Shown: positions 1-64,000 of the stretch, in pieces
How positions within the stretch are numbered: the first letter of the stretch is position 1
Layout: each line of letters begins with the position of its first letter
Assembly: GCA_039683095.1 (NCBI GenBank)
Contig: JBDKSB010000012.1
Location: 1,117,846-1,181,845, forward strand
Length of the DNA: 64,000 nt
Direction of reading: 5' to 3'
Source: Acidobacteriota bacterium
Lineage (GTDB): Bacteria > Acidobacteriota > Aminicenantia > Aminicenantales > Saccharicenantaceae
Program-made: the position numbers and the translations under genes
The notes under the pieces: generated by a model
Told to the model about the DNA's origin: nothing
Database searches by the model: none
The model's input: only the letters and a program-made list of their open reading frames with translations

Positions 1-28
1 CCCGGCTTTGCGCCCCGAGGCCCCCGCG

Positions 29-1843
29 TCACTCCTCGAGAAGGAAAGCGACCGCTACGGTGCCCGCCCCGGCGTTAGTCCCGATCGCCGGGGAGGCGTC
101 CATGATGAAGGCGGGCGGGCCGCCGAAAACGGCCTCGACCTCCGCGGCGTAAGCGAGGGCGTCTTTCGGGTTGTGGACGTGAAGGATGCAGAAGTCCCGG
201 ATGCGGCCCGTGCGGGCCTCCGCCCTCAGGCGCCGCAGGATCTTGCGCAGGCTGCCCTTCTGGCTGAAGGCCTTGTCCGAGAGCCTGGCCTCCCCCTCCT
301 CGTTCAGGGAGACGATCGGCTTGAGGTTCAGGAGCCTGCCGGCCGCGCCGGCCAGCGGACGGACCCGGCCGCTGCGGACCATGGCCTTCAGCGTCCGGAC
401 GCCGACCAGGAGCCTGGACCCGCGGATCGCCCGCTCGGCGTCGGCCGCGATCTCGTCGTGGGGCCGCCCTTCCTCGATGAGCCTGGCCGTCCGGAGGACC
501 AGGAGCCCGAGGCCGCCGGACAGGGTCCGCGAGTCGATGACCGTGATGGCCTTGCCCGTTTGCCGGGACACCCGGCGGGCGGCCGTGAGGCTGTTCGAAT
601 ACGTGCCGCTCAGCTTCTGGGCGATGTGGATGGCGATGATCGAGTCGTAGTGGGCGGCCAGGTTCGCGTACAGGCTTTCGAAGGCCTGGGGCGTCGGCTG
701 GGCCGTCTTGGGGAGTTCCGGCTCCGTTTCGAGCAGGCCGTAGAACTGGTCCGTGGTGATGGTGACCTTGTCGAGGTAGAAGCTGTCGCCGAAGCTCACA
801 TGCAGGGGCACCACGTGGACCTGGAAACGATCGAGGATCTCCCGGGGCAGGTCGCAGGTCGAATCGGTCACCAGGGCGATCGGCCACTTCCGGGCGTGGG
901 CGGCCTCGTACTGCCGGAGCATGTCGTCGGCCTTCTGGAAGGCGATGATCCCGGCGCCGCGGACGCGCTGGAAGAGCTCGGCCGGCCTATCGGTGTGGAC
1001 GTGGAACCGGAGCGCCTCCGGCGAGCCGGCCAGGACGAGCGAGTCGCCGAAGGCCGCGACCTCGCGCTTGAGGGCCTCCGGGTCGAGCGGCCGACCGGGC
1101 CGGGGCTTGATCAGGGCCTCGGTGCAATAGCGGCGGCCGACCGAGCCGGCAGGGACCTCGACCGCCGGCTCGATGACGAGCGCCCCCCGCGCGGCCGAGG
1201 GCAGCTTCTTGTGCGACGGCTTGGCCAGGAAGTCGAGCATGCCCTCGAGGAACAGGACGACGCCCTTGGAGCCGGCGTCGACGACGTTGGCCCGACGCAT
1301 CGCCTCGAGCTTGAGCCGGGTCTCCTGGAGCGCCTCGACAGCCCGGGCCTGGGCCTTGGTCAGGGCCCTGAGGAAGCGGCCGTTTTCCTCGGGCTCGTCC
1401 TTGTGCGAGGCCATGGACTCGGCCCAGCGGCGGATGACCGTGATCATCGTGCCCTCGCGGGGCTCGGCGATGGCCTCGTACATGTAGCGGACGGCGCCGC
1501 GGACGGACTGGCCGAACCGGGCCAGCGACATCTCGGGCGAGTCGGCGGCCTCGGCGGCCATGCCGTAGAGGAACTGGGCGAAGATGACGCCCGAGTTGCC
1601 GCGGGCGCCCTCCAGGGCCGCGGCCGCGATGGCCGTCGACGTCACCTTGAACGACCGGTGCGGCCGGACGCGCTCGATGATGGCCCGGACGGTCGAGGCC
1701 AGGTTGGACCCGGTGTCGGCGTCGGGCACGGGGAAGACGTTGATGCGGTTGAGTTCCTTCTGGTTCTCCAGTATGCGCTTGGCCCCGGCCAGGAAGGCGT
1801 AATAATAGCCTTTCCCGGTCAGGCGCAGACTCGGTTTCTTCAT
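29..1843 (-). CDS. DAK2-DegV fusion, fatty-acid kinase-like protein
   Basis: 604 aa, complete. The N-terminal ~210 residues are a DAK2 (FakA-like kinase) domain: VFPVPDADTGSN near residue 37 and ARGNSGVIFAQ near 80 are the family's Mg-ATP motifs. From about residue 318 a DegV/FakB fatty-acid-binding domain follows, with LVTDSTCDLP, KTAQPTP and SGTYSNS. In Firmicutes the kinase FakA and the acyl-carrier FakB are separate proteins that phosphorylate exogenous fatty acids for phospholipid synthesis. Here both are one chain, so an acyl-phosphate-making role is inferred. Start at 1843 follows a weak purine-rich stretch. No partner genes are adjacent. Assignment of domains is firm; substrate is not. 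Confidence 0.88.
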   Translation of the reverse strand: MKKPSLRLTGKGYYYAFLAGAKRILENQKELNRINVFPVPDADTGSNLASTVRAIIERVRPHRSFKVTSTAIAAAALEGARGNSGVIFAQFLYGMAAEAADSPEMSLARFGQSVRGAVRYMYEAIAEPREGTMITVIRRWAESMASHKDEPEENGRFLRALTKAQARAVEALQETRLKLEAMRRANVVDAGSKGVVLFLEGMLDFLAKPSHKKLPSAARGALVIEPAVEVPAGSVGRRYCTEALIKPRPGRPLDPEALKREVAAFGDSLVLAGSPEALRFHVHTDRPAELFQRVRGAGIIAFQKADDMLRQYEAAHARKWPIALVTDSTCDLPREILDRFQVHVVPLHVSFGDSFYLDKVTITTDQFYGLLETEPELPKTAQPTPQAFESLYANLAAHYDSIIAIHIAQKLSGTYSNSLTAARRVSRQTGKAITVIDSRTLSGGLGLLVLRTARLIEEGRPHDEIAADAERAIRGSRLLVGVRTLKAMVRSGRVRPLAGAAGRLLNLKPIVSLNEEGEARLSDKAFSQKGSLRKILRRLRAEARTGRIRDFCILHVHNPKDALAYAAEVEAVFGGPPAFIMDASPAIGTNAGAGTVAVAFLLEE

Positions 1844-1882
1844 GCTTCTCTTGCGACCTTATATCACGCGGATAAAGGCCGT

Positions 1883-1888
1883 ATTATA
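1883..1888 (-). promoter_or_regulatory. Extended -10 promoter for the DAK2-DegV gene
   Basis: Reading the minus strand, TGC-TATAAT lies about 40 bases upstream of the start codon. It is a consensus -10 with the TGn extension; no good -35 is visible at the right distance. Confidence 0.5.
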
Positions 1889-1906
1889 GCAGAGTCCGCC
1901 TTGTCT

Positions 1907-3079
1907 TCAGAGGAACTTGACGTCGAGCGCCGAGTGGGCGTCCTTGGCCACCGAGACGGTCAGCATCAGGGTAGCCTTGTCCGCGGTCGAGGCGACGACC
2001 GTGTAATCGCCCGCGGGCAGGGGGACCCGATAGGCCTCGTCCGGCGGATAGGCGCCGTTCACGTAATTTTTCGACAGCACCTCGATCATGACCGTCTCGC
2101 CGTCCAGGACGACCTGCCGGCGGAAGGACAGGGTCACGGGCGCGTCCGCGTTCGCGCCCTCGATCGTCAGGTCGACGGCGCCGGCATCGGCGGCATCGGC
2201 GAGCGCGAAGTCCTTGGTGTAAGCGTTGCCGTTCTCGATCAGGAACCGGAGCGCGGAGGACGCCAGGCCTTCCTTGCTCGCGACCAGGTTGATCGTCGTG
2301 GCCGCGTCCACCGCGAAGAAGAACTTGTACCGGCCCCGGGCCGCATCGGTGTCGTCGGTCAGGGTCGACGTCAGCACCGCGACCTGGTCCTTCGGATCGG
2401 CGGCCGCGGCGTCATAGGCCTGGACGCTGACGAGGGCGCCGCCCACGAAGCCGCCGTCGGCCTGCCGGGTCACCGTCCCGTTGATGACCGTGGCCACGGC
2501 CGTGTCGATGACCTGGATGGTCGGCTTCAGCAGGTAGTGGCCGCTGCGGCCGGCCACGACGACCGACCGGGAGGCGTCGAAGTCGAAGGTCAGCTCGGTC
2601 GTGCTGTTCGCGTTGATCGTGAATCCCTGGACGAGCTTGACCCCGGTCTGCAGGCCGCTCGGGATCTTCATCTCGCGGGCCGCCTCGCCGGCGTCGATGA
2701 CGTAGTTCGCGTAGGGATGGCTGCCGCCGAGGATGTTGAGGCCGCTGTCCGCGGTCGTGCCGATGATCAGGCGCATCTGGGAATAGCGGCCGGCGGCGAG
2801 GTCCGCCAGGGCCAGCTCCTCCCGGACGCCGTTGGCCAGGGCCAGCAGGTCGATGGTCTTGTTGGGCGTGGCGATGGCCGTCCAGGCCCCTTCCGCATCG
2901 CCGGCCGCGTGGACGTCGATCTCCGCGATCGTGACATAGACCGCCAGGTAGTCGTCCGACGGCTTGTCGATCATGCTCAGGGACAGCCGGCCCGTGTCGC
3001 CGCCGCTCGAGCAGCCGATCAGGCCGACGAGCAGGACGACGAGCAGCGGCAGGCCTTTCTGTTTGATGAGAGAAGTCAT
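1907..3079 (-). CDS. DUF4382 domain lipoprotein
   Basis: 390 aa. Signal peptide with lipobox (LIGCSS, Cys at residue 23) predicts an outer-membrane or periplasmic lipoprotein. Residues ~28-190 match DUF4382: the opening GRLSLSMIDKPSDDY, the ITxAEIDVH-type strand and the RLIIG segment are typical. The C-terminal ~180 residues look like repeated carboxypeptidase-regulatory-type beta domains (GGALVSVQAYD, GDYTVVAS). Function of DUF4382 is unknown; a surface or adhesive role is only a guess. Good SD (GGAGG) before the start and a near-consensus promoter upstream. Monocistronic. Confidence 0.85.
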   Translation of the reverse strand: MTSLIKQKGLPLLVVLLVGLIGCSSGGDTGRLSLSMIDKPSDDYLAVYVTIAEIDVHAAGDAEGAWTAIATPNKTIDLLALANGVREELALADLAAGRYSQMRLIIGTTADSGLNILGGSHPYANYVIDAGEAAREMKIPSGLQTGVKLVQGFTINANSTTELTFDFDASRSVVVAGRSGHYLLKPTIQVIDTAVATVINGTVTRQADGGFVGGALVSVQAYDAAAADPKDQVAVLTSTLTDDTDAARGRYKFFFAVDAATTINLVASKEGLASSALRFLIENGNAYTKDFALADAADAGAVDLTIEGANADAPVTLSFRRQVVLDGETVMIEVLSKNYVNGAYPPDEAYRVPLPAGDYTVVASTADKATLMLTVSVAKDAHSALDVKFL

Positions 3080-3132
3080 GGCGTTACCTCCTCCTTTAGC
3101 GATTCCCCATGAAGCCCCGAATGCGCATTCTC

Positions 3133-3160
3133 ATAATACTACCGGCGGGCCGGCTGTCAA
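3133..3160 (-). promoter_or_regulatory. Promoter of the DUF4382 lipoprotein gene
   Basis: On the minus strand TTGACA (3155-3160) and TATTAT (3133-3138) are separated by 16 bases. They lie about 55 bases upstream of the start codon. Confidence 0.6.
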
Positions 3161-3199
3161 CTCGCCCGCCGCGGGCCAGGCTCCGGTTCCCCGGGATGA

Positions 3200-3205
3200 T
3201 ATAAT
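3200..3205 (+). promoter_or_regulatory. -10 box upstream of the aldo/keto reductase
   Basis: Perfect TATAAT, 33 bases before the ATG at 3239. A convincing -35 is not visible. Confidence 0.4.
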
Positions 3206-3238
3206 CGTTCTCTGTTCGCTTGGACAAAGGGACGCCGG

Positions 3239-4411
3239 ATGCAATATCGGGAGTTCGGGAAGCTGGGCACGAAAGTTTCGGCCCTCGGCTTCGGCTGCAT
3301 GCGCCTGCCGACGCTGGACGGGGCGCCCCAGAGCGGGAACATCGACGAAGCCGAGACCGTGCGCATGATCCGGCGGGCGATCGATCGCGGCGTGGACTAT
3401 ATCGACACGGCCTACCCGTACCATGACGGCCGGAGCGAGGTCGTCACCGGAAAGGCCCTGCGGGACGGGTATCGCGCCAAGGTCCTGCTCGCCACCAAGT
3501 CCCCCGTCTGGCAGATCGCCAAGCCGGAGGATTTCGACGCCCGCCTCGGCGAGCAGCTCGCCCGCCTCGGAACCGACCGCATCGATCTCTACCTGTTCCA
3601 CGCGTTGGGGGCCGAGCGCTGGGAAAACATCGTCCTCAAGCACGGCCTTCTGGAGAAGGCCGAGGCCGCGGTCAGGGACGGGCGCATCGGCCATATCGGG
3701 TTCTCCTTCCACGACAAGGCCGACGTTTTCAGGCGGATCATCGACGGCTACGACGGCTGGAGCGCGTGCCAGATCCAGTATAACTACATGGATATCGAGA
3801 ACCAGGCCGGGACGGCCGGCCTGCGATACGCCGCCTCGAAGGGCCTCGCGGTCGTGGTCATGGAGCCCCTGCTGGGAGGGCGGCTGGCCTCTCCGCCGCG
3901 AGCGGCGGCGGACGTCTTCCGCGCCTCGGGCCGCGGCTGGTCGCCCGCCGAGTGGGCCCTGCAGTGGACGTGGGACCAGGCCGAGGTCTCGACGGTCCTC
4001 AGCGGGATGACGGCCATGACGGAGGTCGAGGAGAACCTGCGCGCCGCGGACCGTTCGGAGGTCGGCGGGCTGAATGCCGGCGACCAGGCCGTTATCGACC
4101 GGGCCCGGAAGGCTCTCCGGGAGCGCGCGGCCATCCCCTGCACCCGGTGCGGCTATTGCCGCCCGTGCCCGAGCGGCGTCAACATCCCACGGAACTTCGA
4201 GCTCTACAACGACTGCGTCATCTATGACGATCCGGCCATCCCCCGCGCCACTTATGCCCGGTTCATGCCCGAGGGCGAGAGGGCCGCGGCCTGCACCGGC
4301 TGCCGGTCCTGCGAAGAGAAGTGCCCCCAGCGCATCGCCATCAGCGAGCTCATGCCCGAGGTGGACGCGGTCCTGGGACAGGGCCAGCCGCCGAAACGGG
4401 GGGGACGCTGA
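3239..4411 (+). CDS. Aldo/keto reductase with C-terminal 2x[4Fe-4S] ferredoxin domain
   Basis: 390 aa. The N-terminal ~280 residues form an aldo/keto reductase barrel: REFGKLGTKVSALGFGCMR at the start, DYIDTAYPYHDG carrying the catalytic Asp/Tyr, and ATKSPVW. From residue ~300 a ferredoxin-like tail follows with CTRCGYCRPC and CTGCRSCEEKCP, eight cysteines for two clusters. This is the common ferredoxin-coupled AKR family of anaerobes; natural substrates are not known. Monocistronic, with only a weak SD. The fused clusters suggest electron exchange with ferredoxin and not only NADPH. Confidence 0.9.
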   Translation: MQYREFGKLGTKVSALGFGCMRLPTLDGAPQSGNIDEAETVRMIRRAIDRGVDYIDTAYPYHDGRSEVVTGKALRDGYRAKVLLATKSPVWQIAKPEDFDARLGEQLARLGTDRIDLYLFHALGAERWENIVLKHGLLEKAEAAVRDGRIGHIGFSFHDKADVFRRIIDGYDGWSACQIQYNYMDIENQAGTAGLRYAASKGLAVVVMEPLLGGRLASPPRAAADVFRASGRGWSPAEWALQWTWDQAEVSTVLSGMTAMTEVEENLRAADRSEVGGLNAGDQAVIDRARKALRERAAIPCTRCGYCRPCPSGVNIPRNFELYNDCVIYDDPAIPRATYARFMPEGERAAACTGCRSCEEKCPQRIAISELMPEVDAVLGQGQPPKRGGR

Positions 4412-4474
4412 CGCCGCCGGGGCCCGCTCGAATCGGGCGGCGTCGCGACGGGACGGCGGGAGCAGTCGCGGGAT

Positions 4475-5044
4475 TCAGGCCCCGGAGGGTTTGAGGTCGA
4501 TCCTGTATCGGCAGCTTTTCTGGCCGCGGAGGATCGACGCGACGACCTCGGCCCGAACCGGGGAACCGGAGACTGCCGAAAACAAGCGCTCGGCGAATCC
4601 TTCGGAGCAATAGCAGAGCATCCCCAGCCCGGCACCATGGTCCTTGGGGACCAGCGGACAAACGCATGCGCTCTTGTTCTCGTCGACCTCGACGACGCCC
4701 CGGCCGCGGTCATAGTCGATGATCCACCCCCATTCCTTGCGGGGGAAGTCCAGGAACTCGTCCATCCTGCCGCGGAAGCGGTCCACGACCGCCTGCATAC
4801 CCAGGTCGTCGTAATGGGACTGGGCGCAGCTCTTCAGGACGCGTTGGGCGTATTCCCGGTCGCCGCCCGCAAGCTGGGGCAGCAGGGCCGCGATCCATTT
4901 TTGGGACAGGCTGGCCGGCTTCGGTTCCGCCGGCTGCGCGCCGATCTCCGCGGCGGCCGCGCCCGCCGTCACCCCAGGGCCGAGGCAGGCGCACAGGCCC
5001 GCCAGACACCCCGCCCTCATGAATGACCTTCGATCCGTGCTCAT
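4475..5044 (-). CDS. Hypothetical exported protein with Tat-like signal
   Basis: 189 aa. The N-terminus has a twin-arginine motif (TDRRSFMR) and a hydrophobic stretch to about residue 32, so Tat export is likely, perhaps with cofactor bound. The mature part carries a cysteine-rich region (ACVCPLV, LCYCSEGF) and ends with a RAEVVASILRG...CRYRI segment that resembles small ligand-binding domains of the ATC-hydrolase or V4R type. I do not recognise the family with certainty. The start codon overlaps the stop of the short upstream reading frame (ATGA). Monocistronic or last gene of a decayed locus. Confidence 0.6.
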   Translation of the reverse strand: MSTDRRSFMRAGCLAGLCACLGPGVTAGAAAAEIGAQPAEPKPASLSQKWIAALLPQLAGGDREYAQRVLKSCAQSHYDDLGMQAVVDRFRGRMDEFLDFPRKEWGWIIDYDRGRGVVEVDENKSACVCPLVPKDHGAGLGMLCYCSEGFAERLFSAVSGSPVRAEVVASILRGQKSCRYRIDLKPSGA

Positions 5045-5298
5045 GCTGGAATTATCCTCTGGACCTGGAACTGCGTCAAACCCGGAGCGGTCATGTCAAG
5101 GGATGTTCGCAGATTCGGGGCCGAGGGGAAGACGCCGACCACCCGGCTCCGCCGGCGGATCTCCATGAGAGCTGTAGCCGCCCTCCGAGCGCTCTTCTTG
5201 TCCGGCTCGAGCCCGATCTGCTTCAGATGGGCCGCGAAGCGACCCTTTGCCTTATTGGGCCTGCAATAATAAACCCCTGCGGGCATCGAAAATCCCAT
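5041..5298 (-). pseudogene. Possible IS256-type transposase remnant
   Basis: Short reading frame (85 aa) with MEIRRRSRVVGVFPSAPNL near residues 45-63. The EI-R-R-R-x-x-VVG-x-FP block is characteristic of the C-terminus of IS256/Mutator transposases, just after the third catalytic acid. The rest of the transposase (DDE core, upstream end) is absent and no terminal repeats are visible. If real, it is a heavily eroded fragment; chance resemblance is possible. Confidence 0.35.
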
Positions 5299-5368
5299 TT
5301 CCTATTTTGGCCGAGACGCCAGGTATGATCCAAGGCTTACTGACGGCCGAAGCCGCTTTCTTTCATTG

Positions 5369-5464
5369 CAGAACGCTTCAAAACAAGCGTTCTGGGCACA
5401 AACGCGCCCCTCAAGACTCTGTTTTTGGTTATTAACCCCCTTATCCCCCTCCGAAATCAGGGGG
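5369..5464. repeat. Two perfect hairpins in AT-richer intergenic DNA
   Basis: 5369-5394 is a perfect 10-bp stem (CAGAACGCTT / AAGCGTTCTG) around a 6-base loop. 5445-5464 pairs CCCCCT with AGGGGG around an 8-base loop. Neither is followed by a proper T-run in either direction. The surrounding stretch (5299-5495) is less GC-rich than its neighbours and holds no gene that I can support. Confidence 0.5.
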
Positions 5465-5495
5465 AAAACTGGAGGACGGCGCGTTTGAGATGGAA

Positions 5496-5572
5496 TGGCG
5501 GGGCCGACGAGACTCGAACTCGCGACCTCCGGCGTGACAGGCCGGCGTTCTAACCAGCTGAACTACGACCCC
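5496..5572 (-). tRNA. tRNA-Asp (GTC), CCA encoded
   Basis: Minus-strand cloverleaf: 7-bp acceptor GGGGTCG/CGGCCCC, D-arm, anticodon stem CCGGC/GCCGG enclosing CTGTCAC (anticodon GTC), T-arm with TTCGAGT, discriminator G, and CCA at 5498-5496. It is the only one of the four tRNAs in the window with a genome-encoded CCA. Confidence 0.97.
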
Positions 5573-5586
5573 GCGAGGGCCCGCAT

Positions 5587-5615
5587 ATTATAGAGAAAGC
5601 GTTCATTACTTTCAA
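5587..5615 (-). promoter_or_regulatory. tRNA-Asp promoter
   Basis: On the minus strand TTGAAA (5610-5615), 17-base spacer, TATAAT (5587-5592), 14 bases before the tRNA 5' end. Close to ideal sigma-70 spacing. Confidence 0.75.
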
Positions 5616-5668
5616 GGCTTTCCCCACGGAGAGGCAGTCCCCCTCCGAACTGCAGTCCCTTTCAGCCA

Positions 5669-5778
5669 AGAGTGACACTCCCTGGTGGGGTCAGTGCCCA
5701 AAGCCCCTCACATCCGGCCGAGGGGGCCGGTCCCGTTCAGATCCAGGAGTGACGCTCGCCCGCTGGGACAGCCCCTGA
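5669..5778. repeat. Imperfect direct repeat with GAGTGACRCTC core
   Basis: GAGTGACACTC (5670-5680) and GAGTGACGCTC (5747-5757) are each followed by a similar C/G-rich stretch with CTGGTGGG or CGCTGGG and then CAGnnCC-type sequence. The core is itself a near-palindrome. The interval 5573-5860 otherwise holds only the tRNA-Asp promoter. Confidence 0.35.
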
Positions 5779-5860
5779 ACCGGCGGAGCGGGGGCAATCC
5801 CCCGGGCCCTCGCCTGCGCAGGGGGATTTCTGGTAAACTGGACGGAGGGAGGGGATCATC

Positions 5861-6160
5861 ATGGCAGAACCCACGAAGAAAGACGATTTCCTGAAGTCGC
5901 TCGGCGTCGACATGGACGCCATCAAGGCCCGCCTGGCCGAGCTCAAGGTCGCCGGCGGCAAGCTCACGGCCGAGGCGAAGCAGGACCTCGAAAAGACCGT
6001 CAAGGGGCTAGAGGCCACCCAGAAGCAGCTCGAGGCGAAAATGGGCGAATGGACCAGGGCCGGCAAAGTGGCCGGAGCGGACGTGGCCGAGGGCCTCAAG
6101 CGCGCCGCCAGGGAGCTCAAGAAGGGCATCGACGAGGCCGCGTCCCATCTGAAGAAGTGA
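5861..6160 (+). CDS. Small helical (coiled-coil) protein
   Basis: 99 aa, very rich in Lys, Glu and Ala, with no signal peptide or cysteine. The pattern of heptads through residues ~15-60 (ARLAELKVAGGKL, LEKTVKGLEATQKQL) and the amphipathic C-terminus (LKRAARELKKGIDEAASHL) predict long helices of the apolipoprotein/phasin-like sort. Strong SD (GGAGGGAGGGG) and an extended -10 (TGG-TAAACT, 5831-5839) support expression. It sits 29 bases before polX. Function unknown. Confidence 0.75.
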   Translation: MAEPTKKDDFLKSLGVDMDAIKARLAELKVAGGKLTAEAKQDLEKTVKGLEATQKQLEAKMGEWTRAGKVAGADVAEGLKRAARELKKGIDEAASHLKK

Positions 6161-6189
6161 CAGCCTGACCGGCGGCCTTCCCCCGAGCC

Positions 6190-7920
6190 ATGCCCATCCA
6201 CAACAACGACGTTGCCGCGATCTTTGACGAGCTGGCCGACCTGCTCGAGATCAAGGGCGAGAACCAGTTCCGCGTCCGGGCCTACCGCAACGCCGCCCGG
6301 ACCGTCGCCGGCCTGTCGCGGAGCGTCGCGGACCTCGCCGCCGAGGATAAGGGCCTCGACGGCATCCCCGGCATCGGCAAGGACCTGGCCGACAAGATCC
6401 GGACGATCGTGGCCACGAAGAAGCTGCCGCTCCTCGAGGAGATGAAAAAGGAGCTGCCCGAGGGCCTCAGCGCCCTGATGAAGGTCCGCGGCCTGGGCCC
6501 GAAGAAGATCGCCGCGCTCCATAAAGCGCTCAACGTCTCCTCGCTCGCCGACCTCAGGAAGGCCGCCTCCGAGGGGAAGATCCGCGATCTCCCCGGGTTC
6601 AGCGAGAAGACCGAGCGGGCCCTGCTCGAGGAGCTCGGCAAGACGAAGGTCACCGAGCGCGGGCCGGAGCGATTCAAGCGGGCCATGGCCGAGCAGATGG
6701 TCACGCCCCTCTTCGGGGAGCTGAAGAAGGCCCGGGGCGTCGAGGAGATCGCCATCGCCGGCAGCTACCGCCGCCAGGCCGAGACCGTGGGCGACGTCGA
6801 CATCCTGGTCGCGGCCGAAAAGAGCCGGGACGTCATGGACCGCTTCGTCCACAATGACGACGTGTCCCAGGTGCTGGCCGAGGGGGACACGAAATCGTCC
6901 GTCGTCCTGCGCGGCGGGCTCCAGGTCGACCTCCGGGTCGTGCCGCTCGAGTCGTGGGGGGCGGCCCTGCACTACTTCACGGGCTCCAAGGCCCACAACA
7001 TCGCCGTCCGGCTGATGGGCGTCAAGCGCAAGCTCAAGGTCAACGAGTACGGCGTCTTCCGGGGCGACAAGATGATCGCCGGCCGGACCGAGGAGGAGAT
7101 CTACAAGCTCTTCGGCATGCCCTACATCGAGCCCGAGCTGCGGGAGGACCGGGGCGAGATCCAGGCCGCCCTCGAGGGCCGGCTGCCGCACCTCGTCGAG
7201 CTCCGGGACATCCGGGGCGACCTCCACGCCCACACCAAGGCCACCGACGGCCGCTACACCGCCGAGGAGATGGCCGAGGCGGCGAAGAAGCGGGGCTACG
7301 AGTACCTGGCCGTCACCGACCATTCGAAGCGCGTGACCATGGCCCACGGCCTGGACGAGGCCCGGCTGGCCAGGGCCGTCAAGGAGATCGACAAGCTCAA
7401 CGCCCGGCTCAAGGGCATCACCCTGCTGAAGTCGATCGAGTGCGACATCCTCGTCGACGGCTCGCTCGACCTGTCCGACGCGATCCTGGGCGAGCTCGAT
7501 CTCGTCTCCTGCTCCGTTCATTACAACTTCAACCTGCCGAAGGACAAGCAGACCGAGCGCGTCATCCGGGCCCTGGACAACCCCCGGGTCAACATCTTCT
7601 GCCATCCGACGGGACGGTTGATCAACGAGCGGGAGGGCTACGAGATCGACCTGGAGAAGGTCATGCGGGCGGCCGTCGAGCGCGGCTGCTTCCTCGAGCT
7701 CAACGCCCACCCCGACCGGCTCGACCTCGACGACGTCCACTGCCAGATGGCCAAGGGGCTGGGGCTGAGGATCGCCGTCTCGACCGACGCCCACAGCACG
7801 GACGACCTCGACCTGATGAGGTTCGGGATCGGGCAGGCGCGCCGCGGCTGGATCGAGCCGGACGACGTCATCAACACGCGCCGGCTGCCGGAGCTGCGCC
7901 GGCTCCTCAAGCGGAGGTAG
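6190..7920 (+). CDS. polX: DNA polymerase X family, PolX with PHP exonuclease domain
   Basis: 576 aa, usual length for bacterial PolX. Residues 1-90 are the HhH lyase-like domain (IPGIGKDLADKI), with a second HhH at VRGLGPKKIAALHKAL. The nucleotidyltransferase palm has GSYRRQAETVGDVDILV with the metal-binding DxD. The C-terminal PHP domain starts at DLHAHTKATDGRY (~residue 344) and includes VTDHS, CHPTG and STDAHST metal ligands, giving 3'-5' exonuclease or phosphodiesterase activity. The role is gap filling in base-excision repair. No clear SD. Its 3' end overlaps the convergent cation transporter by 14 bases. Confidence 0.96.
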   Translation: MPIHNNDVAAIFDELADLLEIKGENQFRVRAYRNAARTVAGLSRSVADLAAEDKGLDGIPGIGKDLADKIRTIVATKKLPLLEEMKKELPEGLSALMKVRGLGPKKIAALHKALNVSSLADLRKAASEGKIRDLPGFSEKTERALLEELGKTKVTERGPERFKRAMAEQMVTPLFGELKKARGVEEIAIAGSYRRQAETVGDVDILVAAEKSRDVMDRFVHNDDVSQVLAEGDTKSSVVLRGGLQVDLRVVPLESWGAALHYFTGSKAHNIAVRLMGVKRKLKVNEYGVFRGDKMIAGRTEEEIYKLFGMPYIEPELREDRGEIQAALEGRLPHLVELRDIRGDLHAHTKATDGRYTAEEMAEAAKKRGYEYLAVTDHSKRVTMAHGLDEARLARAVKEIDKLNARLKGITLLKSIECDILVDGSLDLSDAILGELDLVSCSVHYNFNLPKDKQTERVIRALDNPRVNIFCHPTGRLINEREGYEIDLEKVMRAAVERGCFLELNAHPDRLDLDDVHCQMAKGLGLRIAVSTDAHSTDDLDLMRFGIGQARRGWIEPDDVINTRRLPELRRLLKRR

Positions 7921-8896
7921 GCGGCTTTTCGTCGCACGAGTTCGTGGCGCAGGCGGGGTCGGCCGCGGGCTCGATCTGGAAGGTCGAGTGGAGGATGCCG
8001 AAGCGCGACGAGATCTCCTCCTGGGCCCGGCGCAGGACCTCCCGCGGCTCCGAGCCGGCTTGAACCCTGAGGTGAGCGCTCAGCGACACGAAACCCGAGG
8101 TGATGGTCCAGACGTGGAGGTCATGGACCTCGACGATGCCCGGGACCGCGGCCAGGCTCGCGGCGACCGCCGCCACGTCGATACCGGCCGGGGCGCTCTC
8201 CATGAAGACGCGGAAGGAGTCGCGGATGAACTGGGCCGAGCTCCAGAGTATGAGCACGCAGACCGCGGCGCTGACGATCGGGTCCCAGACGGGGGAGCCG
8301 GTCAGGGCGATGAGCAGGGCGGCGGCCAGGACGCCGATGCTGCCGAGCGCATCGGCCATCACATGGAGGAAGGCGCCGCGGACGTTGAGGCTCCGCTCGC
8401 GGCTCCGGTAGAGGACCGCGCCGGAGGCGATGTTGGCGGCCAGGCCGAGGACGGCGACGGCGAGCATCAGGCCGCTCTTGACCGGCTGGGGCGCCCTCAG
8501 CCTGAGGTAGGCCTCGTAGCCGATCACAGCGGCGATGACCCAGAGGGCGATCCCGTTCGCGGCGGCGGCGAAGATCTCGAAGCGGCGCCAGCCGAAGGTG
8601 CGGCCGGCCGGGGCGGGACGGGACGAGAGCCAGAAGGCGAAGAGGCTGAGGCCGAGCGCCCCGGCGTCGGTCAGCATGTGCCCGGCGTCGGCCAGCAGGG
8701 CCAGGCTGCGGCTGGCCAGGCCGCCGATGACCTCGGCGACGAGGACGAAAGCAGTGATCAGCAGGGCGACGCGGAGCGGGCGCTGCTGATCGCCGACGTG
8801 ATCGTGAGCGGGGGCATGGGCGGGGGTGGGGGCGGAGGTAGGGGCGGGGGTGCGCTCACTGGTGCGGTCGTGAATGTGGCCGTGGGTGCGGCTCAT
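7907..8896 (-). CDS. Cation diffusion facilitator (CzcD-like) transporter
   Basis: 329 aa. The N-terminus is His-rich (THGHIHD, HAPAHDH), typical of zinc/cobalt exporters. Six membrane segments follow. The transport-site motifs are ADAGHMLTDAGAL in TM2 and HVMADALGSIG in TM5, both HxxxD. A cytoplasmic C-terminal domain (EVHDLHVWTITSG) is present. It is predicted to export Zn2+ or a related divalent cation by proton antiport. Tail-to-tail with polX, 14-base overlap. Confidence 0.93.
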   Translation of the reverse strand: MSRTHGHIHDRTSERTPAPTSAPTPAHAPAHDHVGDQQRPLRVALLITAFVLVAEVIGGLASRSLALLADAGHMLTDAGALGLSLFAFWLSSRPAPAGRTFGWRRFEIFAAAANGIALWVIAAVIGYEAYLRLRAPQPVKSGLMLAVAVLGLAANIASGAVLYRSRERSLNVRGAFLHVMADALGSIGVLAAALLIALTGSPVWDPIVSAAVCVLILWSSAQFIRDSFRVFMESAPAGIDVAAVAASLAAVPGIVEVHDLHVWTITSGFVSLSAHLRVQAGSEPREVLRRAQEEISSRFGILHSTFQIEPAADPACATNSCDEKPPTSA

Positions 8897-8966
8897 TGAT
8901 CTATCGCTGTTCCCTCATTAAAGAAATCTTGATAAGTATAGCGCTTAACCTTTCCCTTTAATAAGG

Positions 8967-9869
8967 TCACATCTTTTCGAGGGCGGCGATGCGCTCCTCG
9001 ATGGGCGGGTGGGTGCTGAAGAGCCGGTTGACGCCGGCCCCGCCCTTGAGGTTCTTGAGCGGGTTGACGATGTAGAGGTGGGCCGTGGCCTTGTTGGCCG
9101 CCTCGAGCGGCTCGGCGTCGGCCGAGATCTTGCGCAGGGCCGAGGCCAGGCCGGCCGGGTAGCGGGTCAGCATGGCCCCGTTGGCGTCGGCCAGGAACTC
9201 GCGCTTGCGCGAGACGGCCAGCTGGATGATGGTGGCGATGAGCGGCGATAGGATGGCCAGGGCCAGGCCGACGAGGACGAGGATGCCCTCGGCCCCGCCC
9301 GATCCGCTGCGGCTCCGCCCGCGCCGGCGGCCGCCGCCCCACCAGAATGACCGGAGCATCCAGTCGCTGAGCAGGGCCACGACGCCGGCCATGACCACGA
9401 CCAGGGTCTGGAGACGGACGTCGTAGTTCCTGATGTGGGACATCTCGTGGGCGACGACGCCCTCGAGCTCGACCCGGTTGAGCTTGGCCAGGAGGCCGGT
9501 CGTGACGCAGATCACGGCCGTTTCGGGCTTGCGGCCGGCGGCGAAGGCGTTGGGGGCCGTGTCGTCGATGACGTAGCACTTGGGCGCGGGCATGCCGGCG
9601 GCGATGGCCAGGCCCTCGACGACGTTATAAAGGTAGGGGAACTCCTCCTTGGTCGCGGGCCGGGCCCGGCTGATGCCGAGGACGATCCTGTCGCTCGAGT
9701 AGTAGCCTACGGCCGCCGAGCCCATGGCGATGAGCATGGCCAGGGCCAGGCCGCCCTTGCCCCAGCCGGTCTCGTACTCGAAGAACCAGACCAGGACGAA
9801 GATGAAGGCCACGAAGAAGACGACCAGGCCGGCCGACTTCCATTTGTTGCGGGAGATCTGTTCGTACAA
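8967..9869 (-). CDS. HtpX-like M48 membrane zinc protease
   Basis: 300 aa. Two N-terminal membrane segments and two more in the second half. The catalytic motif HEMSH (in EGVVAHEMSHIRNYD) gives the HExxH zinc site, and REFLADANGAML supplies the third ligand Glu. The family degrades damaged membrane proteins. The start codon is TTG at 9869, two bases after the lemA stop, so translation is probably coupled to lemA. The lemA-htpX pairing is common and suggests a joint envelope-stress role. A low-complexity Gly/Arg/Ser stretch lies near residue 190. Confidence 0.92.
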   Translation of the reverse strand: MYEQISRNKWKSAGLVVFFVAFIFVLVWFFEYETGWGKGGLALAMLIAMGSAAVGYYSSDRIVLGISRARPATKEEFPYLYNVVEGLAIAAGMPAPKCYVIDDTAPNAFAAGRKPETAVICVTTGLLAKLNRVELEGVVAHEMSHIRNYDVRLQTLVVVMAGVVALLSDWMLRSFWWGGGRRRGRSRSGSGGAEGILVLVGLALAILSPLIATIIQLAVSRKREFLADANGAMLTRYPAGLASALRKISADAEPLEAANKATAHLYIVNPLKNLKGGAGVNRLFSTHPPIEERIAALEKM

Positions 9870-9870
9870 C

Positions 9871-10425
9871 TCAGAACTGGACCTTGACCGGGCCCTTGGC
9901 CACCTCTTCCTCGATCTGGAAGTATTCGCGGGTCTTGAAGCCGAACATGTTGGCGATGATGTTCGAGGGGAAAACCTGCTGGCGCATGTTGAACTTCATG
10001 ACGGTGTCGTTGTAGAACTGCCGGGCGTAGGCGACCTTGCTCTCGGTCCCGGCCAGCTCTTCCTGGAGCATCAGGAAGTTCTGATTGGCCTTGAGCTCGG
10101 GGTAAGCCTCGGCCACGGCGAAGAGGGACTTCAGGGCCCCGGTCAGGACGTTGTCGGCCTCGCCCTGGGCCTTGACGCCCTGGGCGTTGACGGCCGCCGT
10201 CCGGGCCTGGGTCACCCGCTCGAAGACGCCGCTTTCGTGCTTGGCGTAGCCCTTGACGGTTTCGACCAGGTTGGGGATGAGGTCGTAGCGGCGGCGCAGC
10301 TGGACGTCGATCTGCGACCAGGCGTTGTCGCAGCGGTTGCGCAGCGTGATCAGGCTGTTGTACATGCCGACCGCGATCAGGGCCACGGCCGCGATGATGA
10401 CCAGCAGAAGTACGAAAGCGCCCAT
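9871..10425 (-). CDS. lemA: LemA family protein
   Basis: 184 aa from the ATG at 10425, chosen because a strong SD (GGAGGA) precedes it; an in-frame codon 12 residues upstream lacks one. A single N-terminal membrane helix ([18 protein letters not shown]) is followed by the LemA helical domain: [24 protein letters not shown] is the signature, followed by [12 protein letters not shown]. LemA is a membrane protein of unknown function often paired with M48 proteases, as here. Confidence 0.93.
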
Positions 10426-10555
10426 GTGTTCCTCCTTCGGACGGGGTTCCGTCCGTAACAATACGGGGCCGGGACCGAAAAATCAAGGCCCCGCCCCCCG
10501 GGTTAAAGGCTGATCATGCCCGAGCAAAAATACGGAACTGCGCCGGCGGGGTTTC

Positions 10556-10669
10556 AAAATGGGGGACACAATACCTATTTCCCCATTTTTCCAGGGTAAA
10601 AAATAGGTACCATGTCCCGATTCATTTACAGGGGAGAAAATAGGAAATAGGTATTGTGTCCCCCATTTT
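10556..10669. repeat. REP-like palindromic element, copy 1
   Basis: Two 27-base arms, 10556-10582 and 10643-10669, are perfect inverted repeats built on GGGGGACACAATACC. Between them lies a second shorter motif (AATAGGTACCATGTCCC). A related element lies at 17318-17520. The right arm reaches the stop codon of the sialate esterase. The form is that of REP elements mobilised by RAYT (Y1) transposases; no such transposase gene is in the window. Confidence 0.7.
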
Positions 10670-12243
10670 TACCAGTTGTCAGTGCGGAAGGGAGAGGCGG
10701 GCAGGCCTTCCTTGTTGGCCAGGTTGGGCACGGCCAGCTGGTCCCAGCCGAAGCGGACCGCTTTCGGCGCCGGGACGCGCGGGCTCCAGACGACGACCGT
10801 GTCACCAGCGATCTCAGCCTCGGCCTTGTAGAAGATATGGTCTTCGCCGGCGATCTCGAACCATTTGAGCGGCTGGCCGTCGTTCGCGACGAGACCGCCG
10901 CCGACGTGATCGAAGGACAGGCGGATCAGTGCCCCGTCGACGGTCATCGACCGGTAGAGCGGCCCCGAGTAAACGAGCGTCTTCTCGCCGTAGGTATTGG
11001 CCCGGGCCCAGAGCGACAGCCGGTAGCCGACGTCCTTCTTATAGGGCGGGTGGATGTCGTAAAGCGTGGCGATGTCGGTGGTCACGACCATGCCCGTGTT
11101 GGGGATGCTCAGGGCCTTCCTCTGGGCCTCCCAAATCAAGGGCAGCCGGAGGAAATCGGGGACGTCGCCCGCCGGCGTCTCCCGGTTGTAGGGGTAGTTG
11201 TAGGGCGCGAGCTGGACGTAATAAAAGGGGAAGTCCCCCTGCTGCCAGACGGCGCGCCAGCCCTGGATGAGCGCCTCCATCTTCTTCTCGTAGAAAAGGC
11301 AGTCGTTGCGGTTGTTCTCGCCCTGGTACCAGATCGCGCCGCGGATGGCGAAGGGCGTCAGGGCGTGGATCATGCCGTTATAAAGGGTCGTCGGGGCCTG
11401 CGGGTCGTCATAGGGATCGGAGGGCAAGCCCGGCTCCGGCTCGGCCGGCAGGGCGGCCTTGGCCGCCAGCGCCTTGCGGCCCTCGCGGGCCCAGGCCTCC
11501 CAGGCGGGCAGGACCTTGGCGAGAGCGTCCCGATAGGCCGCGTACTTCGCCGTCTGCTTCTCGAGCAGGGGCGTCACCTCGGGCACCGCGGCGAACCCGA
11601 CCGGCGGCGTCCAGGGCTCGATATCGGTTCCGCCCCAGGCCGAGTCGATCAGCCCGACCGGAACGCCGAGCCGCTTGTTGAGCTCGATGCCGAAATAGTA
11701 GGCGACCGCCGAGAACGTCCGGACCGAGTCGGGCGCGCACGGCTCCCACTTGGCGGCGACATCGTCCATCGGCCGGCCGGCCGTCCGCTTGGGGACGAAG
11801 AACAGGCGCATGTTCGGGTTGTCCGCCCGCAGCACCTCGGGCGCCGGATTCGACATCCAGGCGAAGGACATCTCCATGTTGGATTGGCCCGAGCAGAGCC
11901 AGACCTCGCCGACTAGGATGTCCTTGACGATGACGGCCGCGCCCCTGGCGCCGCGGACGGTCATCTCGAGCGGCGCGTCGCCCGCCTTGAGCGGATCGAA
12001 GACGACGCGCCACGTCCCGTCGGCGGCGGCGACGGCCTTGCGCTCCTGGCCGCTGAGCAGGATCGTGACCGCCTCGCCCCGTCCCGCCCAGCCCCAGATC
12101 GTCACGGGCTTTTCCTGCTGGATGACCATGTGGTCGCCGATGACGGCGGGCAGCCGCACCTGGGCAGCCAGGGCGAGCGGCAGGCCGCATGCCAGAAGGC
12201 CTGCGGCGGCGAAGCCCGCGAGCCGTTTCGTCGAAGCAGTCAT
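10669..12243 (-). CDS. Sialate O-acetylesterase
   Basis: 524 aa with signal peptide (AAGLLACGLPLALAAQ). Residues ~27-110 are a beta domain (LPAVIGDHMVIQQ) typical of the family. The SGNH/GDSL core follows: CSGQSNMEMSF with the nucleophile Ser near 121, DSAWGGTDIEPW, WYQGENN and the catalytic pair in DIATLYDIHPPYK. It removes acetyl groups from sialic acids or acetylated glycans in the periplasm. Strong SD. The stop codon is part of the neighbouring REP-like palindrome, so the repeat may have inserted at or formed the end of the gene. Confidence 0.93.
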   Translation of the reverse strand: MTASTKRLAGFAAAGLLACGLPLALAAQVRLPAVIGDHMVIQQEKPVTIWGWAGRGEAVTILLSGQERKAVAAADGTWRVVFDPLKAGDAPLEMTVRGARGAAVIVKDILVGEVWLCSGQSNMEMSFAWMSNPAPEVLRADNPNMRLFFVPKRTAGRPMDDVAAKWEPCAPDSVRTFSAVAYYFGIELNKRLGVPVGLIDSAWGGTDIEPWTPPVGFAAVPEVTPLLEKQTAKYAAYRDALAKVLPAWEAWAREGRKALAAKAALPAEPEPGLPSDPYDDPQAPTTLYNGMIHALTPFAIRGAIWYQGENNRNDCLFYEKKMEALIQGWRAVWQQGDFPFYYVQLAPYNYPYNRETPAGDVPDFLRLPLIWEAQRKALSIPNTGMVVTTDIATLYDIHPPYKKDVGYRLSLWARANTYGEKTLVYSGPLYRSMTVDGALIRLSFDHVGGGLVANDGQPLKWFEIAGEDHIFYKAEAEIAGDTVVVWSPRVPAPKAVRFGWDQLAVPNLANKEGLPASPFRTDNW

Positions 12244-12370
12244 GATGCCCTCCCCGAACGTCGGACGGTGATTCGGACAAGCCGAAGATATCGCCCGGAG
12301 GGCGCCAAGTCAAGGCGGGCCGGACGGGCCGCAGGGCGGGCCGCCGCAGGGTCCGGACAGGCGGCGGCGG

Positions 12371-13126
12371 TCAGAATTCGAGCCGGAAGCTGAGGCCGCC
12401 CGGCCAGAGGCCCAGGCTCCACCGGGCCTCGGGGCGGAGGGCCGCGGCTCTGCCGGCGGCAAACCCCGCTTCGTACTTTTTCAGGTCGCGGGTCGCCCGC
12501 ATCGGCTGGCTGAAGATGTTGAGCAGCGAGACGGCCTCCCCGCTCACGAACGTGACCAGCGCGCTGCCCCAGCTCTGGCGGAAGCCGGCCTTGATCACTA
12601 CGGCCGCCGCCGCGTTGGCCCCGGCGTTCAGCAGGTGCGTGGCCAGGCTCCGGCCTCTCCTCTCCCGCGCGGCGCATTTCCGCAGCAGCTCTTCGGCCTG
12701 CCGCAGCTTGGCCAGGCGTTCCTCGGCCGACGTTTCCGGCAGGCGCTCCAGCTTCCGCGCCGCCGAGGCCGGAGTGAACGGATCGAGGGCCAGGGCCGCG
12801 GCGCCGAGGGCGAACGTCGCCCCGCTGACCAGCATGCCTTCGGCGAAATCGCGGTCGGCGACGGTCTCGGTGCCCTCCGTCTTGGTGTCGTCCCAATGAG
12901 ACGCCGCCAGGACGCCGCCGGCGGCGGCGCCGGCGGCATAGGCGCCGATCCAGCCGAACCACCATCTCCGCGCGGCCGGCTGGCCGGCCCCGAGGGTCCC
13001 GGCGATGAAGCCGAGTCTGTCCTTGACCTGCTCATCCGGGGGCGGGGCGTCCTGGGCGAACGCCGCGACGGCGCCGGAAAGCGACAGGGCCAGGATGACG
13101 GCGGCAAGATGTCTCAGGCGGGGCAT
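12371..13126 (-). CDS. Hypothetical secreted/envelope protein
   Basis: 251 aa from the ATG at 13126, which has GGAGGG eight bases upstream and opens a clean signal peptide (LRHLAAVILALSLSGAVAAFA). Two hydrophobic segments near residues 68-85 and 105-125 could be membrane helices. The middle is a charged helix (AARKLERLPETSAEERLAKLRQAEELLRK region). The C-terminus ends in an aromatic beta-like strand (GGLSFRLEF), as seen in outer-membrane proteins. I do not recognise the family. Confidence 0.65.
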   Translation of the reverse strand: MPRLRHLAAVILALSLSGAVAAFAQDAPPPDEQVKDRLGFIAGTLGAGQPAARRWWFGWIGAYAAGAAAGGVLAASHWDDTKTEGTETVADRDFAEGMLVSGATFALGAAALALDPFTPASAARKLERLPETSAEERLAKLRQAEELLRKCAARERRGRSLATHLLNAGANAAAAVVIKAGFRQSWGSALVTFVSGEAVSLLNIFSQPMRATRDLKKYEAGFAAGRAAALRPEARWSLGLWPGGLSFRLEF

Positions 13127-13301
13127 GCGACCCTCCTCTGCTCTCAATTGATACTCCGGGCGTTGAGCGGATAGTAGCACGGCCCGGGCCGCCGGACAAT
13201 CTTTCTTTCCGCGCCGGCGGCGGCTTTGTCATTCGACGTTGCGGAGGGGCCCTTGAATGTGGAGAATGGAGGGTTCGCATAACTCTGATCGGAGGTTTTC
13301 A

Positions 13302-14852
13302 ATGAAGCCAATCGCACGCACCCTTGCCGCCGCCGCGCTCCTCTGCGCGATCGGCGCGTTCGCCTCGGACCAGGCCCCCGCCGTCGATTGGGACATGGCC
13401 GCCAGGATCCGCGAGGAAGGCCTGCAGCGCTCCCAGGTCATGGACATCGTCGGCTACATGACCGACGTCCTCGGCGGGCGCCTGACCCTGTCCCGGGACA
13501 TGACCCGGGCCCAGCTCTGGGCCAAGGGCAAGATGGAAGCCCTCGGGCTCGAGAACGTCGCCATCGAGCCGTTCATGGACTACGGCGCGGCCTGGGACAA
13601 CGAGTACTTCTCGCTGCACATGCTCGAGCCGGATTATCAGCCGATGACCGGCTTCCCGCTGGCCTACACGTCGGGGACGAAGGGCAAGGTCGCCGCGCCC
13701 GTGGTCATCGCCGCGGACATCCAGGTCAGGAAGGACCTCGACCGCTACAGGGGACGGCTCAAGGGCGCGATCGTGCTCTCGACGCCGCCCTACACGCTCG
13801 ACATGGCCGCCCTGACCCAGGGCGTTCCGCGGCTGACCGCGGACGACCTGAAGCAGATAGAGGAGACCGTCGTGCCGCGGCCGCAGCGCGCCCCGGTCAC
13901 GCCGCCCGCGCCGAACCCCGACCTGGTCAAGCCCGAAGAGAGGATGGACTTCTTCAAGGCCGAAGGCGTCGTCGCCGTCCTGCAGTGCTCGGGCGGCCAG
14001 ATGGGGTCGGCCGTCGGCTTCTCCCGGCCCGGCGCCAACGAGGACCACTGGTCGCGCGAGAAGACGCTCCAGACGCTGCCCATCGTCGCCGTGACGCCGG
14101 AGCATTACAACCGGATGTACCGGATCATCAAGCGCGGCCTCGCGGTCAAGGTCGAGATCGAGGTCCGCAACCGCGTCGGCGACAAGGTCGAGAAGGCCGC
14201 GAACGTCCTCGGCGAGATCCCGGGCGCCGACCTGGCCGGCGAGGTGGTCATGCTCGGGGCCCATTTCGACAGCTGGCACGAGGCCGCCGGGGCCAGCGAC
14301 ACCGCGGCCGGCTGCGCCGTGGCCCTCGAGGCGGCCCGCATCCTCAAGGCGATCGGGGTCAAGCCGCGCCGGACGATCCGCGTCGCCTTCTGGGCCGGCG
14401 AGGAGCAGGGCCTGAACGGCTCGCGCGAATACGTCAACGCCCACTTCGGCAACCCCAGGGACCCGAAGATCGGGGCCAAGCCGGACTACGACAAGCTCTC
14501 CGCTTACTTCAACCAGGACTACGGCGCCGGCCAGTTCCGGGGCGTCTACCTCCAGGGCAACGAGCGGGTCCGCCGCCTCTTCGCGGCCTGGATGGAGCCC
14601 TTCCGGGATTTCGGCCTGACGGCCCTTTCGATCCAGAGCGTCGGCAGCACCGACCACGTTCCCTTCGACGCGGCCGGCCTGCCCGGTTTCCAGTTCATCC
14701 AGGACCGCATCGGAGGCACCTACGGGCATACCAACCTGGACTTCTACGACACGCTGCGGGCCGAGGACCTGATGAAGAACGCCGTGGTCGAAGCCTTCTT
14801 CGCTTACCAGGCGGCCATGGCCGACGAGCGCATCCCGCGCAAGCCGCTGTAA
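13302..14852 (+). CDS. M28 family peptidase with PA domain (carboxypeptidase Q-like)
   Basis: 516 aa from the ATG at 13302, preceded by GGAGG and opening a signal peptide (KPIARTLAAAALLCAIGAFAS). A PA domain is inserted in the first half. Metal ligands of the di-zinc core are visible: HFDSWHEAAGASDTAAG (His, Asp), EEQGLNGS (catalytic Glu pair), the Asp in YFNQDYG and the His in YGHTNLD. It is a periplasmic aminopeptidase or dipeptidase for peptide utilisation. Monocistronic. Confidence 0.93.
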   Translation: MKPIARTLAAAALLCAIGAFASDQAPAVDWDMAARIREEGLQRSQVMDIVGYMTDVLGGRLTLSRDMTRAQLWAKGKMEALGLENVAIEPFMDYGAAWDNEYFSLHMLEPDYQPMTGFPLAYTSGTKGKVAAPVVIAADIQVRKDLDRYRGRLKGAIVLSTPPYTLDMAALTQGVPRLTADDLKQIEETVVPRPQRAPVTPPAPNPDLVKPEERMDFFKAEGVVAVLQCSGGQMGSAVGFSRPGANEDHWSREKTLQTLPIVAVTPEHYNRMYRIIKRGLAVKVEIEVRNRVGDKVEKAANVLGEIPGADLAGEVVMLGAHFDSWHEAAGASDTAAGCAVALEAARILKAIGVKPRRTIRVAFWAGEEQGLNGSREYVNAHFGNPRDPKIGAKPDYDKLSAYFNQDYGAGQFRGVYLQGNERVRRLFAAWMEPFRDFGLTALSIQSVGSTDHVPFDAAGLPGFQFIQDRIGGTYGHTNLDFYDTLRAEDLMKNAVVEAFFAYQAAMADERIPRKPL

Positions 14853-14879
14853 TAGCTATGGCAAGGCCGCATCCCATGA

Positions 14880-14910
14880 TTGACACCCGCCCCTGTCCCC
14901 ATGCTAATAT
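14880..14910 (+). promoter_or_regulatory. Citrate synthase promoter
   Basis: TTGACA at 14880-14885 and an extended -10, TGC-TAATAT, ending at 14910 (spacer 19; shorter if the -10 is read as GCTAAT). ATG follows at 14971 behind a strong AGGAGG. Confidence 0.55.
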
Positions 14911-14970
14911 GAGGCGCCCCCAAGGGGCAGCAGCACTATTCAAACACATCACATTAGGAGGTTCAGTGGA

Positions 14971-16302
14971 ATGGCGACTTTGAAGGAAAAGTTCTATTTG
15001 AAAGTGGGCCCGATGAAGGCGCGGGTCCAGGCGCTGGCCAAGGAACACGGCACGGTCAACGTCTCGAAGGTCGATGTCGGCCAGGTCGTCGGCGGCGCCC
15101 GCGATATCATCTCGATGCTCTGGGACGTCTCCCTGCTGGACAAGTTCGAGGGCATCCGCTTCCGGGGCTACTCGATCCCCGAGCTGCGCGAGAAGCTGCC
15201 CAAGGCCCCCGGCGGCTCCGAGCCCCTGCCCGAGGGCATCTTCTACCTCCTCCTCCTCGGCGAGATCCCGACCTACGAGGACTGCGTCGCGATCACCGAG
15301 GAATGGCGGTCGAGGAGCGTCCTGCCCCAGTACCTCATCGACGTCATGAACGCCATCCCCAAGGACACGCACCCGATGACCCAGTTCTCGCTGGCCATCC
15401 TGCAGCTCCAGAGGGAGTCGGAGTTCGCCCGCCGCTACAAGGAGAAGATGCCGAAGACCCAGTACTGGGACGCGATGTTCGAGGACGTGATGAACATCAT
15501 CGCCAAGCTCCCGAACATCGCCGCGTACATCTTCCGGCGCACATACTTCAACGGCAAGCACATCGCCCCCGACCTGAAGCTCGACTGGGGCGCCAACCTG
15601 GCCCACATGCTCGGCGTCAGCAGCGACCCTGCGTTCAAGGACCTGATGCGGCTGTACCTCTGCATCCACAGCGACCACGAGGGCGGCAACGTGTCGGCCC
15701 ACACGACCCACCTGGTCGGCTCGGCCCTGTCGGACGCCTACTACTCCCTGTCGGCCGGCATGGACGGCCTGGCCGGCCCGCTCCACGGCCTGGCCAACCA
15801 GGAGGTCCTGGCCTGGATCATGGACCTCATGAAGGAATTCGGCGGCGTCCCGAGCAAGGAGCAGATGGAAAAGTTCATGTGGGACACGCTCAACGGCGGG
15901 CGGGTCATCCCCGGCTACGGCCACGCCGTCCTGCGCAAGACCGACCCCCGCTACGTCGCCCAGCGCGAGTTCGCCCTCAAGCATCTGCCGGACTACGACC
16001 TGTTCAAGATCGTCAGCCTCATCTACGAGGTCGCGCCCGACGTCCTGACCAAGCACGGCAAGACCAAGAACCCGTGGCCGAACGTCGACGCCCACTCCGG
16101 CGTCCTTCTCTATTACTACGGCGCCAACCAGTTCGACTTCTACACGGTCTTCTTCGGCGTGTCGCGCGCCCTCGGCGTCCTGGCCCAGCTCGTCTGGGAC
16201 CGCGCCCTCGGGCTGCCGATCGAGCGGCCGAAGTCCGTCACGACCGAGTGGCTGGAGAACTTCATCAAGGAACAGGCCGCCGCCGCTCCGGAAGCGAAGT
16301 AA
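14971..16302 (+). CDS. gltA: Citrate synthase (eukaryote-like Si type)
   Basis: 443 aa. It condenses acetyl-CoA with oxaloacetate. The catalytic residues are visible: His in HSDHEGGNVSAHT, His in PLHGLANQEVL, PGYGHAVLRKTDPR with substrate-binding His and Arg, and the Asp in NVDAHSGVLLYYYG. The sequence resembles mitochondrial-type synthases more than the hexameric enterobacterial type. AGGAGG precedes the start. It stands alone between a promoter and a strong terminator, with no other TCA-cycle gene nearby. Confidence 0.96.
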   Translation: MATLKEKFYLKVGPMKARVQALAKEHGTVNVSKVDVGQVVGGARDIISMLWDVSLLDKFEGIRFRGYSIPELREKLPKAPGGSEPLPEGIFYLLLLGEIPTYEDCVAITEEWRSRSVLPQYLIDVMNAIPKDTHPMTQFSLAILQLQRESEFARRYKEKMPKTQYWDAMFEDVMNIIAKLPNIAAYIFRRTYFNGKHIAPDLKLDWGANLAHMLGVSSDPAFKDLMRLYLCIHSDHEGGNVSAHTTHLVGSALSDAYYSLSAGMDGLAGPLHGLANQEVLAWIMDLMKEFGGVPSKEQMEKFMWDTLNGGRVIPGYGHAVLRKTDPRYVAQREFALKHLPDYDLFKIVSLIYEVAPDVLTKHGKTKNPWPNVDAHSGVLLYYYGANQFDFYTVFFGVSRALGVLAQLVWDRALGLPIERPKSVTTEWLENFIKEQAAAAPEAK

Positions 16303-16342
16303 GCGGACCGGCGAAGCCGGCCCTCGCGGCAAGGATCGTCAC

Positions 16343-16378
16343 AGGGCCGCCGTCCTCCGGGACGGCGGCCCTTTTTTT
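16343..16378 (+). terminator. Rho-independent terminator of gltA
   Basis: A 12-bp GC stem, AGGGCCGCCGTC paired with GACGGCGGCCCT across a CTCCG-type loop, is followed by seven T. Confidence 0.92.
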
Positions 16379-16381
16379 CGT

Positions 16382-17260
16382 TCAGATCCGGGCCAGGCGG
16401 AAGTACTTGACGATGTCCATGAAGTCGGAGGACGTGAAGGCCACCGACCGCTCGCCGGTCCTGTCCGCGCCGGGGATGAGGGAGGCCCGCCGGGCCAGGT
16501 TCTCGTCGGTGAACACGAGCTCGAGCTTGTACGGCGCGGCCGGCTTGTAGGGCTTGGCCGCCTTCAGGTTCCGCAGGCCGGCGGCGACGCCCTTGCGGAT
16601 CATCTCCTGGGCCTTGGCCGGGTGGAGCATCACCGCCGCCGGGCCCAGGCCCTCTTTGACGGCCGCGGTCTCGATCGGGCCGATGATCTCCTGGATCTGC
16701 TGGCAGATGGCCTTGTCGCCGGAAAGGAAGACGACGGGGACGTCGAAGTACCCGGCGATGGCCGCGTTCCAGGCGGCCTCGGGCAGCCGCACCCCGTTCA
16801 GGATGAGGTCAAAGAGCGACAGGCTCATCGTGTGCTTGAGGACGGCGTTCGGCGTGCCCGCCCGGGCGTGGTTGCCGACGAAGACGACCGCGTCGAAAGA
16901 CCGGTCGATCCCCTCCATCATGCTCAGGGGGCCGTTCCACTCCCGGATGAGCTTGGCCTCCGGCCGCAGCAGGTCGGGCAGGATGTTGCGGGCGCTGTCG
17001 TGGGCGTCGCGGACGACGATCTCGGTCGCCCCGGCGTCGAGCGCGCCGCTGATGGCCGCGTTGGCCTCCTCGGTCATGAGCCTCCGGAAGAGCGGGTAAT
17101 CCGGCCCGCCCTGGGACGTCTCGTCCCAGTTGATGAGCCCGCTCACGCCCTCCATGTCGACCGAGATGAAGACCTTGAGCTTCTTCGGCGCCGTCTGGGC
17201 GAAGGCCGCGAGAGACGCGGCGAACAGCGCGACGGCCAGGACTGAGATGGTTTTCTTCAT
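16382..17260 (-). CDS. M55 family D-aminopeptidase (DppA-like), exported
   Basis: 292 aa from the ATG at 17260, which follows GAGGAGGTG and opens a signal peptide (KKTISVLAVALFAASLAAFAQ). The M55 core is clear: FISVDMEGVSG near the mature N-terminus (Asp and Glu zinc ligands), VVRDAHDSARN and VGNHARAGTPNAVLKHTMS. Family members hydrolyse D-Ala-D-Ala and similar D-peptides. Export suggests turnover of peptidoglycan-derived or environmental peptides. Convergent with gltA, sharing its terminator region. Confidence 0.92.
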   Translation of the reverse strand: MKKTISVLAVALFAASLAAFAQTAPKKLKVFISVDMEGVSGLINWDETSQGGPDYPLFRRLMTEEANAAISGALDAGATEIVVRDAHDSARNILPDLLRPEAKLIREWNGPLSMMEGIDRSFDAVVFVGNHARAGTPNAVLKHTMSLSLFDLILNGVRLPEAAWNAAIAGYFDVPVVFLSGDKAICQQIQEIIGPIETAAVKEGLGPAAVMLHPAKAQEMIRKGVAAGLRNLKAAKPYKPAAPYKLELVFTDENLARRASLIPGADRTGERSVAFTSSDFMDIVKYFRLARI

Positions 17261-17317
17261 TGCTGCACCTCCTCGCCGGGCTCTTGTCCCCGGCCTTGTT
17301 TCAAGCTTCATTCTATC

Positions 17318-17520
17318 AAAAACGGGGGACATGATGCCTGTTTCCTGTTTTCCTCTTTTATCGAAACCCGTACCATGATGCCTTTTCCCCATGATATGGC
17401 GCTCCTGCCATACCCTCTTCCGTTTTGTGTGGGTCGGCCGCTTAACCGGGAAAGTGCATCATGTCCCGCCTTTTATACAGGCGGGAAAATAGGAAATAGG
17501 TATCGTGTCCCCCATTTTGT
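17318..17520. repeat. REP-like palindromic element, copy 2
   Basis: The left arm (17318-17355) and right arm (17480-17520) are imperfect inverted repeats sharing CGGGGGACA...CCT.TTTCCT and its complement with copy 1. Inside, a second pair (near 17371-17390 and 17449-17468) again uses TGATGC and GCATCATGTCCCG. The element fills the 328-base gap between the divergent M55 peptidase and homoserine dehydrogenase genes; apart from a weak promoter nothing else is visible there. Confidence 0.6.
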
Positions 17521-17527
17521 CCTTGGG

Positions 17528-17557
17528 TTGCCCGCCCGTCACCGAATTTGCTATCAT
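17528..17557 (+). promoter_or_regulatory. Weak promoter for homoserine dehydrogenase
   Basis: Extended -10 TGC-TATCAT (17549-17557) with a poor -35 candidate TTGCCC (17528-17533). It lies directly after the REP-like element. Confidence 0.35.
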
Positions 17558-17588
17558 GACGCTTACGAGATCCGCGAGGAGGACACCC

Positions 17589-18629
17589 ATGGAACACAAG
17601 ATCGGGCTCATCGGCTGCGGCACCGTCGGTCAGGGGCTGCTCCAGATCCTGCACGACAAGAAGGACTATCTCCGCGACGCCTTCGGCTTCGAGGCCAGGG
17701 TCGTGGCCATCGCCGACAAGCTCAAGGGCACGCTCCTGGTCCCCGGGGGCATCGACATCCCCGCCGTCCTGGCCCTCCTCGCCGCGGGCAAGGGCCTGGC
17801 CGAGTATCCCCGGGCCGCCGGGGGCCGGACCGAGCCTCTCGACCCGCTGGACATGATCGGCCAAACGGACGCCGACATCATCGCCGAGATGACCTACACC
17901 GACATCAAGACCGGCGAGCCGGCCACGAGCTACATCAGGAAGGCCCTGGAACTCGGCAAGCACGTCGTCACCTCGAACAAGGGCCCGGCCGCCCTCCATT
18001 ACCGCGAGCTCCACGAGCTGGCCAGCCGGAACGGCGTCCAGTTCCGCATCGAAGGCACGGTCATGAGCGGCACGCCGGTCTTCCACCTGGTCGAATGCGG
18101 CCTGGCCGGCAACTCCGTCCGCGAAGTCAAGGGCATCCTCAACGGAACGACCAACTTCATCCTGAGCAAGATGGAGACCGAGGGCATGGATTACGGACCG
18201 GCCCTGGCCCTGGCCCAGAAGCTCGGCTACGCCGAGGCCGACCCGACGGCCGATGTCGAGGGCTTCGACGCCCTGGCCAAGGTCGTCATCCTGTCGAACG
18301 TCCTGCTCGGCGGCTCCCTCAAGACGTCCGACGTCCCCTGCAAGGGCATCTCCTCGATCACCAAGGCCGACGTCGAGGCCGCCAAGGCCCAGGGCTTCCG
18401 CTACAAGCTCATCGGCCAGACCCGGCTCGAGAACGGCGCCGTCAGGGCCGGCGTCTCCCCCCAGAAGCTGCCGCTCTCCGACCCCCTGGCCGGCGTCATG
18501 GGCGCGCAGAACGCCCTGACCTTCGACACCGACCTCATGGGCAAGGTCACCATCCAGGGCGCCGGGGCAGGCAAGATCGAGACCGGATTCGCGATACTCT
18601 CAGATATATTGGCGGTCCACCGGGGCTGA
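17589..18629 (+). CDS. hom: Homoserine dehydrogenase
   Basis: 346 aa from the ATG at 17589, with GAGGA just upstream. Rossmann motif GLIGCGTVGQGLL at residues 6-18, then the dehydrogenase core with VTSNKGPAALHY, GILNGTTNFILSKM and EADPTADVEGFDALAK. It reduces aspartate semialdehyde to homoserine. There is no ACT domain, so no allosteric feedback domain is visible. The next gene acts on activated homoserine, so the pair serves methionine or cysteine metabolism. Confidence 0.93.
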   Translation: MEHKIGLIGCGTVGQGLLQILHDKKDYLRDAFGFEARVVAIADKLKGTLLVPGGIDIPAVLALLAAGKGLAEYPRAAGGRTEPLDPLDMIGQTDADIIAEMTYTDIKTGEPATSYIRKALELGKHVVTSNKGPAALHYRELHELASRNGVQFRIEGTVMSGTPVFHLVECGLAGNSVREVKGILNGTTNFILSKMETEGMDYGPALALAQKLGYAEADPTADVEGFDALAKVVILSNVLLGGSLKTSDVPCKGISSITKADVEAAKAQGFRYKLIGQTRLENGAVRAGVSPQKLPLSDPLAGVMGAQNALTFDTDLMGKVTIQGAGAGKIETGFAILSDILAVHRG

Positions 18630-18663
18630 AACGCCGGGGGGGGCGGTCCCCCAGACGGCCGGC

Positions 18664-18693
18664 TTGACTCTTCCCCTGCCTTCTTTATATGCT
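18664..18693 (+). promoter_or_regulatory. Promoter upstream of the Cys/Met PLP enzyme
   Basis: TTGACT at 18664-18669, with TATATG (spacer 16) or TATGCT (spacer 18) as -10. This leaves a leader of about 90 bases with no recognisable riboswitch. Confidence 0.5.
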
Positions 18694-18790
18694 AGGGACG
18701 CAGCTTTGGCTGTGTCATGCCGTTTGCCCTAAGAACGCTCTCCCGGCCCTCGAGGCCGTCGTCTGCCATCCGATCCCCACAGGAGGTCCC

Positions 18791-20197
18791 ATGAGTACCG
18801 CCCCGACCTATTCGCCCGGCGTCATGAAGTACGTCGAGGCCGCCAAAGAGCTCCTGGCCGAGCGCGACGCCGCCCTGGCCCGGATGAAGGCGATGCGCTT
18901 CGACACCATCGCCGTCCACGGGCTCTACACCGTCGAAGAGGCGCTCAAGAGGAACCAGGGGGCCGTCATCGAGCCCCTGTACCTGTCCACGTCCCAGGCC
19001 TACGCCGATTCCGACGAGCTCGAGGCAGCCCTGGCCTACCTCGTCCCGACCTGGTGCTACACGCGGATCGCCAACCCGACCACCTATTATCTCGAATGGG
19101 TCATGGCCCTGCTCGAGGGCTACCGCACGGGCTGGGACACGTCCTGCTGCGTCACGGCCTCGGGCATGGGGGCCATCATGTCCGCGGTCGATCCCCTCCT
19201 GGTCAAGCAAAAGGAGGGCCCTGAGCGCATCAATTTCGTCTCCTGCATCCAGGTCTACGGCGGAACGTTCCAGCACTTCTCGCTCCGTAAGATGCAGGAG
19301 CGCGGCATCGAGTGCCGCTGGGTCAGGCACCCCTGGGACATCCAGGACTGGAAGTCGAAGATCGACGAGGACACCCGCTTCCTCTACATGGAGATGCCTT
19401 CCAATCCCCAGCAGTCCTTCGCCGACATCAAGGCCCTGGCCGACCTCGCCCACTCCTGGGAGATCCCGGTCATCGTCGACGCCACCTGCGCGACGCCGGC
19501 CCTGATGCGGCCGATCGCCCACGGCGCCGACATCGTCGTCCACTCGCTGACGAAGTCGATCACGTCCGGCGGCTTCGCCATCGGCGGAGCGCTCATCAGC
19601 CGCAAGCCCATCACGACCAAGGTCAGGAACGACCATCCCCTGTTCAAGGACAGCTACGCCGAATACGTCAAGTTCCTGCCCTACCGGGACAACGGGCCGG
19701 CTTCGGCGCCGGTCAACGCCCTCTTCGCCCTGAACGACCTGCGGACCCTGCGCTCGAAGATGGACCTCGTCAGCGCCAATTGCCAGACGATCGCCGAGCA
19801 CCTCCAGAAGCACCCGAAGGTCTACCAGGTCGACTACCTCGGCCTGCCCAGCTACCATCTTCACGAGATGGCCGCCAGGTACATGAAGCTGGTCGATTCC
19901 GACGACGGGACGGGCCGCGAGATCAACCGCTACGGCCACCTGATGAGCTTCCGGGTCGACGGGCCGCCGGAGAACGCCCGCAGGGTCTTCGACCGGTTCA
20001 AGATGATCTACCGGGCCACCGACCTGGGCCGGATCAAGAGCGTGGCCACCATCCCGGCCATCTCGACCCATCAGCAGCAGGGCGAGGAGGCCCGGCGCGC
20101 GGCCGACGTTCCGCCCCAGCTCATCCGGCTCTGCGTCGGCGCCGAGCATCCCGACGACATCATCGCCGACCTCGACCAGGCCCTGAAGGCGCTCTAG
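18791..20197 (+). CDS. Cys/Met metabolism PLP-dependent enzyme (cystathionine synthase/lyase or sulfhydrylase type)
   Basis: 468 aa from the ATG at 18791, behind AGGAGG. The fold-type I core shows TSQAYADSDEL, SGMGAI for PLP phosphate binding, DATCATPALMRP with the ring-binding Asp, and VHSLTKSITSGG with the Schiff-base Lys. The family makes homocysteine or cystathionine from O-acyl-homoserine, or cleaves sulfur amino acids. It is longer than MetB/MetC (~390 aa) because of an N-terminal extension of about 60 residues, closer to MetY-like proteins. Placement after hom supports a biosynthetic role; the exact reaction is open. Confidence 0.85.
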   Translation: MSTAPTYSPGVMKYVEAAKELLAERDAALARMKAMRFDTIAVHGLYTVEEALKRNQGAVIEPLYLSTSQAYADSDELEAALAYLVPTWCYTRIANPTTYYLEWVMALLEGYRTGWDTSCCVTASGMGAIMSAVDPLLVKQKEGPERINFVSCIQVYGGTFQHFSLRKMQERGIECRWVRHPWDIQDWKSKIDEDTRFLYMEMPSNPQQSFADIKALADLAHSWEIPVIVDATCATPALMRPIAHGADIVVHSLTKSITSGGFAIGGALISRKPITTKVRNDHPLFKDSYAEYVKFLPYRDNGPASAPVNALFALNDLRTLRSKMDLVSANCQTIAEHLQKHPKVYQVDYLGLPSYHLHEMAARYMKLVDSDDGTGREINRYGHLMSFRVDGPPENARRVFDRFKMIYRATDLGRIKSVATIPAISTHQQQGEEARRAADVPPQLIRLCVGAEHPDDIIADLDQALKAL

Positions 20198-20232
20198 GCC
20201 CGCCGCCGGCGGCGCCAACAGCGCCGGCGGGC
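20198..20232. terminator. GC-rich hairpin between convergent genes
   Basis: GCGCCGGCGGGC (20221-20232) pairs with much of the preceding GCCCGCC...GGCGC. No T-run follows on either strand, so it is a weak candidate for a shared end-of-transcript structure. Confidence 0.3.
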
Positions 20233-20265
20233 GCGGGAACCGGGACCGGGACGGCCGGAAGGCCG

Positions 20266-21102
20266 TCAGCCCCGCCGGGCGAAGATCGATCCGGCGATGC
20301 CGAACGCGCCGCAGATCTCGCCGATCTCCGCGTCGTTCAGGCCTTCGCCCGCCTCGCCGATCGTCAGGTTCAGGTACTCGTAGCGGGCCGCCGTCTCAGC
20401 GTACTCGATCCGGTCCACGGCGCGGGTGACGGACCTGTCCGAGCGGGCGATGACGCCGTGCTTGCTCCAGACCGCGATCCGGTGGGAGCGCAGCGCGGCG
20501 GACGTCGCGGCCACGAGCCCGGCCGAGCCGGGGACCTGGAAGCGGATGGAGCCGAGCCCTTCCGGCAGGTTCACGACCGTCTCCGGCTGCCAGCGCAGCA
20601 GGCGGCGGCTCAACTCGTCCTCGGACCTATAGAGTGGGATGTGGCTCAGGTAGGTCAGGAACACCGGCTGGGCGTGGACCACGGCATGGAAGTTCGTGCC
20701 CGTCGCCGCGACCTGGTCCTGGTGCACGGCCAGGTGGGAGTTGAGCTCGCTGGTGAGCCGGGCGAACAGGCGCCGCGGCGACGTGTAGAGCCGGCCGGTC
20801 AGGCCGCCCTCGTCGACGGTGACGATCCCCAGGTTGGCCGCCGGGTCGTGGAGGATCTCGCGCAGCCGGCGGCCGGATCCGGTCACGAGCAGCGAGCCCC
20901 CGGCCAGGGCCGGCGCGGCGACCGGCAGGTCGATCGCCTCCGCGTTCGGGAAGCGGCGCCGAGCCTCGATCGGCCAGCTGGCGTAGGCCGAGATGTTGCC
21001 CGCGGCGCCCTCGCAGGAATCGATCTGGGACAGGCGCTGGCCGGCCTCGCCGATCATGGCGACGAACTCGTCCAGCTCAGGGAACGGCGCATCGATGGAC
21101 AT
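20266..21102 (-). CDS. Class II aldolase, rhamnulose-1-phosphate aldolase-like
   Basis: 278 aa from the ATG at 21102, which has GAGGAG upstream. Length matches RhaD (~275 aa). GAAGNISAY near residue 40 and TGSGRRL are phosphate-binding; NFHAVVHAQP carries the zinc-binding histidines, and VWSKHGVIARS is the third-histidine segment typical of RhaD. The reaction would cleave rhamnulose-1-phosphate to DHAP and lactaldehyde. No rhamnose isomerase or kinase is nearby, so the sugar is uncertain. The aldehyde dehydrogenase at 23.8-25.3 kb could oxidise lactaldehyde, but this is speculation. Confidence 0.8.
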   Translation of the reverse strand: MSIDAPFPELDEFVAMIGEAGQRLSQIDSCEGAAGNISAYASWPIEARRRFPNAEAIDLPVAAPALAGGSLLVTGSGRRLREILHDPAANLGIVTVDEGGLTGRLYTSPRRLFARLTSELNSHLAVHQDQVAATGTNFHAVVHAQPVFLTYLSHIPLYRSEDELSRRLLRWQPETVVNLPEGLGSIRFQVPGSAGLVAATSAALRSHRIAVWSKHGVIARSDRSVTRAVDRIEYAETAARYEYLNLTIGEAGEGLNDAEIGEICGAFGIAGSIFARRG

Positions 21103-21182
21103 GGGACTGCTCCTCTCGCGCGGCATTATCGGCCCCGTCTCCGGCGGATGTCAAGGCTTCGCCGTCCCGGGACGGGACCGGC

Positions 21183-22106
21183 TCAGCCGAACTCCTCGGG
21201 CCGGATGCCCTTGAGATAGTCGACAAAACGGCGGTTGGCGTCGAGGCCCGCCTTCTTTTTTTTCTGGTAGATGGAGAAGAGGTCCTCCTTGACGCGGATG
21301 CCCGGAAAAAGATTGACCAGCCGGCGGCGGCGGAGATCCGGGACGATGGCGTACTTGGGGAGGAGGGCGATGCCGAGCCCTTCGGCCGCAGCGTTGATGA
21401 TGCCGCGGATATGGTCGATCTCGATGACCGATTCCCGCTTGAAGGCCGGCTGCTCCTCCCGGGGGATCTCGTGCACGAACCGGCCCCACCAGGCGGCGTT
21501 CTTGTCCAGGGAGATGATCGTCTGCCCCTCGAGGTCCTTGGCCGCCGCGACGGTCCGGCCCCTCAGGTAGGACGGGGCGGCGACGACGGCGTATTCCTCC
21601 CGGAAGAGATCCGTCCGTTCGAGCCCGGCCAGGGCGTGCTGGCGGCAGTCGACGATCAGGTCGACGTCGTCGCTTATCAGGGCCGGCAGGGGATCGTTGG
21701 TGAACCGGAGATCGACACGGATGTCCGGGTTGCGGGCCAGGAAGGGCTTCAGGTGCCGGACGAGGACCAGCGTCCCGAATTCGACCGTCGCCCCCAGCCG
21801 GATCGTCCGGACGCGCCGGACGCCCGTCGACAGCGCATCCTCGGCCTTCTCGAGCTCGCCGAAGATGGCCCGGCAGCTGCGCGCCAGCTCCTGGCCCTCG
21901 GCCGTCAGGGCCAGGCGCCTGCCCCGCCGCGCGACCAGCTCGCACCCGGCGCTCGTCTCGAGCTTCCGGATGGCGTGGCTGACGGCCGATTGGCTGACAT
22001 GGATCCGGCCGGCGGCCCGGGTGAAGCTGAGGGTCTGGGACAGGGCGTAAAAGGTCCGCAGCTGGTAGAGGTCGAGCCTCGTATGAACCTTATTCATGCT
22101 TATCAT
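21183..22106 (-). CDS. LysR family transcriptional regulator
   Basis: 307 aa. The winged HTH is at residues ~12-70 (LRTFYALSQTLSFTRAAGRI, then SQSAVSHAIRKLE). The effector-binding domain occupies ~95-300 (IRLGATVEFGTLVLVRHL onwards). Divergent from the PruA gene, which is the classical LysR arrangement, so regulation of that dehydrogenase and of itself is likely. A second possible start three codons in (MNKV) cannot be excluded. A palindrome overlaps the start codon. Confidence 0.93.
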   Translation of the reverse strand: MISMNKVHTRLDLYQLRTFYALSQTLSFTRAAGRIHVSQSAVSHAIRKLETSAGCELVARRGRRLALTAEGQELARSCRAIFGELEKAEDALSTGVRRVRTIRLGATVEFGTLVLVRHLKPFLARNPDIRVDLRFTNDPLPALISDDVDLIVDCRQHALAGLERTDLFREEYAVVAAPSYLRGRTVAAAKDLEGQTIISLDKNAAWWGRFVHEIPREEQPAFKRESVIEIDHIRGIINAAAEGLGIALLPKYAIVPDLRRRRLVNLFPGIRVKEDLFSIYQKKKKAGLDANRRFVDYLKGIRPEEFG

Positions 22107-22116
22107 AAATATTATG
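22104..22116. promoter_or_regulatory. Candidate LysR operator palindrome
   Basis: CATAA-ATA-TTATG, a perfect 13-base palindrome in the LysR/PruA divergent region, overlapping the LysR start codon. AT-rich palindromes of this type are usual LysR sites. Confidence 0.4.
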
Positions 22117-22187
22117 CGCTTTTTTTATAGCCATGTCCATGCTAACTTCCGCCTGTCAGGCCTGAAGTCCGATCGACGGAGGGAGCC

Positions 22188-23828
22188 ATGGAAGCGAACC
22201 GATGCACGGTGCCGAAGCCCGAGAGCGAGGCTGTCCGGGACTACGGTCCGGGCTCCGAGGACAAGCGCCTGTTGAAAGAAGCGCTGAAGAGCGCGCTCGA
22301 CCGCCCGGTCGAGATCCCGCTGGTCATCGGCGGAGCCGGCGTCACGACGGGCCGAATGACGGAGATCCGCTGCCCCCACGACCGGTCCGCGCTTCTCGGG
22401 TCGTACCACACGGCGGGCCGGGAGGAGGCCCTGGCGGCCGTCGAGGCGGCCCTGAAGGCCAAGCGGGACTGGGAAAGGACACGCTGGCAGGACCGGGCGG
22501 CCATTTTCCTCCGGGCCGCCGACCTCCTGGCCGGGCGGTACCGCTGCGATATCGTCGCGGCCACGATGCTCGGCCAGAGCAAGAACGTCTTCCAGGCCGA
22601 GATCGACGCGGCCTGCGAGCTGGCCGATTACCTGCGCTTCAACGTGGCCTTCATGAGCCGCATCTACGCCGATCAGCCCGAGGACCAGGCTCCCGGGACC
22701 TGGACCCGCCTCGACTACCGGGCCCTGGACGGCTTCGTCTTCGCCGTGACCCCGTTCAACTTCACGGCCATCGGCGGCAATCTGCCGACGGCCCCGGCCA
22801 TGATGGGCAACACCGCGGTCTGGAAGCCGGCCAGCACGGCCGTCCTCAGCGCCTCCGTTTTCATGCGCATCCTGACCGAGGCCGGCCTGCCCCCGGGCGT
22901 CATCAATATGGTCCCGGGGCGCGGGGCGGACGTCGGCGACCCGGTCATCGATCACCGGGACCTGGCCGGCGTCCATTTCACCGGATCGAACGGGACCTTC
23001 GAGGCGATCTGGCACCGGGTCGGCGTCAACGTCAAGAACGCCGCCTACCGGAATTATCCGCGGCTCGTCGGGGAAACGGGGGGCAAGGACTTCGTCGTCG
23101 CCGCCCCGGACGCCGACCCGGAGGCCGTCGTGACGGCCCTTTTCCGGGGAGCCTTCGAGTACCAGGGCCAGAAATGCTCGGCCACCAGCCGGGCCTACAT
23201 CCCGCGGTCCATGTGGCCGGGGATCAGGAGCCGGCTGGCGGACCTGGCTTCAGGCGTCCTGGTCGGGGACGTGACCGACTTCAGGACGTTCATGGGCGCC
23301 GTCATCGACAAGCCCGCCTTCGACAACATCGTGAACTACATCGAATATGCCCGCGCTTCCAGGGAGGCGGATATCGTCATCGGGGGGACCTATGATGACA
23401 GCCGCGGCTATTTCGTCCGGCCCACGGTCATCGAAACGGCCGACCCGAGGTTCAGGACCATGGAAGAGGAGATCTTCGGCCCCGTCCTGACCGTCCATGT
23501 CTATCCCGACGGGGAATTCGAGCGGACGCTCGATCTCATCGATTCGACCAGCCCCTACGCCCTGACCGGCGCCGTCTTTTCGACGGGCCGCGAGGCGATC
23601 CGCCTGGCCCTGGAGCGGCTGGCCCATGCGGCCGGCAACTTCTATGTCAACGACAAGACCACGGGAGCCTGCGTCGGGCGGCAGCCTTTCGGCGGGGGCA
23701 GGATGAGCGGCACGAACGACAAGGCCGGCAGCGCCCTCAACCTCATCCGCTGGACGAGCCCGCGGACGATCAAGGAGAACTTCGACCCGCCGCGGACGAT
23801 CGACTACCCGCACATGGCCGAAGCCTAG
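22188..23828 (+). CDS. pruA: 1-pyrroline-5-carboxylate / L-glutamate gamma-semialdehyde dehydrogenase
   Basis: 546 aa, matching the mitochondrial-type P5C dehydrogenase (~540 aa) and not the PutA domain. Signature residues: AVTPFNFTAIGGNLPTAP, GNTAVWKPA, FTGSNGTFEAIW, GETGGKDFVV with the general-base Glu, and GQKCSATSRAY with the catalytic Cys. It oxidises glutamate semialdehyde to glutamate with NAD+, in proline and arginine/ornithine breakdown. GGAGGG precedes the start. No proline dehydrogenase gene is adjacent. Divergent LysR gene probably controls it. Confidence 0.93.
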   Translation: MEANRCTVPKPESEAVRDYGPGSEDKRLLKEALKSALDRPVEIPLVIGGAGVTTGRMTEIRCPHDRSALLGSYHTAGREEALAAVEAALKAKRDWERTRWQDRAAIFLRAADLLAGRYRCDIVAATMLGQSKNVFQAEIDAACELADYLRFNVAFMSRIYADQPEDQAPGTWTRLDYRALDGFVFAVTPFNFTAIGGNLPTAPAMMGNTAVWKPASTAVLSASVFMRILTEAGLPPGVINMVPGRGADVGDPVIDHRDLAGVHFTGSNGTFEAIWHRVGVNVKNAAYRNYPRLVGETGGKDFVVAAPDADPEAVVTALFRGAFEYQGQKCSATSRAYIPRSMWPGIRSRLADLASGVLVGDVTDFRTFMGAVIDKPAFDNIVNYIEYARASREADIVIGGTYDDSRGYFVRPTVIETADPRFRTMEEEIFGPVLTVHVYPDGEFERTLDLIDSTSPYALTGAVFSTGREAIRLALERLAHAAGNFYVNDKTTGACVGRQPFGGGRMSGTNDKAGSALNLIRWTSPRTIKENFDPPRTIDYPHMAEA

Positions 23829-23831
23829 GGC

Positions 23832-25253
23832 TCAGGACTTCGGCAGGTACCAGCAGATGACCTTGGGCTCGGTCATCTCCTGGAGGGAGAACTTGATGCC
23901 CTCGCGGCCGAGGCCGGAGCTCTTGATGCCCCCGAAGGGCATGGAATCCAGCCGGTAATCGGTCGAGTCGTTGATCATGACCCCGCCGCAATCCAGGCCG
24001 TAGGCCAGCTTGAAGGCCATGTCGACGTCCCGGGTGAACAGGGCGGCGTGAAGGCCGTAGTCGATGCTGTTGGCCTCGGCCAGGGCCTGGTCGGCGTCGT
24101 CCACCGGGTAGAGGTTGACGGTCGGGCCGAAGACCTCTTCGGCATGGACCTTGGCCGTCTTCGGCACGCCCTCGAGAACGGTCGGCTCGAGGAGGGCGCC
24201 CGTGCGCCGTCCGCCCGCCAGGACCCTGGCCCCGGCCTTCTCCGCCTCCCGGACCCAGCCTTCGAGCCGCTGGGCCTCGCCCTCCGTGATCATCGGGCCC
24301 ATGTCCGTCTCTTCCTTGAGCTTGTCGCCGATCTTGTAGCCCCTGGTGATGTCCACGAAGCGCTTCTTGAAAGGCTCGTAGACGTCCCGGTGGACGTAGA
24401 TGCGCTGGACGCCGATGCAGTTCTGGCCGGCGGCCCAGAAGGCGCCGGAGACGCAGGTCTCGGCCGCCCACTCCAGGTCGGCGTCCTTCCAGACGATGAC
24501 CGGCGAATTGGAGCCGAGCTCCATGCCGATCTTCTTCAGGCCGGCGAGCTTGGTGATGCGCAGCCCCGCCTCGACGCCGCCCGTGAACGAGATCATGCGC
24601 GGCCGCGGGTCGGCCACCATCGCGTCGCCGATCTCGCCCCCGTAGCCGGTGATGACCTGCATGACGAGCGGCGGCAGGCCGGCTTCCATGAAGGCCTGGA
24701 CCAGCTTGACCCCCGACAGCGGCGTGACCGTGGCCGGCTTGAGCACGACGGAATTGCCGGCCGCGACGGCCGGGCCCAGCTTGTGGGCGACCAGGTTCAG
24801 AGGGTCGTTGAAGGGCGTGATGGCCAGGACGATGCCGATGGGCACGCGCTCGTAATAGCCGCGCCGCTTCTCGCCGCCCGGGAACGAGCTGAAGGGGATG
24901 GTCTCGCCCTGGATGCGCTTGGACTCCTCGGCCGAGGCCGTCAGGGTGTTGACGCAGCGCCGGGCTTCCTTGCGGGCCTCGCGGATGGTCTTCGAGCCCT
25001 CCCGCGCGATCGTCGTGGCGAAATCGTCGAGGCGGCTTTCCACGATCCGGGCCGTCTTGAACAGGATCTGGGCCCGGTCGTAGACGCTCATCTTCCGCGA
25101 GACCTCGAAGCCCTCGGCCGCCGCGGCGATGGCCTTGTCCACGTCGGCCGCGCCGCCGCGCGGCACCGTGTCGACCAGGGAGTTGTCGAAGGGATCCCGG
25201 ACCTCGATCTTCTTCTCGCGGTCCACCCACTCGCCGCCCAGGAGCATCTTCAT
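23832..25253 (-). CDS. NAD(P)-dependent aldehyde dehydrogenase
   Basis: 473 aa. The full ALDH fold is present: ITPFNDPLNLVAHKLGPA, NSVVLKPA, SFTGGVEAG, ELGSNSPVIV with the Glu base, GQNCIGVQRIYV with the catalytic Cys, and EEVFGPTV. It resembles lactaldehyde, glyceraldehyde-3-phosphate (non-phosphorylating) and sulfoacetaldehyde dehydrogenases; sequence alone does not choose. Strong SD (GGAGGGC) before 25253. Convergent with pruA, three bases apart. Confidence 0.9.
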   Translation of the reverse strand: MKMLLGGEWVDREKKIEVRDPFDNSLVDTVPRGGAADVDKAIAAAAEGFEVSRKMSVYDRAQILFKTARIVESRLDDFATTIAREGSKTIREARKEARRCVNTLTASAEESKRIQGETIPFSSFPGGEKRRGYYERVPIGIVLAITPFNDPLNLVAHKLGPAVAAGNSVVLKPATVTPLSGVKLVQAFMEAGLPPLVMQVITGYGGEIGDAMVADPRPRMISFTGGVEAGLRITKLAGLKKIGMELGSNSPVIVWKDADLEWAAETCVSGAFWAAGQNCIGVQRIYVHRDVYEPFKKRFVDITRGYKIGDKLKEETDMGPMITEGEAQRLEGWVREAEKAGARVLAGGRRTGALLEPTVLEGVPKTAKVHAEEVFGPTVNLYPVDDADQALAEANSIDYGLHAALFTRDVDMAFKLAYGLDCGGVMINDSTDYRLDSMPFGGIKSSGLGREGIKFSLQEMTEPKVICWYLPKS

Positions 25254-25375
25254 GGTCGCCCTCCTCGCCTCAACGAATGGACCTCCGGAGCGAGGCCGGA
25301 GGCCCCGGACAAGGAGGAATACTACCGGCAGCCGCGGGGGCTGTCAAGGATCCCCGCCCCCCTCCGCGCGGCCGG

Positions 25376-25404
25376 TTGAATTCCCCCGGCGCATCCTTTA
25401 CAAT
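25376..25404 (+). promoter_or_regulatory. murA promoter, apparently leaderless
   Basis: TTGAAT (25376-25381), 17-base spacer, TACAAT (25399-25404). Only seven bases separate the -10 from the ATG at 25412, so transcription would begin at or next to the start codon. Confidence 0.65.
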
Positions 25405-25411
25405 CGGCCCG

Positions 25412-26674
25412 ATGGCCAAGCTCGTCATCCGCGGCAACCACGGCCTCCGGCTCAAGGGCGAGGTCCGCATGAGCGGGGCCAAGAACGCCGTCCTGCCGGC
25501 CATCGCCGCCTCGCTGCTGACGAGCGAGGAGGTCCGGCTCACCAACGTGCCCCGGGTCCGGGACGTCGAGACCATGCTGACGCTCGTCGACGATCTCGGC
25601 GGCTCGCACCGCTCCGCCGGCGACGCGGTCGCGCTGCGCGTGCCGCGGCTCGGCTCGGACGAGGCCTCCTACGAGCTCGTTCGGGCCATGCGCGCCTCCG
25701 TGCTCGTGCTCGGCCCGCTCACGGCCCGCTTCGGCAAGGCCGTCGTGGCCCTGCCCGGCGGCTGCGCCATCGGCTCGCGCCCGGTCAACCTCCACATCGC
25801 CGGGCTGCAGAAGCTCGGCGCGGCCATCTCCCTCGAGCACGGCTACATCCGGGCCGAGGCCGGCCGCCTGCACGGCGCCGAGATCGAGTTCGAGAAGAAG
25901 ACGGTCACGGGCACGGAGAACCTGCTCATGGCCGCCGCCCTGGCCAAGGGCGAGACCATCCTGCGCAACTGCGCCCGCGAGCCCGAGGTCACGGACCTGG
26001 CCGTGCTGCTCAACAAGATGGGCGCCAGGATCGACTGGCCCGAAGCGGACACCGCCCGCATCCACGGCGTCCGGGAGCTCGGCGGGGCGGAGCACGCCAT
26101 CATCCCCGACCGCATCGAGACCGGCACCTTCCTCGTCGCCGGGGCCCTGACCCGCGGCGACCTCCTCATCCGCGGCGCCGTCGCCGGGCACGTCGAGAGC
26201 GTCATCGACAAGCTCCGGGCCTCGGGGGCCGCGATCGAGCCCGAGGGCGAGGACGCCCTCCGCGTCGTCGGCGCAGCCGAGGTCCGGCCCCAGGACATCA
26301 CCACCTCGCCCTATCCCGGCTTCCCGACCGACATGCAGGCCCAGTTCATGGTCCTCCTGACCCAGGCCCCCGGCACCTCGATCATCACCGAGACCATCTT
26401 CGACCGCCGCTTCTCCCACGTCAACGAGCTCGTCCGCCTCGGCGCCTCGATCGAGGTCCAGGGCGACAAGGCCGTCGTCAAGGGCCGGACCCCGCTCTCC
26501 GGGGCCGAGGTGGTGGCCACGGACCTGCGGGCCTCCGCCGCCCTCGTCCTGGCGGGGCTCGTCGCCTCCGGCGAGACGACCGTGACCGAGATCGAGCACC
26601 TGGACCGCGGCTACGAGCGGATCGAGGAGAAGCTCCGCGGCCTCGGGGCCTCGATCGAGAGGCTCGGGCCGTGA
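25412..26674 (+). CDS. murA: UDP-N-acetylglucosamine 1-carboxyvinyltransferase
   Basis: 420 aa, standard length. First committed step of peptidoglycan synthesis: adds enolpyruvate from PEP to UDP-GlcNAc. SGAKNAVLPAIAASLL holds the Lys-Asn pair; LPGGCAIGSRPVNLH holds the catalytic Cys targeted by fosfomycin; YPGFPTDMQAQF holds the catalytic Asp. The start at 25412 was chosen because homology begins here and the promoter ends eight bases upstream. The stop overlaps the GTG start of the HIT gene. Confidence 0.96.
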   Translation: MAKLVIRGNHGLRLKGEVRMSGAKNAVLPAIAASLLTSEEVRLTNVPRVRDVETMLTLVDDLGGSHRSAGDAVALRVPRLGSDEASYELVRAMRASVLVLGPLTARFGKAVVALPGGCAIGSRPVNLHIAGLQKLGAAISLEHGYIRAEAGRLHGAEIEFEKKTVTGTENLLMAAALAKGETILRNCAREPEVTDLAVLLNKMGARIDWPEADTARIHGVRELGGAEHAIIPDRIETGTFLVAGALTRGDLLIRGAVAGHVESVIDKLRASGAAIEPEGEDALRVVGAAEVRPQDITTSPYPGFPTDMQAQFMVLLTQAPGTSIITETIFDRRFSHVNELVRLGASIEVQGDKAVVKGRTPLSGAEVVATDLRASAALVLAGLVASGETTVTEIEHLDRGYERIEEKLRGLGASIERLGP

Positions 26675-27027
26675 GCGCCTCCGCCTCCGGCTGCCTCTTC
26701 TGCCGCATCGTCCGGGGCGAGATTCCGGCCAAGGTCCTGTTCGAGGACGACCGCGTCTTAGCCTTCGAGGACGTCCGGCCTCAGGCGCCGGTCCACTTCC
26801 TGGTCATCCCCAAGGAGCACTTCTCCTCGCTCGACGACATCCCCGGGGAGCGGCAGGCTCTCCTCGGCGAGATCCTGCTGCGGGCCCGGACGATCGCCCG
26901 CGACAAGGGCGTCTCCGGGAAGGGCTACCGGATCGTCCTCAACACGGGAGCGGAGGCCGGCCAATCGGTCTTCCACATCCATTTCCACATCCTCGGCGGG
27001 CGATCCCTCGGCTGGCCCCCGGGGTGA
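26671..27027 (+). CDS. HIT family nucleotide hydrolase (HINT-like)
   Basis: 118 aa from GTG at 26671, sharing GTGA with the murA stop, so translation is coupled. The N-terminus CLFCRIVRGEIPAKVLFEDD and the active-site triad HIHFHILGG are characteristic of the HINT branch, which hydrolyses AMP-lysine, phosphoramidates and similar compounds. The paired cysteines at the start are zinc ligands in many homologues. Length is usual. Confidence 0.92.
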   Translation: MSASASGCLFCRIVRGEIPAKVLFEDDRVLAFEDVRPQAPVHFLVIPKEHFSSLDDIPGERQALLGEILLRARTIARDKGVSGKGYRIVLNTGAEAGQSVFHIHFHILGGRSLGWPPG

Positions 27028-27055
27028 CGGGCGGAGGCCCGGACGGCGGCGCGCC

Positions 27056-27532
27056 ATGGCCTATCTCATCGACGGCAACAATCTCCTCGGCCGCATCGCT
27101 CCGCACGAGCTGCGCGAACGCTCGGGCCGCGAGGGCCTCGTCGCCCGGCTCCTGGCCTACCAGCGCGTCACCCGGGCCCGCATCCATCTCGTCTTCGACG
27201 GCAACCCCGAGACGACGCCGACCGACATCGCCGTCAACCCGAAGTTCGTCATCCATTATCCCGGCGAGGGCCGCAGCGCCGACGACGTCATCCTGGACAT
27301 GATCGCCGCCCAGGCCGACCGTCGTCGCTTCTTCGTCGTCAGCTCCGACCGGGACATCCGCGAGGCGGCCAAGAAAAAGGGACTGGTCGCCGTGACCTCG
27401 GACGTCTTCGCCCGCGAGCTCAAGACGGCCCTCAAGGAAGGCAGGAAGCGGCGCGAGCTCGACAAGCGGACGGAAACGCCGACGGATCTCGAGATCGATC
27501 TGTGGGACGAGATGTTCAGGACCAAGCCATGA
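27056..27532 (+). CDS. NYN/PIN-like domain RNase (YacP/Rae1-like)
   Basis: 158 aa. LIDGNNLLGR at residues 4-13 gives the first acidic residue; VFDGNPE, SADDVILDMIA and VSSDRDIREAA supply the others of the NYN/PIN metal site. Related proteins such as Rae1 cut mRNA on the ribosome. The C-terminal ~35 residues are charged and helical (LKEGRKRRELDKR). It lies 28 bases after the HIT gene and overlaps the next gene by four, so it belongs to the murA operon. Confidence 0.85.
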   Translation: MAYLIDGNNLLGRIAPHELRERSGREGLVARLLAYQRVTRARIHLVFDGNPETTPTDIAVNPKFVIHYPGEGRSADDVILDMIAAQADRRRFFVVSSDRDIREAAKKKGLVAVTSDVFARELKTALKEGRKRRELDKRTETPTDLEIDLWDEMFRTKP

Positions 27533-28395
27533 AGAAGTTCTCCATCGTGGGGGCGGGCCGGCTGGGAACGTCGCTGGCCGCGGCCCTGGTCCGGCGCGGC
27601 TGGGAGCTCGAGGTCGTCGCCGACCGGGACGTCCGGGCGGCCCGCGAGAGCCGGCGCATCATCGGCCGGGGCCGGGTTTCCGCCTCGCTCGCCGCGGCGG
27701 CCGCGGCCAGGGGCCTGGTCATCATCGCCGTGCCCGACGACGCCGTCGGCCGCGCCGCCGCCTCCCTCGCCCGCGCGGGCGGGCCGTGGGCCGGCCGGGT
27801 CGTCCTGCATACGAGCGGGCTCCTGCCGTCCTCAGTCCTCGGCCCCCTGGCCCGGCGCGGCGCCAGCGCGGCCTCCCTGCATCCCGTCCAGGCCTTTCCC
27901 CGCAAAGACCTGCCCGCGTCGGTCTTCGCCGGGATCACCTGGGGGGTCGAAGGCGGCGCCGCGGCGGTCGAGGCCGCGGAGACGATCGTGCGCGCGCTCC
28001 GCGGCCGCGTCCTCCTCGTCGCGGCCGGGGACAAGGCCCTCTACCACGCCGCCTGCGTCCTCGCGTCCAACGCCCTCGTCGCCCTGGAGTCGACGGCCGC
28101 CGGGCTGCTCGAGCGGACGGGGCTCGACGCCGAGGCCGCCGCCGCGACCCTCGCTCCCCTCCTGCAAGGAACTTTACAGAACGTAAAATCGCTTGGCCTG
28201 GAAAAGGCCCTGACCGGGCCGATCCTAAGGGGGGACCTGAAGACGGTGCGCCGGCACCTGGAAGCCCTCAAGGGGGCGCCACGGGAAAGAGAGGTCTATG
28301 CCGTCCTGGGCGGGAGGATCCTCAGCCTGGCCGCGAAAAGGGGCTTGCCGCCCGGGCGGGTCAGAGCAATGAGGCGTCTGCTCGAAGATAGATGA
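27529..28395 (+). CDS. Rossmann-like DUF2520 protein
   Basis: 288 aa from the ATG at 27529, which overlaps the preceding stop (ATGA). The N-terminal NAD(P)-binding domain has FSIVGAGRLGTSLAAAL; VIIAVPDDAVGRAA and LHTSGLLPSSVL follow. The C-terminal half matches DUF2520 (HPVQAFPRKD, ALYHAACVLASNALVAL), structurally like the dimerisation domain of pyrroline-5-carboxylate or ketopantoate reductases. The substrate is unknown. Its end overlaps convergent murB by 35 bases. Confidence 0.88.
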   Translation: MKKFSIVGAGRLGTSLAAALVRRGWELEVVADRDVRAARESRRIIGRGRVSASLAAAAAARGLVIIAVPDDAVGRAAASLARAGGPWAGRVVLHTSGLLPSSVLGPLARRGASAASLHPVQAFPRKDLPASVFAGITWGVEGGAAAVEAAETIVRALRGRVLLVAAGDKALYHAACVLASNALVALESTAAGLLERTGLDAEAAAATLAPLLQGTLQNVKSLGLEKALTGPILRGDLKTVRRHLEALKGAPREREVYAVLGGRILSLAAKRGLPPGRVRAMRRLLEDR

Positions 28396-29299
28396 CCTCT
28401 TCCTCGAGCCGGATGCCGGATATCCGCTCGACCCTGTCCTTGAGCTCGGCGGCCAGGGCCAGGACGTCGGCGGCCCGGGCGTTCCCCCTGTTGACGATGA
28501 AATTGCAGTGGCCCTCGTAGACCGCCGCGTCCCCGACCGACAGGCCGCGGGCGCCGGCCCGTTCGAGGAGCTGCCCGGCGGCGACCCGCTCCCCGGAAGC
28601 GGGGCAAAAATTCTTGAAGTAGCTGCCGGCGCAGGCCGTGCCAAGGGGCGGATGCTTGACCCGCCGCTTTTCCAGTATATCCCTGATCCTGGCCTCGGAT
28701 CCCCGGGCGTCCCCAGGAGAACACAACAGGGTCGCCGAGAGGACGATGCCGGAGGCCTTCTTGAGGGCCGAATCCCGGTAGCCGAAGCCGAGGTCCGCCC
28801 TGGCCAGGGTCTTCCGTTCGCCTCCCGGCCTGAGGACGACCGCCGTCTCGACCGCGTCGCCGATGCTCGAGCCGTAGGCGCCCGCGTTCCCGTAAACGGC
28901 GCCGCCCACGGTCCCGGGGATCCCGGCCAGGAACTCGAGGCCGGTCAGGGAGGCCCCGAGGGCCTCGCGCAGGACGCAGGGCAGGCCCGTCCCGGAAAGA
29001 ACCGTCAGCCGGCCTTCGCCCCGAGAGACGCCCTCCAGGCGGTTGCGGACGATGAGCCCCCTGTAGCCGGCGTCGTCGAAAAGGATGTTGTTCCCCCCGC
29101 CGATCACGTAGAAAGGATATTTCCAGGAGACCGCCAGGGAAACGGCCGTTTCGAGCTCGGCTTCCGTCCTGGCCTCGATAAAGAGGTCGGCCGGGCCGCC
29201 GATGCCGAAACTGGACATGGCCGAGAGAGGCACGTTCTCGGACAGGGCCGGGCCCAGCTTCTCTAGAAAGGCCCGCCTGAGGGCCGATTTCGGGTCCAT
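28361..29299 (-). CDS. murB: UDP-N-acetylenolpyruvoylglucosamine reductase
   Basis: 312 aa. It reduces the MurA product to UDP-MurNAc using FAD and NADPH. MSSFGIGGPADLFIE opens the FAD domain, IGGGNNILF binds the pyrophosphate, GLEFLAGIPGTVGGAVYGNAGAYG is the signature, and CAGSYFKNF contains the catalytic Ser. Loop content suggests the shorter MurB type. It faces murA-operon genes across the strands, so the two consecutive Mur steps lie within 4 kb but in separate transcripts. Confidence 0.95.
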   Translation of the reverse strand: MDPKSALRRAFLEKLGPALSENVPLSAMSSFGIGGPADLFIEARTEAELETAVSLAVSWKYPFYVIGGGNNILFDDAGYRGLIVRNRLEGVSRGEGRLTVLSGTGLPCVLREALGASLTGLEFLAGIPGTVGGAVYGNAGAYGSSIGDAVETAVVLRPGGERKTLARADLGFGYRDSALKKASGIVLSATLLCSPGDARGSEARIRDILEKRRVKHPPLGTACAGSYFKNFCPASGERVAAGQLLERAGARGLSVGDAAVYEGHCNFIVNRGNARAADVLALAAELKDRVERISGIRLEEEVIYLRADASLL

Positions 29300-29306
29300 G
29301 GCCGAT

Positions 29307-29312
29307 ATTATA
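29307..29312 (-). promoter_or_regulatory. murB -10 box, apparently leaderless
   Basis: Minus-strand TATAAT ends seven bases before the ATG at 29299, so the transcript would start at or beside the initiation codon. No SD and no strong -35 are visible. Confidence 0.5.
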
Positions 29313-29340
29313 CCCCAGTCCCCCTTGCTGGCATATTTTT

Positions 29341-29349
29341 TGCTATAAT
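29341..29349 (+). promoter_or_regulatory. Extended -10 promoter of the TPR protein
   Basis: TGC-TATAAT, a consensus extended -10. A second candidate lies downstream, TTGACA at 29381-29386 with AT-rich sequence 17 bases later. Confidence 0.55.
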
Positions 29350-29438
29350 TCAGGCGTGCGCCGACGCTCCCAGCCGCTTATTGACAAAGACCGCGAATGG
29401 GGAATATCATTCGGGCAATTTTTTGTGCGAGGTTAGCA

Positions 29439-30590
29439 ATGAAAAGGACACTGTTCACGACCGTGACCTTGGTTCTCGTCCTCGTCGGATTGGCCGCCGC
29501 GCAGAGCGCGGACCAGGATTACCTCACGGCCATGCAGCTTTCGGATAACTGCCAGAAGGCCAAGGCCCTCGAGGCCTATCTGGCCAAGTACGCCGGGCAG
29601 GGCACGACCAACGAGCATTGGGCCCATGCCTATTACTGCCTGACGCCCTGCGCCTCGACCGATCCGGCCAAGGCCGCTGCGGCCGGCGAGAAGGCCCTGA
29701 CCATGGAAGGCCTCGACAACGGGACCAAGATGCAGCTCCTGGCCACCATCCCGGCCCTCTACAACAAGGCCGGGCAGGCCGACAAGGCCGACGCCGCGGC
29801 CCAGAAGCTCATCGATTACGGCAAGGGCCTGAGCGACGCCAAGCTCTCCGGCCAGCTCCAGGCCGCCGGCCTGGTCATGATCGGCCAGTTCGCCGAGAAG
29901 TCCGGCAACGTCGGCAAGGCCGCGGAGTATTACATCAAGGCCTACGGCACTTACAAGGACCCGAACATCTCCAAGCTTCTCAACGGCCTGGCCGGGTCCC
30001 TGTACAAGAACGGCAAGTTCGCCGAGGCCGAGCAGGTCTTCCGGCAGTTCTACGCCTCCGACCAGGGCCCGGAAAGCGCCGCGCTCCTCGGCCAGACCCT
30101 CTACAAGCAGGGCAAGGTCGGCGAGGCCCTGGCCATCTACAAGGAAGGATACGCCAGGAAAAGGACCGCTTCGCTGGCCCAGAACATCGCCGTCCTCCTC
30201 AACGCCCAGGTCAAGACCGATCCGTCCAAGACGATGGAGGCCGTGACCGCCAACATCGAGGCCGGGCTGCTCATCCCGGCCCAGCAGAAGAACTTCTTCG
30301 GCATGGCCCAGAACCTCTTCGTCGGCCAGGACAAGGACCTGGCCTCGAGCTACGCCAAGATCGAGGAGCACAAGAAGGCCGTCGAGGAGTTCAACAAGAC
30401 GATCGACCAGAAGTTCTCGGGCAAGACCGAGGATGATCTCTCGGAGAGCGACAAGCGGCTGCTCAAGACTCTCAACGGCAACATCGAAGCCGAGAACCAG
30501 GCCATCGCCCAGATCCAGGCCAGCCAGAAGGACGTCCTGGCCAAGTTCAACGCCCTCGTCGCCCAGGTCAAGTCCAGGATGGGCAAGTAG
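29439..30590 (+). CDS. Exported TPR-repeat protein
   Basis: 383 aa from the ATG at 29439, which opens a signal peptide (KRTLFTTVTLVLVLVGLAAAQ). The rest is helical repeats of TPR type, with pairs such as GKAAEYYIKAYGTYKDPN, GKFAEAEQVFRQFY and GKVGEALAIYKEGYARK. The last ~70 residues are a coiled coil rich in Lys, Glu and Gln. It is probably a periplasmic scaffold; no enzyme domain is visible. Single gene with its own promoter. Confidence 0.8.
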   Translation: MKRTLFTTVTLVLVLVGLAAAQSADQDYLTAMQLSDNCQKAKALEAYLAKYAGQGTTNEHWAHAYYCLTPCASTDPAKAAAAGEKALTMEGLDNGTKMQLLATIPALYNKAGQADKADAAAQKLIDYGKGLSDAKLSGQLQAAGLVMIGQFAEKSGNVGKAAEYYIKAYGTYKDPNISKLLNGLAGSLYKNGKFAEAEQVFRQFYASDQGPESAALLGQTLYKQGKVGEALAIYKEGYARKRTASLAQNIAVLLNAQVKTDPSKTMEAVTANIEAGLLIPAQQKNFFGMAQNLFVGQDKDLASSYAKIEEHKKAVEEFNKTIDQKFSGKTEDDLSESDKRLLKTLNGNIEAENQAIAQIQASQKDVLAKFNALVAQVKSRMGK

Positions 30591-30680
30591 GGCGCAAGCG
30601 CCCGACCGGTCCGCGACGTCCGCCGTCCCGGCCCCGCCCGGGGCCGGCGGCGGAGAGTCATCGATAGAAGGAGGGTTCAG

Positions 30681-32690
30681 GTGTCCTCCTCTCCCGCCGG
30701 GCCCAGGGAGCGCGCCCGGGCCGAAGCGCTCCGCCGCCAGATCGTTTACCACGAGCGGAAGTACTACGTCGACAACGACCCCCAGATCTCCGACGAGGAG
30801 TTCGACCGGCTCGTCGGCGAGCTCCGCGGCCTCGAGGCCCGCTTCCCCGAGCTGGTGACGCCGGAGTCCCCGACCCAGCGGGTCGGCGAAAAGCCCGTCG
30901 AGGGCTTCGCCACGGTCGTCCACCGGACGCCGATGATGAGCATCGACAACGGCTACGGCGAGGACGACCTCCGCGAGTTCGACGAGCGCGTCCGCAAGCT
31001 GCTCCCGGGGCGGACCGTCGCCTACACGGCCGAGCTCAAGATCGACGGCCTCGGCATCGCCCTCGTCTATCGCGGCGGTAAGCTGGCCCAGGCCGTCACC
31101 CGGGGCGACGGCGTCCGCGGCGACGACGTGACCGCCAACGTCCGGACCATCCGCTCCCTGCCCCTGGCCATCGACGCCCCCGGCGAGGTCGAGGCCCGCG
31201 GCGAGATCTATCTCCCCTTCAAGTCCTTCCAGGCCCTCAACCGGGACCGCGAGGAGGCCGGCGAGCCGCTGTTCGCCAACACCCGCAATGCGGCGGCCGG
31301 GTCCGTCCGCCTCCTCGATCCGCGGCTGGTCGCCGGCCGGAACCTCCGGGCCTTTCTCTATTACCTGTTCATCGACGGCCGCGAGGAGCCGACCCAGTGG
31401 GGCTCCCTGCTCAAGCTGAAGGAGCTCGGCTTCCCGACCAACCCCCACTCGCGCCTGTGCCGGACGATCGACGACGTCCTCGCCTATTACCGGGAATGGA
31501 CGGCCAAGCGGGACACGCTCGATTTCGACGCCGACGGCGTCGTCATCAAGGTCGACGACGCGGACGAGCGCCGGGACCTGGGGGCGACGGCCAAGTCGCC
31601 GCGCTGGGCCTTCGCCTACAAGTTCCCGGCCCGGCAGGCCACGACCCGGGTCAACGACATCGTCGTCCAGGTCGGCCGCACCGGCGCCCTGACGCCCGTG
31701 GCCGTTCTCGAGCCGGTCAAGCTGGCCGGGGTGACCATCAGCCGCTCGACCCTTCACAACGAGGAAGAGCTGCGGCGCAAGGACATCCGGGTCGGCGATC
31801 ACGTCCTCATCGAGCGGAGCGGCGACGTCATCCCCCAGGTCGTCTCGGTGATGATGGACCGGCGGCCCCGCGGCGCCAGGCGGTTCGCCTGGCCCAGGCG
31901 CTGCCCCGTCTGCGGCTCGAAGGTCTTCAAGCCCGAGGGCGAGGTCATCTCGCGCTGCGAGAACGCGTCGTGCCCGGCCCGGATCAGGGAATCGATCCTC
32001 CACTTCGCCGGGCGGCGGGCCATGGACATCAACGGGCTGGGGGAGGCCGTCGTCGACCAGCTCCTGGCATCGAAGCTCGTCCGCTCCATCCCCGATCTAT
32101 ACGGCCTGGAGCTCGACAAGCTGGCCGCCCTCGAGCGCCTGGGGGCCAAGAGCGCCGGGAACCTCCTCGACGAGATCGAGGCCTCGAAATCGCGCGGCCT
32201 GGCCCGGCTCCTTTTCGCCCTGGGCATCCGGCACGTCGGGGAGCGGCTGGCCCAGACGCTGGCCGCGCGCTTCGGGTCGCTCGCGGCCCTGGAGAAGGCC
32301 GGCCCGGACGATCTCGTCCAGGTCGAGGACGTCGGGCCCAAGGTGGCCGAAAGCGTCCTCTTCTTCTTCGCCCAGCCGGAGAACCGCGAGCTCATCGACC
32401 GGCTCCGCCGGGCCGGCGTCGCCGACCGCACGGCGGCCGCGGCGGCCGGGCCCAGGCCCCTGGCCGGCCAGGTCTTCGTCATCACCGGCGCGCTGGCCGG
32501 CCTCAGCCGCGACGAGGCGCGCGATCTCCTCGAGGCCCGGGGCGCGGAGGTCGGGTCCTCCGTGACGCGGAAGACAACCGCCCTGATCGTGGGGGAATCG
32601 CCGGGCTCCAAGCTCGACCGGGCCCGGGAGCTCGGCGTGAGGATCGTCGGCGAGAAGGAATTCCGGGAGCTCGTCGGCCGCGAGGCCTAG
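30681..32690 (+). CDS. ligA: NAD+-dependent DNA ligase
   Basis: 669 aa, standard length, from GTG at 30681 with GGAGGG upstream. Domain Ia near the N-terminus (RRQIVYHERKYYV) binds NMN; the adenylated Lys is in AELKIDGLGIALVY near residue 119. The OB fold includes VQVGRTGALTPVA. A four-Cys zinc finger (CPVCGSK...CENASCPAR) lies near 410-435. Helix-hairpin-helix repeats and a C-terminal BRCT domain (residues ~595-669, VFVITGALAG) complete the enzyme. It seals nicks in replication and repair. Confidence 0.97.
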   Translation: MSSSPAGPRERARAEALRRQIVYHERKYYVDNDPQISDEEFDRLVGELRGLEARFPELVTPESPTQRVGEKPVEGFATVVHRTPMMSIDNGYGEDDLREFDERVRKLLPGRTVAYTAELKIDGLGIALVYRGGKLAQAVTRGDGVRGDDVTANVRTIRSLPLAIDAPGEVEARGEIYLPFKSFQALNRDREEAGEPLFANTRNAAAGSVRLLDPRLVAGRNLRAFLYYLFIDGREEPTQWGSLLKLKELGFPTNPHSRLCRTIDDVLAYYREWTAKRDTLDFDADGVVIKVDDADERRDLGATAKSPRWAFAYKFPARQATTRVNDIVVQVGRTGALTPVAVLEPVKLAGVTISRSTLHNEEELRRKDIRVGDHVLIERSGDVIPQVVSVMMDRRPRGARRFAWPRRCPVCGSKVFKPEGEVISRCENASCPARIRESILHFAGRRAMDINGLGEAVVDQLLASKLVRSIPDLYGLELDKLAALERLGAKSAGNLLDEIEASKSRGLARLLFALGIRHVGERLAQTLAARFGSLAALEKAGPDDLVQVEDVGPKVAESVLFFFAQPENRELIDRLRRAGVADRTAAAAAGPRPLAGQVFVITGALAGLSRDEARDLLEARGAEVGSSVTRKTTALIVGESPGSKLDRARELGVRIVGEKEFRELVGREA

Positions 32691-34148
32691 CTACTTCTTT
32701 TTCTTCTTCGAGCCGAACAGGTCAAGCTTGAAGATGCTCTTCGGCCCCTTGGACCGGCGCCCGGCCAGGTCGTCGAGGGCCTCCCGGGCGGTGGCATGGT
32801 CGGGGTCGACTGAGACGGCCTTCTCGAGCTGCTTGAGGGCCTTGGTCTGCAATCCCTCGGCCTTGTAGAGCAGTCCCAGCCCGACGTAGGCCTCGGGGTT
32901 CCAGGGCTCGAGCTCGATGGCTTTGAGGAAATCCTGCTCGGCCTTCCTGACGTAGGCCGGCAGCCGGGCTTCGCACATGGCCAGCAGGAGGTAATAATCG
33001 GCCTTGTCCCGGCGCATCCGGACGGCTTCCTCGAGATAGGCCACGGCCTCGTCGTAGCGCGCCTGGCCGTGAAGGGTCTTGCCCTGGCGGAACTTCGTGT
33101 CCGCCTTGCGCAGGACGTCCTGGGCGTCCTCCTGGGCGGCGACCGGGCCGGACTTGGCGTCGTAGGCCCGCCGGGAGTCCTTGTTGCTCAGGACCCGGTA
33201 GGCGTTGTTGATGCCGTCGAAGACCTCGTGGATCTGGGACTTGAACCGGGCCGCGATGCCGCGGTCGAAACGGTCGGGATGGAAGCGGCGGGCCAGCTGG
33301 AAATAGGCCTTCTTGATGTCCTCTTCCGTGGCCGTCTTGGGGACGTCCAGGATCTGGTAGAGAGTCATCGCCGGCAGGGTATCGCGCAGGCTCAGGACCT
33401 CGGCGATCTCCCGCGGGACGTCCTCGTGGGCCTGGCTCGGCGGCTTGATGCGCTCCTTGACGTCCAGCCTGGCCCGGGAGGAGGCCTCGCCCTCGAAATC
33501 GACGATGCCGAGGCAGTAGAACAGGTACAGGCTCTTCCAGAACTGGTCGGGCGGCATCGTCAGCGACTTGAGGATAACCTCCGCGGTGTCGGCGCCGTTG
33601 ATCTTCTCCAGGATCTCCTTCTCCTCGATGGTCAGCAGATAGGCGTAGGTCTTGCGGCCGAGCGCCGGCGTCCGGTTGGCCAGGAAGGCCTGCAGGAGCG
33701 GATGGGCCTGCATGCGGCGGATGCCGTACTCGATGAGCAGGGGCACGCTGACCTGCGACTCGGGGACCGCGGCGCCGAAGCTCTCGTGGGGCTGGAATTC
33801 GAGCTCGGCGTCGAAGAAGCCGAAGGCATTGAGGACGCTTTCGCGGATCTGATGGCCCAGCGCCTCGGCCAGGTCCTCTTCGGAGATCACGCCCTGGGTC
33901 TTGAGGACCTCGCCGATGTTCTTGCCGGGCTCGATGTACTGATCGAGCTTGGCGTGGGCTTCCTTGGGGATGCGCTCGAGCTTGAACAGGATCTCGCCCA
34001 GGCGCTCGTCCGGCTGGTTCGTCTTGACCTGGGCGATCGCGCCCTTCTCGAAGAAGAAATACTTGAGGATGTCGCCGCGCCGATAGACCAGGCGCCCGGT
34101 CTTCTTCTCGAAGAAGACGTCCCGCAGTTCGACGGCGATGTGGCTCAT
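32691..34148 (-). CDS. DUF4388-DnaJ-TPR protein
   Basis: 485 aa from the ATG at 34148, chosen for the GGAGGG immediately upstream. Residues ~1-120 are a DUF4388 domain (KKTGRLVYRRGDILKYFFFEKGAIAQV), found in gliding and signalling proteins. A J domain lies at ~275-340 with LYQILDVPKTATEEDIKKAYF and the essential HPD in FHPDRF. Three or so TPRs follow (DEAVAYLEEAVRMRRDK, PEAYVGLGLLYKAEG). It ends in a Lys-rich tail. It likely recruits DnaK to a specific cytoplasmic complex. Its stop codon abuts that of ligA. Confidence 0.88.
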   Translation of the reverse strand: MSHIAVELRDVFFEKKTGRLVYRRGDILKYFFFEKGAIAQVKTNQPDERLGEILFKLERIPKEAHAKLDQYIEPGKNIGEVLKTQGVISEEDLAEALGHQIRESVLNAFGFFDAELEFQPHESFGAAVPESQVSVPLLIEYGIRRMQAHPLLQAFLANRTPALGRKTYAYLLTIEEKEILEKINGADTAEVILKSLTMPPDQFWKSLYLFYCLGIVDFEGEASSRARLDVKERIKPPSQAHEDVPREIAEVLSLRDTLPAMTLYQILDVPKTATEEDIKKAYFQLARRFHPDRFDRGIAARFKSQIHEVFDGINNAYRVLSNKDSRRAYDAKSGPVAAQEDAQDVLRKADTKFRQGKTLHGQARYDEAVAYLEEAVRMRRDKADYYLLLAMCEARLPAYVRKAEQDFLKAIELEPWNPEAYVGLGLLYKAEGLQTKALKQLEKAVSVDPDHATAREALDDLAGRRSKGPKSIFKLDLFGSKKKKK

Positions 34149-34173
34149 GGCCCTCCAGATTCCGGAAGGCCCA

Positions 34174-34202
34174 ACTATAGTCCAGACGTCCGGAGATTTC
34201 AA
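34174..34202 (-). promoter_or_regulatory. Promoter of the DUF4388-DnaJ gene
   Basis: Minus strand: TTGAAA (34197-34202), 17-base spacer, TATAGT (34174-34179), about 25 bases before the ATG. Confidence 0.7.
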
Positions 34203-34223
34203 CATCGGGGAAAAGGGCCGCGT

Positions 34224-34252
34224 TTGAACGGGCCGGGGGATTGTGTTAATTA
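34224..34252 (+). promoter_or_regulatory. Promoter of the NAD synthetase operon, apparently leaderless
   Basis: TTGAAC (34224-34229), 17-base spacer, TAATTA (34247-34252). The ATG at 34259 lies six bases after the -10, the expected transcription start. Confidence 0.55.
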
Positions 34253-34258
34253 ATGCCC

Positions 34259-35113
34259 ATGAAGATCGCCATCGCGCAGATCGCGCCCAAGCTCGGGGAC
34301 GTCGAGGCCAACCTCGACCTCCACCTGGACGTCCTGGAGAAGGCGAAAAGGCAAAAGGCCGGGCTCGTCGTCTTCCCCGAGCTCAGCCTGACCGGCTACA
34401 CCCTCAAGGACCTGGTCGAGGAGGTCGCCCTGGACCCGGCCGCCGACCCCCGCTTCCGCCGCCTCGCGGCCCGGACCAAGGGGATCTCGGCCGTCGTCGG
34501 CTTCGTCCAGGAGAGCCCGTCCGAGCGGGGGCTCTTTTACAATGCCGCGGCCTTCATCTCCGGCGGCCGGATCGTCCACGTCCATCGCAAGGTCTTCTTG
34601 CCGACCGGCGGCATGTTCGAGGAAGCCAAGTTCTTCGCTCAGGGGCGCGACTTCCGGGCCTTCGACGCGCCGTTCGGCCGGGCCGGGCTCCTGGTCTGCC
34701 GCGATTTCCTCCAGCTCGGCTCGAGCTACGCCCACTACGCCGCCGGGGCCGAGGTTATCATCTGCATCTCGGCCGCCCCGGGCCGCGGCGTCGGAGGCGG
34801 CGACGCCTTCGAGACCGGCCGGATGTGGGAGCTCATGGGCGAGGCCGTGTCCTTCTTCTCGACGGCCTACGTCGTCTACGCCAACCGGGCCGGCAGCGAG
34901 GACGGCGTCACGTTCGCCGGCGGCTCGTTCGTCTTCGCGCCCGGCGGCCGGCTCGTCGTCCGGGCCTCGTCCGTCGATCCCGACCTGGTCTTCTGTTCCG
35001 TCGATCCCGCCGCCGTGGCCAGGGCCCGCCGGACCTGGCTTTTCAAGCGGGACGAGAAGCCCGAAGCGGTCTGGCGATCGCTCGAAAGGATAGTCCGTGC
35101 CTCCGAAGATTAA
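34259..35113 (+). CDS. Glutamine amidotransferase (nitrilase-fold) subunit of NAD+ synthetase
   Basis: 284 aa from the ATG at 34259, preferred over the one two codons upstream because the promoter would start transcription here. Carbon-nitrogen hydrolase fold with the Glu-Lys-Cys triad: FPELSLTGYTL, VHRKVFLPTGG and LLVCRDFLQLGSS. It would hydrolyse glutamine and pass ammonia to the synthetase encoded next. In most bacteria these are one ~570-aa protein; here they are two genes overlapping by 17 bases. Confidence 0.87.
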   Translation: MKIAIAQIAPKLGDVEANLDLHLDVLEKAKRQKAGLVVFPELSLTGYTLKDLVEEVALDPAADPRFRRLAARTKGISAVVGFVQESPSERGLFYNAAAFISGGRIVHVHRKVFLPTGGMFEEAKFFAQGRDFRAFDAPFGRAGLLVCRDFLQLGSSYAHYAAGAEVIICISAAPGRGVGGGDAFETGRMWELMGEAVSFFSTAYVVYANRAGSEDGVTFAGGSFVFAPGGRLVVRASSVDPDLVFCSVDPAAVARARRTWLFKRDEKPEAVWRSLERIVRASED

Positions 35114-35915
35114 TCCGTCCTTCGTCGAAAAGGTCCTGGTCCGGTTCATCCGGGACGAGTTCGGCCGGTGCGGCTGCGGCCGGGGCCTCGTCGGCCTCTC
35201 CGGCGGGCTCGACTCCGCGGTCTGCGCCGCCCTGGCCGCCCGGGCCCTCGGCCCGGACAATGTCCTCGGCCTGATCATGCCCTACGGCCGGGCCTTCCAG
35301 GGGGATGTCCGCGACGCGGCCGCCCTGGCCCGCCGCCTCGGCATCCGGTCCGAGACGATCGATATCACCCCGCAGATCGACATCTACTTCGCCGCGCATC
35401 CGGGGGCGAGCCGGGTACGCAAGGGCAACAAGATGGCCCGCGAGCGCATGTCCATCCTCTACGACCACTCGGCCCGCGACGGCGGGCTCGTCCTGGGGAC
35501 AAGCAACAAGACCGAGCTCCTCCTCGGCTACGGCACGATCTACGGCGACATGGCCTGCGCCATCAACCCCATGGGCGACCTCTACAAAACGCAGGTCCGG
35601 GAACTGGCCACCCACCTGCGCATCCCGGCCGCGATCCGGCGCAAGGCCCCGACGGCCGGCCTCTGGCCCGGCCAGACGGACGAGGGCGACATCGGCCTGG
35701 CCTACGACGAGATCGACGACATCCTCTATGCCCTCGTCGAGGGCCGCCAGGCCCGCCGGGAGATCATCGCGGCCGGGCACTCGGCGGCCGCCGTCGACCG
35801 CGTCCTGCGGCGGGTCCGGGGCTCTCAGTTCAAGCGGCTCCTGCCGCCGATCGCCAAGCTTTCGACGCGCTCAGTGGGCCACGATTTCCTCTATCCCTAC
35901 GATCGGGGGAGATAG
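35097..35915 (+). CDS. nadE: NAD+ synthase (synthetase subunit)
   Basis: 272 aa from GTG at 35097. The ATP-pyrophosphatase P-loop is LSGGLDSAVCAAL at residues ~33-45; KMARERMSILYDHSA, GTSNKTELLLGYGTIYGD and the metal/deamido-NAD segment INPMGDLYKTQVREL are present. It converts nicotinate adenine dinucleotide to NAD+. Overlap with the glutaminase gene implies coupled translation and a heteromeric complex. The enzyme may also use free ammonia. rsmI follows after three bases. Confidence 0.93.
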   Translation: MPPKINPSFVEKVLVRFIRDEFGRCGCGRGLVGLSGGLDSAVCAALAARALGPDNVLGLIMPYGRAFQGDVRDAAALARRLGIRSETIDITPQIDIYFAAHPGASRVRKGNKMARERMSILYDHSARDGGLVLGTSNKTELLLGYGTIYGDMACAINPMGDLYKTQVRELATHLRIPAAIRRKAPTAGLWPGQTDEGDIGLAYDEIDDILYALVEGRQARREIIAAGHSAAAVDRVLRRVRGSQFKRLLPPIAKLSTRSVGHDFLYPYDRGR

Positions 35916-35918
35916 CCC

Positions 35919-36590
35919 GTGCCCGGCCGCCTTTTCGTCGTCGGAACGCCCATCGGCAACCTCGAGGACATCACGCTGAGGGCCCTTCGCGTCCTCGGCG
36001 AGGTCGCGGCCATCGCCTGCGAAGACACCCGGCAGACGGTCAAGATACTGAACCGCTACGGCATCAAGAAGCCGCTGATCAGCTATTTCCAGCCGCGCGA
36101 GGGCCGGCGCATCCCGGAGATCATCGGGCTGCTCGAGGCCGGCCGCGACGTCGCGCTCGTCTCCGACGCCGGCACGCCGGGCATCTCCGATCCCGGCTTC
36201 CCGCTGATCCGCGAAGCCCTCAAAAAGGGGCTCCAGGTCGTGCCCATCCCGGGCCCTTCGGCCGTGACGGCGGCCCTGTCCGCGGCCGGACTGCCCACGC
36301 ACCGCTTCCTTTTCGCCGGCTTTCCTCCCCCGAAGGCCGCCGGGCTGCGCAAGCTCCTCGAAGGGCTGGCGCGCGAAGAGGCCACGCTCGTCTTCTATCT
36401 CCCGACCCGGCGGCTGCCAGAATTCCTGGCGGCGGTCATCGAAGTCCTCGGGGACAGGCGGGTGGTCGTGGCCCGGGAGCTGACCAAGATCCATGAGGAG
36501 TTCCTGAGAGGCTCCGCCGCCGAGCTGGCCGCGGCGGCAGGCCCCCGGCCCCCCAGGGGCGAAGCCACGGTTCTGGTCGACGGCGCCTGA
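35919..36590 (+). CDS. rsmI: 16S rRNA (cytidine1402-2'-O)-methyltransferase
   Basis: 223 aa from GTG at 35919. The tetrapyrrole-methylase fold has LFVVGTPIGNLEDITLRALRVL, CEDTRQTVKILNRYGI, ALVSDAGTPGISDPG and PIPGPSAVTAALSAAGLP, all RsmI signatures. It methylates the ribose of C1402 near the ribosomal P site. It is about 50 residues shorter than E. coli RsmI and lacks the C-terminal HTH-like extension. Third gene of the NAD synthetase operon. Confidence 0.94.
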   Translation: MPGRLFVVGTPIGNLEDITLRALRVLGEVAAIACEDTRQTVKILNRYGIKKPLISYFQPREGRRIPEIIGLLEAGRDVALVSDAGTPGISDPGFPLIREALKKGLQVVPIPGPSAVTAALSAAGLPTHRFLFAGFPPPKAAGLRKLLEGLAREEATLVFYLPTRRLPEFLAAVIEVLGDRRVVVARELTKIHEEFLRGSAAELAAAAGPRPPRGEATVLVDGA

Positions 36591-36664
36591 AGAAGACCAG
36601 GCTATCCCTCGATTTCCCCTTTTTCCCAATATAAGCAAGCCCGAAGAATATTTTTTTCCAATAC

Positions 36665-36711
36665 TTGACAAAATAGCACTAAGATATTATATTGGTGTCA
36701 CACTAAGATAT
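36665..36711 (+). promoter_or_regulatory. hsp20 promoter with direct repeats
   Basis: TTGACA (36665-36670), 17-base spacer, TATATT (36688-36693), nearly ideal. CACTAAGATAT occurs twice, at 36678-36688 inside the spacer and 36701-36711 just after the -10, placing a repressor over the promoter. Neither CIRCE nor the HspR inverted repeat fits. Confidence 0.7.
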
Positions 36712-36727
36712 AACGAGGAGGCTTCAG

Positions 36728-37204
36728 ATGGCTATTATCAGATGGGATCCCTACAGGGATATGGGAACCCTCAGGGACAGGATGAACCGGCTTTTCGAGG
36801 ACATGTCGGTGTCCAAGGGCGAGGAAAAGGACCTCATGGCCCACGCCTGGGCCCCTTCGGTCGACATTTATGAGACCGAGAACGAGGTCGTCCTCAGCGC
36901 CGAGATCCCCGGCGTCGACGCTAAAGACGTCGAGATCAAGGTCGAGGACAACAACCTGACCCTTCGCGGCGAGCGCAAGTTCGAGAAGGAGACCAAGGAA
37001 GAGAATTACCACCGTGTCGAGCGGTCCTACGGCTCGTTCTACCGCTCCTTCGCCCTGCCCAGCTATGTCGATCAGGACAAGATCGAGGCCGAGCAGGAGA
37101 ACGGCGTCCTCAAGATCCACTTGCCGAAGCGGTCCGAGCTCAAGCCCCGCAAGGTCAAGATCGTGACGCCCGTCCAGGCGCAGGCCGAGAAACCCAAGAA
37201 GTAA
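36728..37204 (+). CDS. Hsp20 small heat-shock protein
   Basis: 158 aa. The alpha-crystallin domain covers residues ~40-140: APSVDIYETENEVVLSAEIPGVDAKDVEIKVEDN-type strands, LRGERK, and SYGSFYRSFALPSYVDQDKIEA, with the GVLKIHLPK strand. The C-terminus lacks a clear I-x-I/V tail motif, though VKIVTPV may serve. It prevents aggregation of unfolded proteins. Strong GAGGAGG. Flanked by its own promoter and terminator. Confidence 0.95.
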   Translation: MAIIRWDPYRDMGTLRDRMNRLFEDMSVSKGEEKDLMAHAWAPSVDIYETENEVVLSAEIPGVDAKDVEIKVEDNNLTLRGERKFEKETKEENYHRVERSYGSFYRSFALPSYVDQDKIEAEQENGVLKIHLPKRSELKPRKVKIVTPVQAQAEKPKK

Positions 37205-37224
37205 CTGGTTCGCATCCTCTCGCC

Positions 37225-37261
37225 AGGCGGCTCCCGCTACCCGCGGGGCCGCCTTTTTTTA
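37225..37261 (+). terminator. hsp20 terminator
   Basis: AGGCGGC pairs with GCCGCCT around a G/C loop, followed by eight T. Confidence 0.85.
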
Positions 37262-37284
37262 TTCTTCTCCCATTTCCGAGAAAC

Positions 37285-37465
37285 CTCCGAGGCGGCGAGG
37301 GATGTACGGCAGGGAGCGAAGCCCTCGAAGCGACCATCAGAAGCATGGCGGAGCGACTCGGAGCCATGCTTCTGACCTCCGCTCCCCAGAGTCCGCTCCG
37401 GGCCGGCCGGGGAGCAAGAGGCATATCCCGAGCAAAGCCGGAGAGAGGCGCTTCCCGGAACCTGG
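37285..37465. repeat. Structured palindromic element, copy at 37 kb
   Basis: Contains a 12-bp hairpin at 37338-37374 (CAGAAGCATGGC / GCCATGCTTCTG, loop with GAGCGACTC). The ends, GAGGCGGCGAGGGA near 37290 and CCCGAGCAAAGCCGGAGAGAGG-type sequence near 37428-37447, match those of the element at 42641-42800. It fills the gap between hsp20 and comF. No reading frame is supported in 37262-37478. Confidence 0.65.
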
Positions 37466-37478
37466 AGAAGAACCTTTC

Positions 37479-38222
37479 TTATGCCTGGGCCAGGGTAATG
37501 GCCCTGACTTCCTTGGCCCCGGCCTCCTTCAGCACTCTGGCGCATTCCCGGATGGTCGCTCCGGTCGTGGTGACGTCGTCGATCAGCACCAGCGTTCGGC
37601 CCCTGACCCGGTCGGGCCGCCGGACGGCGTAGACGCCGCGGACGTTCCTCTCGCGGTCGCCGGCCCTTAGGCCGGCCTGGGCCGGGACGTTCCGGGTCTT
37701 GACGAGCGCCCCCGCGACGACGTCGATGCCCCGGAGGGCGGCCAGGTCGCGGGCCAGCAGGCGGGCCTGGTTGAAGCCCCGCTCGCGCCGCCGGGCCGGG
37801 TGAAGGGGCACGGGGACGAGGGCCTCGGCGTCCAGCCAGAGCGGCCCGTCCGAGCCGAGGCAGACCTCGGCGTAGCGGGCCAGCGGCCGGCTGAGCGGCG
37901 CGCAGCGCCTGTACTTGAAGAGGAGGATGACGTCCTTGAGGGTCCCGCCGTAGGCGCCGCAGGACCGGTGCCGCGAGAAGGCCGGCGCCTGCCCCAGGCA
38001 CCGGGCACAGAGATGATCTTCCGGTCCGTCCTGGAGGAACCGCCCGCAACGGGGGCAAACGGGGCCCCGGCGCGGACCCAGCTTCTCCAGGCAGGCGGCG
38101 CAGACGACCTTTTCCCCGGGGCGATCGAGAGGTTCATGGCAGAGACGGCAGAATGAGGGGAAGAACAGCAGCTCGGCCAGCCGGGCCAGCCAGGCCGCCC
38201 GGGTCCGGAGCGACGGGGTCAC
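37479..38222 (-). CDS. ComF family phosphoribosyltransferase-like protein
   Basis: 247 aa from GTG at 38222, sharing GTGA with the stop of the preceding gene. An N-terminal double zinc finger (FCRLCHEPL, CAACLEKLG, CPRCGRFL, CARCLGQ) precedes the phosphoribosyltransferase domain with RRRERGFNQARLLAR and the PRPP loop LVLIDDVTTTGAT. ComF works in DNA uptake in competent bacteria, but the family is widespread and may act in nucleotide salvage. It is the last gene of the rplU run. Confidence 0.92.
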   Translation of the reverse strand: MTPSLRTRAAWLARLAELLFFPSFCRLCHEPLDRPGEKVVCAACLEKLGPRRGPVCPRCGRFLQDGPEDHLCARCLGQAPAFSRHRSCGAYGGTLKDVILLFKYRRCAPLSRPLARYAEVCLGSDGPLWLDAEALVPVPLHPARRRERGFNQARLLARDLAALRGIDVVAGALVKTRNVPAQAGLRAGDRERNVRGVYAVRRPDRVRGRTLVLIDDVTTTGATIRECARVLKEAGAKEVRAITLAQA

Positions 38223-38590
38223 GGCATTTCGCGTTCTTTTTCGGCCTTTTCCTGGTCGTCGATGCAGTAGGGCGTCCAGGGGATGGCTTCGAGCCTCTTC
38301 ATGCCGATGTCCTTGCCGCAGACCTGGCAGATCCCGAAATCGCCGTGATCGAGCCGCTTGAGGGCCTCGTCGATGAGCAGGAGCTGCTCCCGGTCGCCGT
38401 CCGACAGGCTCAGCAGGAATTCCTTGGTATAAGAGGTTTCCGCCTTGTCGACCAAGTCCTGGGCGACATTGGACTCCATCTCCTTGCTCTCGCTGATGGT
38501 ATCGGTGAGCTTTCGGGTGATGCTCTCCTTCCTCGCGCGGAGCTTGGCCCGGAACTCGTCTTTCTCTTTCTTGTTCAGCTTACGAGGCAT
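38219..38590 (-). CDS. DksA/TraR-type zinc-finger protein with altered fourth ligand
   Basis: 123 aa. An N-terminal coiled coil (residues ~5-70) leads to a zinc-finger-like end: CQVCG, 17 residues, then CIDD. The normal motif is CxxC-x17-CxxC; here the fourth Cys is Asp. DksA-like proteins bind in the RNA polymerase secondary channel and tune rRNA and stress promoters. DksA-type acidic tip residues are not clearly present in the coiled coil. Between rlmH and comF, coupled to comF by overlap. Confidence 0.88.
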   Translation of the reverse strand: MPRKLNKKEKDEFRAKLRARKESITRKLTDTISESKEMESNVAQDLVDKAETSYTKEFLLSLSDGDREQLLLIDEALKRLDHGDFGICQVCGKDIGMKRLEAIPWTPYCIDDQEKAEKEREMP

Positions 38591-38602
38591 CGGACAATCC
38601 CT

Positions 38603-39070
38603 TCATTTGGCATAATGCCGGCCCCCGACGATGGTCAGGGCCCGGTAGATCTGCTCGAGCAGAACAACGCGCGCCAGTTCGTGCGAGAAGGTCAGCCGCG
38701 ACAGTGACAATCTCATGTCCGCCCTCTCCACGATGCGGTCCGCGAGCCCGAGGAAGCCGCCGACGACGAAGGCCAGCGGCGTTCCCGACTCTCTCTCCCG
38801 GCCGCGGAGGAAGCGGGCGAATTCCGCCGACGACATCTCCCGGCCGCGATCGTCGAGACAGATCACGTACGCGCCGTCGAGATGGCGTTCGAGGCTGCGC
38901 GCTTCAAGGTCCTTGATCTTTTCGGCGTGCTTTTCCCCCAGCCCCCTGCTCTCGCGCGTCTCGATGACCTCGAGCGTCGCGAGGGACCTGATGCGCGCCT
39001 CGTAAAAGCCCTGCAACCCCCGCAACTCGGGATTCTTCGTCTTGCCGGGCCAGAGAAGTTTCAGGCGCAT
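38603..39070 (-). CDS. rlmH: 23S rRNA (pseudouridine1915-N3)-methyltransferase
   Basis: 155 aa, standard length. SPOUT fold: LDDRGREMSSAEFA, the AdoMet-binding FVVGGFLGL and the C-terminal knot LTFSHELARVVLLEQIYRALTI followed by GRHYAK. It methylates pseudouridine 1915 in helix 69 of assembled ribosomes. It follows rsfS in the operon after a gap of 111 bases. Confidence 0.95.
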   Translation of the reverse strand: MRLKLLWPGKTKNPELRGLQGFYEARIRSLATLEVIETRESRGLGEKHAEKIKDLEARSLERHLDGAYVICLDDRGREMSSAEFARFLRGRERESGTPLAFVVGGFLGLADRIVERADMRLSLSRLTFSHELARVVLLEQIYRALTIVGGRHYAK

Positions 39071-39181
39071 CGCCGAAAACGCCTTTAGACAATAGCGATT
39101 CGTTCCTGGCTTGTCAACCCCCTATTTCCGCCGTCACGGGCCCGCGAGATCGGGCGCGAACGGGCCCCGGGAACGCCGCAA

Positions 39182-39553
39182 CTAGAATTCGAGGCGGGGC
39201 GCGTCGCCCCAGAGCTGCTCGAGGCCGTAGCGGTCCCGCGCCGCCCGGGAAAAGACGTGGACGACGAACGAACCGTAATCGACGAGGATCCAGTCGGCCG
39301 CATCGCGCCCTTCGACGCCCAGGGGCCGGTAGCCGGACGGCTTGAGGGCCTGCTCGACGGCCTCGGCGATGGCCGCGTTCTGGCGGGACGAGTTCCCGTG
39401 GGCGATGACGAAGAAGTCGGTGAACGACGAGAGCTCGCGCAGGTCGAGGGCGCAGAGGCCCTCGGCCTTCCGGCCCAGGGCGGCCTCGACGGCGGCGCGC
39501 ACCGGCGCGGGCAGGCTCCTCTTGGTGAACCGTTTTTTCTTTTCTTCGGCCAT
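39182..39553 (-). CDS. rsfS: Ribosomal silencing factor RsfS
   Basis: 123 aa. The DUF143 core shows ALDLRELSSFTDFFVIAHGNSSRQNAAIAEAV-type sequence and the conserved DWILVDYGSFVVHVF. RsfS binds L14 of the large subunit and blocks subunit joining when nutrients are scarce. It lies directly after nadD, the usual nadD-rsfS-rlmH order. Confidence 0.95.
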   Translation of the reverse strand: MAEEKKKRFTKRSLPAPVRAAVEAALGRKAEGLCALDLRELSSFTDFFVIAHGNSSRQNAAIAEAVEQALKPSGYRPLGVEGRDAADWILVDYGSFVVHVFSRAARDRYGLEQLWGDAPRLEF

Positions 39554-39558
39554 GGCTC

Positions 39559-40215
39559 CTATCGACCTCTGTAGAGTTTATGTTCGCGGATGTAGGCGGC
39601 GACGGCCGGCGGCACGAACCCGTCCAGGGGCCGGCCGCGGCGGACCCGCTCCCGGACCTCCGTCGACGACACGTCGAGGGCCGGGATCGGGACGAGCAGG
39701 ACCCGGCAGCGCGGCGGGGCGGCGCCGTCCAGCGGTCCCGCCCCGGCCAGGGGCCCAATCCCGCTGCGGAGGCGGCCGCCGAGGACGTCCCGGGCCCGCT
39801 CGAGATCGAAGCCGGGCCGGGCCATCACCAGGAAAAAGCACTCCTGGAGGACCTTCTCGTACTCGTGCCACGTCCCGATGTCGAGGAAGGCGTCGACCCC
39901 GAGGATGAAGAACAGCCGGGCCCCGGAGTTGAGGCGGCGGACCTGGCGCAGGGTCAGGATGGAGTAGGACCGGCCGCGCGCCTCGACCTCGAGCGGCGAA
40001 GCCTCGAATCCGGCCCGGCGCCGGACGGCGATCTCGACCATCCGCAGGCGGTCGGCCGGCGAGGCCGCCCCGCCCGCCGCCTTGTGCGGCGGCAGATAGG
40101 ACGGGATGAAGAGGATGCGGCCGAGCCGCGTCCGCCGGCGGACCTCCGACGCGGCCTTCAGATGGCCGCAGTGGATGGGATCGAAGGTGCCCCCAAAGAG
40201 GCCGATCGTCTCCAT
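39559..40215 (-). CDS. nadD: Nicotinate-nucleotide adenylyltransferase
   Basis: 218 aa from the ATG at 40215, which overlaps the obg stop by one base (TGATG). GLFGGTFDPIHCGHLKAA has the (T/H)xGH nucleotide motif and SSTEVRERVRRG is the second signature. It makes nicotinate adenine dinucleotide, the substrate of the NAD+ synthetase encoded at 34-36 kb. A Gly/Ala/Pro-rich insertion occurs near residues 150-170. Confidence 0.95.
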   Translation of the reverse strand: METIGLFGGTFDPIHCGHLKAASEVRRRTRLGRILFIPSYLPPHKAAGGAASPADRLRMVEIAVRRRAGFEASPLEVEARGRSYSILTLRQVRRLNSGARLFFILGVDAFLDIGTWHEYEKVLQECFFLVMARPGFDLERARDVLGGRLRSGIGPLAGAGPLDGAAPPRCRVLLVPIPALDVSSTEVRERVRRGRPLDGFVPPAVAAYIREHKLYRGR

Positions 40216-41270
40216 CAGGGCCGTCCCTCCGGTCCCTTGGCCCCGGGCTCCCCGGTCCCGGGCGCCGCCTCGAGCTCCGCCAGCTTCCGGGCCGCGGCCT
40301 CGACCAGGGGCTTCAGGCCCTCCTCCTTGAGCGCCGAGACGGCGAAGAACGGGATCTTCCGGCGGGCGGCCAGGCGCCGCAGCCGGGCCAGGCGCGACGC
40401 GTCGTCCCCGAGCAGATCGACCTTGTTGGCGGCCAGGATCTGGGGCCGGGCCGCGACCGCTGGCGAGAAGGCCTCGAGCTCCTTCATGATGACCTTGAAG
40501 TCCTCGACCGGGTCCCGCCCCGAATAGGGCGAGACGTCGACGATATGGATGAGCAGCTTGGTCCGCTCGATGTGGCGCAGGAAGCGTATGCCCAGGCCCT
40601 GGCCCCGGTTGGCCCCCTCGATCAGCCCGGGGACGTCGGCGACGATGAACGAGCGGTACTCGCCGATATCGACGACGCCGAGATTGGGCGTCAGGGTCGT
40701 GAACGGGTAGTCGGCGATGACCGGCCTGGCCGCGGAGATGCGGGAGATGAGCGTAGATTTCCCGGCGTTGGGGAAGCCGATCAGGCCGACATCGGCGATG
40801 AGCTTGAGCTCGAGGAAGAGCTCCTTCTCCTCGCCGGGCCGGCCGGGCTGCCACTCGCGCGGCGTCTGGTGCGTCGGCGTCGCGTACGAGGCGTTGCCCC
40901 GCCCGCCCCGGCCGCCGCGGGCCACGACGCAGGACCGGCCGTGGACGTCCAGGTCGGCGAGGACCGCGCCGCCGTCGGCCTCCCGTATCACGGTGCCGAC
41001 GGGCACGCCGAGGCGGACCTCGGAGCCGCGCTTGCCCTGCCGGTTGCCACCCTCGCCGGGCGCGCCGTTCTTGGCCTTGATGATGGGGTGGAAACGGAAA
41101 TAGGCCAGCGAGCTGATGTTCTCGTCGGCGGTCAGGACGATGCTGCCCCCGTCCCCGCCATGGCCGCCGTCCGGGCCGCCTTTCGGCACCCGGGCTTCGC
41201 GGCGGAAGCTGACGCAGCCGTCGCCGCCGCGGCCGGCCTTCAACGTGACGGTGACCTGGTCAACGAACAA
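40215..41270 (-). CDS. obg: Obg GTPase
   Basis: 351 aa, TTG start at 41270. The glycine-rich Obg fold (residues ~1-158) contains GGDGCVSFRREARVPKGGP. The G domain has GFPNAGKSTLIS, DVPGLIEGA, NKVDLL and SALKEEGL. The C-terminal OCT domain of longer Obg proteins is missing, and the chain ends in a Gly/Pro tail. It acts in late 50S assembly and stringent response. Placement after rplU-rpmA is the classic order. Confidence 0.96.
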   Translation of the reverse strand: MFVDQVTVTLKAGRGGDGCVSFRREARVPKGGPDGGHGGDGGSIVLTADENISSLAYFRFHPIIKAKNGAPGEGGNRQGKRGSEVRLGVPVGTVIREADGGAVLADLDVHGRSCVVARGGRGGRGNASYATPTHQTPREWQPGRPGEEKELFLELKLIADVGLIGFPNAGKSTLISRISAARPVIADYPFTTLTPNLGVVDIGEYRSFIVADVPGLIEGANRGQGLGIRFLRHIERTKLLIHIVDVSPYSGRDPVEDFKVIMKELEAFSPAVAARPQILAANKVDLLGDDASRLARLRRLAARRKIPFFAVSALKEEGLKPLVEAAARKLAELEAAPGTGEPGAKGPEGRP

Positions 41271-41288
41271 CGGCGGCGCCGCTTGTCC

Positions 41289-41543
41289 TCAGGCGGGCAC
41301 GACGGTGACGATCTTCCCCTTGCGGCCCTTGTCGGAGAACTGGACCGTTCCCGTGACCGTGGCGAAAAGGGTGTCGTCCTTGGCCCGGCCGACGTTGAGG
41401 CCGGGCTTGATGGGGGTGCCCCGCTGACGGATGATGATGGACCCGGCGTTGACCTTCTGGCCGCCATGGCGTTTGACGCCGAGCCTCTTTCCCGCGCTGT
41501 CGCGGCCGTTCTTTCCGGCTCCGCCGGCTTTCTTATGGGCCAT
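41289..41543 (-). CDS. rpmA: 50S ribosomal protein L27
   Basis: 84 aa. The N-terminus [16 protein letters not shown] is typical of the Gram-negative type without a cleaved leader; [16 protein letters not shown] and [10 protein letters not shown] follow. The flexible N-terminus reaches the peptidyl-transferase centre. Three bases after rplU. Confidence 0.98.
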
Positions 41544-41546
41544 GGC

Positions 41547-42083
41547 TTACTCCTTGCTGGCTTTCTTGGGCTTGGCCGGGGCCGCCTTCTTTTCGGCTTT
41601 CGGCTTGGCCGCTTCCTTCTTGGCCGGCTTGGCCTTGGCCGCCGCCTTGGCGGGCTTCTCGGCCGCCGCGGCCGGCTTCTGCGCGTCCGCCTTCGGCTTG
41701 GGCGCCGGGGCGGGCTTTTCGACCGGGATGATCTTCTCTTCGGCCAGGTCCGCGGCCGTGACGACGGACCGGTCCGCCGCGATCCGGGTGATGCGGACCT
41801 TGGTCAGCTGCTGCCGGTGGCCGCGGGTCCGGCGGAACTGTTTCCTTCTCTTCTTCTTGAAGACCAGGACCTTCTCGTCCTTGAAATTCTCGAGGACCAG
41901 GCCAAGGACCATGGCGTTGTCGAGAACCGGGGTCCCGACCTGGACCGTGCCGCCGTCCTCGATGAGGAGGACGCGCTCGAATTGGGCCTTCCGCCCCGGC
42001 TCGAGATCGAGCTTCTCGACGGCCAGGACGTCCCCTTCCTTGACGCGGTATTGCTTGCCGCCCGTCAGGATCACAGCGTGCAT
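41547..42083 (-). CDS. rplU: 50S ribosomal protein L21 with long basic tail
   Basis: 178 aa. Residues ~1-103 are the normal L21: HAVILTGGKQYRVKEGD at the N-terminus and FKKKRRKQFRRTRGHRQQLT near 75-95. Beyond that is a ~75-residue tail of Ala, Lys and Pro (for example KPAKAAAKAKPAKKEAAKPK region) with no counterpart in standard L21. The tail resembles histone-H1-like or ribosomal tails that bind RNA. First gene of the eight-gene run ending with comF. Confidence 0.96.
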   Translation of the reverse strand: MHAVILTGGKQYRVKEGDVLAVEKLDLEPGRKAQFERVLLIEDGGTVQVGTPVLDNAMVLGLVLENFKDEKVLVFKKKRRKQFRRTRGHRQQLTKVRITRIAADRSVVTAADLAEEKIIPVEKPAPAPKPKADAQKPAAAAEKPAKAAAKAKPAKKEAAKPKAEKKAAPAKPKKASKE

Positions 42084-42124
42084 GTCGACCTACCCTTCGG
42101 AGGAGATACGAAAAAGGAACAGCA

Positions 42125-42153
42125 AATTTAACATAGGACCGGTTTTAAGTCAA
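42125..42153 (-). promoter_or_regulatory. rplU operon promoter
   Basis: Minus strand: TTGACT (42148-42153), 17-base spacer, TAAATT (42125-42130). Leader of about 35 bases to the rplU ATG. Divergent from the tRNA-Val promoter. Confidence 0.6.
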
Positions 42154-42164
42154 ATTAGCGCGCC

Positions 42165-42193
42165 TTGACAGGCCCGGGCCGATTCTCTACCCT
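42165..42193 (+). promoter_or_regulatory. tRNA-Val promoter
   Basis: TTGACA (42165-42170), 17-base spacer, TACCCT (42188-42193), 12 bases before the tRNA 5' end. Confidence 0.65.
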
Positions 42194-42205
42194 TGGGGCG
42201 TCCGC

Positions 42206-42277
42206 GGGCGGTTAGCTCAGCGGCAGAGCGTCGGTTTTACAAGCCGAGGGTCGCAGGTTCGATCCCTGCACCGCCCA
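42206..42277 (+). tRNA. tRNA-Val (TAC)
   Basis: 72-base cloverleaf: acceptor GGGCGGT/ACCGCCC, D-arm GCTC..GAGC, anticodon stem TCGGT/GCCGA with loop TTTACAA (anticodon TAC), T-arm with TTCGATC, discriminator A. CCA is not encoded. Confidence 0.97.
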
Positions 42278-42288
42278 TCCCGTAGCGA

Positions 42289-42594
42289 GCGAAGCGAGCG
42301 GAGGCGGCAGAAGTCCAGCTGAGCGACTCGAAGCTGGACTTCTGCGAAATATCGGGATCAAGGTGTTTCTTGGCTTTTAGCGACGCGAGCGGAGGCGGCA
42401 GAAACCCGCCTGAGCGTCACGAAGGCGGGTTCCTGCGAAATATCTTGATAAAGTCGTCTGCCTGATAGCCTGTTGCCATCTGGTTTTGCGAAGCGAGCGG
42501 AGGCGGCAGAAGTCCAGCTGAGCGACTCGAAGCTGGACTTCTGCGAAATATCGGGATCAAGGTGTTTCTTGGCTTTTAGCGACGCGAGCGGAGG
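42289..42594. repeat. Cluster of variable-stem hairpins with a 107-bp exact direct repeat
   Basis: 42289-42395 and 42488-42594 are identical, 199 bases apart. Each holds a hairpin (42308-42344, 42507-42543) with stem CAGAAGTCCAGCT. Between them is a related hairpin (42399-42435) with stem CAGAAACCCGCCT. All share the flank GCGAGCGGAGGCGG on the left, a GAGCG..(A/T)C..CGA loop, and TGCGAAATATC on the right. The region 42278-42813 contains no supported gene. Confidence 0.75.
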
Positions 42595-42635
42595 TCAGAG
42601 ACCTTTCTCCTCCGTCGCGGCCGCTGACCTCCTGT
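42595..42635. repeat. Further hairpin next to the cluster
   Basis: AGGTCAG (42592-42598) pairs with CTGACCT (42624-42630), continuing from the same GCGAGCGG flank as the variable-stem hairpins but with a different, longer loop. Confidence 0.4.
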
Positions 42636-42640
42636 CCCGT

Positions 42641-42800
42641 TTCCGGCAGTCCCTCTCGAGGCGGTGAGGGAATTCACCTCGCAGATCCCCGTGCTGGAGA
42701 GGGGACCCGCGAAGCGGGGGGAACCGTGTAACCGGTTCCCGGGGCCGGGGAGCCAGAGGTGATTCCCGAGCATAGCCGGAGAGAGGGACTTTCCGGATTC
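42641..42800. repeat. Structured palindromic element, copy at 42 kb
   Basis: Nested pairing: CCGG.AGTCCCTCTC near 42643 with GAGAGGGACT..CCGG near 42781-42798; GAATTCACCTC with GAGGTGATTC inside; then smaller arms, CCCGCGAAGCGGG and GAACCGTGTAACCGGTTC. The arrangement suggests a branched RNA-like fold. Both ends match the element at 37285-37465. Confidence 0.6.
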
Positions 42801-42813
42801 AACAGAGGAAAAG

Positions 42814-42886
42814 CGCCCCCGACGGGATTCGAACCCGTGTTGCTGCCTTGAAAGGGCGGTGTCCTGGGCCTCTAGACGACAGGGGC
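42814..42886 (-). tRNA. tRNA-Glu (TTC)
   Basis: 73-base cloverleaf: acceptor GCCCCTG/CGGGGGC, D-arm GTCT/GGAC, anticodon loop CTTTCAA (anticodon TTC), T-arm ACGGG/CCCGT, discriminator G. CCA not encoded. The anticodon stem CCGCC/GGCAG has one C-A mismatch at 28-42. Co-transcribed behind tRNA-Lys. Confidence 0.93.
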
Positions 42887-42893
42887 ACATACG

Positions 42894-42965
42894 TGAGCCG
42901 TGCTGGATTCGAACCAGCGACACCCGGCTTAAAAGGCCGGTGCTCTACCGCTGAGCTAACGGCCC
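42894..42965 (-). tRNA. tRNA-Lys (TTT)
   Basis: 72-base cloverleaf: acceptor GGGCCGT/ACGGCTC (one G-T pair), D-arm GCTC..GAGC, anticodon stem CCGGC/GCCGG with loop CTTTTAA (anticodon TTT), T-arm with TTCGAAT, discriminator A. CCA not encoded. Confidence 0.97.
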
Positions 42966-42977
42966 GAAAAAAGCACT

Positions 42978-43005
42978 ATTATAGTGACGGGGGAGAAAGA
43001 GTCAA
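42978..43005 (-). promoter_or_regulatory. Promoter of the tRNA-Lys/tRNA-Glu operon
   Basis: Minus strand: TTGACT (43000-43005), 16-base spacer, perfect TATAAT (42978-42983), 12 bases before tRNA-Lys. Confidence 0.75.
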
Positions 43006-43031
43006 CAGCCCCCGGCCGGACGCCGAGCCCC

Positions 43032-43724
43032 TCAGGCGAGGGGCTCGAACTTGATGATGACCCAGCGGCCGCGATGCGGGATATTGTTGGCCTCGTCTTT
43101 GAGCAGGTACTGCTTGAGGAGCAGTTTGTATTTCTTGGTCACGCCGGCCCGGTTGGTGATGGAGATATCGACGTCCTTGGAGTGGACGCTGCCCGTCAGC
43201 TCGCGGACGTTCGGCAGCTCGCGCACGCCCAGGGAGAACATCGTCATCTCCTCTTCGGAGGAGGCGGCGGCTTTGGCGGCGCTGTAGGTCTTCTTGAGCT
43301 CCTGCATCTTGCCGTTCTCGACGTCGTACTTGGCCTGGAGCTCCTCGACCTTCTTCTTGAGGGCGGCCTTGGCGCCGGCCGAGCGGGTCGTATCCATCTC
43401 GAACTGGGCGTCCTTGACGGCCGCGTCCGAGTCGAGGGTCGGGCCGATCTGGGCGTCCTGGAGCTTCTTGGATTCGATCTCGGCCTTATTCAGATCGGGC
43501 AGCTTGGCCGGTTCGATCTTGTCCGGGCCGATGTTGATGACGGACCAGGAGCCCAGCTCCGGCTGGAGCGGGTCGAGGGCCATGCTCGACATCGTATCGT
43601 TGTCGTTCATCATGACGGCGTTGAAGTACTTTTTGAGGAGGGTTTTCTCGGGCGCCGGCGTGCATCCCTGGATAAAGATGAATGCGACGAAAACGCCGAG
43701 TGCGACCAGTGTTCTTTTCCTCAT
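43032..43724 (-). CDS. Hypothetical lipoprotein
   Basis: 230 aa. Signal peptide with lipobox FIQGC (Cys at residue 21). The mature N-terminus (LLKKYFNAVMMNDNDTMSSMAL) resembles small NTF2-like or DUF domains that count as 'leading helix plus strand'. A coiled coil occupies about residues 105-155. It ends with VSITNRAGVTKKYKLLL-type beta strands. Strong GGAGGAG upstream. Family not recognised. It is divergent from hoxF, with a 163-base gap. Confidence 0.75.
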   Translation of the reverse strand: MRKRTLVALGVFVAFIFIQGCTPAPEKTLLKKYFNAVMMNDNDTMSSMALDPLQPELGSWSVINIGPDKIEPAKLPDLNKAEIESKKLQDAQIGPTLDSDAAVKDAQFEMDTTRSAGAKAALKKKVEELQAKYDVENGKMQELKKTYSAAKAAASSEEEMTMFSLGVRELPNVRELTGSVHSKDVDISITNRAGVTKKYKLLLKQYLLKDEANNIPHRGRWVIIKFEPLA

Positions 43725-43823
43725 GTCTCCTCCTTCACTATTCGTTTCGAGACTTCTCTGGGAGGATGATATCGTGTTCGAGGGGGGAAAATCAAGCCTT
43801 TTTATCCGGGCCAGCGATCCTGG

Positions 43824-43852
43824 TTTTCCCGGCCTGTTTTTTATGCTACACT
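43824..43852 (+). promoter_or_regulatory. Candidate hox operon promoter
   Basis: Extended -10 TGC-TACACT (43844-43852) with a weak -35, TTTTCC (43824-43829), spacer 17. Leader of about 30 bases. Confidence 0.35.
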
Positions 43853-43887
43853 ACCACGCTCGAAAACTCCGATACGGGGTATTGAAC

Positions 43888-45696
43888 ATGGCGCAAGACA
43901 AGGATCCCGTTCTCAGGCACCCGAAGGACCCGGCGGCCCTGCTCGACGTCATCCGCGACGTCCAGGCCGCCGCGGGGCACGTCTCCGACGAAGCCGTCGG
44001 GCGCATCGCCGCTCACCTGAAGCTCGCCGAAGCCGAGGTCCGCGGGGCGGTGACGTTCTACCATTTCTTCTCCCTGGCCCCCCGGGGCCGGTCCACGGTC
44101 TACCTGAACGATTCCATCACCTCGCGGATGATGGGGCGGACGGCCGTGGCCCGGGCCTTCGAGGACGAGGCCGGCTGCCGCTTCGGCGAGGTCAGCGCCG
44201 ACGGCGCGATCGGCCTCTTCCCGACCTCGTGCATCGGCATGAACGACCAGGAGCCCTCGGCCATCGTCGACGGGACCGTCTTCACGGCCCTGACCCCGGA
44301 CAAGGCCCGGGCCATCATCCGCGGCCTGCGGGCCGGCACGCCGGCCCGGGACCAGGTCGCCGCCTTCGGCGACGGGGCCAACCAGTCTGACCTGGTCCGC
44401 TCCATGGTCGTCAACAACATCCGCCGGCGCGGCCCGGTCCTGTTCGGCGCCCACGAGACCGGCGCGGCCCTGCGCCAGGCCGTGGCCATGACCCCCGAGC
44501 AGGTCATCGACGAGGTCAAGAGATCCGGCCTCCTCGGCCGCGGCGGCGCAGGCTTCCCGACCGGCCTCAAATGGGAGTTCTGCCGGCGGGAGAAGGCGGC
44601 CCAGCATTACGTCGTCTGCAACGCCGACGAGGGCGAGCCCGGGACGTTCAAGGACCGGGTCATCCTGACCGAGCTGCCGAGGCTCCTGTTCGAGGGCATG
44701 GCCGTGGCCGGCTACGCCGTCGGGGCCAGGACCGGCATCCTCTATCTCCGGTCCGAATACGCCTACCTCCGGGACCACCTCGAGGCCGTCCTGGCCGGCC
44801 TCCGCAAGGACGGCCTGCTGGGCCGGAGCGCGGCCGGCCTGAAGGGCTTCGATTTCGACATCGTCATCAAGTCGGGCGCCGGCGCCTACGTCTGCGGCGA
44901 GGAGTCGGCCCTGCTCGAATCGGCCGAGGGCAAGCGCGGTGAGCCGCGCGACCGGCCGCCCTTCCCGGTCTCGTCCGGCTACCAGGGGCTGCCGACGACC
45001 GTCAACAACGTCGAGACCCTGGCCACCGCCGCCAGGATCCTGGCCGGCGGCGCGGCCTGGTTCAAGGCCCTGGGCACGACCCAGTCGGCCGGCACGAAGC
45101 TCCTGAGCGTGTCCGGCGATTGCGCCCGGCCGGGCGTCTACGAGGTCGAGTACGGCCTGACCGTCGCCGATCTCCTGGAGATGGCCGGCGGGGCCGGGGC
45201 CAAGGCCGTCCAGGTCGGCGGCCCCTCGGGCACGTGCGTCGCGCCGGCCGGGTTCGGCCGCCGGATCTGCTTCTCCGACCTGGCCACGGGCGGCTCGGTC
45301 ATCGTCTTCGGGCCCCGGCGCGACATCTTCGAGATCGTCGAGAACTTCATGGACTTCTTCGTCGAGGAGTCCTGCGGCTGGTGCGTCCCCTGCCGGGCCG
45401 GCAACGTCCTGCTCAGGAAAAAATTCGGGAAGATCGCCCGGGGCCTGGGCACCGCCGAGGACCTCCGCGAGATCGAGGCCTGGGGCAAGCTGGTCAAATC
45501 GACCAGCCGCTGCGGCCTCGGCCAGACCTCGCCCAACCCCATCCTGACAACCATGAAAAGCTTCCCCGAGCTCTACGAGGCCAGGATCCGCAAGGGGGAG
45601 GCGTTCGTCAGCGAGTTCGACCTCGCAACGGCCATCCGGGACGGCTGCGCCGCGGCCGGCCGCGAGCCCGAGTGCAAGGAGTCCCTCCATGACTGA
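43888..45696 (+). CDS. hoxF: NAD-reducing hydrogenase diaphorase subunit HoxF (NuoE-NuoF fusion)
   Basis: 602 aa from the ATG at 43888. Residues ~1-150 resemble NuoE (AAGHVSDEAVGRIAAHL, GAVTFYHFFSLAPRG) but keep only one of its four cluster cysteines (TSCIGM). From ~190 a NuoF module follows: LLGRGGAGFPTGLKW binds FMN, CNADEGEPGTFKDR binds NADH, and ESCGWCVPCR (~494) with the Cys of SRCGLGQT hold a [4Fe-4S] cluster. This NuoE-NuoF fusion is typical of HoxF. It transfers electrons between NAD(H) and the hydrogenase dimer through HoxU. Overlaps hoxU by 8 bases. Confidence 0.93.
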   Translation: MAQDKDPVLRHPKDPAALLDVIRDVQAAAGHVSDEAVGRIAAHLKLAEAEVRGAVTFYHFFSLAPRGRSTVYLNDSITSRMMGRTAVARAFEDEAGCRFGEVSADGAIGLFPTSCIGMNDQEPSAIVDGTVFTALTPDKARAIIRGLRAGTPARDQVAAFGDGANQSDLVRSMVVNNIRRRGPVLFGAHETGAALRQAVAMTPEQVIDEVKRSGLLGRGGAGFPTGLKWEFCRREKAAQHYVVCNADEGEPGTFKDRVILTELPRLLFEGMAVAGYAVGARTGILYLRSEYAYLRDHLEAVLAGLRKDGLLGRSAAGLKGFDFDIVIKSGAGAYVCGEESALLESAEGKRGEPRDRPPFPVSSGYQGLPTTVNNVETLATAARILAGGAAWFKALGTTQSAGTKLLSVSGDCARPGVYEVEYGLTVADLLEMAGGAGAKAVQVGGPSGTCVAPAGFGRRICFSDLATGGSVIVFGPRRDIFEIVENFMDFFVEESCGWCVPCRAGNVLLRKKFGKIARGLGTAEDLREIEAWGKLVKSTSRCGLGQTSPNPILTTMKSFPELYEARIRKGEAFVSEFDLATAIRDGCAAAGREPECKESLHD

Positions 45697-46393
45697 GATC
45701 CGCTTCACCATCGACGGCCGGGCCTGCCTGGCCAAGCCGGGCCAGACGATCGTCGAGGCGGCCAAGGCCAACGGCGTCTACATCCCGGTCCTCTGCCACT
45801 ATGAGGGGCTCAAGCCCGCCGGCAGCTGCCGGATCTGCACCGTCCGCGTCGCCGGCCGCTACATGGCCGCCTGCACCCAGCCGGTGACCGAGGGCATGGC
45901 CGTCGAGAACACGGCCCCGGACCTCGAGGACATGCGCAAGTCGCTCATCGAGATGCTCTTCGCCGAGGGCAACCACCTCTGCCCTTCCTGCGAGAAGAGC
46001 GGCAACTGCGAGCTCCAGGCCCTGGCCTACCGCTACCGGATGATGGTCCCGCGCTTCCCCTATCTCTGGCCTGTCCGGACGGTCGAGGCCGGGACCCCGC
46101 TGGTCATGCTCGACCGCAACCGCTGCGTCCAGTGCCTGCGCTGCGTCCGCGGCGTCCGGGCCAGGGACGGGCGGAAGATCTTCGCCTCGGTCCGCCGGGG
46201 CGCCCGCGTGGCCATCGAGATCGACCGGAAGCTGGCCGCCAGGCTGTCCGAGGAAGAGGCCCGGCGGGCCATGGACATCTGCCCCGTGGGCGCCATACTG
46301 CGCAAGGGGACGGGCTTCGCCAAGCCCATCGGCAAGCGCAGGTTCGACCGCACGCCGATCGGCGCCGACATCGAGAAGGGGATCGGGAGGTAA
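45689..46393 (+). CDS. hoxU: NAD-reducing hydrogenase subunit HoxU
   Basis: 234 aa, the iron-sulfur subunit homologous to the NuoG N-terminus. [2Fe-2S] ligands in LCHYEG, SCRICTV and ACTQP (residues ~35-70); a His-Cys3 [4Fe-4S] site in HLCPSCEKSGNC (~95-108); a further cluster from CVQCLRC and the Cys of DICPVGAI. It wires HoxF to HoxY. The stop is four bases before hoxY. Length matches HoxU (~235 aa). Confidence 0.95.
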   Translation: MTEIRFTIDGRACLAKPGQTIVEAAKANGVYIPVLCHYEGLKPAGSCRICTVRVAGRYMAACTQPVTEGMAVENTAPDLEDMRKSLIEMLFAEGNHLCPSCEKSGNCELQALAYRYRMMVPRFPYLWPVRTVEAGTPLVMLDRNRCVQCLRCVRGVRARDGRKIFASVRRGARVAIEIDRKLAARLSEEEARRAMDICPVGAILRKGTGFAKPIGKRRFDRTPIGADIEKGIGR

Positions 46394-46397
46394 CGCC

Positions 46398-46943
46398 GTG
46401 GGCAAACCCGTCATCGCCACCGCCTCGCTGGCCGGCTGTTTCGGCTGCCACATGTCCCTCCTGGACATCGACGAGCGCATCCTCAAGCTGGTCGAGCTGG
46501 TCGAGTTCAACAAGTCGCCGATCGACGACATCAAGGAGTTCACCAAGCCCGTCGACATCGGCCTCATCGAGGGCGGCTGCTGCAACAGCGAGAACGTCCA
46601 TGTCCTGCGGGACTTCCGCAAGAACTGCAAGGTCCTCGTTTCGGTCGGCGAATGCGCCATCATGGGCGGCCTGCCGGCCCTGCGCAACGGCATCCCGCTC
46701 AAGGAGTGCCTCGAGGAGGCCTACCTGAACTCGCCCACGATCGCCCCCGAGGACCGCCTCATCCCCAACGACGAGGACCTGCCGATCATCCTGGACAAGG
46801 TCTATCCCTGCCACGAGATCGTCAAGATCGACGCGTTCCTGCCGGGCTGCCCGCCCTCGGCCGACCTCATCTGGGAGGCCCTGACCGCGCTCATCGAGGG
46901 CCGGCCCCTGCACCTGACCTACGATCTGGTCAAATTCGACTGA
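46398..46943 (+). CDS. hoxY: [NiFe] hydrogenase small subunit HoxY
   Basis: 181 aa from GTG at 46398. One proximal [4Fe-4S] site: CFGCHMS, the Cys of SVGECAIMGG, and PGCPPSADLIW. The short length, lacking the medial and distal clusters of membrane uptake enzymes, is typical of cytoplasmic group 3d HoxY; there is no Tat signal. Pairs with HoxH. Confidence 0.95.
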   Translation: MGKPVIATASLAGCFGCHMSLLDIDERILKLVELVEFNKSPIDDIKEFTKPVDIGLIEGGCCNSENVHVLRDFRKNCKVLVSVGECAIMGGLPALRNGIPLKECLEEAYLNSPTIAPEDRLIPNDEDLPIILDKVYPCHEIVKIDAFLPGCPPSADLIWEALTALIEGRPLHLTYDLVKFD

Positions 46944-46956
46944 AGAGTGAACAGCC

Positions 46957-48405
46957 ATGGGCAAGAAGATCACCATAGAACCCGTCACCAGGGTCGAAGG
47001 GCACGGCAAGGTCACCATCCGGCTCGATGACGCCGGCCGGGTCACGGAGTCCCGCTTCCACGTCGTCGAGTTCCGCGGCTTCGAGCGCTTCGTCCAGGGC
47101 CGCCCCTACTGGGAGGCGCCGGTCCTGGTCCAGCGGCTCTGCGGCATCTGCCCCGTCAGCCACCACCTGGCCGCGGCCAAGGCCATGGATGTCGTGGTCG
47201 GGGCCGGGCCCGGCAAGCTGCCGGTCACGGCGGAGAAGATGCGCCGGCTCATGCACTACGGCCAGATGGTCCAGTCCCACGCCCTGCATTTCTTCTACCT
47301 GGCGTCGCCCGACCTCCTGCTGGGCCTGGACGCCGACCCGGCCGTCCGCAACGTCATCGGCATCATCGGCCTGGACAAGGACCTGGCCACGCGGGCCGTC
47401 CTGCTGCGCAAGTTCGGCCAGGAGATCATCCTGGCCACGGCCGGCAAGAAGGTCCACGGCACGGGCGCCGTCCCGGGCGGGATCAACAAGAACCTCTCCC
47501 CCGAAGAGCGCGACCGCTTCCTCAAGGCCCCCGACGGGCTGACGATCGACCGGGTGATCGAATGGTGCCAGGCCGCCGTCGACCTGTTCAAGGGCTACCA
47601 GGCCAGGCACAAGGACCTGGTCGACGGCTTCGCCGTCTTCCCCTCGAACCACCTCAGCCTGGTCCGCAAGGACGGGGCCCTCGACTTCTACCACGGCGTC
47701 CTGCGGGCCGTCGACGCCGACGGCCGCAAGGTCCTCGACGACGTCGATTACCAGGACTACCTCGAGTACATCGGCGAGGAGACCCGGCCCTGGAGCTACA
47801 TGAAGTTCCCCTACCTGCGGTCGCTGGGCAAGGCCGCCGGCTGGTACCGCGTCGGCCCGCTGGCCCGGCTCAACACCTGCGACTATATCCCCTCGCCGCT
47901 GGCCCAGAAGGAGTTCGAGACCTACAAGGCCTACACCGACGGCAAGCCCAACAACATGTCGCTCCACAGCCACTGGGCCCGGCTCATCGAGCTGCTCCAC
48001 GCGGCCGAGGTGGTCAAGGAGCTCCTGCTCGACAAGGACCTCCAGGGCTCGAAGCTGGTCAAGACCGGTCCGCGCGCTCCCGAGGGCATCGGCCTGATCG
48101 AGGCGCCGCGCGGCACCCTGTTCCACCATTACCGCGTCAACGGCGACGACCAGATCACGATGGCCAACCTCATCGTCTCCACGACCAACAACAACGAGCC
48201 GATGAACCGGGCCGTCCAATGGGTCGCCATGAACGTGCTCTCGGAGAAGCCCGAGATCACGGAGGGCATGCTCAACCGCGTCGAGGTGGCCATCCGGGCC
48301 TACGATCCCTGCCTCAGCTGCGCCACGCACGCGCTGGGCCGGATGCCGCTCGAGGTCGCTCTCGTCGATGCGGCGGGCCGGGTCCTCCAGAGGAAGGTCC
48401 GCTGA
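46957..48405 (+). CDS. hoxH: [NiFe] hydrogenase large subunit HoxH
   Basis: 482 aa. Nickel-iron ligands: RLCGICPVSHH (Cys62, Cys65) and DPCLSCATH (Cys452, Cys455). The sequence continues about 26 residues beyond the last motif, so a C-terminal extension must be cut by a maturation protease, presumably the one encoded next. VEFRGFERFVQGRPYWEAP and QSHALHFFYLASPDLLLG are typical of group 3d. The enzyme interconverts H2 and NADH in the cytoplasm. Direction in vivo depends on redox state. Confidence 0.96.
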   Translation: MGKKITIEPVTRVEGHGKVTIRLDDAGRVTESRFHVVEFRGFERFVQGRPYWEAPVLVQRLCGICPVSHHLAAAKAMDVVVGAGPGKLPVTAEKMRRLMHYGQMVQSHALHFFYLASPDLLLGLDADPAVRNVIGIIGLDKDLATRAVLLRKFGQEIILATAGKKVHGTGAVPGGINKNLSPEERDRFLKAPDGLTIDRVIEWCQAAVDLFKGYQARHKDLVDGFAVFPSNHLSLVRKDGALDFYHGVLRAVDADGRKVLDDVDYQDYLEYIGEETRPWSYMKFPYLRSLGKAAGWYRVGPLARLNTCDYIPSPLAQKEFETYKAYTDGKPNNMSLHSHWARLIELLHAAEVVKELLLDKDLQGSKLVKTGPRAPEGIGLIEAPRGTLFHHYRVNGDDQITMANLIVSTTNNNEPMNRAVQWVAMNVLSEKPEITEGMLNRVEVAIRAYDPCLSCATHALGRMPLEVALVDAAGRVLQRKVR

Positions 48406-48866
48406 GCCCGCGCCGCGCCACGGCCCCGCGCACGCTCGTCCTGGGGATCGGCAATCCGGGACGCCGGGACGACGGCCTGGGGGTCGCCGCGGCCGAACGC
48501 CTGAGGAAGCGCCGCCTGCGCGGCGTCGCGTGCGATGCCAACTACCAGCTCAACATCGAGGACGCCCTGGCCTGCGCCGGGCATGACGTCGTCGTCTTCG
48601 TCGACGCCGTTCGGGGACTGCGCAAGCCCTTCCGCTTCGGGCGCCTCGAGCCCGGGGCAGGGCTGCCGGCCATGAGCCATGCCCTCGATCCGGCCGCGGT
48701 CCTGGCGCTCGCGGCCGCGCTCTACGGCCAGACGCCCGAGGCCTGGCTCCTGGCCGTCCGCGGTCACAGCTTCGCCGTCGGCGAAGGGCTGACCGAACGG
48801 GGCGAGCGCGACCTCGGCCTGGCCCTCGGCTTCCTGGAGGCCTTCCTGAAAGGGGAACGCCCATGA
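48402..48866 (+). CDS. Hydrogenase maturation protease
   Basis: 154 aa if translation begins at CTG 48402, which overlaps the hoxH stop (CTGA) and has AGGAAGG four bases upstream. No ATG, GTG or TTG exists between the hoxH end and the conserved TLVLGIGNPGRRDDGLG start of the family. Asp in RRDDG, Asp in FVDAVRG and His in RGHSFAVG are the nickel-sensing residues. It cleaves the C-terminus of HoxH after nickel insertion (HoxW/HyaD family). Confidence 0.85.
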   Translation: MSPRRATAPRTLVLGIGNPGRRDDGLGVAAAERLRKRRLRGVACDANYQLNIEDALACAGHDVVVFVDAVRGLRKPFRFGRLEPGAGLPAMSHALDPAAVLALAAALYGQTPEAWLLAVRGHSFAVGEGLTERGERDLGLALGFLEAFLKGERP

Positions 48867-49534
48867 CCGTCAAGACCCTGACCGTCGTCCACGATCTCCT
48901 GGCCACGAACAAGCAGGCCGCCGCGGCCATCCGCGGCGAGCTCCGCGGCCGCGGCATCCTGGCCGTCAATCTGCTGAGCTCGCCGGGCTCGGGCAAGACG
49001 ACCCTGCTCGAGGCCCTGGCCGACCGCTTCCGGGGCCGGTTCCGCCTGGCCGTCATCGAGGGCGACATCGAGACCGAGCGGGACGCCGAGCGCATCCGGG
49101 CCAAGGGCGTCCCGGCCTGGCAGATCACGACCGGCGGCGCCTGCCACCTCGAGGCCCGCATGATCGGCAAGGTCCTCGCCGGGATCCCGGCCGACATCGA
49201 CTTCCTGTTCATCGAGAACGTGGGCAACCTCGTCTGCCCTGCCTCCTACGACCTCGGCGAGCAGGTCCGCCTGGTCCTGCTCTCGTCCCCCGAAGGGGAC
49301 GACAAGCCGGCCAAGTACCCCCAAGCTTTCCTGTCGGCCGACGCGCTCGTCCTGACCAAGGCCGATCTCCTGCCTTACCTGCCGTTCGACCCGGCCCGGG
49401 CCTCGGCCGAGGCCCGGGCGATCAAGCCCGCGCTCCGCGTCTTCACCGTGTCCGCGCTCCGCGGCGAGGGGCTCGACGAGCTCGCCGCCTGGCTCGTCGA
49501 CGCCCTCGAGCGCCTCAGGTCCGGCCATGCATGA
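48863..49534 (+). CDS. hypB: Hydrogenase nickel incorporation GTPase HypB
   Basis: 223 aa. The P-loop is SSPGSGKTTLLEAL near residue 38. EGDIETERDAERI, TTGGACHLEARMI and FIENVGNLVCPASYDLGE are HypB motifs, including the Cys-His metal site at the GTPase interface. The His-rich N-terminal nickel store of some HypB proteins is absent. Overlaps the protease stop (ATGA) and hypA. Confidence 0.96.
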   Translation: MTVKTLTVVHDLLATNKQAAAAIRGELRGRGILAVNLLSSPGSGKTTLLEALADRFRGRFRLAVIEGDIETERDAERIRAKGVPAWQITTGGACHLEARMIGKVLAGIPADIDFLFIENVGNLVCPASYDLGEQVRLVLLSSPEGDDKPAKYPQAFLSADALVLTKADLLPYLPFDPARASAEARAIKPALRVFTVSALRGEGLDELAAWLVDALERLRSGHA

Positions 49535-49880
49535 GCTGTCGCTCGTCGCCTCGATGTTCGCGATCCTCGAGGAGCAGGCCAGGGCGCACGGCGCGACCCG
49601 GGTCACGGCCGTCGTCCTCAAGGTCGGCGTCATGTCGGGGGCCGTGCCCGATCTCCTCGAATCGGCCTTCGAGGCCTATCGGAAGGGAACGCTGGCCGAG
49701 GGCGCGCGGCTCGAGATCGTCGTCGTCCCGGTGAAGCTCCGCTGCCCGGACTGCGGCGGCTCGACCGTCCGCGAGGACACGGACTTCTCCTGCTCCGCCT
49801 GCGGCTCGAGGCGGGTCGAGATCGTCGAGGGCCGCGACCTCGTCGTCGACAAGATCGAGCTCGAGACCGACGGCGCCTAG
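49527..49880 (+). CDS. hypA: Hydrogenase nickel metallochaperone HypA
   Basis: 117 aa. The N-terminal MHELSL supplies the nickel ligands (His2). The zinc domain has CPDCGG and CSACGS, four cysteines. With HypB it delivers nickel to HoxH. hypC, D, E and F are not in the window and must be encoded elsewhere. Last gene of the hox transcript. Confidence 0.96.
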   Translation: MHELSLVASMFAILEEQARAHGATRVTAVVLKVGVMSGAVPDLLESAFEAYRKGTLAEGARLEIVVVPVKLRCPDCGGSTVREDTDFSCSACGSRRVEIVEGRDLVVDKIELETDGA

Positions 49881-49895
49881 TTTTCGGCCGCGCAC

Positions 49896-49925
49896 TTGAC
49901 AAGGCCAAATCAGTTCTGCTATAAG
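49896..49925 (+). promoter_or_regulatory. Promoter of the NuoEF/glutamate synthase-like operon
   Basis: TTGACA (49896-49901), 18-base spacer, TATAAG (49920-49925). It leaves a leader of more than 200 bases before the first start codon. Confidence 0.65.
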
Positions 49926-49940
49926 TGCCGTCTTATTACG

Positions 49941-49993
49941 TGGTCTGTAGGTCTCCTGGCACTGCCGTAGGAGATTTTTATTTTTATAGACCA
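49941..49993 (+). promoter_or_regulatory. Leader hairpin with T-run, possible attenuator
   Basis: TCTCCT (49952-49957) pairs with AGGAGA (49969-49974), followed by TTTTTATTTTT. An outer pair, TGGTCT (49941-49946) with AGACCA (49988-49993), encloses both stem and T-run. It could be an attenuator or end the hox transcript. A second hairpin, CCCCCTTCAGGGGGG, lies near 50069-50085. Confidence 0.5.
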
Positions 49994-50145
49994 TAGTCGC
50001 CCGCCTGTGAGGCCGGCCGACGGCCGAAAGCCGCCGTGCCCCGCCTCGCTTCCCCCCGCCTCCTGCCTGACCCCCTTCAGGGGGGACCCGCGCCGATCTT
50101 CCCGTTTTGCGCTTGCAAGGACAATCCACGTACCGGAGGGATGAT

Positions 50146-50619
50146 TTGGACATCGACACTACGAAGGTCCAGTCGATCGTCGACAAGCACAGGGGCCTCA
50201 AGAAGAACCTCATCGCCATCCTTCTCGACGTCCAGGAGAGCTTCAACTACCTTCCCCCGGAAGCCCTGCGACACGTCGCCAAGGCCCTGGACATGCCCCT
50301 CATCAACGTCGTCGGCGTAGCCACGTTCTACCGGGCCTTCAGCCTGAAGCCGCGGGGCAAGCACACCTGCCTCGTCTGTCTCGGCACGGCCTGCCACGTC
50401 CGGGGCGGACCGAAGATCCTGGAGGAGCTCGAGCGCAAGCTCGACATCCCGGCCGGAGAGACGACGAAGGACGGACTGTTCACCCTGGAGACGGTCGCCT
50501 GCCTTGGCTGCTGCGCCATCGGGCCGGTCGTCGTCGTCGACGGCGAGTATCACGGCCGCGCCACGATCCGCAATATCGGACCGATCCTCGGCAAATACCA
50601 GGCGCCGGAAGCGTCATGA
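50146..50619 (+). CDS. NuoE-like [2Fe-2S] subunit (HydC/HndA type)
   Basis: 157 aa from TTG at 50146, chosen because GGAGGG ends six bases upstream. A helical N-terminus (LKKNLIAILLDVQESFNYLP) leads to the thioredoxin-like [2Fe-2S] domain with four cysteines: CLGTAC... gives two and CLGCCAIGP gives the others, all retained, unlike the NuoE part of HoxF. It is the BfuC/HydC component of NADH-linked bifurcating complexes. First gene of a five-gene operon. Confidence 0.93.
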   Translation: MDIDTTKVQSIVDKHRGLKKNLIAILLDVQESFNYLPPEALRHVAKALDMPLINVVGVATFYRAFSLKPRGKHTCLVCLGTACHVRGGPKILEELERKLDIPAGETTKDGLFTLETVACLGCCAIGPVVVVDGEYHGRATIRNIGPILGKYQAPEAS

Positions 50620-50638
50620 CGGAAAGGAAGGACATCTG

Positions 50639-51031
50639 ATGGCCGGAACAAAGAAACTCCGCATTCAAGACCTGGCCAAGATCCGGGAAAGGACAAAATC
50701 GATGATGGCCATCCGGGAGAGCGAAGGCCGGGCCCGCGTCACGGTCCACATGGGCACGTGCGGCATCGCCGCCGGCGCCCGCGACATCATGGATGCCCTT
50801 CTCGGGGAGATCGAGAAGGCCCAGATCCAGGACGTCATCGTCACGACGTCGGGGTGCGCCGGGCTGTGCAACGCCGAGCCGATGATGACCGTCGAGCTCA
50901 AGAACCATCCCCCCGTGAAATACGGTTACCTGACCCCGGAGAAGCTGCACAAGATCTTCGTTCAGCACATCCTCGGCGGGCAGATGGCCGCCGACCTGGT
51001 GCTGGCCGTCGGCTGCGAAACCATGTATTAG
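50639..51031 (+). CDS. Thioredoxin-like [2Fe-2S] protein (HndB-like)
   Basis: 130 aa. Helical N-terminus, then VHMGTCGIAAGAR and SGCAGLCNAEP, giving the Cys pattern of thioredoxin-like [2Fe-2S] ferredoxins; the last Cys, in AVGCETMY, is near the C-terminus. HndB occupies the same place between HndA and HndC in Desulfovibrio NADP-linked hydrogenases. 8 bases separate it from the next gene. Confidence 0.87.
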   Translation: MAGTKKLRIQDLAKIRERTKSMMAIRESEGRARVTVHMGTCGIAAGARDIMDALLGEIEKAQIQDVIVTTSGCAGLCNAEPMMTVELKNHPPVKYGYLTPEKLHKIFVQHILGGQMAADLVLAVGCETMY

Positions 51032-51039
51032 GGGGCGTC

Positions 51040-52857
51040 GTGAAACACTACCGAGCTCACCTTCTGGTCTGCGCCGGCACCGGCTGCGTCTCCTGCGGAT
51101 CGTTCAGGATCAAGGAGGCCCTCGAGGCCGAGATCAAGAAGAAGGGCCTCGAAGACGAGGTCCAGGTCGTGGCCACGGGCTGCAACGGCTTCTGCGAGCG
51201 GGGGCCGATCGTCATGGTCCAGCCCGACGGCATCTTCTACCAGCTCCTCAGCGTCGAGGATGTCCCCCATCTCGTCGAGGAGCACCTCCTCAAGGGCCGC
51301 CCCGTCCAGAAGCTGATGTACGTGCCGCCGGACGAGAAACAGCCCGTCCCGAAGATGAAGGACATCGAGTTCTTCAAGCACCAGCGGCTGATCGTGCTGC
51401 GCAACCGGGGCCGGATCGACCCGGAGAGGATCGAGGAATATATCGCCTTCGACGGCTACGAGGCCATGGCCAAGGCCCTCTCCGGGATGAAGCCCCAGGA
51501 GATCATCGACGAGATCCTTTTCTCCGGCCTCCGCGGCCGGGGCGGCGCCGGCTTCCCCACGGGCAGGAAGTGGGCCCTCTGCGCCAAGGAGAAAAGGTCG
51601 CCGAAGTACATCATCTGCAACGGCGACGAAGGCGACCCGGGGGCCTTCATGGACCGCTCCGTCCTCGAGGCCGATCCCCACGCCGTTCTCGAAGGTATGG
51701 TCATCGGGGCCAGAGCCATCGGGGCGGCCAAAGGATTCGTCTACATCCGCCATGAATATCCGCTGGCGCTCAAGCGCATGGAGATCGCCATCGCCCAGGC
51801 CCGGGAGAACGGCCTGCTCGGCCAGGACATCCTGGGGACCGGCTTCGATTTCGATCTCGAGATCGTCCAGGGCGCCGGAGCCTTCGTCTCCGGCGAGGAG
51901 ACGGCCCTGATCGCCTCCGTCGAGGGCGAGATCGCCATGCCGCGGCAGAGACCCCCCTATCCGGCCCAGAGGGGGCTATGGGGCCAGCCGACGGTCATCA
52001 ACAACGTCGAGACCTGGGCCACCGTCCCCAACATCATCCGCCGGGGCGCGGACTGGTTCCAGGGGCTGGGGACGGAGACAAGCAAGGGGACCAAGATCTT
52101 CGCGCTCGTCGGCAAGATCGCCAATACCGGGCTGGTCGAGGTCCCGATGGGGATCACCCTTCGCGAGATCGTCTACGGCATCGGCGGCGGCATCCCCGAT
52201 AAGCGGGATTTCAAGGCCATCCAGATCGGCGGCCCCTCCGGCGGCTGCCTGCCGGCCAAGATGCTCGACCTGCCCGTCGACTACGAGAGCCTGACCGCGG
52301 CCGGGGCCATGATGGGCTCGGGCGGCATGATCGTCATGGACGACCGGACCTGCATGGTCGACGTGGCCAAGTACTTCCTCAATTTCCTGCAGGACGAGTC
52401 GTGCGGCAAGTGCGTGTCCTGCCGGGAAGGCACGCAGAGGATGTACGAGATCGTCAAGGGCATCACCGAGGGCAAGGGCCGGGAAAGCGATCTTGCCCTG
52501 CTCGAGGAGCTGGCCACGATCTGCAAGGACGCCTCGATGTGCGCCCTCGGCCAGACGGCGGGCAATCCCGTCCTGACGACCCTGCGCTACTTCCGCCACG
52601 AGTACGAGGCCCACATCCTCGACAAGAGATGCCCAGCCGGCGTCTGCAAGAGCCTCATCCGCTACGTCGTCCTCGCCGAGAAGTGCACCGGCTGTCAATC
52701 CTGCAAGAAGGCCTGCCCGAACGACTGCATCAAGGGCACTCTCAAGGATGTCCACCTGATCGACCAGTCGAAATGCATCAAGTGCGGCGCCTGCAAGGAG
52801 GCCTGCAAGTTCGAGGCCATCGAAGAGCAGCGCGACGAAGCCATTCAGATCGTTTGA
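51040..52857 (+). CDS. NuoF-like FMN/NADH subunit with extra ferredoxin domains (HydB/HndC type)
   Basis: 605 aa from GTG at 51040. Four regions: an N-terminal [2Fe-2S]-like domain (CAGTGCVSC, GCNGFC); a NuoF core with GLRGRGGAGFPTGRKW near 166 (FMN) and CNGDEGDPGAF (NADH); ESCGKCVSC near 452 with MCALGQT for [4Fe-4S]; and a C-terminal two-cluster ferredoxin (CTGCQSCKKAC ~548, CIKCGACKEAC ~578). The N- and C-terminal additions separate HydB-type bifurcating subunits from complex I NuoF. It is the presumed NADH and ferredoxin branch point. Confidence 0.94.
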   Translation: MKHYRAHLLVCAGTGCVSCGSFRIKEALEAEIKKKGLEDEVQVVATGCNGFCERGPIVMVQPDGIFYQLLSVEDVPHLVEEHLLKGRPVQKLMYVPPDEKQPVPKMKDIEFFKHQRLIVLRNRGRIDPERIEEYIAFDGYEAMAKALSGMKPQEIIDEILFSGLRGRGGAGFPTGRKWALCAKEKRSPKYIICNGDEGDPGAFMDRSVLEADPHAVLEGMVIGARAIGAAKGFVYIRHEYPLALKRMEIAIAQARENGLLGQDILGTGFDFDLEIVQGAGAFVSGEETALIASVEGEIAMPRQRPPYPAQRGLWGQPTVINNVETWATVPNIIRRGADWFQGLGTETSKGTKIFALVGKIANTGLVEVPMGITLREIVYGIGGGIPDKRDFKAIQIGGPSGGCLPAKMLDLPVDYESLTAAGAMMGSGGMIVMDDRTCMVDVAKYFLNFLQDESCGKCVSCREGTQRMYEIVKGITEGKGRESDLALLEELATICKDASMCALGQTAGNPVLTTLRYFRHEYEAHILDKRCPAGVCKSLIRYVVLAEKCTGCQSCKKACPNDCIKGTLKDVHLIDQSKCIKCGACKEACKFEAIEEQRDEAIQIV

Positions 52858-52865
52858 GAGGGACC

Positions 52866-53549
52866 ATGATCACCTTTCGCATGAATGGGTTGGAAGTGAA
52901 GGCGGAGGAGGGGTCGACCATCCTCGACGCGGCCAGGTTCTACGGCCTGGAGATCCCGACCCTCTGCTACAACGAGGGGCTGACGCCCTTCGGGGGGTGT
53001 CGGCTCTGCGTCGTCGAGATCGGCGAGGGCCTGAGGAGCAAGCTCGTCTCGTCCTGCACCTATCCCGCCGAGGAGGGGCTCGTCGTCCGGACCGATTCCG
53101 CCAGGGTCTGGGCGTCCCGGCGGATGATGATCGAGCTCATGCTGGCCATGGCCCCGGGGTCCAAGGTCCTCCAGGATATGGCCTCACGGTTCGGGGTGAC
53201 GCGGGTCCGGTTCACCCCCCGCAACGGCGAGTGCGTTCTCTGCGGCCTGTGCACTCGCATCTGCGCCGAGCAGATGGACGCCTCGGCCATCGGCTTCCAG
53301 CAGCGGGGCCACAAGAGAAAGATCTCGACGCCCTTCGACATGCGCTCGGAGGTCTGCCGGCTGTGCGGGGCCTGCATGTACATCTGTCCCGCCTGTCAGC
53401 TGCGCTGCCAGGGCCCGAACGCCGAAACGGCTCTGTGCAACGGCTGCCTGACCATGGAACCGACCTGCCTGGAGCACTACGACGATCTGCAATGTTGGAT
53501 GTACGATGCGGGCCGCTGTGGCACCTGCGTTCAAGAAAAGAAACCCTAA
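52866..53549 (+). CDS. NuoG-N-like iron-sulfur protein without H-cluster domain
   Basis: 227 aa. [2Fe-2S] domain at residues ~34-64 (LCYNEG, CRLC, SCTYP), followed by two [4Fe-4S] motifs: CVLCGLCTRIC (~122) and CRLCGACMYICPAC (~165). A Cys-rich end (CNGCLTMEPTC, CGTC) may bind another cluster or zinc. It equals the N-terminal electron-relay part of HydA, but stops before the [FeFe] hydrogenase domain. There is no debris of that domain after it. It presumably passes electrons to the glutamate synthase-like protein encoded 22 bases downstream. Confidence 0.88.
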   Translation: MITFRMNGLEVKAEEGSTILDAARFYGLEIPTLCYNEGLTPFGGCRLCVVEIGEGLRSKLVSSCTYPAEEGLVVRTDSARVWASRRMMIELMLAMAPGSKVLQDMASRFGVTRVRFTPRNGECVLCGLCTRICAEQMDASAIGFQQRGHKRKISTPFDMRSEVCRLCGACMYICPACQLRCQGPNAETALCNGCLTMEPTCLEHYDDLQCWMYDAGRCGTCVQEKKP

Positions 53550-53571
53550 AGGCATATGAGGAGGTAACATC

Positions 53572-55155
53572 ATGCCGAGTCTCACGAAAATCAACAGAAG
53601 CGCCGCCACCCTGACCAAGAACAGGACCGAAGGGTCGATCAGCCCCTTCAGCGGCATGTGCGTGACCTGCGTCGACGGCTGCATCGGGATGTGCGAGATC
53701 GGCAAATCCGCCTACCGAGGCGCCGAGGTCCTCTATCCCCAGCCGTTCGGCATCATCACGGCCGGCTGCGAGAAGGACTATCCCGTCGACCTGTCCCACT
53801 TCAGCATCATGGGCACGGCCAAGGGGGCCTGCGGCGTCGAGGCCGACAGCGACAAGGCGACCTTCGAGAAGGTCACGGTCGAGACGAAGATCGGCCGCAA
53901 CAAGGACATCAAGCTCAAGGTCCCGTTCATCATCTCCGGCATGGGCTCGACCAACGTGGCCCGGCAGAACTGGGCCGGCCTCGGCGGCGGCGCGGCCATC
54001 GCCGGGTCGATCCTGACGATCGGCGAGAACGTCTGCGGCATGGACGACGAGACGGAGCTCAAGAACGGCCGGGTCGTCCGCTCGCCGGACATGGAGTTCC
54101 GCATCAGGTCCTACCGTGATTGGCAGGACGGCTACGGCGACGTCGTCGTCCAGGCCAACGTCGAGGACACGCGGCTGGGCACCCAGGAGTACGCCATCGA
54201 GAAGCTGGGCATCGAGACCGTCGAGCTCAAGTGGGGCCAGGGGGCCAAGGATATCGGCGGCGAGGTCAAGCTCAAGACCGTCACCAAGGCCCAGGCCCTG
54301 AAAAAGAAGGGCTACATCGTCCTGCCCGACCCCGAGGACCCCAACGTCATCGCCGCCTTCGAGAAGGGCAGCTTCAAGGAGTTCGAGCGCCACTCCCGCA
54401 TGGGCATGGTCGACGAGGGCGACTTCATTAAACGGGTCGAGGAGCTGCGCAGGATCGGGGCCAAGCACGTCTTCCTGAAGACGGGCGCTTACCGGCCGGC
54501 CGACCTGGCCCGGGCCGTGAAGTACGCCTCCAAGGCCAAGCTCGACCTCCTGACGGTCGACGGCGCCGGCGGCGGCACGGGCATGAGCCCCTGGCGGATG
54601 ATGAACGAGTGGGGCATCCCGACCGTCGAGATCTGGTCCCTGACCTGGAAGTTCGCCGACCAGCTGGCCAAGCAGGGCGAGTACGTGCCCGACCTGGCCT
54701 TCGCCGGCGGCATCACCTTCGAGGACCAGATCTTCAAGGCCCTGGCCCTCGGCGCGCCCTACGTCAAGGCCGTCGGCATGGCCCGCTCGCCCCTGGCCGC
54801 GGCCATGGTCGGCAAGACGATCGGCGGCCGCATCGCCGACGGGCAGATCCCGGTCTACGTCGAGCGCTTCGGCAGCAGCCGGGACGAGATCTTCGTCACC
54901 GCGCCCGAGCTGCGGCGGCGCTTCGGGGCCCGGTTCGAGGAGCTCCCGTCCGGGGCCATCGGCGTCTACACCTACTTCAAGCGCCTCAGCCAGGGCCTCC
55001 GCCAGATGATGGCCGGCGAGCGCAAGTTCACGCTCGACTACATCAACCGCGACGACATCGCCTCCCTGACCAGGGAGGCGGCCGATATCAGCGGCATCCC
55101 GTACATCACCGACGTGGACAAGGAAGAGGTCCAGAAGATCCTCAAGGGCAAGTAG
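53572..55155 (+). CDS. FMN-binding glutamate synthase-like oxidoreductase
   Basis: 527 aa. The barrel from about residue 130 matches the glutamate synthase FMN domain: VPFIISGMGSTNVARQNWAGL, VELKWGQGAKDIGGEVKL, LLTVDGAGGGTGMSPWRMM and FAGGITFEDQIFKALALGA. There is no amidotransferase domain. The usual three cysteines for a [3Fe-4S] cluster after the barrel are absent; instead CVTCVDGCIGMC near residues 30-41 could bind a cluster. The substrate is unknown. Being last in an NADH/ferredoxin operon, it is the likely catalytic end. Strong GAGGAGG before the start. Confidence 0.88.
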   Translation: MPSLTKINRSAATLTKNRTEGSISPFSGMCVTCVDGCIGMCEIGKSAYRGAEVLYPQPFGIITAGCEKDYPVDLSHFSIMGTAKGACGVEADSDKATFEKVTVETKIGRNKDIKLKVPFIISGMGSTNVARQNWAGLGGGAAIAGSILTIGENVCGMDDETELKNGRVVRSPDMEFRIRSYRDWQDGYGDVVVQANVEDTRLGTQEYAIEKLGIETVELKWGQGAKDIGGEVKLKTVTKAQALKKKGYIVLPDPEDPNVIAAFEKGSFKEFERHSRMGMVDEGDFIKRVEELRRIGAKHVFLKTGAYRPADLARAVKYASKAKLDLLTVDGAGGGTGMSPWRMMNEWGIPTVEIWSLTWKFADQLAKQGEYVPDLAFAGGITFEDQIFKALALGAPYVKAVGMARSPLAAAMVGKTIGGRIADGQIPVYVERFGSSRDEIFVTAPELRRRFGARFEELPSGAIGVYTYFKRLSQGLRQMMAGERKFTLDYINRDDIASLTREAADISGIPYITDVDKEEVQKILKGK

Positions 55156-55182
55156 GCGGCGGCATCGGCTGAATTACCTCCG

Positions 55183-55224
55183 ATCGGCGGAGGAGGGCTG
55201 GGTCCTTCCTCCGCCGATTTTTTT
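55183..55224 (+). terminator. Terminator after the glutamate synthase-like gene
   Basis: ATCGGCGGAGGA pairs with TCCTCCGCCGAT, 12 bp, followed by seven T. Confidence 0.92.
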
Positions 55225-55350
55225 AATCCGCCCTTTTCCCCCGCGTCCCTCCCGGGACGCTTCTCGGAGACGTCCCGGCCGGACGGCTTCGAGCCGCCCT
55301 CCCCGCGATGGCGATGGCCGCCCCGGCTTTGTTTTAGCTCCGGTTCCGGA

Positions 55351-55356
55351 TATAAT
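55351..55356 (+). promoter_or_regulatory. -10 box of the sensor module
   Basis: Perfect TATAAT 39 bases before the first DRTGG gene; TTTGTT at 55328-55333 is a weak -35 with 17-base spacing. Confidence 0.5.
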
Positions 55357-55394
55357 GAAGATCTCCGGGTGATTCGGCACGGTCGGAGGCCCCG

Positions 55395-55751
55395 ATGATC
55401 GTTCTCAAGGACGTTCTGGCCCTTCTCGACGGCGAGCTCCTCACCCCGGCAACCGCCCCCGAGGCGGCCTTCGGCAAGGTTTTCGCCTCCGATCTCATGA
55501 GCGACGTCCTGACCTCCGCCGAGCCCGGCTCTCTCCTGCTGACGGGGCTGGCCAATTCTCACGTCGTCTGCACCTGTTCGGTGGCCGATCTCGCCGGCGT
55601 CGTCTTCGTCCAGGGCAAGCGCCCGGCGCCGGAGGTAGTCCGCGAGGCCGGGACGAAGAACCTCCCCCTCATCGCCACCAAGATGACGATGTTCGAGGCC
55701 TGCTCGCGGATCGCCGGCCTCTTACAGGACGGAGGCCATGCCCGCCGCTGA
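55395..55751 (+). CDS. DRTGG domain protein 1
   Basis: 118 aa. A single DRTGG-type alpha/beta domain: ASDLMSDVLTSAEPGSLLLTGL, VVFVQGKRPAPEVVREA and LPLIATKMTMFEACSRIAGLL. DRTGG domains bind nucleotide-like ligands or act in kinase regulation and frequently lie beside [FeFe] hydrogenase operons. SD GGAGG. Overlaps the next gene by 14 bases. Confidence 0.85.
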   Translation: MIVLKDVLALLDGELLTPATAPEAAFGKVFASDLMSDVLTSAEPGSLLLTGLANSHVVCTCSVADLAGVVFVQGKRPAPEVVREAGTKNLPLIATKMTMFEACSRIAGLLQDGGHARR

Positions 55752-56187
55752 GCCCGTCTTCCGCCGGGAGTTCCCCGTCAAGGGCGGGGACTTCGCCAAC
55801 GCCGGAGCCGCCGCCTGTGAAATCAAGGAGCTGCTGAAGGACCTCGGGCTGGCCACCGCGACGATCCGCCGCGCGGCCATCGTGGCCTACGAGGCGGAGA
55901 TGAACGTGATCATGTACGCGAGCGAGGCCCGGATGAACCTGGCCGTCTCCTCGGAGGAAGTCCGCCTGACCATCGACGATCGCGGCCCCGGCATCGCCGA
56001 CGTCGAACTGGCCATGACGGAAGGCTATTCGACGGCGACGGCAGAGATGCGGGAGCTCGGCTTCGGCGCCGGCATGGGCCTGCCGAACATCAAGAGGAAC
56101 GCCGACGTCTTTGCCATCGACTCGGAGGTGGGCCGGGGGACGCGCCTCGACATCATCATCCGGACGAACGGACACGGACCATCATGA
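55738..56187 (+). CDS. RsbW/RsbT-like ATPase (anti-sigma/serine kinase fold)
   Basis: 149 aa. GHKL ATPase fold: the N-box lies in RRAAIVAYEAEMNVIMYA, the G1 box in IDDRGPGIAD and the G2 box in GFGAGMGLPNIKR. There is no dimerisation/phosphoacceptor domain, so it is like RsbW/RsbT serine kinases, not a complete histidine kinase. Overlaps its neighbours on both sides. Presumed signal output or input of the [FeFe]-like sensor next to it. Confidence 0.88.
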   Translation: MPAAEPVFRREFPVKGGDFANAGAAACEIKELLKDLGLATATIRRAAIVAYEAEMNVIMYASEARMNLAVSSEEVRLTIDDRGPGIADVELAMTEGYSTATAEMRELGFGAGMGLPNIKRNADVFAIDSEVGRGTRLDIIIRTNGHGPS

Positions 56188-57485
56188 ACGAGACCAAGAC
56201 CGAAAAGAACTTCCACGCCATCCACATCACCAAGGACAAGTGCATCGGCTGCGTCCGCTGCCTGTCCGCCTGCCCGACCCGGGCCATCCGGGTCCAGGAC
56301 GGCCGGGCCCGCATCATCGGCCAGCTCTGCATCGACTGCGCCGAATGCCTCCGGATCTGCCCGCGCGACGCCATCCACTCCCACACCACCTCGTTCGCCG
56401 CGCTAGACGCCTTCGATTACAAGGTCGCCATCCCCTCGACGGTGCTCTACGGCCAGTTCGGCTCCTCCGTCCTGCCCAACGAGATCCTCTCGGCCCTGCG
56501 CCGCATCGGCTTCGACGAGGTCTACGACCTCAGCTCCATCTGCGAGCTCAACTGCGCGGCGACCGAGGAGTACCTCAACGACCACCCCCGGCCGCGGCCG
56601 TACATCACCTCGACCTGCCCGGTCGTGGTCCGCATCATCCAGCGGCGCTACGCGTCGCTCTGCGGCCAGATCCTGCCCATCGAGCCGCCCCGGGAGATCG
56701 CGGCCAAGATCCTGCGCACGATCCTGCCCAAGTCGCTCGGCCTCCCCGCGGAACGGATCGGGATCATCCACATCACCCCGTGCCCGGCCAAGATCGTCTC
56801 CATCAACAGTCCGGCCTCCCTGGCCAAGTCCTACCTCGACGGGGCCATCTCGATCCGGGACATCTTCCCGCAGGTCGTCAAGGCCCTGCGCAAGAGCGAG
56901 GAGGACTCCCTGATGCGGCACCTTTTCCCGGAGACGCTCTTCAGCGGCATCGGCATGGGCTGGTCCCTGTCCGGGGGCGAGATCCGGGGGCTCAAAAGCC
57001 ATCGGGCCGTGGCCGTGTCCGGCATCCAGGACACCATGCGCGTCCTCGATCAGGTCGAGGGCGGGCTCCTCCAGGACATCGACCTGCTCGAGTGCACGGT
57101 CTGTCCGGACGGCTGCGTCGGGGGGCCCCTCGAAGTCGAGAACCGCTTCCTGGCCAAGAGCCGGATCCTGGAGCTCGTCGCGGCCGCCGGCGAGCACGCC
57201 GTCGTGGACCAGAAGGACGTCAGCCGGCTCTATCACCGGAACTTCCTGTCGTTCGACCACCCCGTGCCGCCTGCCGAAGCCCGGCCCCTGGACCTCGATC
57301 CGGCCACGGCCATCCGCAAGGCCAAGCTCCGGGACAAGATCGACGCCGGCCTGCCCCAGAAGGACTGCGGCATCTGCGGCGCGCCCGACTGCCGGACCCT
57401 GGCCGACGATATCGTCCGCGGCTACGCCCGGCTGGAGGACTGCCCGTTCGCCGAGACGGCCAAGACGAAGAAGGAGAAACGATGA
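56184..57485 (+). CDS. [FeFe]-hydrogenase-like putative sensor protein
   Basis: 433 aa. Two [4Fe-4S] motifs at the N-terminus (CIGCVRCLSAC ~20, CIDCAECLRIC ~49), an iron-hydrogenase large-subunit fold (~75-340), and a C-terminal CGICGAPDC...C four-cysteine FeS domain (~395-425). The H-cluster motifs are altered: TSTCP (Cys145; the proton-relay Cys is Thr), TPCPAK (Cys200) and ECTVCPDGC (Cys304, Cys307, Cys311). The four cubane ligands can be filled, but the catalytic relay is lost. This fits the sensory groups of [FeFe] hydrogenases. Overlaps on both sides with module genes. Confidence 0.87.
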   Translation: MNETKTEKNFHAIHITKDKCIGCVRCLSACPTRAIRVQDGRARIIGQLCIDCAECLRICPRDAIHSHTTSFAALDAFDYKVAIPSTVLYGQFGSSVLPNEILSALRRIGFDEVYDLSSICELNCAATEEYLNDHPRPRPYITSTCPVVVRIIQRRYASLCGQILPIEPPREIAAKILRTILPKSLGLPAERIGIIHITPCPAKIVSINSPASLAKSYLDGAISIRDIFPQVVKALRKSEEDSLMRHLFPETLFSGIGMGWSLSGGEIRGLKSHRAVAVSGIQDTMRVLDQVEGGLLQDIDLLECTVCPDGCVGGPLEVENRFLAKSRILELVAAAGEHAVVDQKDVSRLYHRNFLSFDHPVPPAEARPLDLDPATAIRKAKLRDKIDAGLPQKDCGICGAPDCRTLADDIVRGYARLEDCPFAETAKTKKEKR

Positions 57486-57823
57486 TCCTGTCCGATCTGG
57501 TCCCGCGTCTCGAGCTCAAGGTCTTCACGGCCGGCGTCGCGCTCGACCGGCCTGTCCGCGGCGGCTACGCGAGCGACCTCCTCAGCGACGTCATCGGCCA
57601 CGCCCGCAAGGACGACCTCTGGGTGACCATGCAGGTCCATCCGAACATCGTCGCCGTCGCGGTCCTCAAGGAGCTGGCCGCCATCGTCGTCGTCAACGGC
57701 CGCGAGCCGGCTCCCGAGACCCTGGAGCAGGCCGCCCGCGAGAAAGTGCCCATTCTCGGCGCCGGTTCGGGCACGTTCGAGCTGGCCGGGCGGCTGTACG
57801 GACTCGGCCTCAAGGGAAGTTGA
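57482..57823 (+). CDS. DRTGG domain protein 2
   Basis: 113 aa from the ATG at 57482, overlapping the previous stop (ATGA). Same fold as the first DRTGG protein: GGYASDLLSDVIGHARKDDLWVTMQ, VVVNGREPAPETLEQA, VPILGAGSGTFELAGRLYGLG. The two share SDLLSDV and REPAPE-type blocks, so they are probably an old tandem duplication split by the sensor gene, perhaps forming a heterodimer. Confidence 0.83.
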   Translation: MILSDLVPRLELKVFTAGVALDRPVRGGYASDLLSDVIGHARKDDLWVTMQVHPNIVAVAVLKELAAIVVVNGREPAPETLEQAAREKVPILGAGSGTFELAGRLYGLGLKGS

Positions 57824-58569
57824 TGTCCCTGCGCCGTCTGCGGGCCGACCTCCACATCCACACCTGCCTGTCCCCCTGCGGCGAGCTGTCGATGTCGCCG
57901 CGGGCGGTCGTCGAGCGGGCCCGGGCGGCCGGGCTCGACCTCATCGCCGTCACCGACCACAACACGACCGAGAACGCCGCCGCCGCCACGGCCGCGGCCG
58001 GCGGAACCGGGCTGGCCGTCCTGCCCGGCATCGAGCTGACGACCGCCGAGGAGGTCCACGTCCTCGGGCTCTTCGACGCCGGCGCCGACCTCGGCCCTTT
58101 CCAGGCCGAGGTCTACCGCAACCTGCCCGACGTCCCGTCGAAAGCGAAGTTCATCGAGGACCAGGTCCTCGTCGACGCGGACGACTATGTCATGGGCTTC
58201 TGCCCCCGGGGCCTGTTCGGGGCGACGCGGTTCCCGGTCCGGGACGCCGTCGAGCTCATCCACGCCCACGGCGGGCTGGCCATCGCCTGCCACGTCGACC
58301 GCGAGGCCTTCGGCATCATCGGCCAGCTCGGCTTCATCCCGCCCGGACTCGGGCTCGAGGCCGTCGAGGTCTCGCCCCGGACGACGGCGGCCGAGGCCCG
58401 GGCAAGCCTCGGCTCCATCGGGTCCCTGCCCATCGTCCGCTTCTCCGACGCCCACAGGCCCGAGGAGATCGGCGCGGCCGTCACCGAATTCCTCGTGGCC
58501 GGCCCGTCGCTCGGGGAGATCCGCCTGGCCCTGGCCGGCGAGTCCGGACGGGAGGTCCTCGCTCCATGA
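57823..58569 (+). CDS. PHP domain phosphoesterase
   Basis: 248 aa from the ATG at 57823 (TGATG overlap with the previous stop). Metal ligands of the PHP trinuclear site: DLHIHTCLSPCG, VTDHNT, PGIELTTAEEVHVLGLF, ACHVDREAFG and FSDAHRPEEI. Related proteins hydrolyse phosphate esters such as nucleotides or oligonucleotides. In this module it may remove a phosphate or a nucleotide signal set by the ATPases. SD-like sequence upstream is poor, consistent with coupled translation. Confidence 0.88.
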   Translation: MSLRRLRADLHIHTCLSPCGELSMSPRAVVERARAAGLDLIAVTDHNTTENAAAATAAAGGTGLAVLPGIELTTAEEVHVLGLFDAGADLGPFQAEVYRNLPDVPSKAKFIEDQVLVDADDYVMGFCPRGLFGATRFPVRDAVELIHAHGGLAIACHVDREAFGIIGQLGFIPPGLGLEAVEVSPRTTAAEARASLGSIGSLPIVRFSDAHRPEEIGAAVTEFLVAGPSLGEIRLALAGESGREVLAP

Positions 58570-59096
58570 TGGAGGACCTCTCGCTCCACATCCTCGATCT
58601 CGCCGAGAACGCGGTGGCCGCGGGCGCGACGCGCGTCCTCATATCGGTCAACGAAAACGAGCGGCGCGATGTGCTGACCATCCGGGTCGCCGACGACGGC
58701 CGGGGCATGCCGGCGGCGGACCGGGCCCGGGCCCTCGACCCGTTCTTCACGACCGGGCGGAAGAGGACCGGCCTCGGGCTGCCTCTGCTGGCCCAGACGG
58801 CCGAGCTCTGCGGCGGCCGCCTGACCATCGCTTCGGCGCCCGGCCGGGGCACGGCGGTCGAGGCTCGCTTCCCGTTCTCGCACCTGGACCGGCCGCCGCT
58901 GACGCGGATGGCCGAGACCATGATGACCCTGTTCTTCGGCCATCCGGGCGTCAGCTTCCGCTACGCCCACGCCCGCAACGGCCGTCGTTTCAGCGTGTTG
59001 CGGCGGGGCCGGGAGAGCGCCGCGGCGGACGCGGCCGAGATCACCGCGCTGCGCGACGCGTTGCGGGCGGGATTGAAGCGGGTCGGAGCGGCGTGA
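58566..59096 (+). CDS. GHKL ATPase (histidine kinase-like) protein
   Basis: 176 aa. N-box in LHILDLAENAVAAGA, G1 in VADDGRGM, F-box and G2 in DPFFTTGRKRTGLGLPLL, followed by an added ~60-residue C-terminal region (SFRYAHARNGRRFSVL). It lacks the His phosphoacceptor region. HydE-type ATPases of this kind accompany bifurcating [FeFe] hydrogenases in acetogens. Last gene of the module, overlapping the PHP gene by four bases. Confidence 0.88.
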   Translation: MMEDLSLHILDLAENAVAAGATRVLISVNENERRDVLTIRVADDGRGMPAADRARALDPFFTTGRKRTGLGLPLLAQTAELCGGRLTIASAPGRGTAVEARFPFSHLDRPPLTRMAETMMTLFFGHPGVSFRYAHARNGRRFSVLRRGRESAAADAAEITALRDALRAGLKRVGAA

Positions 59097-59102
59097 GGGC
59101 GG

Positions 59103-61289
59103 TCAGGGCCCGTTGGAGCCGACCTTCTTTTGCAGGCTCTCCAGCTCGGCCCGGGCCTTGGCGACATTGGCCGCGCTCTCGCCCTGGGCGTTCCGGAGAT
59201 ACATGCGCAGCGCCTCAGCCGCTTCGCGGAGGTCGCCGCGCTTCTCGTAGGCCACGGCCAGGTTGAAGAACCCGACCGGCGTCGGCCGGATGGCCACGGC
59301 CTGGCGCAGCAGCGAGATGGCCTGGTCGTATTCGCCGAGGTAGGAGTGGGCGATCCCGGCGAACTGGTAGAAGGCCTGCTCCTCCGGGAAATCGGCCGCC
59401 AGCTTCTCGTAGACGGCGATGGCTTCCTTCAACGACCCGGTCGAGGCCAGGTTCCCGGCATAGCTCATCCGGAGATGACGGCTCTCCGGTTCCACGGCCA
59501 GGGCCCGTTCATAGAAGGCCCGGGCCTCGGCCTTCCGGTTCGTCGCGTCCAGGATGCCGGCGGCGACGGTCAGGGCGTCGAGGTTCTGCGGGTTCAGGGC
59601 CAGGACCTTATCCATGGCTTCCAGGGCTTCCCGCGGCTTGCCGCTGACAAGGTAGGTGTGGCCGAGACGGACGAGGAGGACCTCGGAATCGGGCAGGCGG
59701 GCCAGGCCGCGGACGAGCGTCCGCAGGGCCAGGTCGAAACGGCTCTGCCGGGCCTGGGCCAGGGCCAGGTCGACGTAGCCCTCGGGCGAGTCGGGGATCT
59801 CGGCCACGACCCGCTCGAAGGCCTGTTCGGCCTCGGCGAAGCGGCCCGCGGCCTCGAAGGCCTGGGCCTCCTGGATGAGCCGCAGCAGGCCGATCATGTC
59901 TTTCGGATCTGGCGCGGCGCCGCCCGGCGCGGCCGGAGCGAAGTTGACGTAGCCCAGTGAGCGGAGCCGCTCCCGGTCTCCGGACCCGACGGCCGCCGGG
60001 CCGGGGCCCGGGCCTGACCCGGCGGTCAGGCCGAGCAGCTCCCGCTCGAGCGCCTGCCGCATTTCGGCCGCCTTGGCCGGCGTCGCGCCAGCCAGGTCGG
60101 CCTTCTCCGCCGGGTCGTTCCGCAGGTCATAGAGCTCGGGCCGCGGGGCCTGGATGTATTTCCAGGGGCCGGCGACGATCCCGGCCAGCTCCGACCAGCC
60201 GAAGTTCTCCCGCGGGTAGAAGCTCTCGACGAGGCAGGCCAGGCCCGGCCGGGCCGGGTCCTTGATCCAGGGGACGAGGCTCCGCCCTTCCATCGCGGCC
60301 GCATCGCCGGCGAAGCCGAGCGTTTCCAGGATGGTCGGGGCCACGTCCGCCAGCCGGGCCGCGCCTTCGACCACCCTGGGCTTCGGGAAGGAGGCGGGAT
60401 CGCGGACGATCAGGGGAACGCGCACGGTCTCATCGTAAAGGAAGATGCCGTGCCCGCGCTCGACCTTGTCGCCCAGACCCTCGCCGTGGTCGCCGGCCAC
60501 GACGATGAGGGTCTTGTCGAGGAGGCCCCTGGAGGCGAGGGCGTCCAGCGCGGCGCCGACATAGCGGTCCATATAGGCGATCTCGCCGTCGTACGGCCGG
60601 CCGGCCGCTTCTTCCTTGTAGGGCGAGGGCGGGTCGTAGGGCAGGTGCGGATCGTAATAGTGGATCCAGGCGAAGAACCGCGCCCCGTCCCGCTTCTCGA
60701 ACCAGCGCGAGAAGCGGGCGAAGGTCGCCTCAGCCCGGCGCTCGGCGTTGGCCCCCTTCAGGGGCGCCTGGACGTCGAACGTGTCGTCGTAGACGTCGAA
60801 GCCGCGGCCGAGGCCGAACCGGGAATCGACCGAGAAGGACGAGACGAAGGCCGCCGTGGCGAAGCCCTTCGCCTTGAGGATCTCGGCCAGCGTTTTCCAT
60901 TTGGCCGGGAGATCGTGGCCGTTGTTGCGGACGCCGTGCGTGGCCGGATAGAGGCCGGTCATGATGGTGCTGTGCGAGGGCAGGGTCAGCGGGGCCGGGC
61001 AATAGACGCGGGCGAAGCGGATCCCCTCGCCGGCCAGGCGGTCGATGTTGGGGGTCTTCGCCTGGGCGTACCCATAGCAGCCCAGATGGTCGGGCCGCGT
61101 CGTATCCAGGGTGATGAGCAGGATGTTGTGACCGGCGGCGGCTCCGGGCCGGAACGGTCCCCGCCCCTTGGCGAGGAACGCGGCGGCCGCCGCGACGAGC
61201 AGGGCCAAGGCCAGCCCGGCTCCGATCGGCCGGGCCAGCCGGCGCCGGCGCGGCCCGGTCTCCGGGAGGGGACGGTCCGTTTTATCCAT
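59103..61289 (-). CDS. Membrane-anchored sulfatase-like hydrolase with TPR domain
   Basis: 728 aa. A membrane anchor (AGLALALLVAAAAAFLA) leads to an alkaline-phosphatase/sulfatase fold: LLITLDTTRPDHLGCYGY (metal Asps), LPSHSTIMTGLYP, AGDHGEGLGD and VPLIVRDP. The nucleophile position of true sulfatases (Cys in CxPxR) is Thr, in TLPSH, so it cannot be a formylglycine sulfatase; phosphoesterase or phosphotransferase activity is more likely. From ~residue 460 six or so TPRs follow (RFAEAEQAFERVVAEIPDS and similar). It acts outside the cytoplasm. Confidence 0.9.
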   Translation of the reverse strand: MDKTDRPLPETGPRRRRLARPIGAGLALALLVAAAAAFLAKGRGPFRPGAAAGHNILLITLDTTRPDHLGCYGYAQAKTPNIDRLAGEGIRFARVYCPAPLTLPSHSTIMTGLYPATHGVRNNGHDLPAKWKTLAEILKAKGFATAAFVSSFSVDSRFGLGRGFDVYDDTFDVQAPLKGANAERRAEATFARFSRWFEKRDGARFFAWIHYYDPHLPYDPPSPYKEEAAGRPYDGEIAYMDRYVGAALDALASRGLLDKTLIVVAGDHGEGLGDKVERGHGIFLYDETVRVPLIVRDPASFPKPRVVEGAARLADVAPTILETLGFAGDAAAMEGRSLVPWIKDPARPGLACLVESFYPRENFGWSELAGIVAGPWKYIQAPRPELYDLRNDPAEKADLAGATPAKAAEMRQALERELLGLTAGSGPGPGPAAVGSGDRERLRSLGYVNFAPAAPGGAAPDPKDMIGLLRLIQEAQAFEAAGRFAEAEQAFERVVAEIPDSPEGYVDLALAQARQSRFDLALRTLVRGLARLPDSEVLLVRLGHTYLVSGKPREALEAMDKVLALNPQNLDALTVAAGILDATNRKAEARAFYERALAVEPESRHLRMSYAGNLASTGSLKEAIAVYEKLAADFPEEQAFYQFAGIAHSYLGEYDQAISLLRQAVAIRPTPVGFFNLAVAYEKRGDLREAAEALRMYLRNAQGESAANVAKARAELESLQKKVGSNGP

Positions 61290-61324
61290 GGGGAGTCCAG
61301 ATTAAGACATTTTGGGAAATAGTC

Positions 61325-61362
61325 AAGAAAAGGGGCCCGCCCCCCGCGCGGGAGGCGGGCCC
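61325..61362 (-). terminator. Terminator of the TonB-dependent receptor
   Basis: GGGCCCGCC pairs with GGCGGGCCC (9 bp); on the minus strand it is followed by CCTTTTCTTG. It lies just after the receptor stop codon. Confidence 0.7.
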
Positions 61363-61391
61363 GTCGCGCCTGATCCCGGAGGATCGTCCGG

Positions 61392-64000
61392 TCAGAAGGA
61401 GAACTTGAGCCCGAGCCGGGCGGACCAGGAACCGAACCGGGTCGCCCATTTGTTGTACCCGTAGTCCGAGTCCCCGGCGTCCGCGACCATGACCAGGTAA
61501 TCCCTGGCCAGGGTCCCGTCGAGGATCTGCGTATTGGTCGCGTAGATGCCGTCCAGGTTGAGCGTCATCTCGTAGCTCTGGACCGTCTTGGTGTTGGTCG
61601 CGTTGTCGATCTGGAGGTTGATGGAGGCGCGGTACTTGTCGCCGAGCTTGAGGGTGTAATCCAGATAGAGGTCGGCCCAGAAGGTGAAGGGCAGGCGGCC
61701 CCGGTCCCCGCGGTTCTCGGGATAGATGTAACGGTCGTTGAGATAGAGCTTCGTCGTCAGGGGCAGCCCGCTTCGTCCGTAGGCCACGAGGCCCACGGTC
61801 AGCCCGAACGGGAAGGAGTAGGAGCCATAGGCCTTGACGTAGTGCGTCCGGTCCTGGGCCAGGGGCCCCTTGAGGACATATCCCTTGGCGTCGTACATGA
61901 TGTAGAAATCATCATAGTACTGTTCAACGTTCGGGCCGATGCGGCCTTCGCCGCCGCTGACCTCGTCGGAGCTGGCCAGGCCGGAATAATTCCCCGAGAC
62001 GCGGCTCAGGGTGTAGTTGATCCCGCCCTGCCAGTTGTGGCTGAACCTCTTTTCCAGGGAGATGTTCAGCCCGAGGTACTCCCGCGTGGCTTTGGGATTG
62101 GGCCAGATCGTATACGTCAGCCCGTCATCCTCGGTCCCGGTCACCTCGTCTTCGCCGGGGTCCGTCCATTTGTCGGGGAACTTTCCTCCCTGGCTCACGG
62201 GCAGCGACCAGCCGTAGCCGGGGTTGGTGACGTAAAAGGTCTCCGTCCATTCCCGCGTCCCGTCGGGATTGGTCGTGATCGCCCAGGCCCCGACGTCCTC
62301 GATCGTCCGGATGAGGTGCTTGTTGACGAAGCGGGCGGAGATCGAAAGGTCCTCGGCCAGCTTCTTCTCGGCCCCGAAGGAGATCTCCCGCTGGGCCGTC
62401 GGCTTCAGGTTCGGGTCGACCCGGCCGAACGACGGCGGCAGGAAATCGAGCGATCCGATGTAGCTGCCGCCGGCCTCCTGGCTGGCCCGGTCGTTGAAGG
62501 CGCCGCTGGCCGCGATCAGGCGGTAATCGAGGGTGTTCAGGGAATAATAATCCTGGACGCGCTTCCAGCCGCCGAAGGTCAGCTCGGCCATGTAGAGCTT
62601 CATGACGTCGTAGTAGATGCCGAAGCTGCCGAAGATCTTCAGCTTGGAATCCCCGAACACGTCGTAGACGACGCCGAGCCGGGGGGCCAGCATCTGGCCG
62701 AAGTCGAACTTGACCGGCTTGTCCGTGAAATTGGGATAGGCTTCGGTCGTCATCGACGGGATGTACTGGCTCTCGGCCCGGAGCCCGAAGTTGACCGTGA
62801 GCTTGCCCTTGATCGTCCAGGAATCCTGGAGGTAGGCCGAGAAATTGTTGGCGTGGATCTTCCAGGATCCTCCGTTGATGGGCTGTGTCCAGGAGCCGCG
62901 GATGTAGTAGTAGCCGTACTGGCCGTAGGCCGGGTTGGGCGTCTCGCCGTCCTCGAGGAACGGGTCCGCCCCGACGCCGATCGGGGCGCCCAGAGCGGTC
63001 GTGGTCCTCCCCCAGTTCAGGTAGACCCGCGGATGCGTCGCCGTGGAATCGTTATCCTCATGAAGGTAGGTATAGCCGAAGCCGGCCTTGAGGGCGTGCT
63101 CCCCCATCCAGTTCAGATAGTAGGAAACATCCAGGTTGTTGCTGACCTTCTCCTCGATGTCACGTTTCGTCTCCCTCAGGACGCCGGAGTCGGTCCAGTA
63201 GCGGGAATGAAGAAGACCCGGATTTTCGACGTAGAACGGCTCGTCCTCGTAGCGGAGGTTGGAATAGCTGAAGTAGAACGTCGACCTGTCCGGCGGCAGG
63301 ATCTGCTGGTCCGTCGTGTTCGCCCAGTGCCAGCCGCTCCGCAGGCTCACGAGCAGGCTGTTGCCCAGGGAATAGTCCGCCGTCAGCGCGGCCGTCCAAT
63401 TGGGATAATCATAGCCTTCCTTGCCCCACTCATAGGACGAATCGTCATAGCCCCGGACGCTCGGGATGGCGCCGCGGTACTTGTTGTAATTCTCGATGAA
63501 GCTGCCCGACAGGCGGAATCCCTTGAACGGAGCGGCCGATATCCGGAGCGATCCCCCCAGATCGGTGTTCCTGTTCCGGAAGCTGGCAAAGGGCCCGGCC
63601 CCGTAGTTGAAATCCCGGGACGCGATCCTCCGGTCGAAGGCCGGGTTCGCCGAAAGGAAGAACCAGAGCTTGTCCTTGACGATGTAGCCGCCCAGGCTCA
63701 GGACCAGCTCGTAGCGGTTGTACTTGTCCCGGTCCTTGCCGTGGTCGAAGTAGAGCGTATCGTTGTTCGCGTATTCCCAGACGGTGTAATCGTCCAGGTT
63801 CTGCTGGAGGTAACCGCGGGTGTAGCCCTGCATCAGCCGGGTGTTGTTCTCATAATAGCCGATGACGTCGCCGTGGAACTCGTTGCCTCCGGAGCGGGTG
63901 ATGATGTTGATGACGCCGCCCATGGAGCCGCCGAACTCGGCGTTGTAGCCGGAGGCCGTGACCTTGACCTCGTCGAGAAGCTCGAGGACGACGTTCTGGC
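61392..64000 (-). CDS. TonB-dependent outer-membrane receptor, 5'-truncated by the window edge
   Basis: At least 869 aa; the reading frame is open to base 64000, so the signal peptide, any carboxypeptidase-regulatory domain and the TonB box lie beyond the window. The visible N-terminus (EVKVTASGYNAEFGGSMGG, INIITRSGGNEFHGD) is the plug domain end. The remainder is a beta barrel rich in Tyr, Trp and Asn, ending in a C-terminal Phe (SARLGLKFSF) as expected for BAM insertion. It is of the large Oar-like type common in Acidobacteriota relatives. Substrate unknown; likely peptides or glycans. Confidence 0.93.
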   Translation of the reverse strand, partial: QNVVLELLDEVKVTASGYNAEFGGSMGGVINIITRSGGNEFHGDVIGYYENNTRLMQGYTRGYLQQNLDDYTVWEYANNDTLYFDHGKDRDKYNRYELVLSLGGYIVKDKLWFFLSANPAFDRRIASRDFNYGAGPFASFRNRNTDLGGSLRISAAPFKGFRLSGSFIENYNKYRGAIPSVRGYDDSSYEWGKEGYDYPNWTAALTADYSLGNSLLVSLRSGWHWANTTDQQILPPDRSTFYFSYSNLRYEDEPFYVENPGLLHSRYWTDSGVLRETKRDIEEKVSNNLDVSYYLNWMGEHALKAGFGYTYLHEDNDSTATHPRVYLNWGRTTTALGAPIGVGADPFLEDGETPNPAYGQYGYYYIRGSWTQPINGGSWKIHANNFSAYLQDSWTIKGKLTVNFGLRAESQYIPSMTTEAYPNFTDKPVKFDFGQMLAPRLGVVYDVFGDSKLKIFGSFGIYYDVMKLYMAELTFGGWKRVQDYYSLNTLDYRLIAASGAFNDRASQEAGGSYIGSLDFLPPSFGRVDPNLKPTAQREISFGAEKKLAEDLSISARFVNKHLIRTIEDVGAWAITTNPDGTREWTETFYVTNPGYGWSLPVSQGGKFPDKWTDPGEDEVTGTEDDGLTYTIWPNPKATREYLGLNISLEKRFSHNWQGGINYTLSRVSGNYSGLASSDEVSGGEGRIGPNVEQYYDDFYIMYDAKGYVLKGPLAQDRTHYVKAYGSYSFPFGLTVGLVAYGRSGLPLTTKLYLNDRYIYPENRGDRGRLPFTFWADLYLDYTLKLGDKYRASINLQIDNATNTKTVQSYEMTLNLDGIYATNTQILDGTLARDYLVMVADAGDSDYGYNKWATRFGSWSARLGLKFSF

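Follow-up and report, generated by a model that had tools for sequence, protein, structure and literature searches.

ERIC is a mobile intergenic repeat with a stable fold, compensatory changes are a feature of bcr1, and elements of the ISL3 family leave 8-bp target duplications. Mobile folded repeats are already known, in the portions of the literature available to us, in the form of REP elements, MITEs and bcr1. REP elements and BIMEs are described there as small intergenic palindromes present in many copies, in inverted pairs and arrays (PMC8266576), and bcr1 of the Bacillus cereus group and QMITE2 of Coxiella as mobile repeats of intergenic regions that fold stably (PMC10969869, PMC2267715). 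In the accessible text of a further study, hairpins close after stop codons, for which poly-U is unneeded, were proposed to terminate transcription in clusters (PMC8355165).

The repeat family described here, found in a 64,000-nucleotide stretch of an Acidobacteriota genome (the window) and in related genomes, resembles each of these systems in part. Like REP elements and BIMEs it consists of many small intergenic palindromes that form inverted pairs and arrays, but its hairpins have no adjacent RAYT and combine a long constant loop, leader and tail with a variable stem. It is unrelated in sequence to bcr1, QMITE2 and ERIC and, unlike them, occurs in arrays and downstream of stable RNA genes. 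Some units resemble hairpin-cluster terminators in lying near stop codons without a need for poly-U, but those terminators are a general device rather than a repeat family, and the units of the window are spaced by about 50-70 nt, more than the 15-nt cluster limit given in the available text (PMC8355165). Dispersed copies are like ISL3-family MITEs, being short and gene-free, with ends matching an ISL3 transposon from the same order, 8-bp duplications and AT-rich targets; they differ in carrying a covarying hairpin cargo that also exists outside them, and in that no transposase was found in most carrier genomes. The literature on Aminicenantes and repeats, in the portions available, held no description of this MITE or hairpin family. 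What is new is the repeat family itself, its covariation and its placement downstream of stop codons and stable RNA genes in a lineage not yet cultured. Our preferred reading, which we hold at a probability of about 0.55, is that it represents a mobile, fold-maintained, REP-like hairpin, spread in part by ISL3-type MITEs and probably active, as RNA, at the 3' ends of transcripts.

The original prediction, made from the window alone, named at least four hairpins, and all four were found, with stem-loops at 42307-42345, 42398-42436, 42506-42544 and 37337-37375. The module consists of a leader (GAGCGGAG or GAGCGACC), a 12-bp stem, a GGAG...GGA-type loop and the tail GAAATATC. Two details of the prediction needed correction: the supposedly common flank GCGAGCGGAGG is present in three of the window hairpins while the copy at 37338 has GAAGCGACCAT, and the stems are not all fully complementary, since that at 42398 carries one A-C mismatch. 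RNA folding of the hairpins at 42307, 42398 and 37337 gave -26.4, -22.7 and -23.7 kcal/mol, values equalled by none of 200 shuffles in each case; the copy at 42506 is identical in sequence to that at 42307. These two copies lie in a direct repeat, on the forward strand, whose predicted exactness was borne out (repeat family D1; 42289-42395 and 42488-42594, identical at 107 of 107 positions).

Three forward-strand units occupy 42288-42360 (77.1 bits against a covariance model of the module, R1; E 4.5e-15), 42379-42451, with a different stem sequence (67.2 bits), and 42487-42559 (74.7 bits). The array starts directly 3' of a forward-strand tRNA-Val gene (anticodon TAC, 42206-42277; ARAGORN and Rfam) and is followed by convergent tRNA-Glu (42813-42886) and tRNA-Lys (42893-42965) genes on the reverse strand. 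The fourth unit (37320-37386, forward strand, 50.5 bits) is borne by a MITE and flanked by an HSP20 gene and an opposite-strand gene with double zinc ribbon and phosphoribosyltransferase domains. Between array and tRNA-Glu lies a decayed element (42628-42808, approximate limits set by eye) with related terminal repeats, another core and no hairpin unit; its segment 42743-42810 pairs with 37405-37472 at 78% (repeat D15), and it is similar to a further locus, L026. In four genomes of the genus (loci L217, L218, L219 and L221, and partly in L213) a small membrane-like protein gene lies between tRNA-Val and tRNA-Glu, and the counterpart of its place in the window holds the remaining hairpin array and the decayed element.

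The hairpin module is genus-specific. A gapped hairpin pattern matched nine places in the genome of the window and none in a reversed control; across 60 genomes, repeated copies of near-identical length were present in 11 of 13 genomes of the genus, and matches outside the genus were scattered and chance-like. Model R1, which spans 71 positions with 12 pairs, was searched against the genome and its relatives as the original prediction had proposed, and the window copies are not the only ones: the genome has 25 matches, and all 13 genomes of the genus have some, together at least 362, a lower bound because the counts for two of them (G002 and G012) are themselves at least 53 each. Some matches are antisense shadows, as is one of the five in the window. 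Elsewhere in the order, only two of 81 genomes had matches (two in G090 and one, with E 0.0044, in G016). Every named record with the hairpin motif (36 stretches) is a MAG entitled either Candidatus Aminicenantes or Acidobacteria bacterium.

There is strong support for a fold maintained through paired changes. Many loci had been fetched by the paired pattern and others by plain DNA similarity, and two antisense readings were removed from a first list of 98 hairpins. Because the first count of covariation (alignment A2) used rows prefiltered for pairing, it was repeated on units chosen by leader and tail alone, with the arms unconstrained. This gave 99 distinct bodies, in 96 of which at least 10 of the 12 positions are paired, and removal of one chance match (L171) left an alignment of 98 rows (A4). 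In A4, 95.5% of cells are paired, and changes on both sides that keep the pairing occur at 11 of 12 stem pairs in 223 cells, with a covariation score of 0.498; none of 500 shuffles reached any of these four values. Controls in which the partners were slid by one to three columns gave 23-40 cells and scores of 0.058-0.088. Further copies thus do show compensatory change. In some copies the foot of the stem covaries as well (CAGAA/TTCTG, CAGGA/TCCTG, TAGAA/TTCTA, CAGCA/TGCTG and GTAAAA/TTTTAC). At the tRNA-Val locus alone, 16 rows from 11 genomes covary at six of 12 pairs in 25 cells, although these rows had passed a pairing filter and two of five measures were not clearly above shuffles (reached by 58 and 278 of 500). 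The excess of G-U over A-C cells is weak: 29 against 12 (p 0.012) with an offset chosen while counting G-U as pairs, and 24 against 12 (p 0.065) under a stricter anchor covering 92 of the 98 units (six skipped), where significance was lost.

Dispersed hairpin copies sit in palindromic elements of 200-330 bp with ends GGTTCTTCTCC. The terminal pattern GGTTCTTCTCCNNNTTCCGGGA, with up to two mismatches, occurs 19 times in the genome of the window against none in the control, 96 times in G002, and 36 times in a genome of another family (G034). Among 53 extracted elements with paired terminal inverted repeats (58-447 bp), identity between the 8-bp flanks was 0.618 (shuffles averaged 0.359 and never exceeded 0.434), and 15 had flanks matching at seven or eight of eight positions (control mean 2.3, maximum 7). 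AT-rich targets soften this test, but among the 31 elements without near-homopolymer flanks identity was still 0.536 against 0.332, with five matching at seven or eight positions (control mean 0.36). The MITE form is therefore shown to be mobile, inserting in AT-rich sites with 8-bp duplications. The MITE of the window (37260-37474, 215 bp, with a single internal hairpin and ends TATTCTTCTCC.../...GGAGAAGAACC; terminal repeat pair L019, repeat D15) has flanks matching at four of eight bases, and the duplication holds for the set.

A transposon end also matches. A locus with an ISL3 transposase match (PF01610; L180) ends in GGTTCTTCTCCCATTTAG, the outer 16 bp being common to the MITEs, and another (L186) is a complete ISL3 element of 1350 bp, bounded on either side by related ends, whose gene is interrupted; both come from other families of the order. 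Given the terminal inverted repeats, the 8-bp duplications and the matching ISL3 transposon end, the hairpin-bearing palindromic elements are MITEs, and we take them to belong to the ISL3 family, the Pfam model name used in the analysis being PF01610. A search for ISL3 transposase found none in the genome of the window or in 11 other genomes of the genus, and partial matches in G006 only. Among searched loci with paired terminal repeats, 18 of 52 carry a hairpin unit, 13 of these 18 having two in opposite orientation, while none of 22 such loci in G034 does; terminal repeats and hairpin are therefore separate modules. For one entire MITE (263 nt), RNA folding gave -172.4 kcal/mol (z -11.35). 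The tetranucleotide 5' of the palindrome is GACC in most MITE units and GGAG in free units. Elements of G034, from another family of the order, such as L155, L157 and L177, have the common terminal repeats around a different long palindromic core. At position 1501 of L008 stands a hairpin composed of one MITE hairpin's left arm and its partner's right arm, as though a deletion had removed the stretch separating their two loops.

Outside MITEs, units stand singly or in head-to-tail arrays of up to four, directly following genes and always in their sense. The tRNA-Val locus was recovered from 12 genomes (it was not found in G010); 11 of these have one to three units directly 3' of the tRNA gene, and in the twelfth, G008, tRNA-Val has no hairpins, which are therefore dispensable there. 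Units also follow the SRP RNA gene in five genomes (G002, with four units, G006, G009, G010 and G012), the SRP RNA being confirmed by Rfam in three loci (L222, L223 and L227) and recognised by sequence likeness in the remaining two. At least six protein genes are also followed by a unit, and at the six sites found it is in sense, with its leader at or just past the stop codon. The gene ridA is followed by a unit in G009 and has a normal end in ten other readable species; an eleventh end (L332) was unreadable and lies outside the comparison. The tRNA-Val cluster (42288-42559) lacks the ends of an ISL3-type MITE: no terminal inverted repeat was matched within 420 bases on either side of its units at up to five mismatches, and the list of such repeats for the genome has no entry there. 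The two settings are linked, as two loci (L239 and L350) have the free-unit leader within a MITE. The interval from ridA to the following gene holds, in L324, L325 and L329, another hairpin; its arms change in step from species to species (GCAGCGATTT/AAATCGCTGC against GCGGTGATTT/AAATCACCGC), and it looks like a second covarying family.

These observations can be joined as follows. An ISL3-family transposase acting in trans would have spread the MITEs, which carry inverted pairs of modules as cargo, and free modules would be transcribed together with the preceding gene. There the module would act as a 3'-end hairpin, in transcript punctuation, in termination without a U-tract or in protection from exonucleases; such an action would keep the stem in shape and the loop and tail in sequence. 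In a bolder form of this proposal, a genus-specific transposable hairpin settles in sense directly behind genes for stable RNAs and proteins, in some cases provides the stop codon, and punctuates transcripts through a conserved loop and tail bound by a putative factor, the stem being free to vary if paired; we regard this fuller version as rather unlikely and offer it tentatively. The original prediction took compensatory change to imply selection on the fold, and the paired changes do keep the fold, but a neutral cause is conceivable. Replication template switching, which copies a mutated arm onto the other, could keep palindromes perfect without selection on the fold, the module then being MITE debris, and in the available text it has been proposed both to create and to maintain hairpins (PMC8794818). 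One stem pair fits such correction well, with 31 UA, 30 GC and 29 AU cells against one GU and three unpaired, and the loops of 12-14 nt would make suitable substrates. However, loop, leader and tail are constant, and no inverted loop was found in a search of the 98 units, although the accessible text gives inversion as an expected by-product (PMC8794818). The sense orientation of free units after genes, their persistence at tRNA-Val and, weakly, the G-U excess also speak against neutral copying, which we consider possible though doubtful. Of the two identities first suggested, a structured RNA may be right, with that orientation and the weak G-U excess in its favour, the latter depending on how the arms are anchored. 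Should the fold-maintained mobile hairpin be the correct reading, it suggests a small transposable element that carries transcript-end signals. The family is in any case a dense natural set of hairpins (98 units analysed, beside at least 362 model matches across 13 related genomes) in which selection on the fold and template-switch correction could be told apart, and it adds a MITE family to the record for uncultured Aminicenantes.

The other suggested identity, a folded-DNA recombination site, fared poorly. Integron attC sites have the core motifs GTTRRRY and RYYYAAC. The tandem arrays, and a paired stem that varies between constant ends, recall them, but none of the 98 units has both motifs and two have either, cassettes are absent between units, and dispersed copies lie in terminal-repeat elements with 8-bp duplications; we consider this identity exceedingly improbable. 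A described Rfam RNA family was rejected as well, the scan returning only tRNAs at gathering scores and no credible match with the E limit raised to 5. No T-tract follows the stem in any of the 98 units and no terminator-like site was found in 42000-43000, which excludes a standard intrinsic terminator. Spread by a RAYT (Y1) transposase, as in REP elements with a GGAG or GTAG tag before the hairpin and inverted pairs as BIMEs, would account for the inverted pairs here and for the GGAG/GTAG motifs in free-unit leaders, and Y1 transposase genes are present in 10 of the 13 genomes of the genus. The hairpin, however, is near none of 25 Y1 loci, and its MITE-borne copies have terminal inverted repeats and 8-bp duplications, so that this origin is very unlikely. 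Five of the 25 loci, in related genomes, are instead adjoined by another palindromic repeat type, with GACACAATACC, which is therefore likely to be a RAYT/REP system. The window itself holds this second repeat type, as GGGGGACACAATACC...GGTATTGTGTCCCCC, at 10555-10669 and 17460-17519.

Follow-up and report, generated by a model that had tools for sequence, protein, structure and literature searches.

A six-gene DRTGG, ATPase and iron-sulfur protein module as a candidate regulatory switch for electron-bifurcating enzymes in an Acidobacteriota bacterium

The analysed window, a stretch of 64,000 nucleotides from an Acidobacteriota bacterium whose genome belongs to Aminicenantia, contains six intact open reading frames on the plus strand (55395-59096). 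They overlap, in order along the module, by 14, 4, 4, 1 and 4 bases, which confirms the tight coupling claimed in an earlier note on this DNA. The genes and the signals in front of them are:

55182..55225, + strand: intrinsic terminator with a 16-pair stem and a T-tail
55351..55356, + strand: TATAAT, a -10-like hexamer 5' of the module
55395..55751, + strand: DRTGG1, 118 aa, stand-alone DRTGG domain (PF07085, 29.8 bits; signature D33-L-M-S36 ... T50)
55738..56187, + strand: ATP1, 149 aa, SpoIIAB/RsbW-type GHKL ATPase, putative serine kinase (E52/E54/N56)
56184..57485, + strand: FeSens, 433 aa, group D (M2e) HydS-like Fe-S protein
57482..57823, + strand: DRTGG2, 113 aa, second DRTGG domain (PF07085, 25.7 bits; signature D32-L-L-S35)
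57823..58569, + strand: PHP-family phosphoesterase, 248 aa (PF02811; metal site intact, plus invariant active-site Cys C19)
58566..59096, + strand: ATP2, 176 aa, GHKL ATPase whose C-terminal extension HIDRxPLGDM is conserved; corresponds to HydE in domain and gene position

The Pfam domains along the module are DRTGG; HATPase_c/_2; Fer4, Fe_hyd_lg_C and FeS; DRTGG; PHP; and HATPase_c. Both DRTGG proteins score above the Pfam cut-off. The PHP gene starts with the ATG at 57823, with an in-frame TTG at 57820 as a possible alternative. The strong terminator ends the upstream operon and the TATAAT hexamer, which was read by eye and is weak evidence, precedes the module. Therefore, the six genes are probably transcribed here as a separate unit. 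A promoter scan upstream of the module revealed no complete sigma-70 site.

Genes of the upstream operon are:

50107..50619, + strand: BfuC, NuoE/HoxE-like 2Fe-2S protein, likely partner
50639..51031, + strand: HydD-like thioredoxin-type ferredoxin (Fd80; PF01257)
51037..52857, + strand: BfuB, with 2Fe-2S, FMN/NADH (51K), SLBB, NADH_4Fe-4S and two C-terminal 4Fe-4S domains; start uncertain
52866..53549, + strand: BfuA, short, with Fer2 and Fer4 and no H-cluster domain
53572..55155, + strand: GltB-like FMN protein (PF01645, 67 bits), putative third-substrate subunit

Following the family definition given in PMC9304861, the domain set of BfuB, BfuC and BfuA assigns this operon to the Bfu family of HydABC-like electron-bifurcating enzymes, with SLBB just below its cut-off.

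The gene set is kept in Acidobacteriota, WOR-3, KSB1, Gemmatimonadota, Desulfobacterota, Bacillota, Bacteroidota and others. This recurrence in many phyla is far beyond chance, and the genes stay together in the relatives instead of being dispersed. The near-symmetrical halves described in the earlier note turned out to be real evolutionary units, a DRTGG-kinase-sensor triad and a DRTGG-PHP-ATPase triad, which are separable: L034 and L035 have them in the reversed order, and L022 carries a duplicated triad 1. Natural fusions join PHP to ATP2, FeSens to DRTGG2 and DRTGG1 to ATP1. In some relatives a CBS pair is fused to the SpoIIAB-like ATP1 at loci without a detected module FeSens, which looks like an exchange of the sensor. 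A variant in Desulfobacterota has no FeSens (losses were scored only within the genome stretches examined), so FeSens is not the sole input. Parts of the module are already known, and no account of the whole was found in the open-access literature on DRTGG together with hydrogenase or PHP.

Among the Bfu/HydABC-type enzymes next to the module, the partner is the [FeFe] hydrogenase HydA, a molybdopterin/formate dehydrogenase or a GltB-like FMN protein; one locus carries Rnf. The earlier note placed parts of the set near [FeFe] HydABC operons; the association is with Bfu enzymes in general and not with [FeFe] hydrogenase. Within 20-kb stretches, no BfuB lay near the module for 3 of the 20 modules from Desulfobacterota and for 5 of the 20 from Bacillota. 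All seven tested genomes whose module had no nearby BfuB encode Bfu elsewhere.

ATP1 is closest to SpoIIAB (1e-11 for the spIIAB NCBIfam model, 2e-11 for the profile comparison with SpoIIAB structures). It has the GHKL fold, and the equivalents of E52, E54 and N56, which include the catalytic Glu of SpoIIAB and the Asn of the N-box, are unchanged in 84/84 sequences. A STAS-domain protein, the substrate expected beside a SpoIIAB/RsbW kinase, did not emerge from the domain search of the module, which contains neither a sigma factor nor a DNA-binding protein. DRTGG1 and DRTGG2 share a D-x-x-S...T signature, the Ser of which is kept in 197/197 module DRTGGs and in 0/18 DRTGGs outside the module. 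DRTGG1 and DRTGG2 were told apart by a simple sequence pattern, and counts split between them are approximate. In the AF2 model of DRTGG1 (pLDDT 95; match to the DRTGG structure 2ioj with Z 15.8) this Ser sits at the start of helix 32-38. The model also matches phosphohistidine swivelling domains weakly (Z ~9). The invariant Ser could have a structural or ligand-binding role instead of being phosphorylated. The metal site of the PHP protein (HxH, DH, E, H, H, DxH) is complete, with E69 invariant in 17 rows and the other residues in 117/117. ATP2 resembles the HydE accessory protein, an HK-like ATPase domain beside hydC/hydD/hydB, by its domain and by its position in relatives, where the order hydC-ATP2-hydD-hydB-hydA is found at L194 and at many Bacillota loci.

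FeSens has the fold of [FeFe] hydrogenases (Z 25-35). Two 4Fe-4S (Fer4) motifs with their Cys residues are present at the N-terminus in the window protein and in most rows. The cubane cysteines of the H-domain are C145, C200, C307 and C311, and the equivalents of C300/C355/C499/C503 are kept in 40/40 sequences. Group D (M2e) is defined by a C-terminal Cx2Cx4Cx16C motif and the lack of a PAS domain (PMC8163306). FeSens shows all sequence features of this "sensory" group, including C395-C398-C403-C420 and no PAS domain. Thr is found at position 299 (no C299) and at 353 (M353 to Ser/Thr).

An H2 sensor, in which FeSens would be a functional group D [FeFe]-hydrogenase that detects H2 and adjusts hydrogen metabolism (in this case the hox [NiFe] enzyme), would agree with these features. 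It would also agree with TamHydS, which handles H2 and is encoded upstream of a bifurcating HydABC (PMC8163306), and with the catalytic HydA beside the module in many Bacillota. However, the maturase search, which covered HydF, gave no HydF above the cut-off in 60/60 relatives including the own genome, whereas one control genome (T. maritima) was above it. FeSens is the sole PF02906 match in the 95%-complete window genome (G000), so the earlier observation of no visible catalytic [FeFe] hydrogenase holds genome-wide. Because HydF and any other Fe-hydrogenase-domain protein are absent, H-cluster-based H2 sensing is unlikely here, and the proposal that the iron-sulfur protein reads H2 is not supported for this genome. 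FeSens is not classed here as a hydrogenase, since the genome lacks HydF, by which the ability to hold a complete H-cluster was judged. A HydF match is also missing in 33/53 other module genomes; these calls are imperfect on draft genomes, as catalytic HydA occurs without HydF in G075, G509, G261, G086 and G166. The [2Fe] pocket of the window FeSens holds larger residues, Thr and Val instead of Ala/Ser. A small pocket residue goes along with HydF (15/16 vs 4/24, Fisher ~1e-6), but these counts are not phylogenetically independent: the FeSens tree has two deep clades with just 3 independent HydF pairs, and the correlation is therefore a difference between clades and no test. In this analysis, every genome with a FeSens from the deep clade of the window protein had neither HydF nor HydA detected. 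Modules with HydA but without FeSens exist as well (L176, L187). FeSens and catalytic HydA thus separate in both directions, and H2 sensing was rejected as the general role. We regard the H2 sensor as very improbable.

It is more conceivable, yet still improbable, that the module is an assembly or repair factor for the Fe-S/FMN core of Bfu, which it would build or protect. FeSens would then carry clusters in the manner of Nar1, helped by the two ATPases and PHP in energy-using steps. The module follows the Bfu core and not one catalytic partner, and all cubane cysteines are kept in FeSens. HydE of Acetobacterium woodii was reported outside the active enzyme, and the genome paper left "assembly or signalling" for it (PMC3315566). 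On the other hand, recombinant TmHydABC bifurcates after production in E. coli and artificial maturation (PMC7064455), so the enzyme has no strict need of the module, although the module content of T. maritima itself lies outside this comparison. Two more Bfu complexes of the window genome have no adjacent module, and FeSens is missing where ATP1 bears CBS domains. A nucleotide second messenger, made and destroyed by the ATPases and PHP and bound by the DRTGG domains, seems somewhat less probable again. Nucleotides and small phosphoesters are the more usual substrates of PHP enzymes, and nucleases and 3',5'-bisphosphate phosphatases are among the profile matches of the module's PHP protein. 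Nucleotide-binding CBS pairs accompany DRTGG domains (3l31), and CBS-ATP1 fusions point in the same direction. Against it stand the lack of a cyclase or nucleotide-transferase domain in the module, the kinase-type N-box of ATP1 and the absence of the D-x-x-S...T site from the 18 DRTGG domains outside the module.

We slightly favor, with a probability of roughly 0.52, a regulatory switch of two triads which controls NAD/ferredoxin electron-bifurcating (Bfu/HydABC-type) enzymes by serine phosphorylation with a redox input. The [4Fe-4S] chain of FeSens, without a [2Fe] subcluster, would read the redox state of ferredoxin and set how active the SpoIIAB-like kinase ATP1 is. ATP1 would phosphorylate the invariant Ser (S36/S35) at the helix start of the DRTGG proteins. 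Removal of the phosphate may fall to the PHP protein, a metal-dependent enzyme which ATP2, the HydE-type ATPase, would gate. The phosphorylation state of the DRTGG proteins would then switch the activity or the synthesis of the bifurcating enzyme. The signalling role proposed earlier is in keeping with several observations: kinase-type residues, a complete metal site in PHP, natural fusions and CBS domains in exchange for the Fe-S sensor. Against this reading weigh the modules with no BfuB nearby, the two further Bfu complexes of the window genome that have no module, the more usual nucleotide and small-phosphoester substrates of PHP enzymes, the variant lacking FeSens, and a module content with no STAS protein, sigma factor or DNA-binding protein as an output. 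Since the module persists in bacteria apparently without [FeFe] hydrogenase, including the window genome, it is probably not merely a hydrogen sensor. It is a more tentative and rather doubtful proposal that DRTGG phospho-acceptors replace STAS in a dedicated serine-phosphorylation circuit controlling flavin-based bifurcation across many phyla, and that a whole clade of "sensory [FeFe]-hydrogenases" consists of H-cluster-free sensors of ferredoxin or redox state and not of H2.

To our knowledge, it is largely unknown how anaerobes control the enzymes which split electrons between NADH and ferredoxin. The module offers a concrete, testable candidate circuit, with ATP1 as the proposed kinase, S36/S35 as the acceptor serine, PHP as the phosphatase and FeSens as the sensor. 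A further prediction is that redox state, and not H2, is what some members of the "sensory [FeFe]-hydrogenase" family sense, in which case the annotation and testing of these genes would change.

Compared to known systems, the upstream operon shares the BfuABC domain set with the Bfu (HydABC-like) family, but none of the third-substrate types found in PMC9304861 corresponds to its GltB-like FMN partner. TamHydS of Thermoanaerobacter mathranii, likened here by description and not by direct alignment, has the same domain plan as FeSens, the Cx2Cx4Cx16C motif, the loss of C299, the change of M353 to Ser/Thr and the conserved R/K/D/E positions of group D. In contrast, the window genome has no HydF or [FeFe] hydrogenase, the [2Fe] pocket carries Thr and Val, and the neighbor of the module is a GltB-type Bfu and not HydABC. 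ATP2 corresponds to HydE of the A. woodii hydABCDE operon (HydE/HydD) as an HK-like ATPase at the hydE position, a likeness of domain and position and not of alignment, but in the window it belongs to a six-gene module probably transcribed apart from the Bfu genes. ATP1 matches the SpoIIAB/RsbW partner-switching kinases in profile and in the catalytic N-box Glu and Asn, whereas a DRTGG protein stands where a STAS antagonist would be expected and no sigma factor lies alongside. The DRTGG fold is common to the CBS-DRTGG region of CBS-pyrophosphatases (3l2b/3l31) and to AF1212 (2ioj), with VIA-align Z of 14.5-15.8; unlike these, the DRTGG proteins of the module stand alone and carry the D-x-x-S...T signature.

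The earlier note had described six genes overlapping by 1-14 bases, and this was borne out: all six open reading frames are intact and overlap as stated. In gene order they carry DRTGG, HATPase, Fer4/Fe_hyd_lg_C/FeS, DRTGG, PHP and HATPase domains (here DRTGG1, ATP1, FeSens, DRTGG2, PHP and ATP2). A 16-pair terminator separates them from the upstream operon, whose products are BfuC, BfuB and a short BfuA lacking an H-cluster domain, together with a HydD-like ferredoxin and a GltB-like FMN protein. Bfu is the HydABC-like NAD/ferredoxin electron-bifurcating family.

50107-55155, Bfu-type operon with a GltB-like FMN protein (PF01645) as extra subunit
55395-59096, + strand, six-gene module

Since the string "glutam" is absent from the text of the paper defining the Bfu types (PMC9304861), this operon may represent an undescribed Bfu type. 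The genome containing the window comprises 3.29 Mb and is 95% complete; the closest loci are in Aminicenantes/Acidobacteriota genomes.

A scan with the Fe-S protein revealed 33 loci (L003-L035) with the module, complete or as far as the contig end, in Aminicenantes, WOR-3, KSB1, Gemmatimonadota, Fermentibacteria, Deltaproteobacteria, Sumerlaeota, Lachnospiraceae and Lentimicrobiaceae. With the PHP protein as marker, the module was counted in 135 of 348 genomes sampled from the phylum to which a Lachnospiraceae genome belongs, and in 66 of 297 sampled from that of a Desulfobacterales genome, almost always as a single copy. In each set sampled, a DRTGG gene lies immediately 5' of PHP in at least 29 of 30 loci. 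The module is embedded within the bifurcating operon in L019, L020, L022, L027 and L028, in the order BfuC, DRTGG1, ATP1, FeSens, DRTGG2, PHP, ATP2, HydD-like, BfuB, followed by BfuA where the contig extends far enough.

The adjoining enzymes are diverse. They include BfuA with molybdopterin domains (L019, L022, L027, L032, L182, L203), GltD-like flavoproteins (L025, L032), GltB-like FMN proteins (Aminicenantes loci) and catalytic [FeFe] HydA (L030, L034, L176, L187, L194-L197, L199, L200, L207, L209, L211, L212). In L193 (5805-9240), rnfC, rnfD and rnfE follow directly 3' of the module on the same strand, and no ATP2 adjoins it. Seven genomes in which the sampled stretch held a module without a Bfu gene were found to encode Bfu elsewhere (7/7). 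Ferredoxin/NAD chemistry, rather than H2, is therefore what the module contexts have in common. Two additional Bfu complexes are encoded in the genome of the window itself; neither adjoins a module, and a molybdopterin partner accompanies one of them.

G000:C12, ~735 kb, additional Bfu complex (L255)
G000:C1, ~341 kb, additional Bfu complex (L256)

Bacillota modules at L201 (10993-13138) and L204 (11558-12976) adjoin thiC, with no Bfu operon there. BfuB reading frames of ~1020-1090 aa occur in L177 (5005-8058), L003, L006-L008, L010, L013 and L014; by Pfam, that of L177 has a GltD-like FAD/NAD(P) domain fused at its C-terminus, which the window BfuB lacks.

FeSens has two N-terminal clusters, four cubane cysteines, a Cx2Cx4Cx16C motif and no PAS domain. 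It lacks C299, carries Thr at the M353 position and fits the definition of group D (M2e) HydS (PMC8163306). PMC13104023 lists R/K/D/E residues for group D, and by our own position matching FeSens retains most of them. The predicted model (pLDDT 90) resembles [FeFe] hydrogenases with Z 25-35. FeSens is the sole PF02906 match found in its 95%-complete genome. The maturase HydF was found in none of 60 relatives; among 53 further module genomes, 20 have HydF and 33 gave no match. The FeSens tree splits into two deep clades, and that of the window consists exclusively of genomes without detected HydF or HydA. Most of its members have Thr/Val/Ile/Phe at the C299 and Val/Ile/Thr at the A498 position, whereas most of the other clade have Ala/Ser and Ala, respectively, a pattern that is essentially a single phylogenetic contrast and no independent test. 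In L026 (2907-4967), whose genome has no detected HydF, a Fe-hydrogenase-like protein (PF02906, FeS) is fused to HisKA-HATPase ~4 kb 5' of the module.

No FeSens was detected within the module of a Desulfobacterota variant, yet L176 and L187, two loci of this variant, have catalytic HydA. FeSens is also missing from the module in L189, L192, L202 and L210, where ATP1 has a CBS pair at its N-terminus (recognised by Pfam in L189 and by sequence reading in the others). We therefore read FeSens and the CBS pair as putatively interchangeable input domains. The genes further behave as two triads: DRTGG2-PHP-ATP2 precedes DRTGG1-ATP1-FeSens in L034 and L035, and the latter triad is present twice in L022. 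Natural fusions join PHP to ATP2 (L203, L205, L206), FeSens to DRTGG2 (L199, L191, L158) and DRTGG1 to ATP1 (L022, L196); by the gene-fusion argument, these pairs are probably in physical contact.

ATP1 is nearest to SpoIIAB, and its catalytic Glu and Asn are invariant (84/84). Both DRTGG paralogues share a D-x-x-S signature (Ser 197/197, Asp 196/197) and a conserved Thr (195/197). In contrast, 18 non-module DRTGG domains, taken from proteins of 360-570 aa, show Ser in 0, Asp in 1 and Thr in 0 cases at these positions. The predicted model places the signature Ser at the second position of the helix after the first long strand, which is comparable to where phospho-acceptor serines of STAS proteins lie. 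PHP (window 57823-58569) retains its metal-site residues and has an invariant cysteine, C19 (117/117), in the active-site loop LSPCG. This loop is an insertion compared with solved PHP enzymes such as 3e0f, and C19 may be redox-sensitive.

From this anatomy we infer each step of the chain that we prefer. The redox state of ferredoxin would be read by FeSens, which would act on ATP1; ATP1 would phosphorylate the serine of the DRTGG proteins, and PHP, controlled by ATP2, would remove the phosphate. The phosphorylation state of the DRTGG proteins would then act on the bifurcating enzyme itself or on its synthesis. Serious rivals are that the module is a nucleotide-messenger circuit or an assembly factor. 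An obligatory role in assembly is disfavoured, because recombinant TmHydABC is capable of bifurcation once artificially matured (PMC7064455).

In the open-access papers searched, we found no account of the six-gene module as such, of its occurrence with Bfu enzymes other than hydrogenases, of the DRTGG serine signature or of the CBS exchange. Already known are HydE, Bfu, and group D HydS with an HK-like ATPase as its neighbour. By domain and gene position, ATP2 is the counterpart of HydE, which in A. woodii is reportedly no component of the active hydrogenase (PMC3315566).

Follow-up and report, generated by a model that had tools for sequence, protein, structure and literature searches.

What does a protein that has the whole fold of a hydrogen-sensing iron hydrogenase do in a bacterium in which genes for building the H-cluster are not detected? 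This question is raised by a gene at positions 56184–57485 of the 64,000-nucleotide stretch of Acidobacteriota DNA analyzed here (hereafter, the window). The open reading frame runs on the + strand from an ATG at 56184 to a stop codon at 57485, as placed by an earlier sequence-only reading of this DNA. Pfam searches of the 433-residue product identified a 4Fe-4S dicluster domain, the Fe_hyd_lg_C domain (PF02906, 1.7e-25) and, at the C-terminal end, an FeS domain (PF04060, 2.2e-12); no PAS domain was matched by Pfam, and the chain ends at residue 433. An AlphaFold2 model of the protein, built with 62 relatives in the alignment, was predicted with high confidence (pLDDT 92.5, pTM 0.91), and a Foldseek search with this model returned [FeFe]-hydrogenases, for example Desulfovibrio desulfuricans HydAB and CpI, at query TM-scores of 0.6–0.7. 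Orthologues were present in 12 of 12 other genomes sampled from the same genus, with one copy split across two contigs, and dN/dS within the genus was ~0.15–0.42, showing that purifying selection acts on the gene. The gene shares 4-bp overlaps with both adjoining genes. A degenerating pseudogene is ruled out by the dN/dS values, the intact operon and the confident model.

To place the protein among the [FeFe]-hydrogenase groups, a careful maximum-likelihood tree of 80 proteins was built with 200 bootstrap trees. Groups A (100/100), B (100/96) and C (100/99) came out separate, and the protein fell inside group D, in a nested subclade that we name D-prime (100/100). D-prime formed one clade in 100% of the 200 bootstrap trees and spans at least six phyla, with ordinary group D being paraphyletic in this rooting. 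The nearest relatives outside the phylum are from WOR-3 (L040, 56% identity) and Stahlbacteria (L041, 54% identity). Scores against TIGR02512 and TIGR04105, the curated models for groups A and B (78.7 of 405.95 bits and 91.2 of 450 bits, respectively), fell well short of both cut-offs. The domain order is that of group D, comprising two N-terminal [4Fe-4S] motifs, the H-domain and a C-terminal Cx2Cx4Cx16C motif, with PAS absent. The group C/M2f HydS of Thermotoga maritima shares the two N-terminal clusters, the H-domain, the C-terminal Fe-S domain and the missing relay cysteine; however, the group C proteins in our set are mostly ~580–750 aa long and form their own clade, outside which the protein lies, whereas the present chain stops shortly after the Fe-S domain. 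Taken by its sequence, the protein is a descendant of the group D (M2e) putative sensory [FeFe]-hydrogenases. The sequence-only reading had leaned toward a sensory group and had proposed a tree of groups A–D as the check; that tree bears out the affinity, and the protein falls in neither catalytic group A nor B.

Comparison with TamHydS, the characterized group D/M2e protein of Thermoanaerobacter mathranii (PMC8163306, PMC10407848, PMC13104023), places most of the features that had attracted attention in context. TamHydS has the same domain order and cluster motifs, and the two proteins also have in common the lack of the relay cysteine, a hydroxyl residue in place of Met353, the S249-GG-E252 motif and E289, and the absence of PAS. 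The T. wiegelii orthologue (L110), which is 39% identical to the present protein and lies in the same gene module, was used to transfer TamHydS numbering, with S249, E252, D265 and E289 checked against the published positions. Published group D traits include two N-terminal clusters, a C-terminal Cx2Cx4Cx16C, no Cys299 and a hydroxyl at Met353, and TamHydS, which carries them, turns over H2, albeit slowly (PMC8163306, PMC10407848, PMC13104023). The motifs TSTCP (residues 142–146), TPCPAK (198–203), ECTVCPDGC (303–311) and CGICG..C are all found in the protein, just as first reported. Most of these features thus mark group membership. Loss of the relay cysteine, or TPC in place of MPC, does not imply inactivity: TamHydS has Ala and Ser at these positions, yet turns over H2, and characterized members of groups C and D are active without the cysteine (PMC8163306, PMC10407848). 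Nor is the C-terminal Fe-S domain the novelty, or the departure from common sensors, that it had been taken for, as groups C and D both carry one (PMC13104023, PMC8163306). Differences from TamHydS include Thr rather than Ala or Ser at the relay position, Ser in place of Asp265, and a genome without HydE, HydF and HydG. What is unusual in D-prime is thus the missing maturases and an eroded pocket, not the traits flagged at the outset.

The protein retains ligands for four [4Fe-4S] sites. Two N-terminal sites are formed by C20, C23, C26 and C30 and by C49, C52, C55 and C59; the four cubane ligands of the H-domain are C145, C200, C307 and C311; and the C-terminal Cx2Cx4Cx16C corresponds to C395, C398, C403 and C420. 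In addition to these 16 cysteines, there are four more, C120, C124, C160 and C304. The last is the extra cysteine of the sequence-only reading; it is real, but it is not peculiar to this protein, being found in 3 of 25 ordinary group D proteins as well. C120, on which that reading was silent, is shared by 22 of 24 D-prime proteins and is Ala in ordinary group D; it is a gained cysteine near the start of the helix that holds proton-path residues in group A. Across D-prime, the four cubane cysteines are kept in 24 of 24 proteins, as are the other cluster cysteines, except for a single gap at the last one and Cys17 (TamHydS numbering), which is lost in 18 of 24. It is this residue, and not the C20 ligand of TamHydS, that is lost in part of D-prime; equivalents of both are kept in the present protein. 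D-prime proteins may possibly hold another cofactor near Cys120. Separately, two further Acidobacteriota proteins outside the set of 24 (L019 and L020) have the H-domain L3 motif EASAHMMGC, in which His replaces the cubane ligand Cys499; their genomes contain maturases for other [FeFe]-hydrogenases.

In the active-site pocket, T144 occupies the C299 relay position, and Thr is near-constant there in the lineage (18 of 19 close relatives, with Val in one). T198 lies at M353, a position held by Ser or Thr in 25/25 core group D and 24/24 D-prime proteins. The proton-path residues S263 (S249), E266 (E252) and E303 (E289) are kept and, together with K203 (Lys358), are invariant within the genus. The D265 equivalent is S279, leaving the S249/E252/D265/E289 path incomplete; this proposed path is conserved in most group D members and does not define the group. 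Asp265 is present in 25/25 HydF-positive group D proteins versus 1/24 D-prime proteins, 21 of which have Ser, and Glu252 in 23/25 versus 6/24. Position 299 is only Ala or Ser in core group D, versus Thr, Ala, Phe, Ser, Val, Cys, Tyr or His in D-prime. Retention of the ligands together with erosion of the proton path fits a domain that would hold the cubane without the 2Fe subsite. The present protein represents the conservative end of D-prime, with a pocket that looks more like that of group D than most. Its kept equivalents of Cys17, Lys358, Ser249, Glu252 and Glu289 speak against an unconstrained pocket and are the main reason why our confidence is moderate. Elsewhere in group D, a Clostridial set (L052, L064, L066, L074, L085 and L109) has Arg in place of Lys358 and Gln in place of Glu252. 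In the two of these loci with long enough contigs, the gene adjoins BfuB and Rnf-type genes (RnfC/D/G-type in L085, RnfC-type in L052). This set could possibly represent a second departure from H2 sensing.

Profile searches detected no HydE, HydF or HydG over cut-off in the protein's own genome, which is 95% complete and has a single PF02906 gene, or in eight other D-prime genomes of the same phylum (91–99% complete). T. maritima was positive for all three in the same searches, and T. wiegelii was positive too. With nine near-complete genomes in agreement and the controls positive, it is unlikely that maturases were missed through incompleteness. HydF was found in 5 of 29 distinct D-prime genomes versus 25 of 30 ordinary group D genomes, counts for which Fisher values are descriptive, the genomes being related. 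Four of the five HydF-positive D-prime genomes hold a separate A-type [FeFe]-hydrogenase, which explains their maturases. When D-prime is the only [FeFe]-type gene, as in the present genome, HydF was found in 1 of 24 genomes (G153) and HydG over cut-off in none of the 24. The genomes of L017 and L019 encode A- and C-type hydrogenases as well as HydF and HydG. The best explanation for these patterns is that D-prime has lost dependence on the H-cluster maturases. The absence of hydE, hydF and hydG, a check that the sequence-only reading had called for, argues against an intact H-cluster and strongly favors its suggestion that the protein never binds the 2Fe subcluster. Judging from gene content and residues, the [2Fe] subsite is very probably empty, with the H-domain carrying at most its [4Fe-4S] cubane. 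There is a precedent for a fold kept without [2Fe]H in Nar1 (PMC12621388). A literature search that reached few subscription journals turned up no description of group D proteins without maturases. In another genome of the phylum (G064, 91% complete and without HydE, HydF and HydG), a group C-like [FeFe]-hydrogenase gene is located at C143:6043-7248.

The gene is embedded in a compact module (Table 1), in which the genes for DRTGG protein 1, the RsbW-like protein, the D-prime protein, DRTGG protein 2, the PHP protein and the HATPase follow one another, each overlapping the next by 4 to 14 bases. Of the 50 loci whose flanks were long enough (long loci), 48 had an RsbW-like homologue; in the window its gene overlaps the hydrogenase-like gene by 4 bp. 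The queries for the two DRTGG proteins match each other's homologues. The HATPase_c gene holds the position of HisK in bifurcating-hydrogenase operons. BfuB was detected in 38 of the 50 long loci, and the other 12 have the D gene with no BfuB detected nearby. The module is conserved beside bifurcating BfuBC cores.

Table 1 Features of the window around the D-prime gene.
Feature	Position	Strand	Evidence
NiFe-hydrogenase small subunit	46398-46943	+	Position and operon homology
NiFe-hydrogenase large subunit	46957-48405	+	PF00374 3.9e-30; VhuA model 1.1e-125, below its cut-off
BfuC/HoxE-like 2Fe-2S subunit	50107..50619	+	PF01257 3.3e-48; HoxE/NuoE models
HydD-like small protein ("Trx" in the neighbourhood analysis)	50645..51031	+	Neighbourhood tblastn; name by operon position and literature
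BfuB-type NuoF protein, 609 aa	51028..52857	+	TIGR01959 1.4e-148 (below cut-off) and ferredoxin-domain matches
Short BfuA/HoxU-like iron-sulphur subunit without H-domain	52854..53549	+	PRK07569 (HoxU) 1.4e-33, below cut-off
FMN glutamate-synthase-domain protein	53572..55155	+	PF01645 2.1e-18; between Bfu genes and module
DRTGG-domain protein 1	55395..55751	+	PF07085 5.7e-07; homologue in 48/50 long loci
RsbW/SpoIIAB-like HATPase (anti-sigma-factor-kinase type)	55738..56187	+	PF13581/PF02518; SpoIIAB model below cut-off
Group D (D-prime) [FeFe]-hydrogenase homologue	56184..57485	+	433 aa
DRTGG-domain protein 2	57482..57823	+	PF07085 1.1e-05; homologue in 48/50 long loci
PHP-domain predicted phosphoesterase	57820..58569	+	PF02811 5.4e-08; 43/50 long loci
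HATPase_c protein without HisKA domain	58566..59096	+	PF02518 6.7e-19; 39/50 long loci

Ahead of the module, the window carries BfuC, BfuB and BfuA genes of the Bfu family, which includes NiFe-HydABCSL and FeFe-HydABC (PMC9304861, PMC8880783). The order of NiFe genes, BfuC, HydD-like, BfuB, short BfuA, glutamate-synthase-domain gene and module is the same in L143 of the same genus. The BfuB-type protein has N-terminal 2Fe-2S and C-terminal ferredoxin domains, and the NiFe-hydrogenase comes with its own NuoE/NuoF-like genes upstream of BfuC. The window HATPase and HydD-like genes match by position the hisK and hydD genes of Bfu operons, neighbors that lie outside the purified enzyme (PMC9304861, PMC8880783); the D-prime protein itself is no Bfu subunit by sequence. 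TamHydS is encoded upstream of a bifurcating hydrogenase (PMC8163306); unlike its locus, the window has a BfuA without H-domain and a NiFe-hydrogenase nearby rather than FeFe HydABC. The glutamate-synthase-domain gene is absent from the Bfu partner types listed in the portions available to us of the two Bfu papers (PMC9304861, PMC8880783). Its product occurs in 46 of 60 relatives, but was seen beside the D gene only in the window's genus. The 80 named loci gave no match to it, nor did the PDB yield a natural relative. In this genus it may be a Bfu partner not described so far.

The partner of the Bfu core varies. The catalytic neighbor is FeFe HydA in most Clostridia and a NiFe-hydrogenase in several Aminicenantes, while the Stahlbacteria locus L041 has a BfuA with an Nfn-like (transhydrogenase-type) Pyr_redox domain and the Deltaproteobacterium locus L111 a molybdopterin oxidoreductase. 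For 16 BfuB loci no partner was assigned by this method, several through a contig end. In three metagenome-assembled genomes lacking a completeness estimate (G159, G162 and G193), no NiFe-hydrogenase was found, and the sole PF02906 gene is the D-prime one. The varied partners and these three genomes without another hydrogenase show that the module follows the Bfu core more than H2. In L053 (2066-3358), a BfuA-like protein and a glycine cleavage H-protein domain (PF01597, 1.8e-19) form a single fused chain.

These observations bear directly on whether the protein could still be a genuine H2 sensor, with a full H-cluster made by an unrecognized maturation route and sensing on behalf of the NiFe-hydrogenase, as has been proposed for TamHydS next to HydABC. 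The protein does have the family and architecture of TamHydS, which is active without the relay cysteine (PMC8163306), it keeps K203, S263, E266, E303 and T198, and its gene shares one cluster with the upstream NiFe-hydrogenase, a point that also counts against a 2Fe-free protein. However, we consider such a sensor quite improbable: HydE, HydF and HydG are absent from its genome and from eight near-complete relatives of the phylum, Asp265 is lost, the sister proteins in L041 and L111 adjoin non-hydrogenase Bfu partners, and in three D-prime genomes neither a NiFe-hydrogenase nor a further [FeFe]-hydrogenase was detected. Of the proposal "H2 or redox sensor", the H2 half is thus disfavored for D-prime by the missing maturases, the often non-hydrogenase partners and the three genomes without other detectable hydrogenases, whereas the redox half may hold. 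As H-cluster-building genes are missing from this genome and 22 relatives, the sensor body probably now reads electron balance rather than hydrogen.

We therefore weighed what a 2Fe-free protein might do beside a Bfu core. Nar1/CIAO3, as described in the literature (PMC12621388), is [FeFe]-hydrogenase-like with [4Fe-4S] sites and no [2Fe]H; the likeness considered is one of mechanism; its context is unrelated, and it has two [4Fe-4S] sites rather than the four of the present protein. By analogy, the protein might be an assembly or repair factor that, with the ATPases and the HydD-like protein, builds or inserts clusters in BfuB or BfuA. The operon is linked to BfuB and not to any single catalytic subunit; HydD and HisK are missing from the purified enzyme, and a part in maturation, regulation or both is assumed for them (PMC8880783, PMC9304861); Nar1 is a proposed Fe-S trafficking factor whose emptied cavity may hold a [2Fe-2S] cluster (PMC12621388); and the new cysteine C120 is widely conserved in D-prime. 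Yet the RsbW-like and PHP proteins resemble signaling parts, and the D gene also occurs in the 12 long loci with no BfuB nearby, so that we regard an assembly role as rather unlikely. Less likely still, the protein could be an electron-transfer subunit, a relay of up to four [4Fe-4S] clusters docked to Bfu without any signaling. The 16/16 cluster cysteines of the protein (15/16 across D-prime, barring one gap) and the tight linkage of the module to BfuC/B genes would suit such a relay, but purified NiFe-HydABCSL of A. mobile consists only of A, B, C, S and L (PMC8880783), an operon for which the D gene is not shown, and the constant kinase-like and phosphoesterase neighbors would be left unexplained.

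The reading that we prefer, and hold as evenly balanced overall, is that of a sensor-derived, 2Fe-free Fe-S protein that may report redox state for a Bfu-type enzyme, working as a multi-cluster redox relay or sensor. In this proposal, ferredoxin or the neighboring Bfu complex would pass electrons to the clusters of the protein, and their redox state would pass out through the C-terminal Fe-S domain. The module's RsbW-like, HATPase and DRTGG proteins and its PHP phosphoesterase would be controlled by this output and, in turn, would tune how strongly the Bfu enzyme is expressed or how active it is. What the protein reads would be the ferredoxin/NAD(P)H balance, and not H2. That the C-terminal cluster of TamHydS did not react to H2 (PMC13104023) makes an output route through this domain less convincing. 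A redox-signaling role for this particular protein might equally prove right or wrong. With slightly less assurance, we suggest that D-prime may represent bacterial "hydrogenases without an H-cluster", that is, 2Fe-less group D proteins serving Bfu enzymes of any substrate as sensors of the ferredoxin/NAD(P)H redox state or as partners in Fe-S assembly.

What group D hydrogenases do in the cell has been called unknown (PMC8163306), and they count as H2 sensors because of their relatedness to group C and their location next to HydABC. D-prime provides a natural experiment, having the same module, no maturases and often non-hydrogenase partners; the protein, four Fe-S sites and the Bfu core stand out as necessary for the module, and H2 and the 2Fe subsite as dispensable. 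A group D gene or a PF02906 match alone should also not be taken as a sign that Aminicenantes, WOR-3, Zixibacteria and similar lineages in metagenomes have an [FeFe]-based H2 metabolism. If the view of D-prime as hydrogenases without an H-cluster is true, the group D module would originally have served to watch the Bfu core, not H2 itself.
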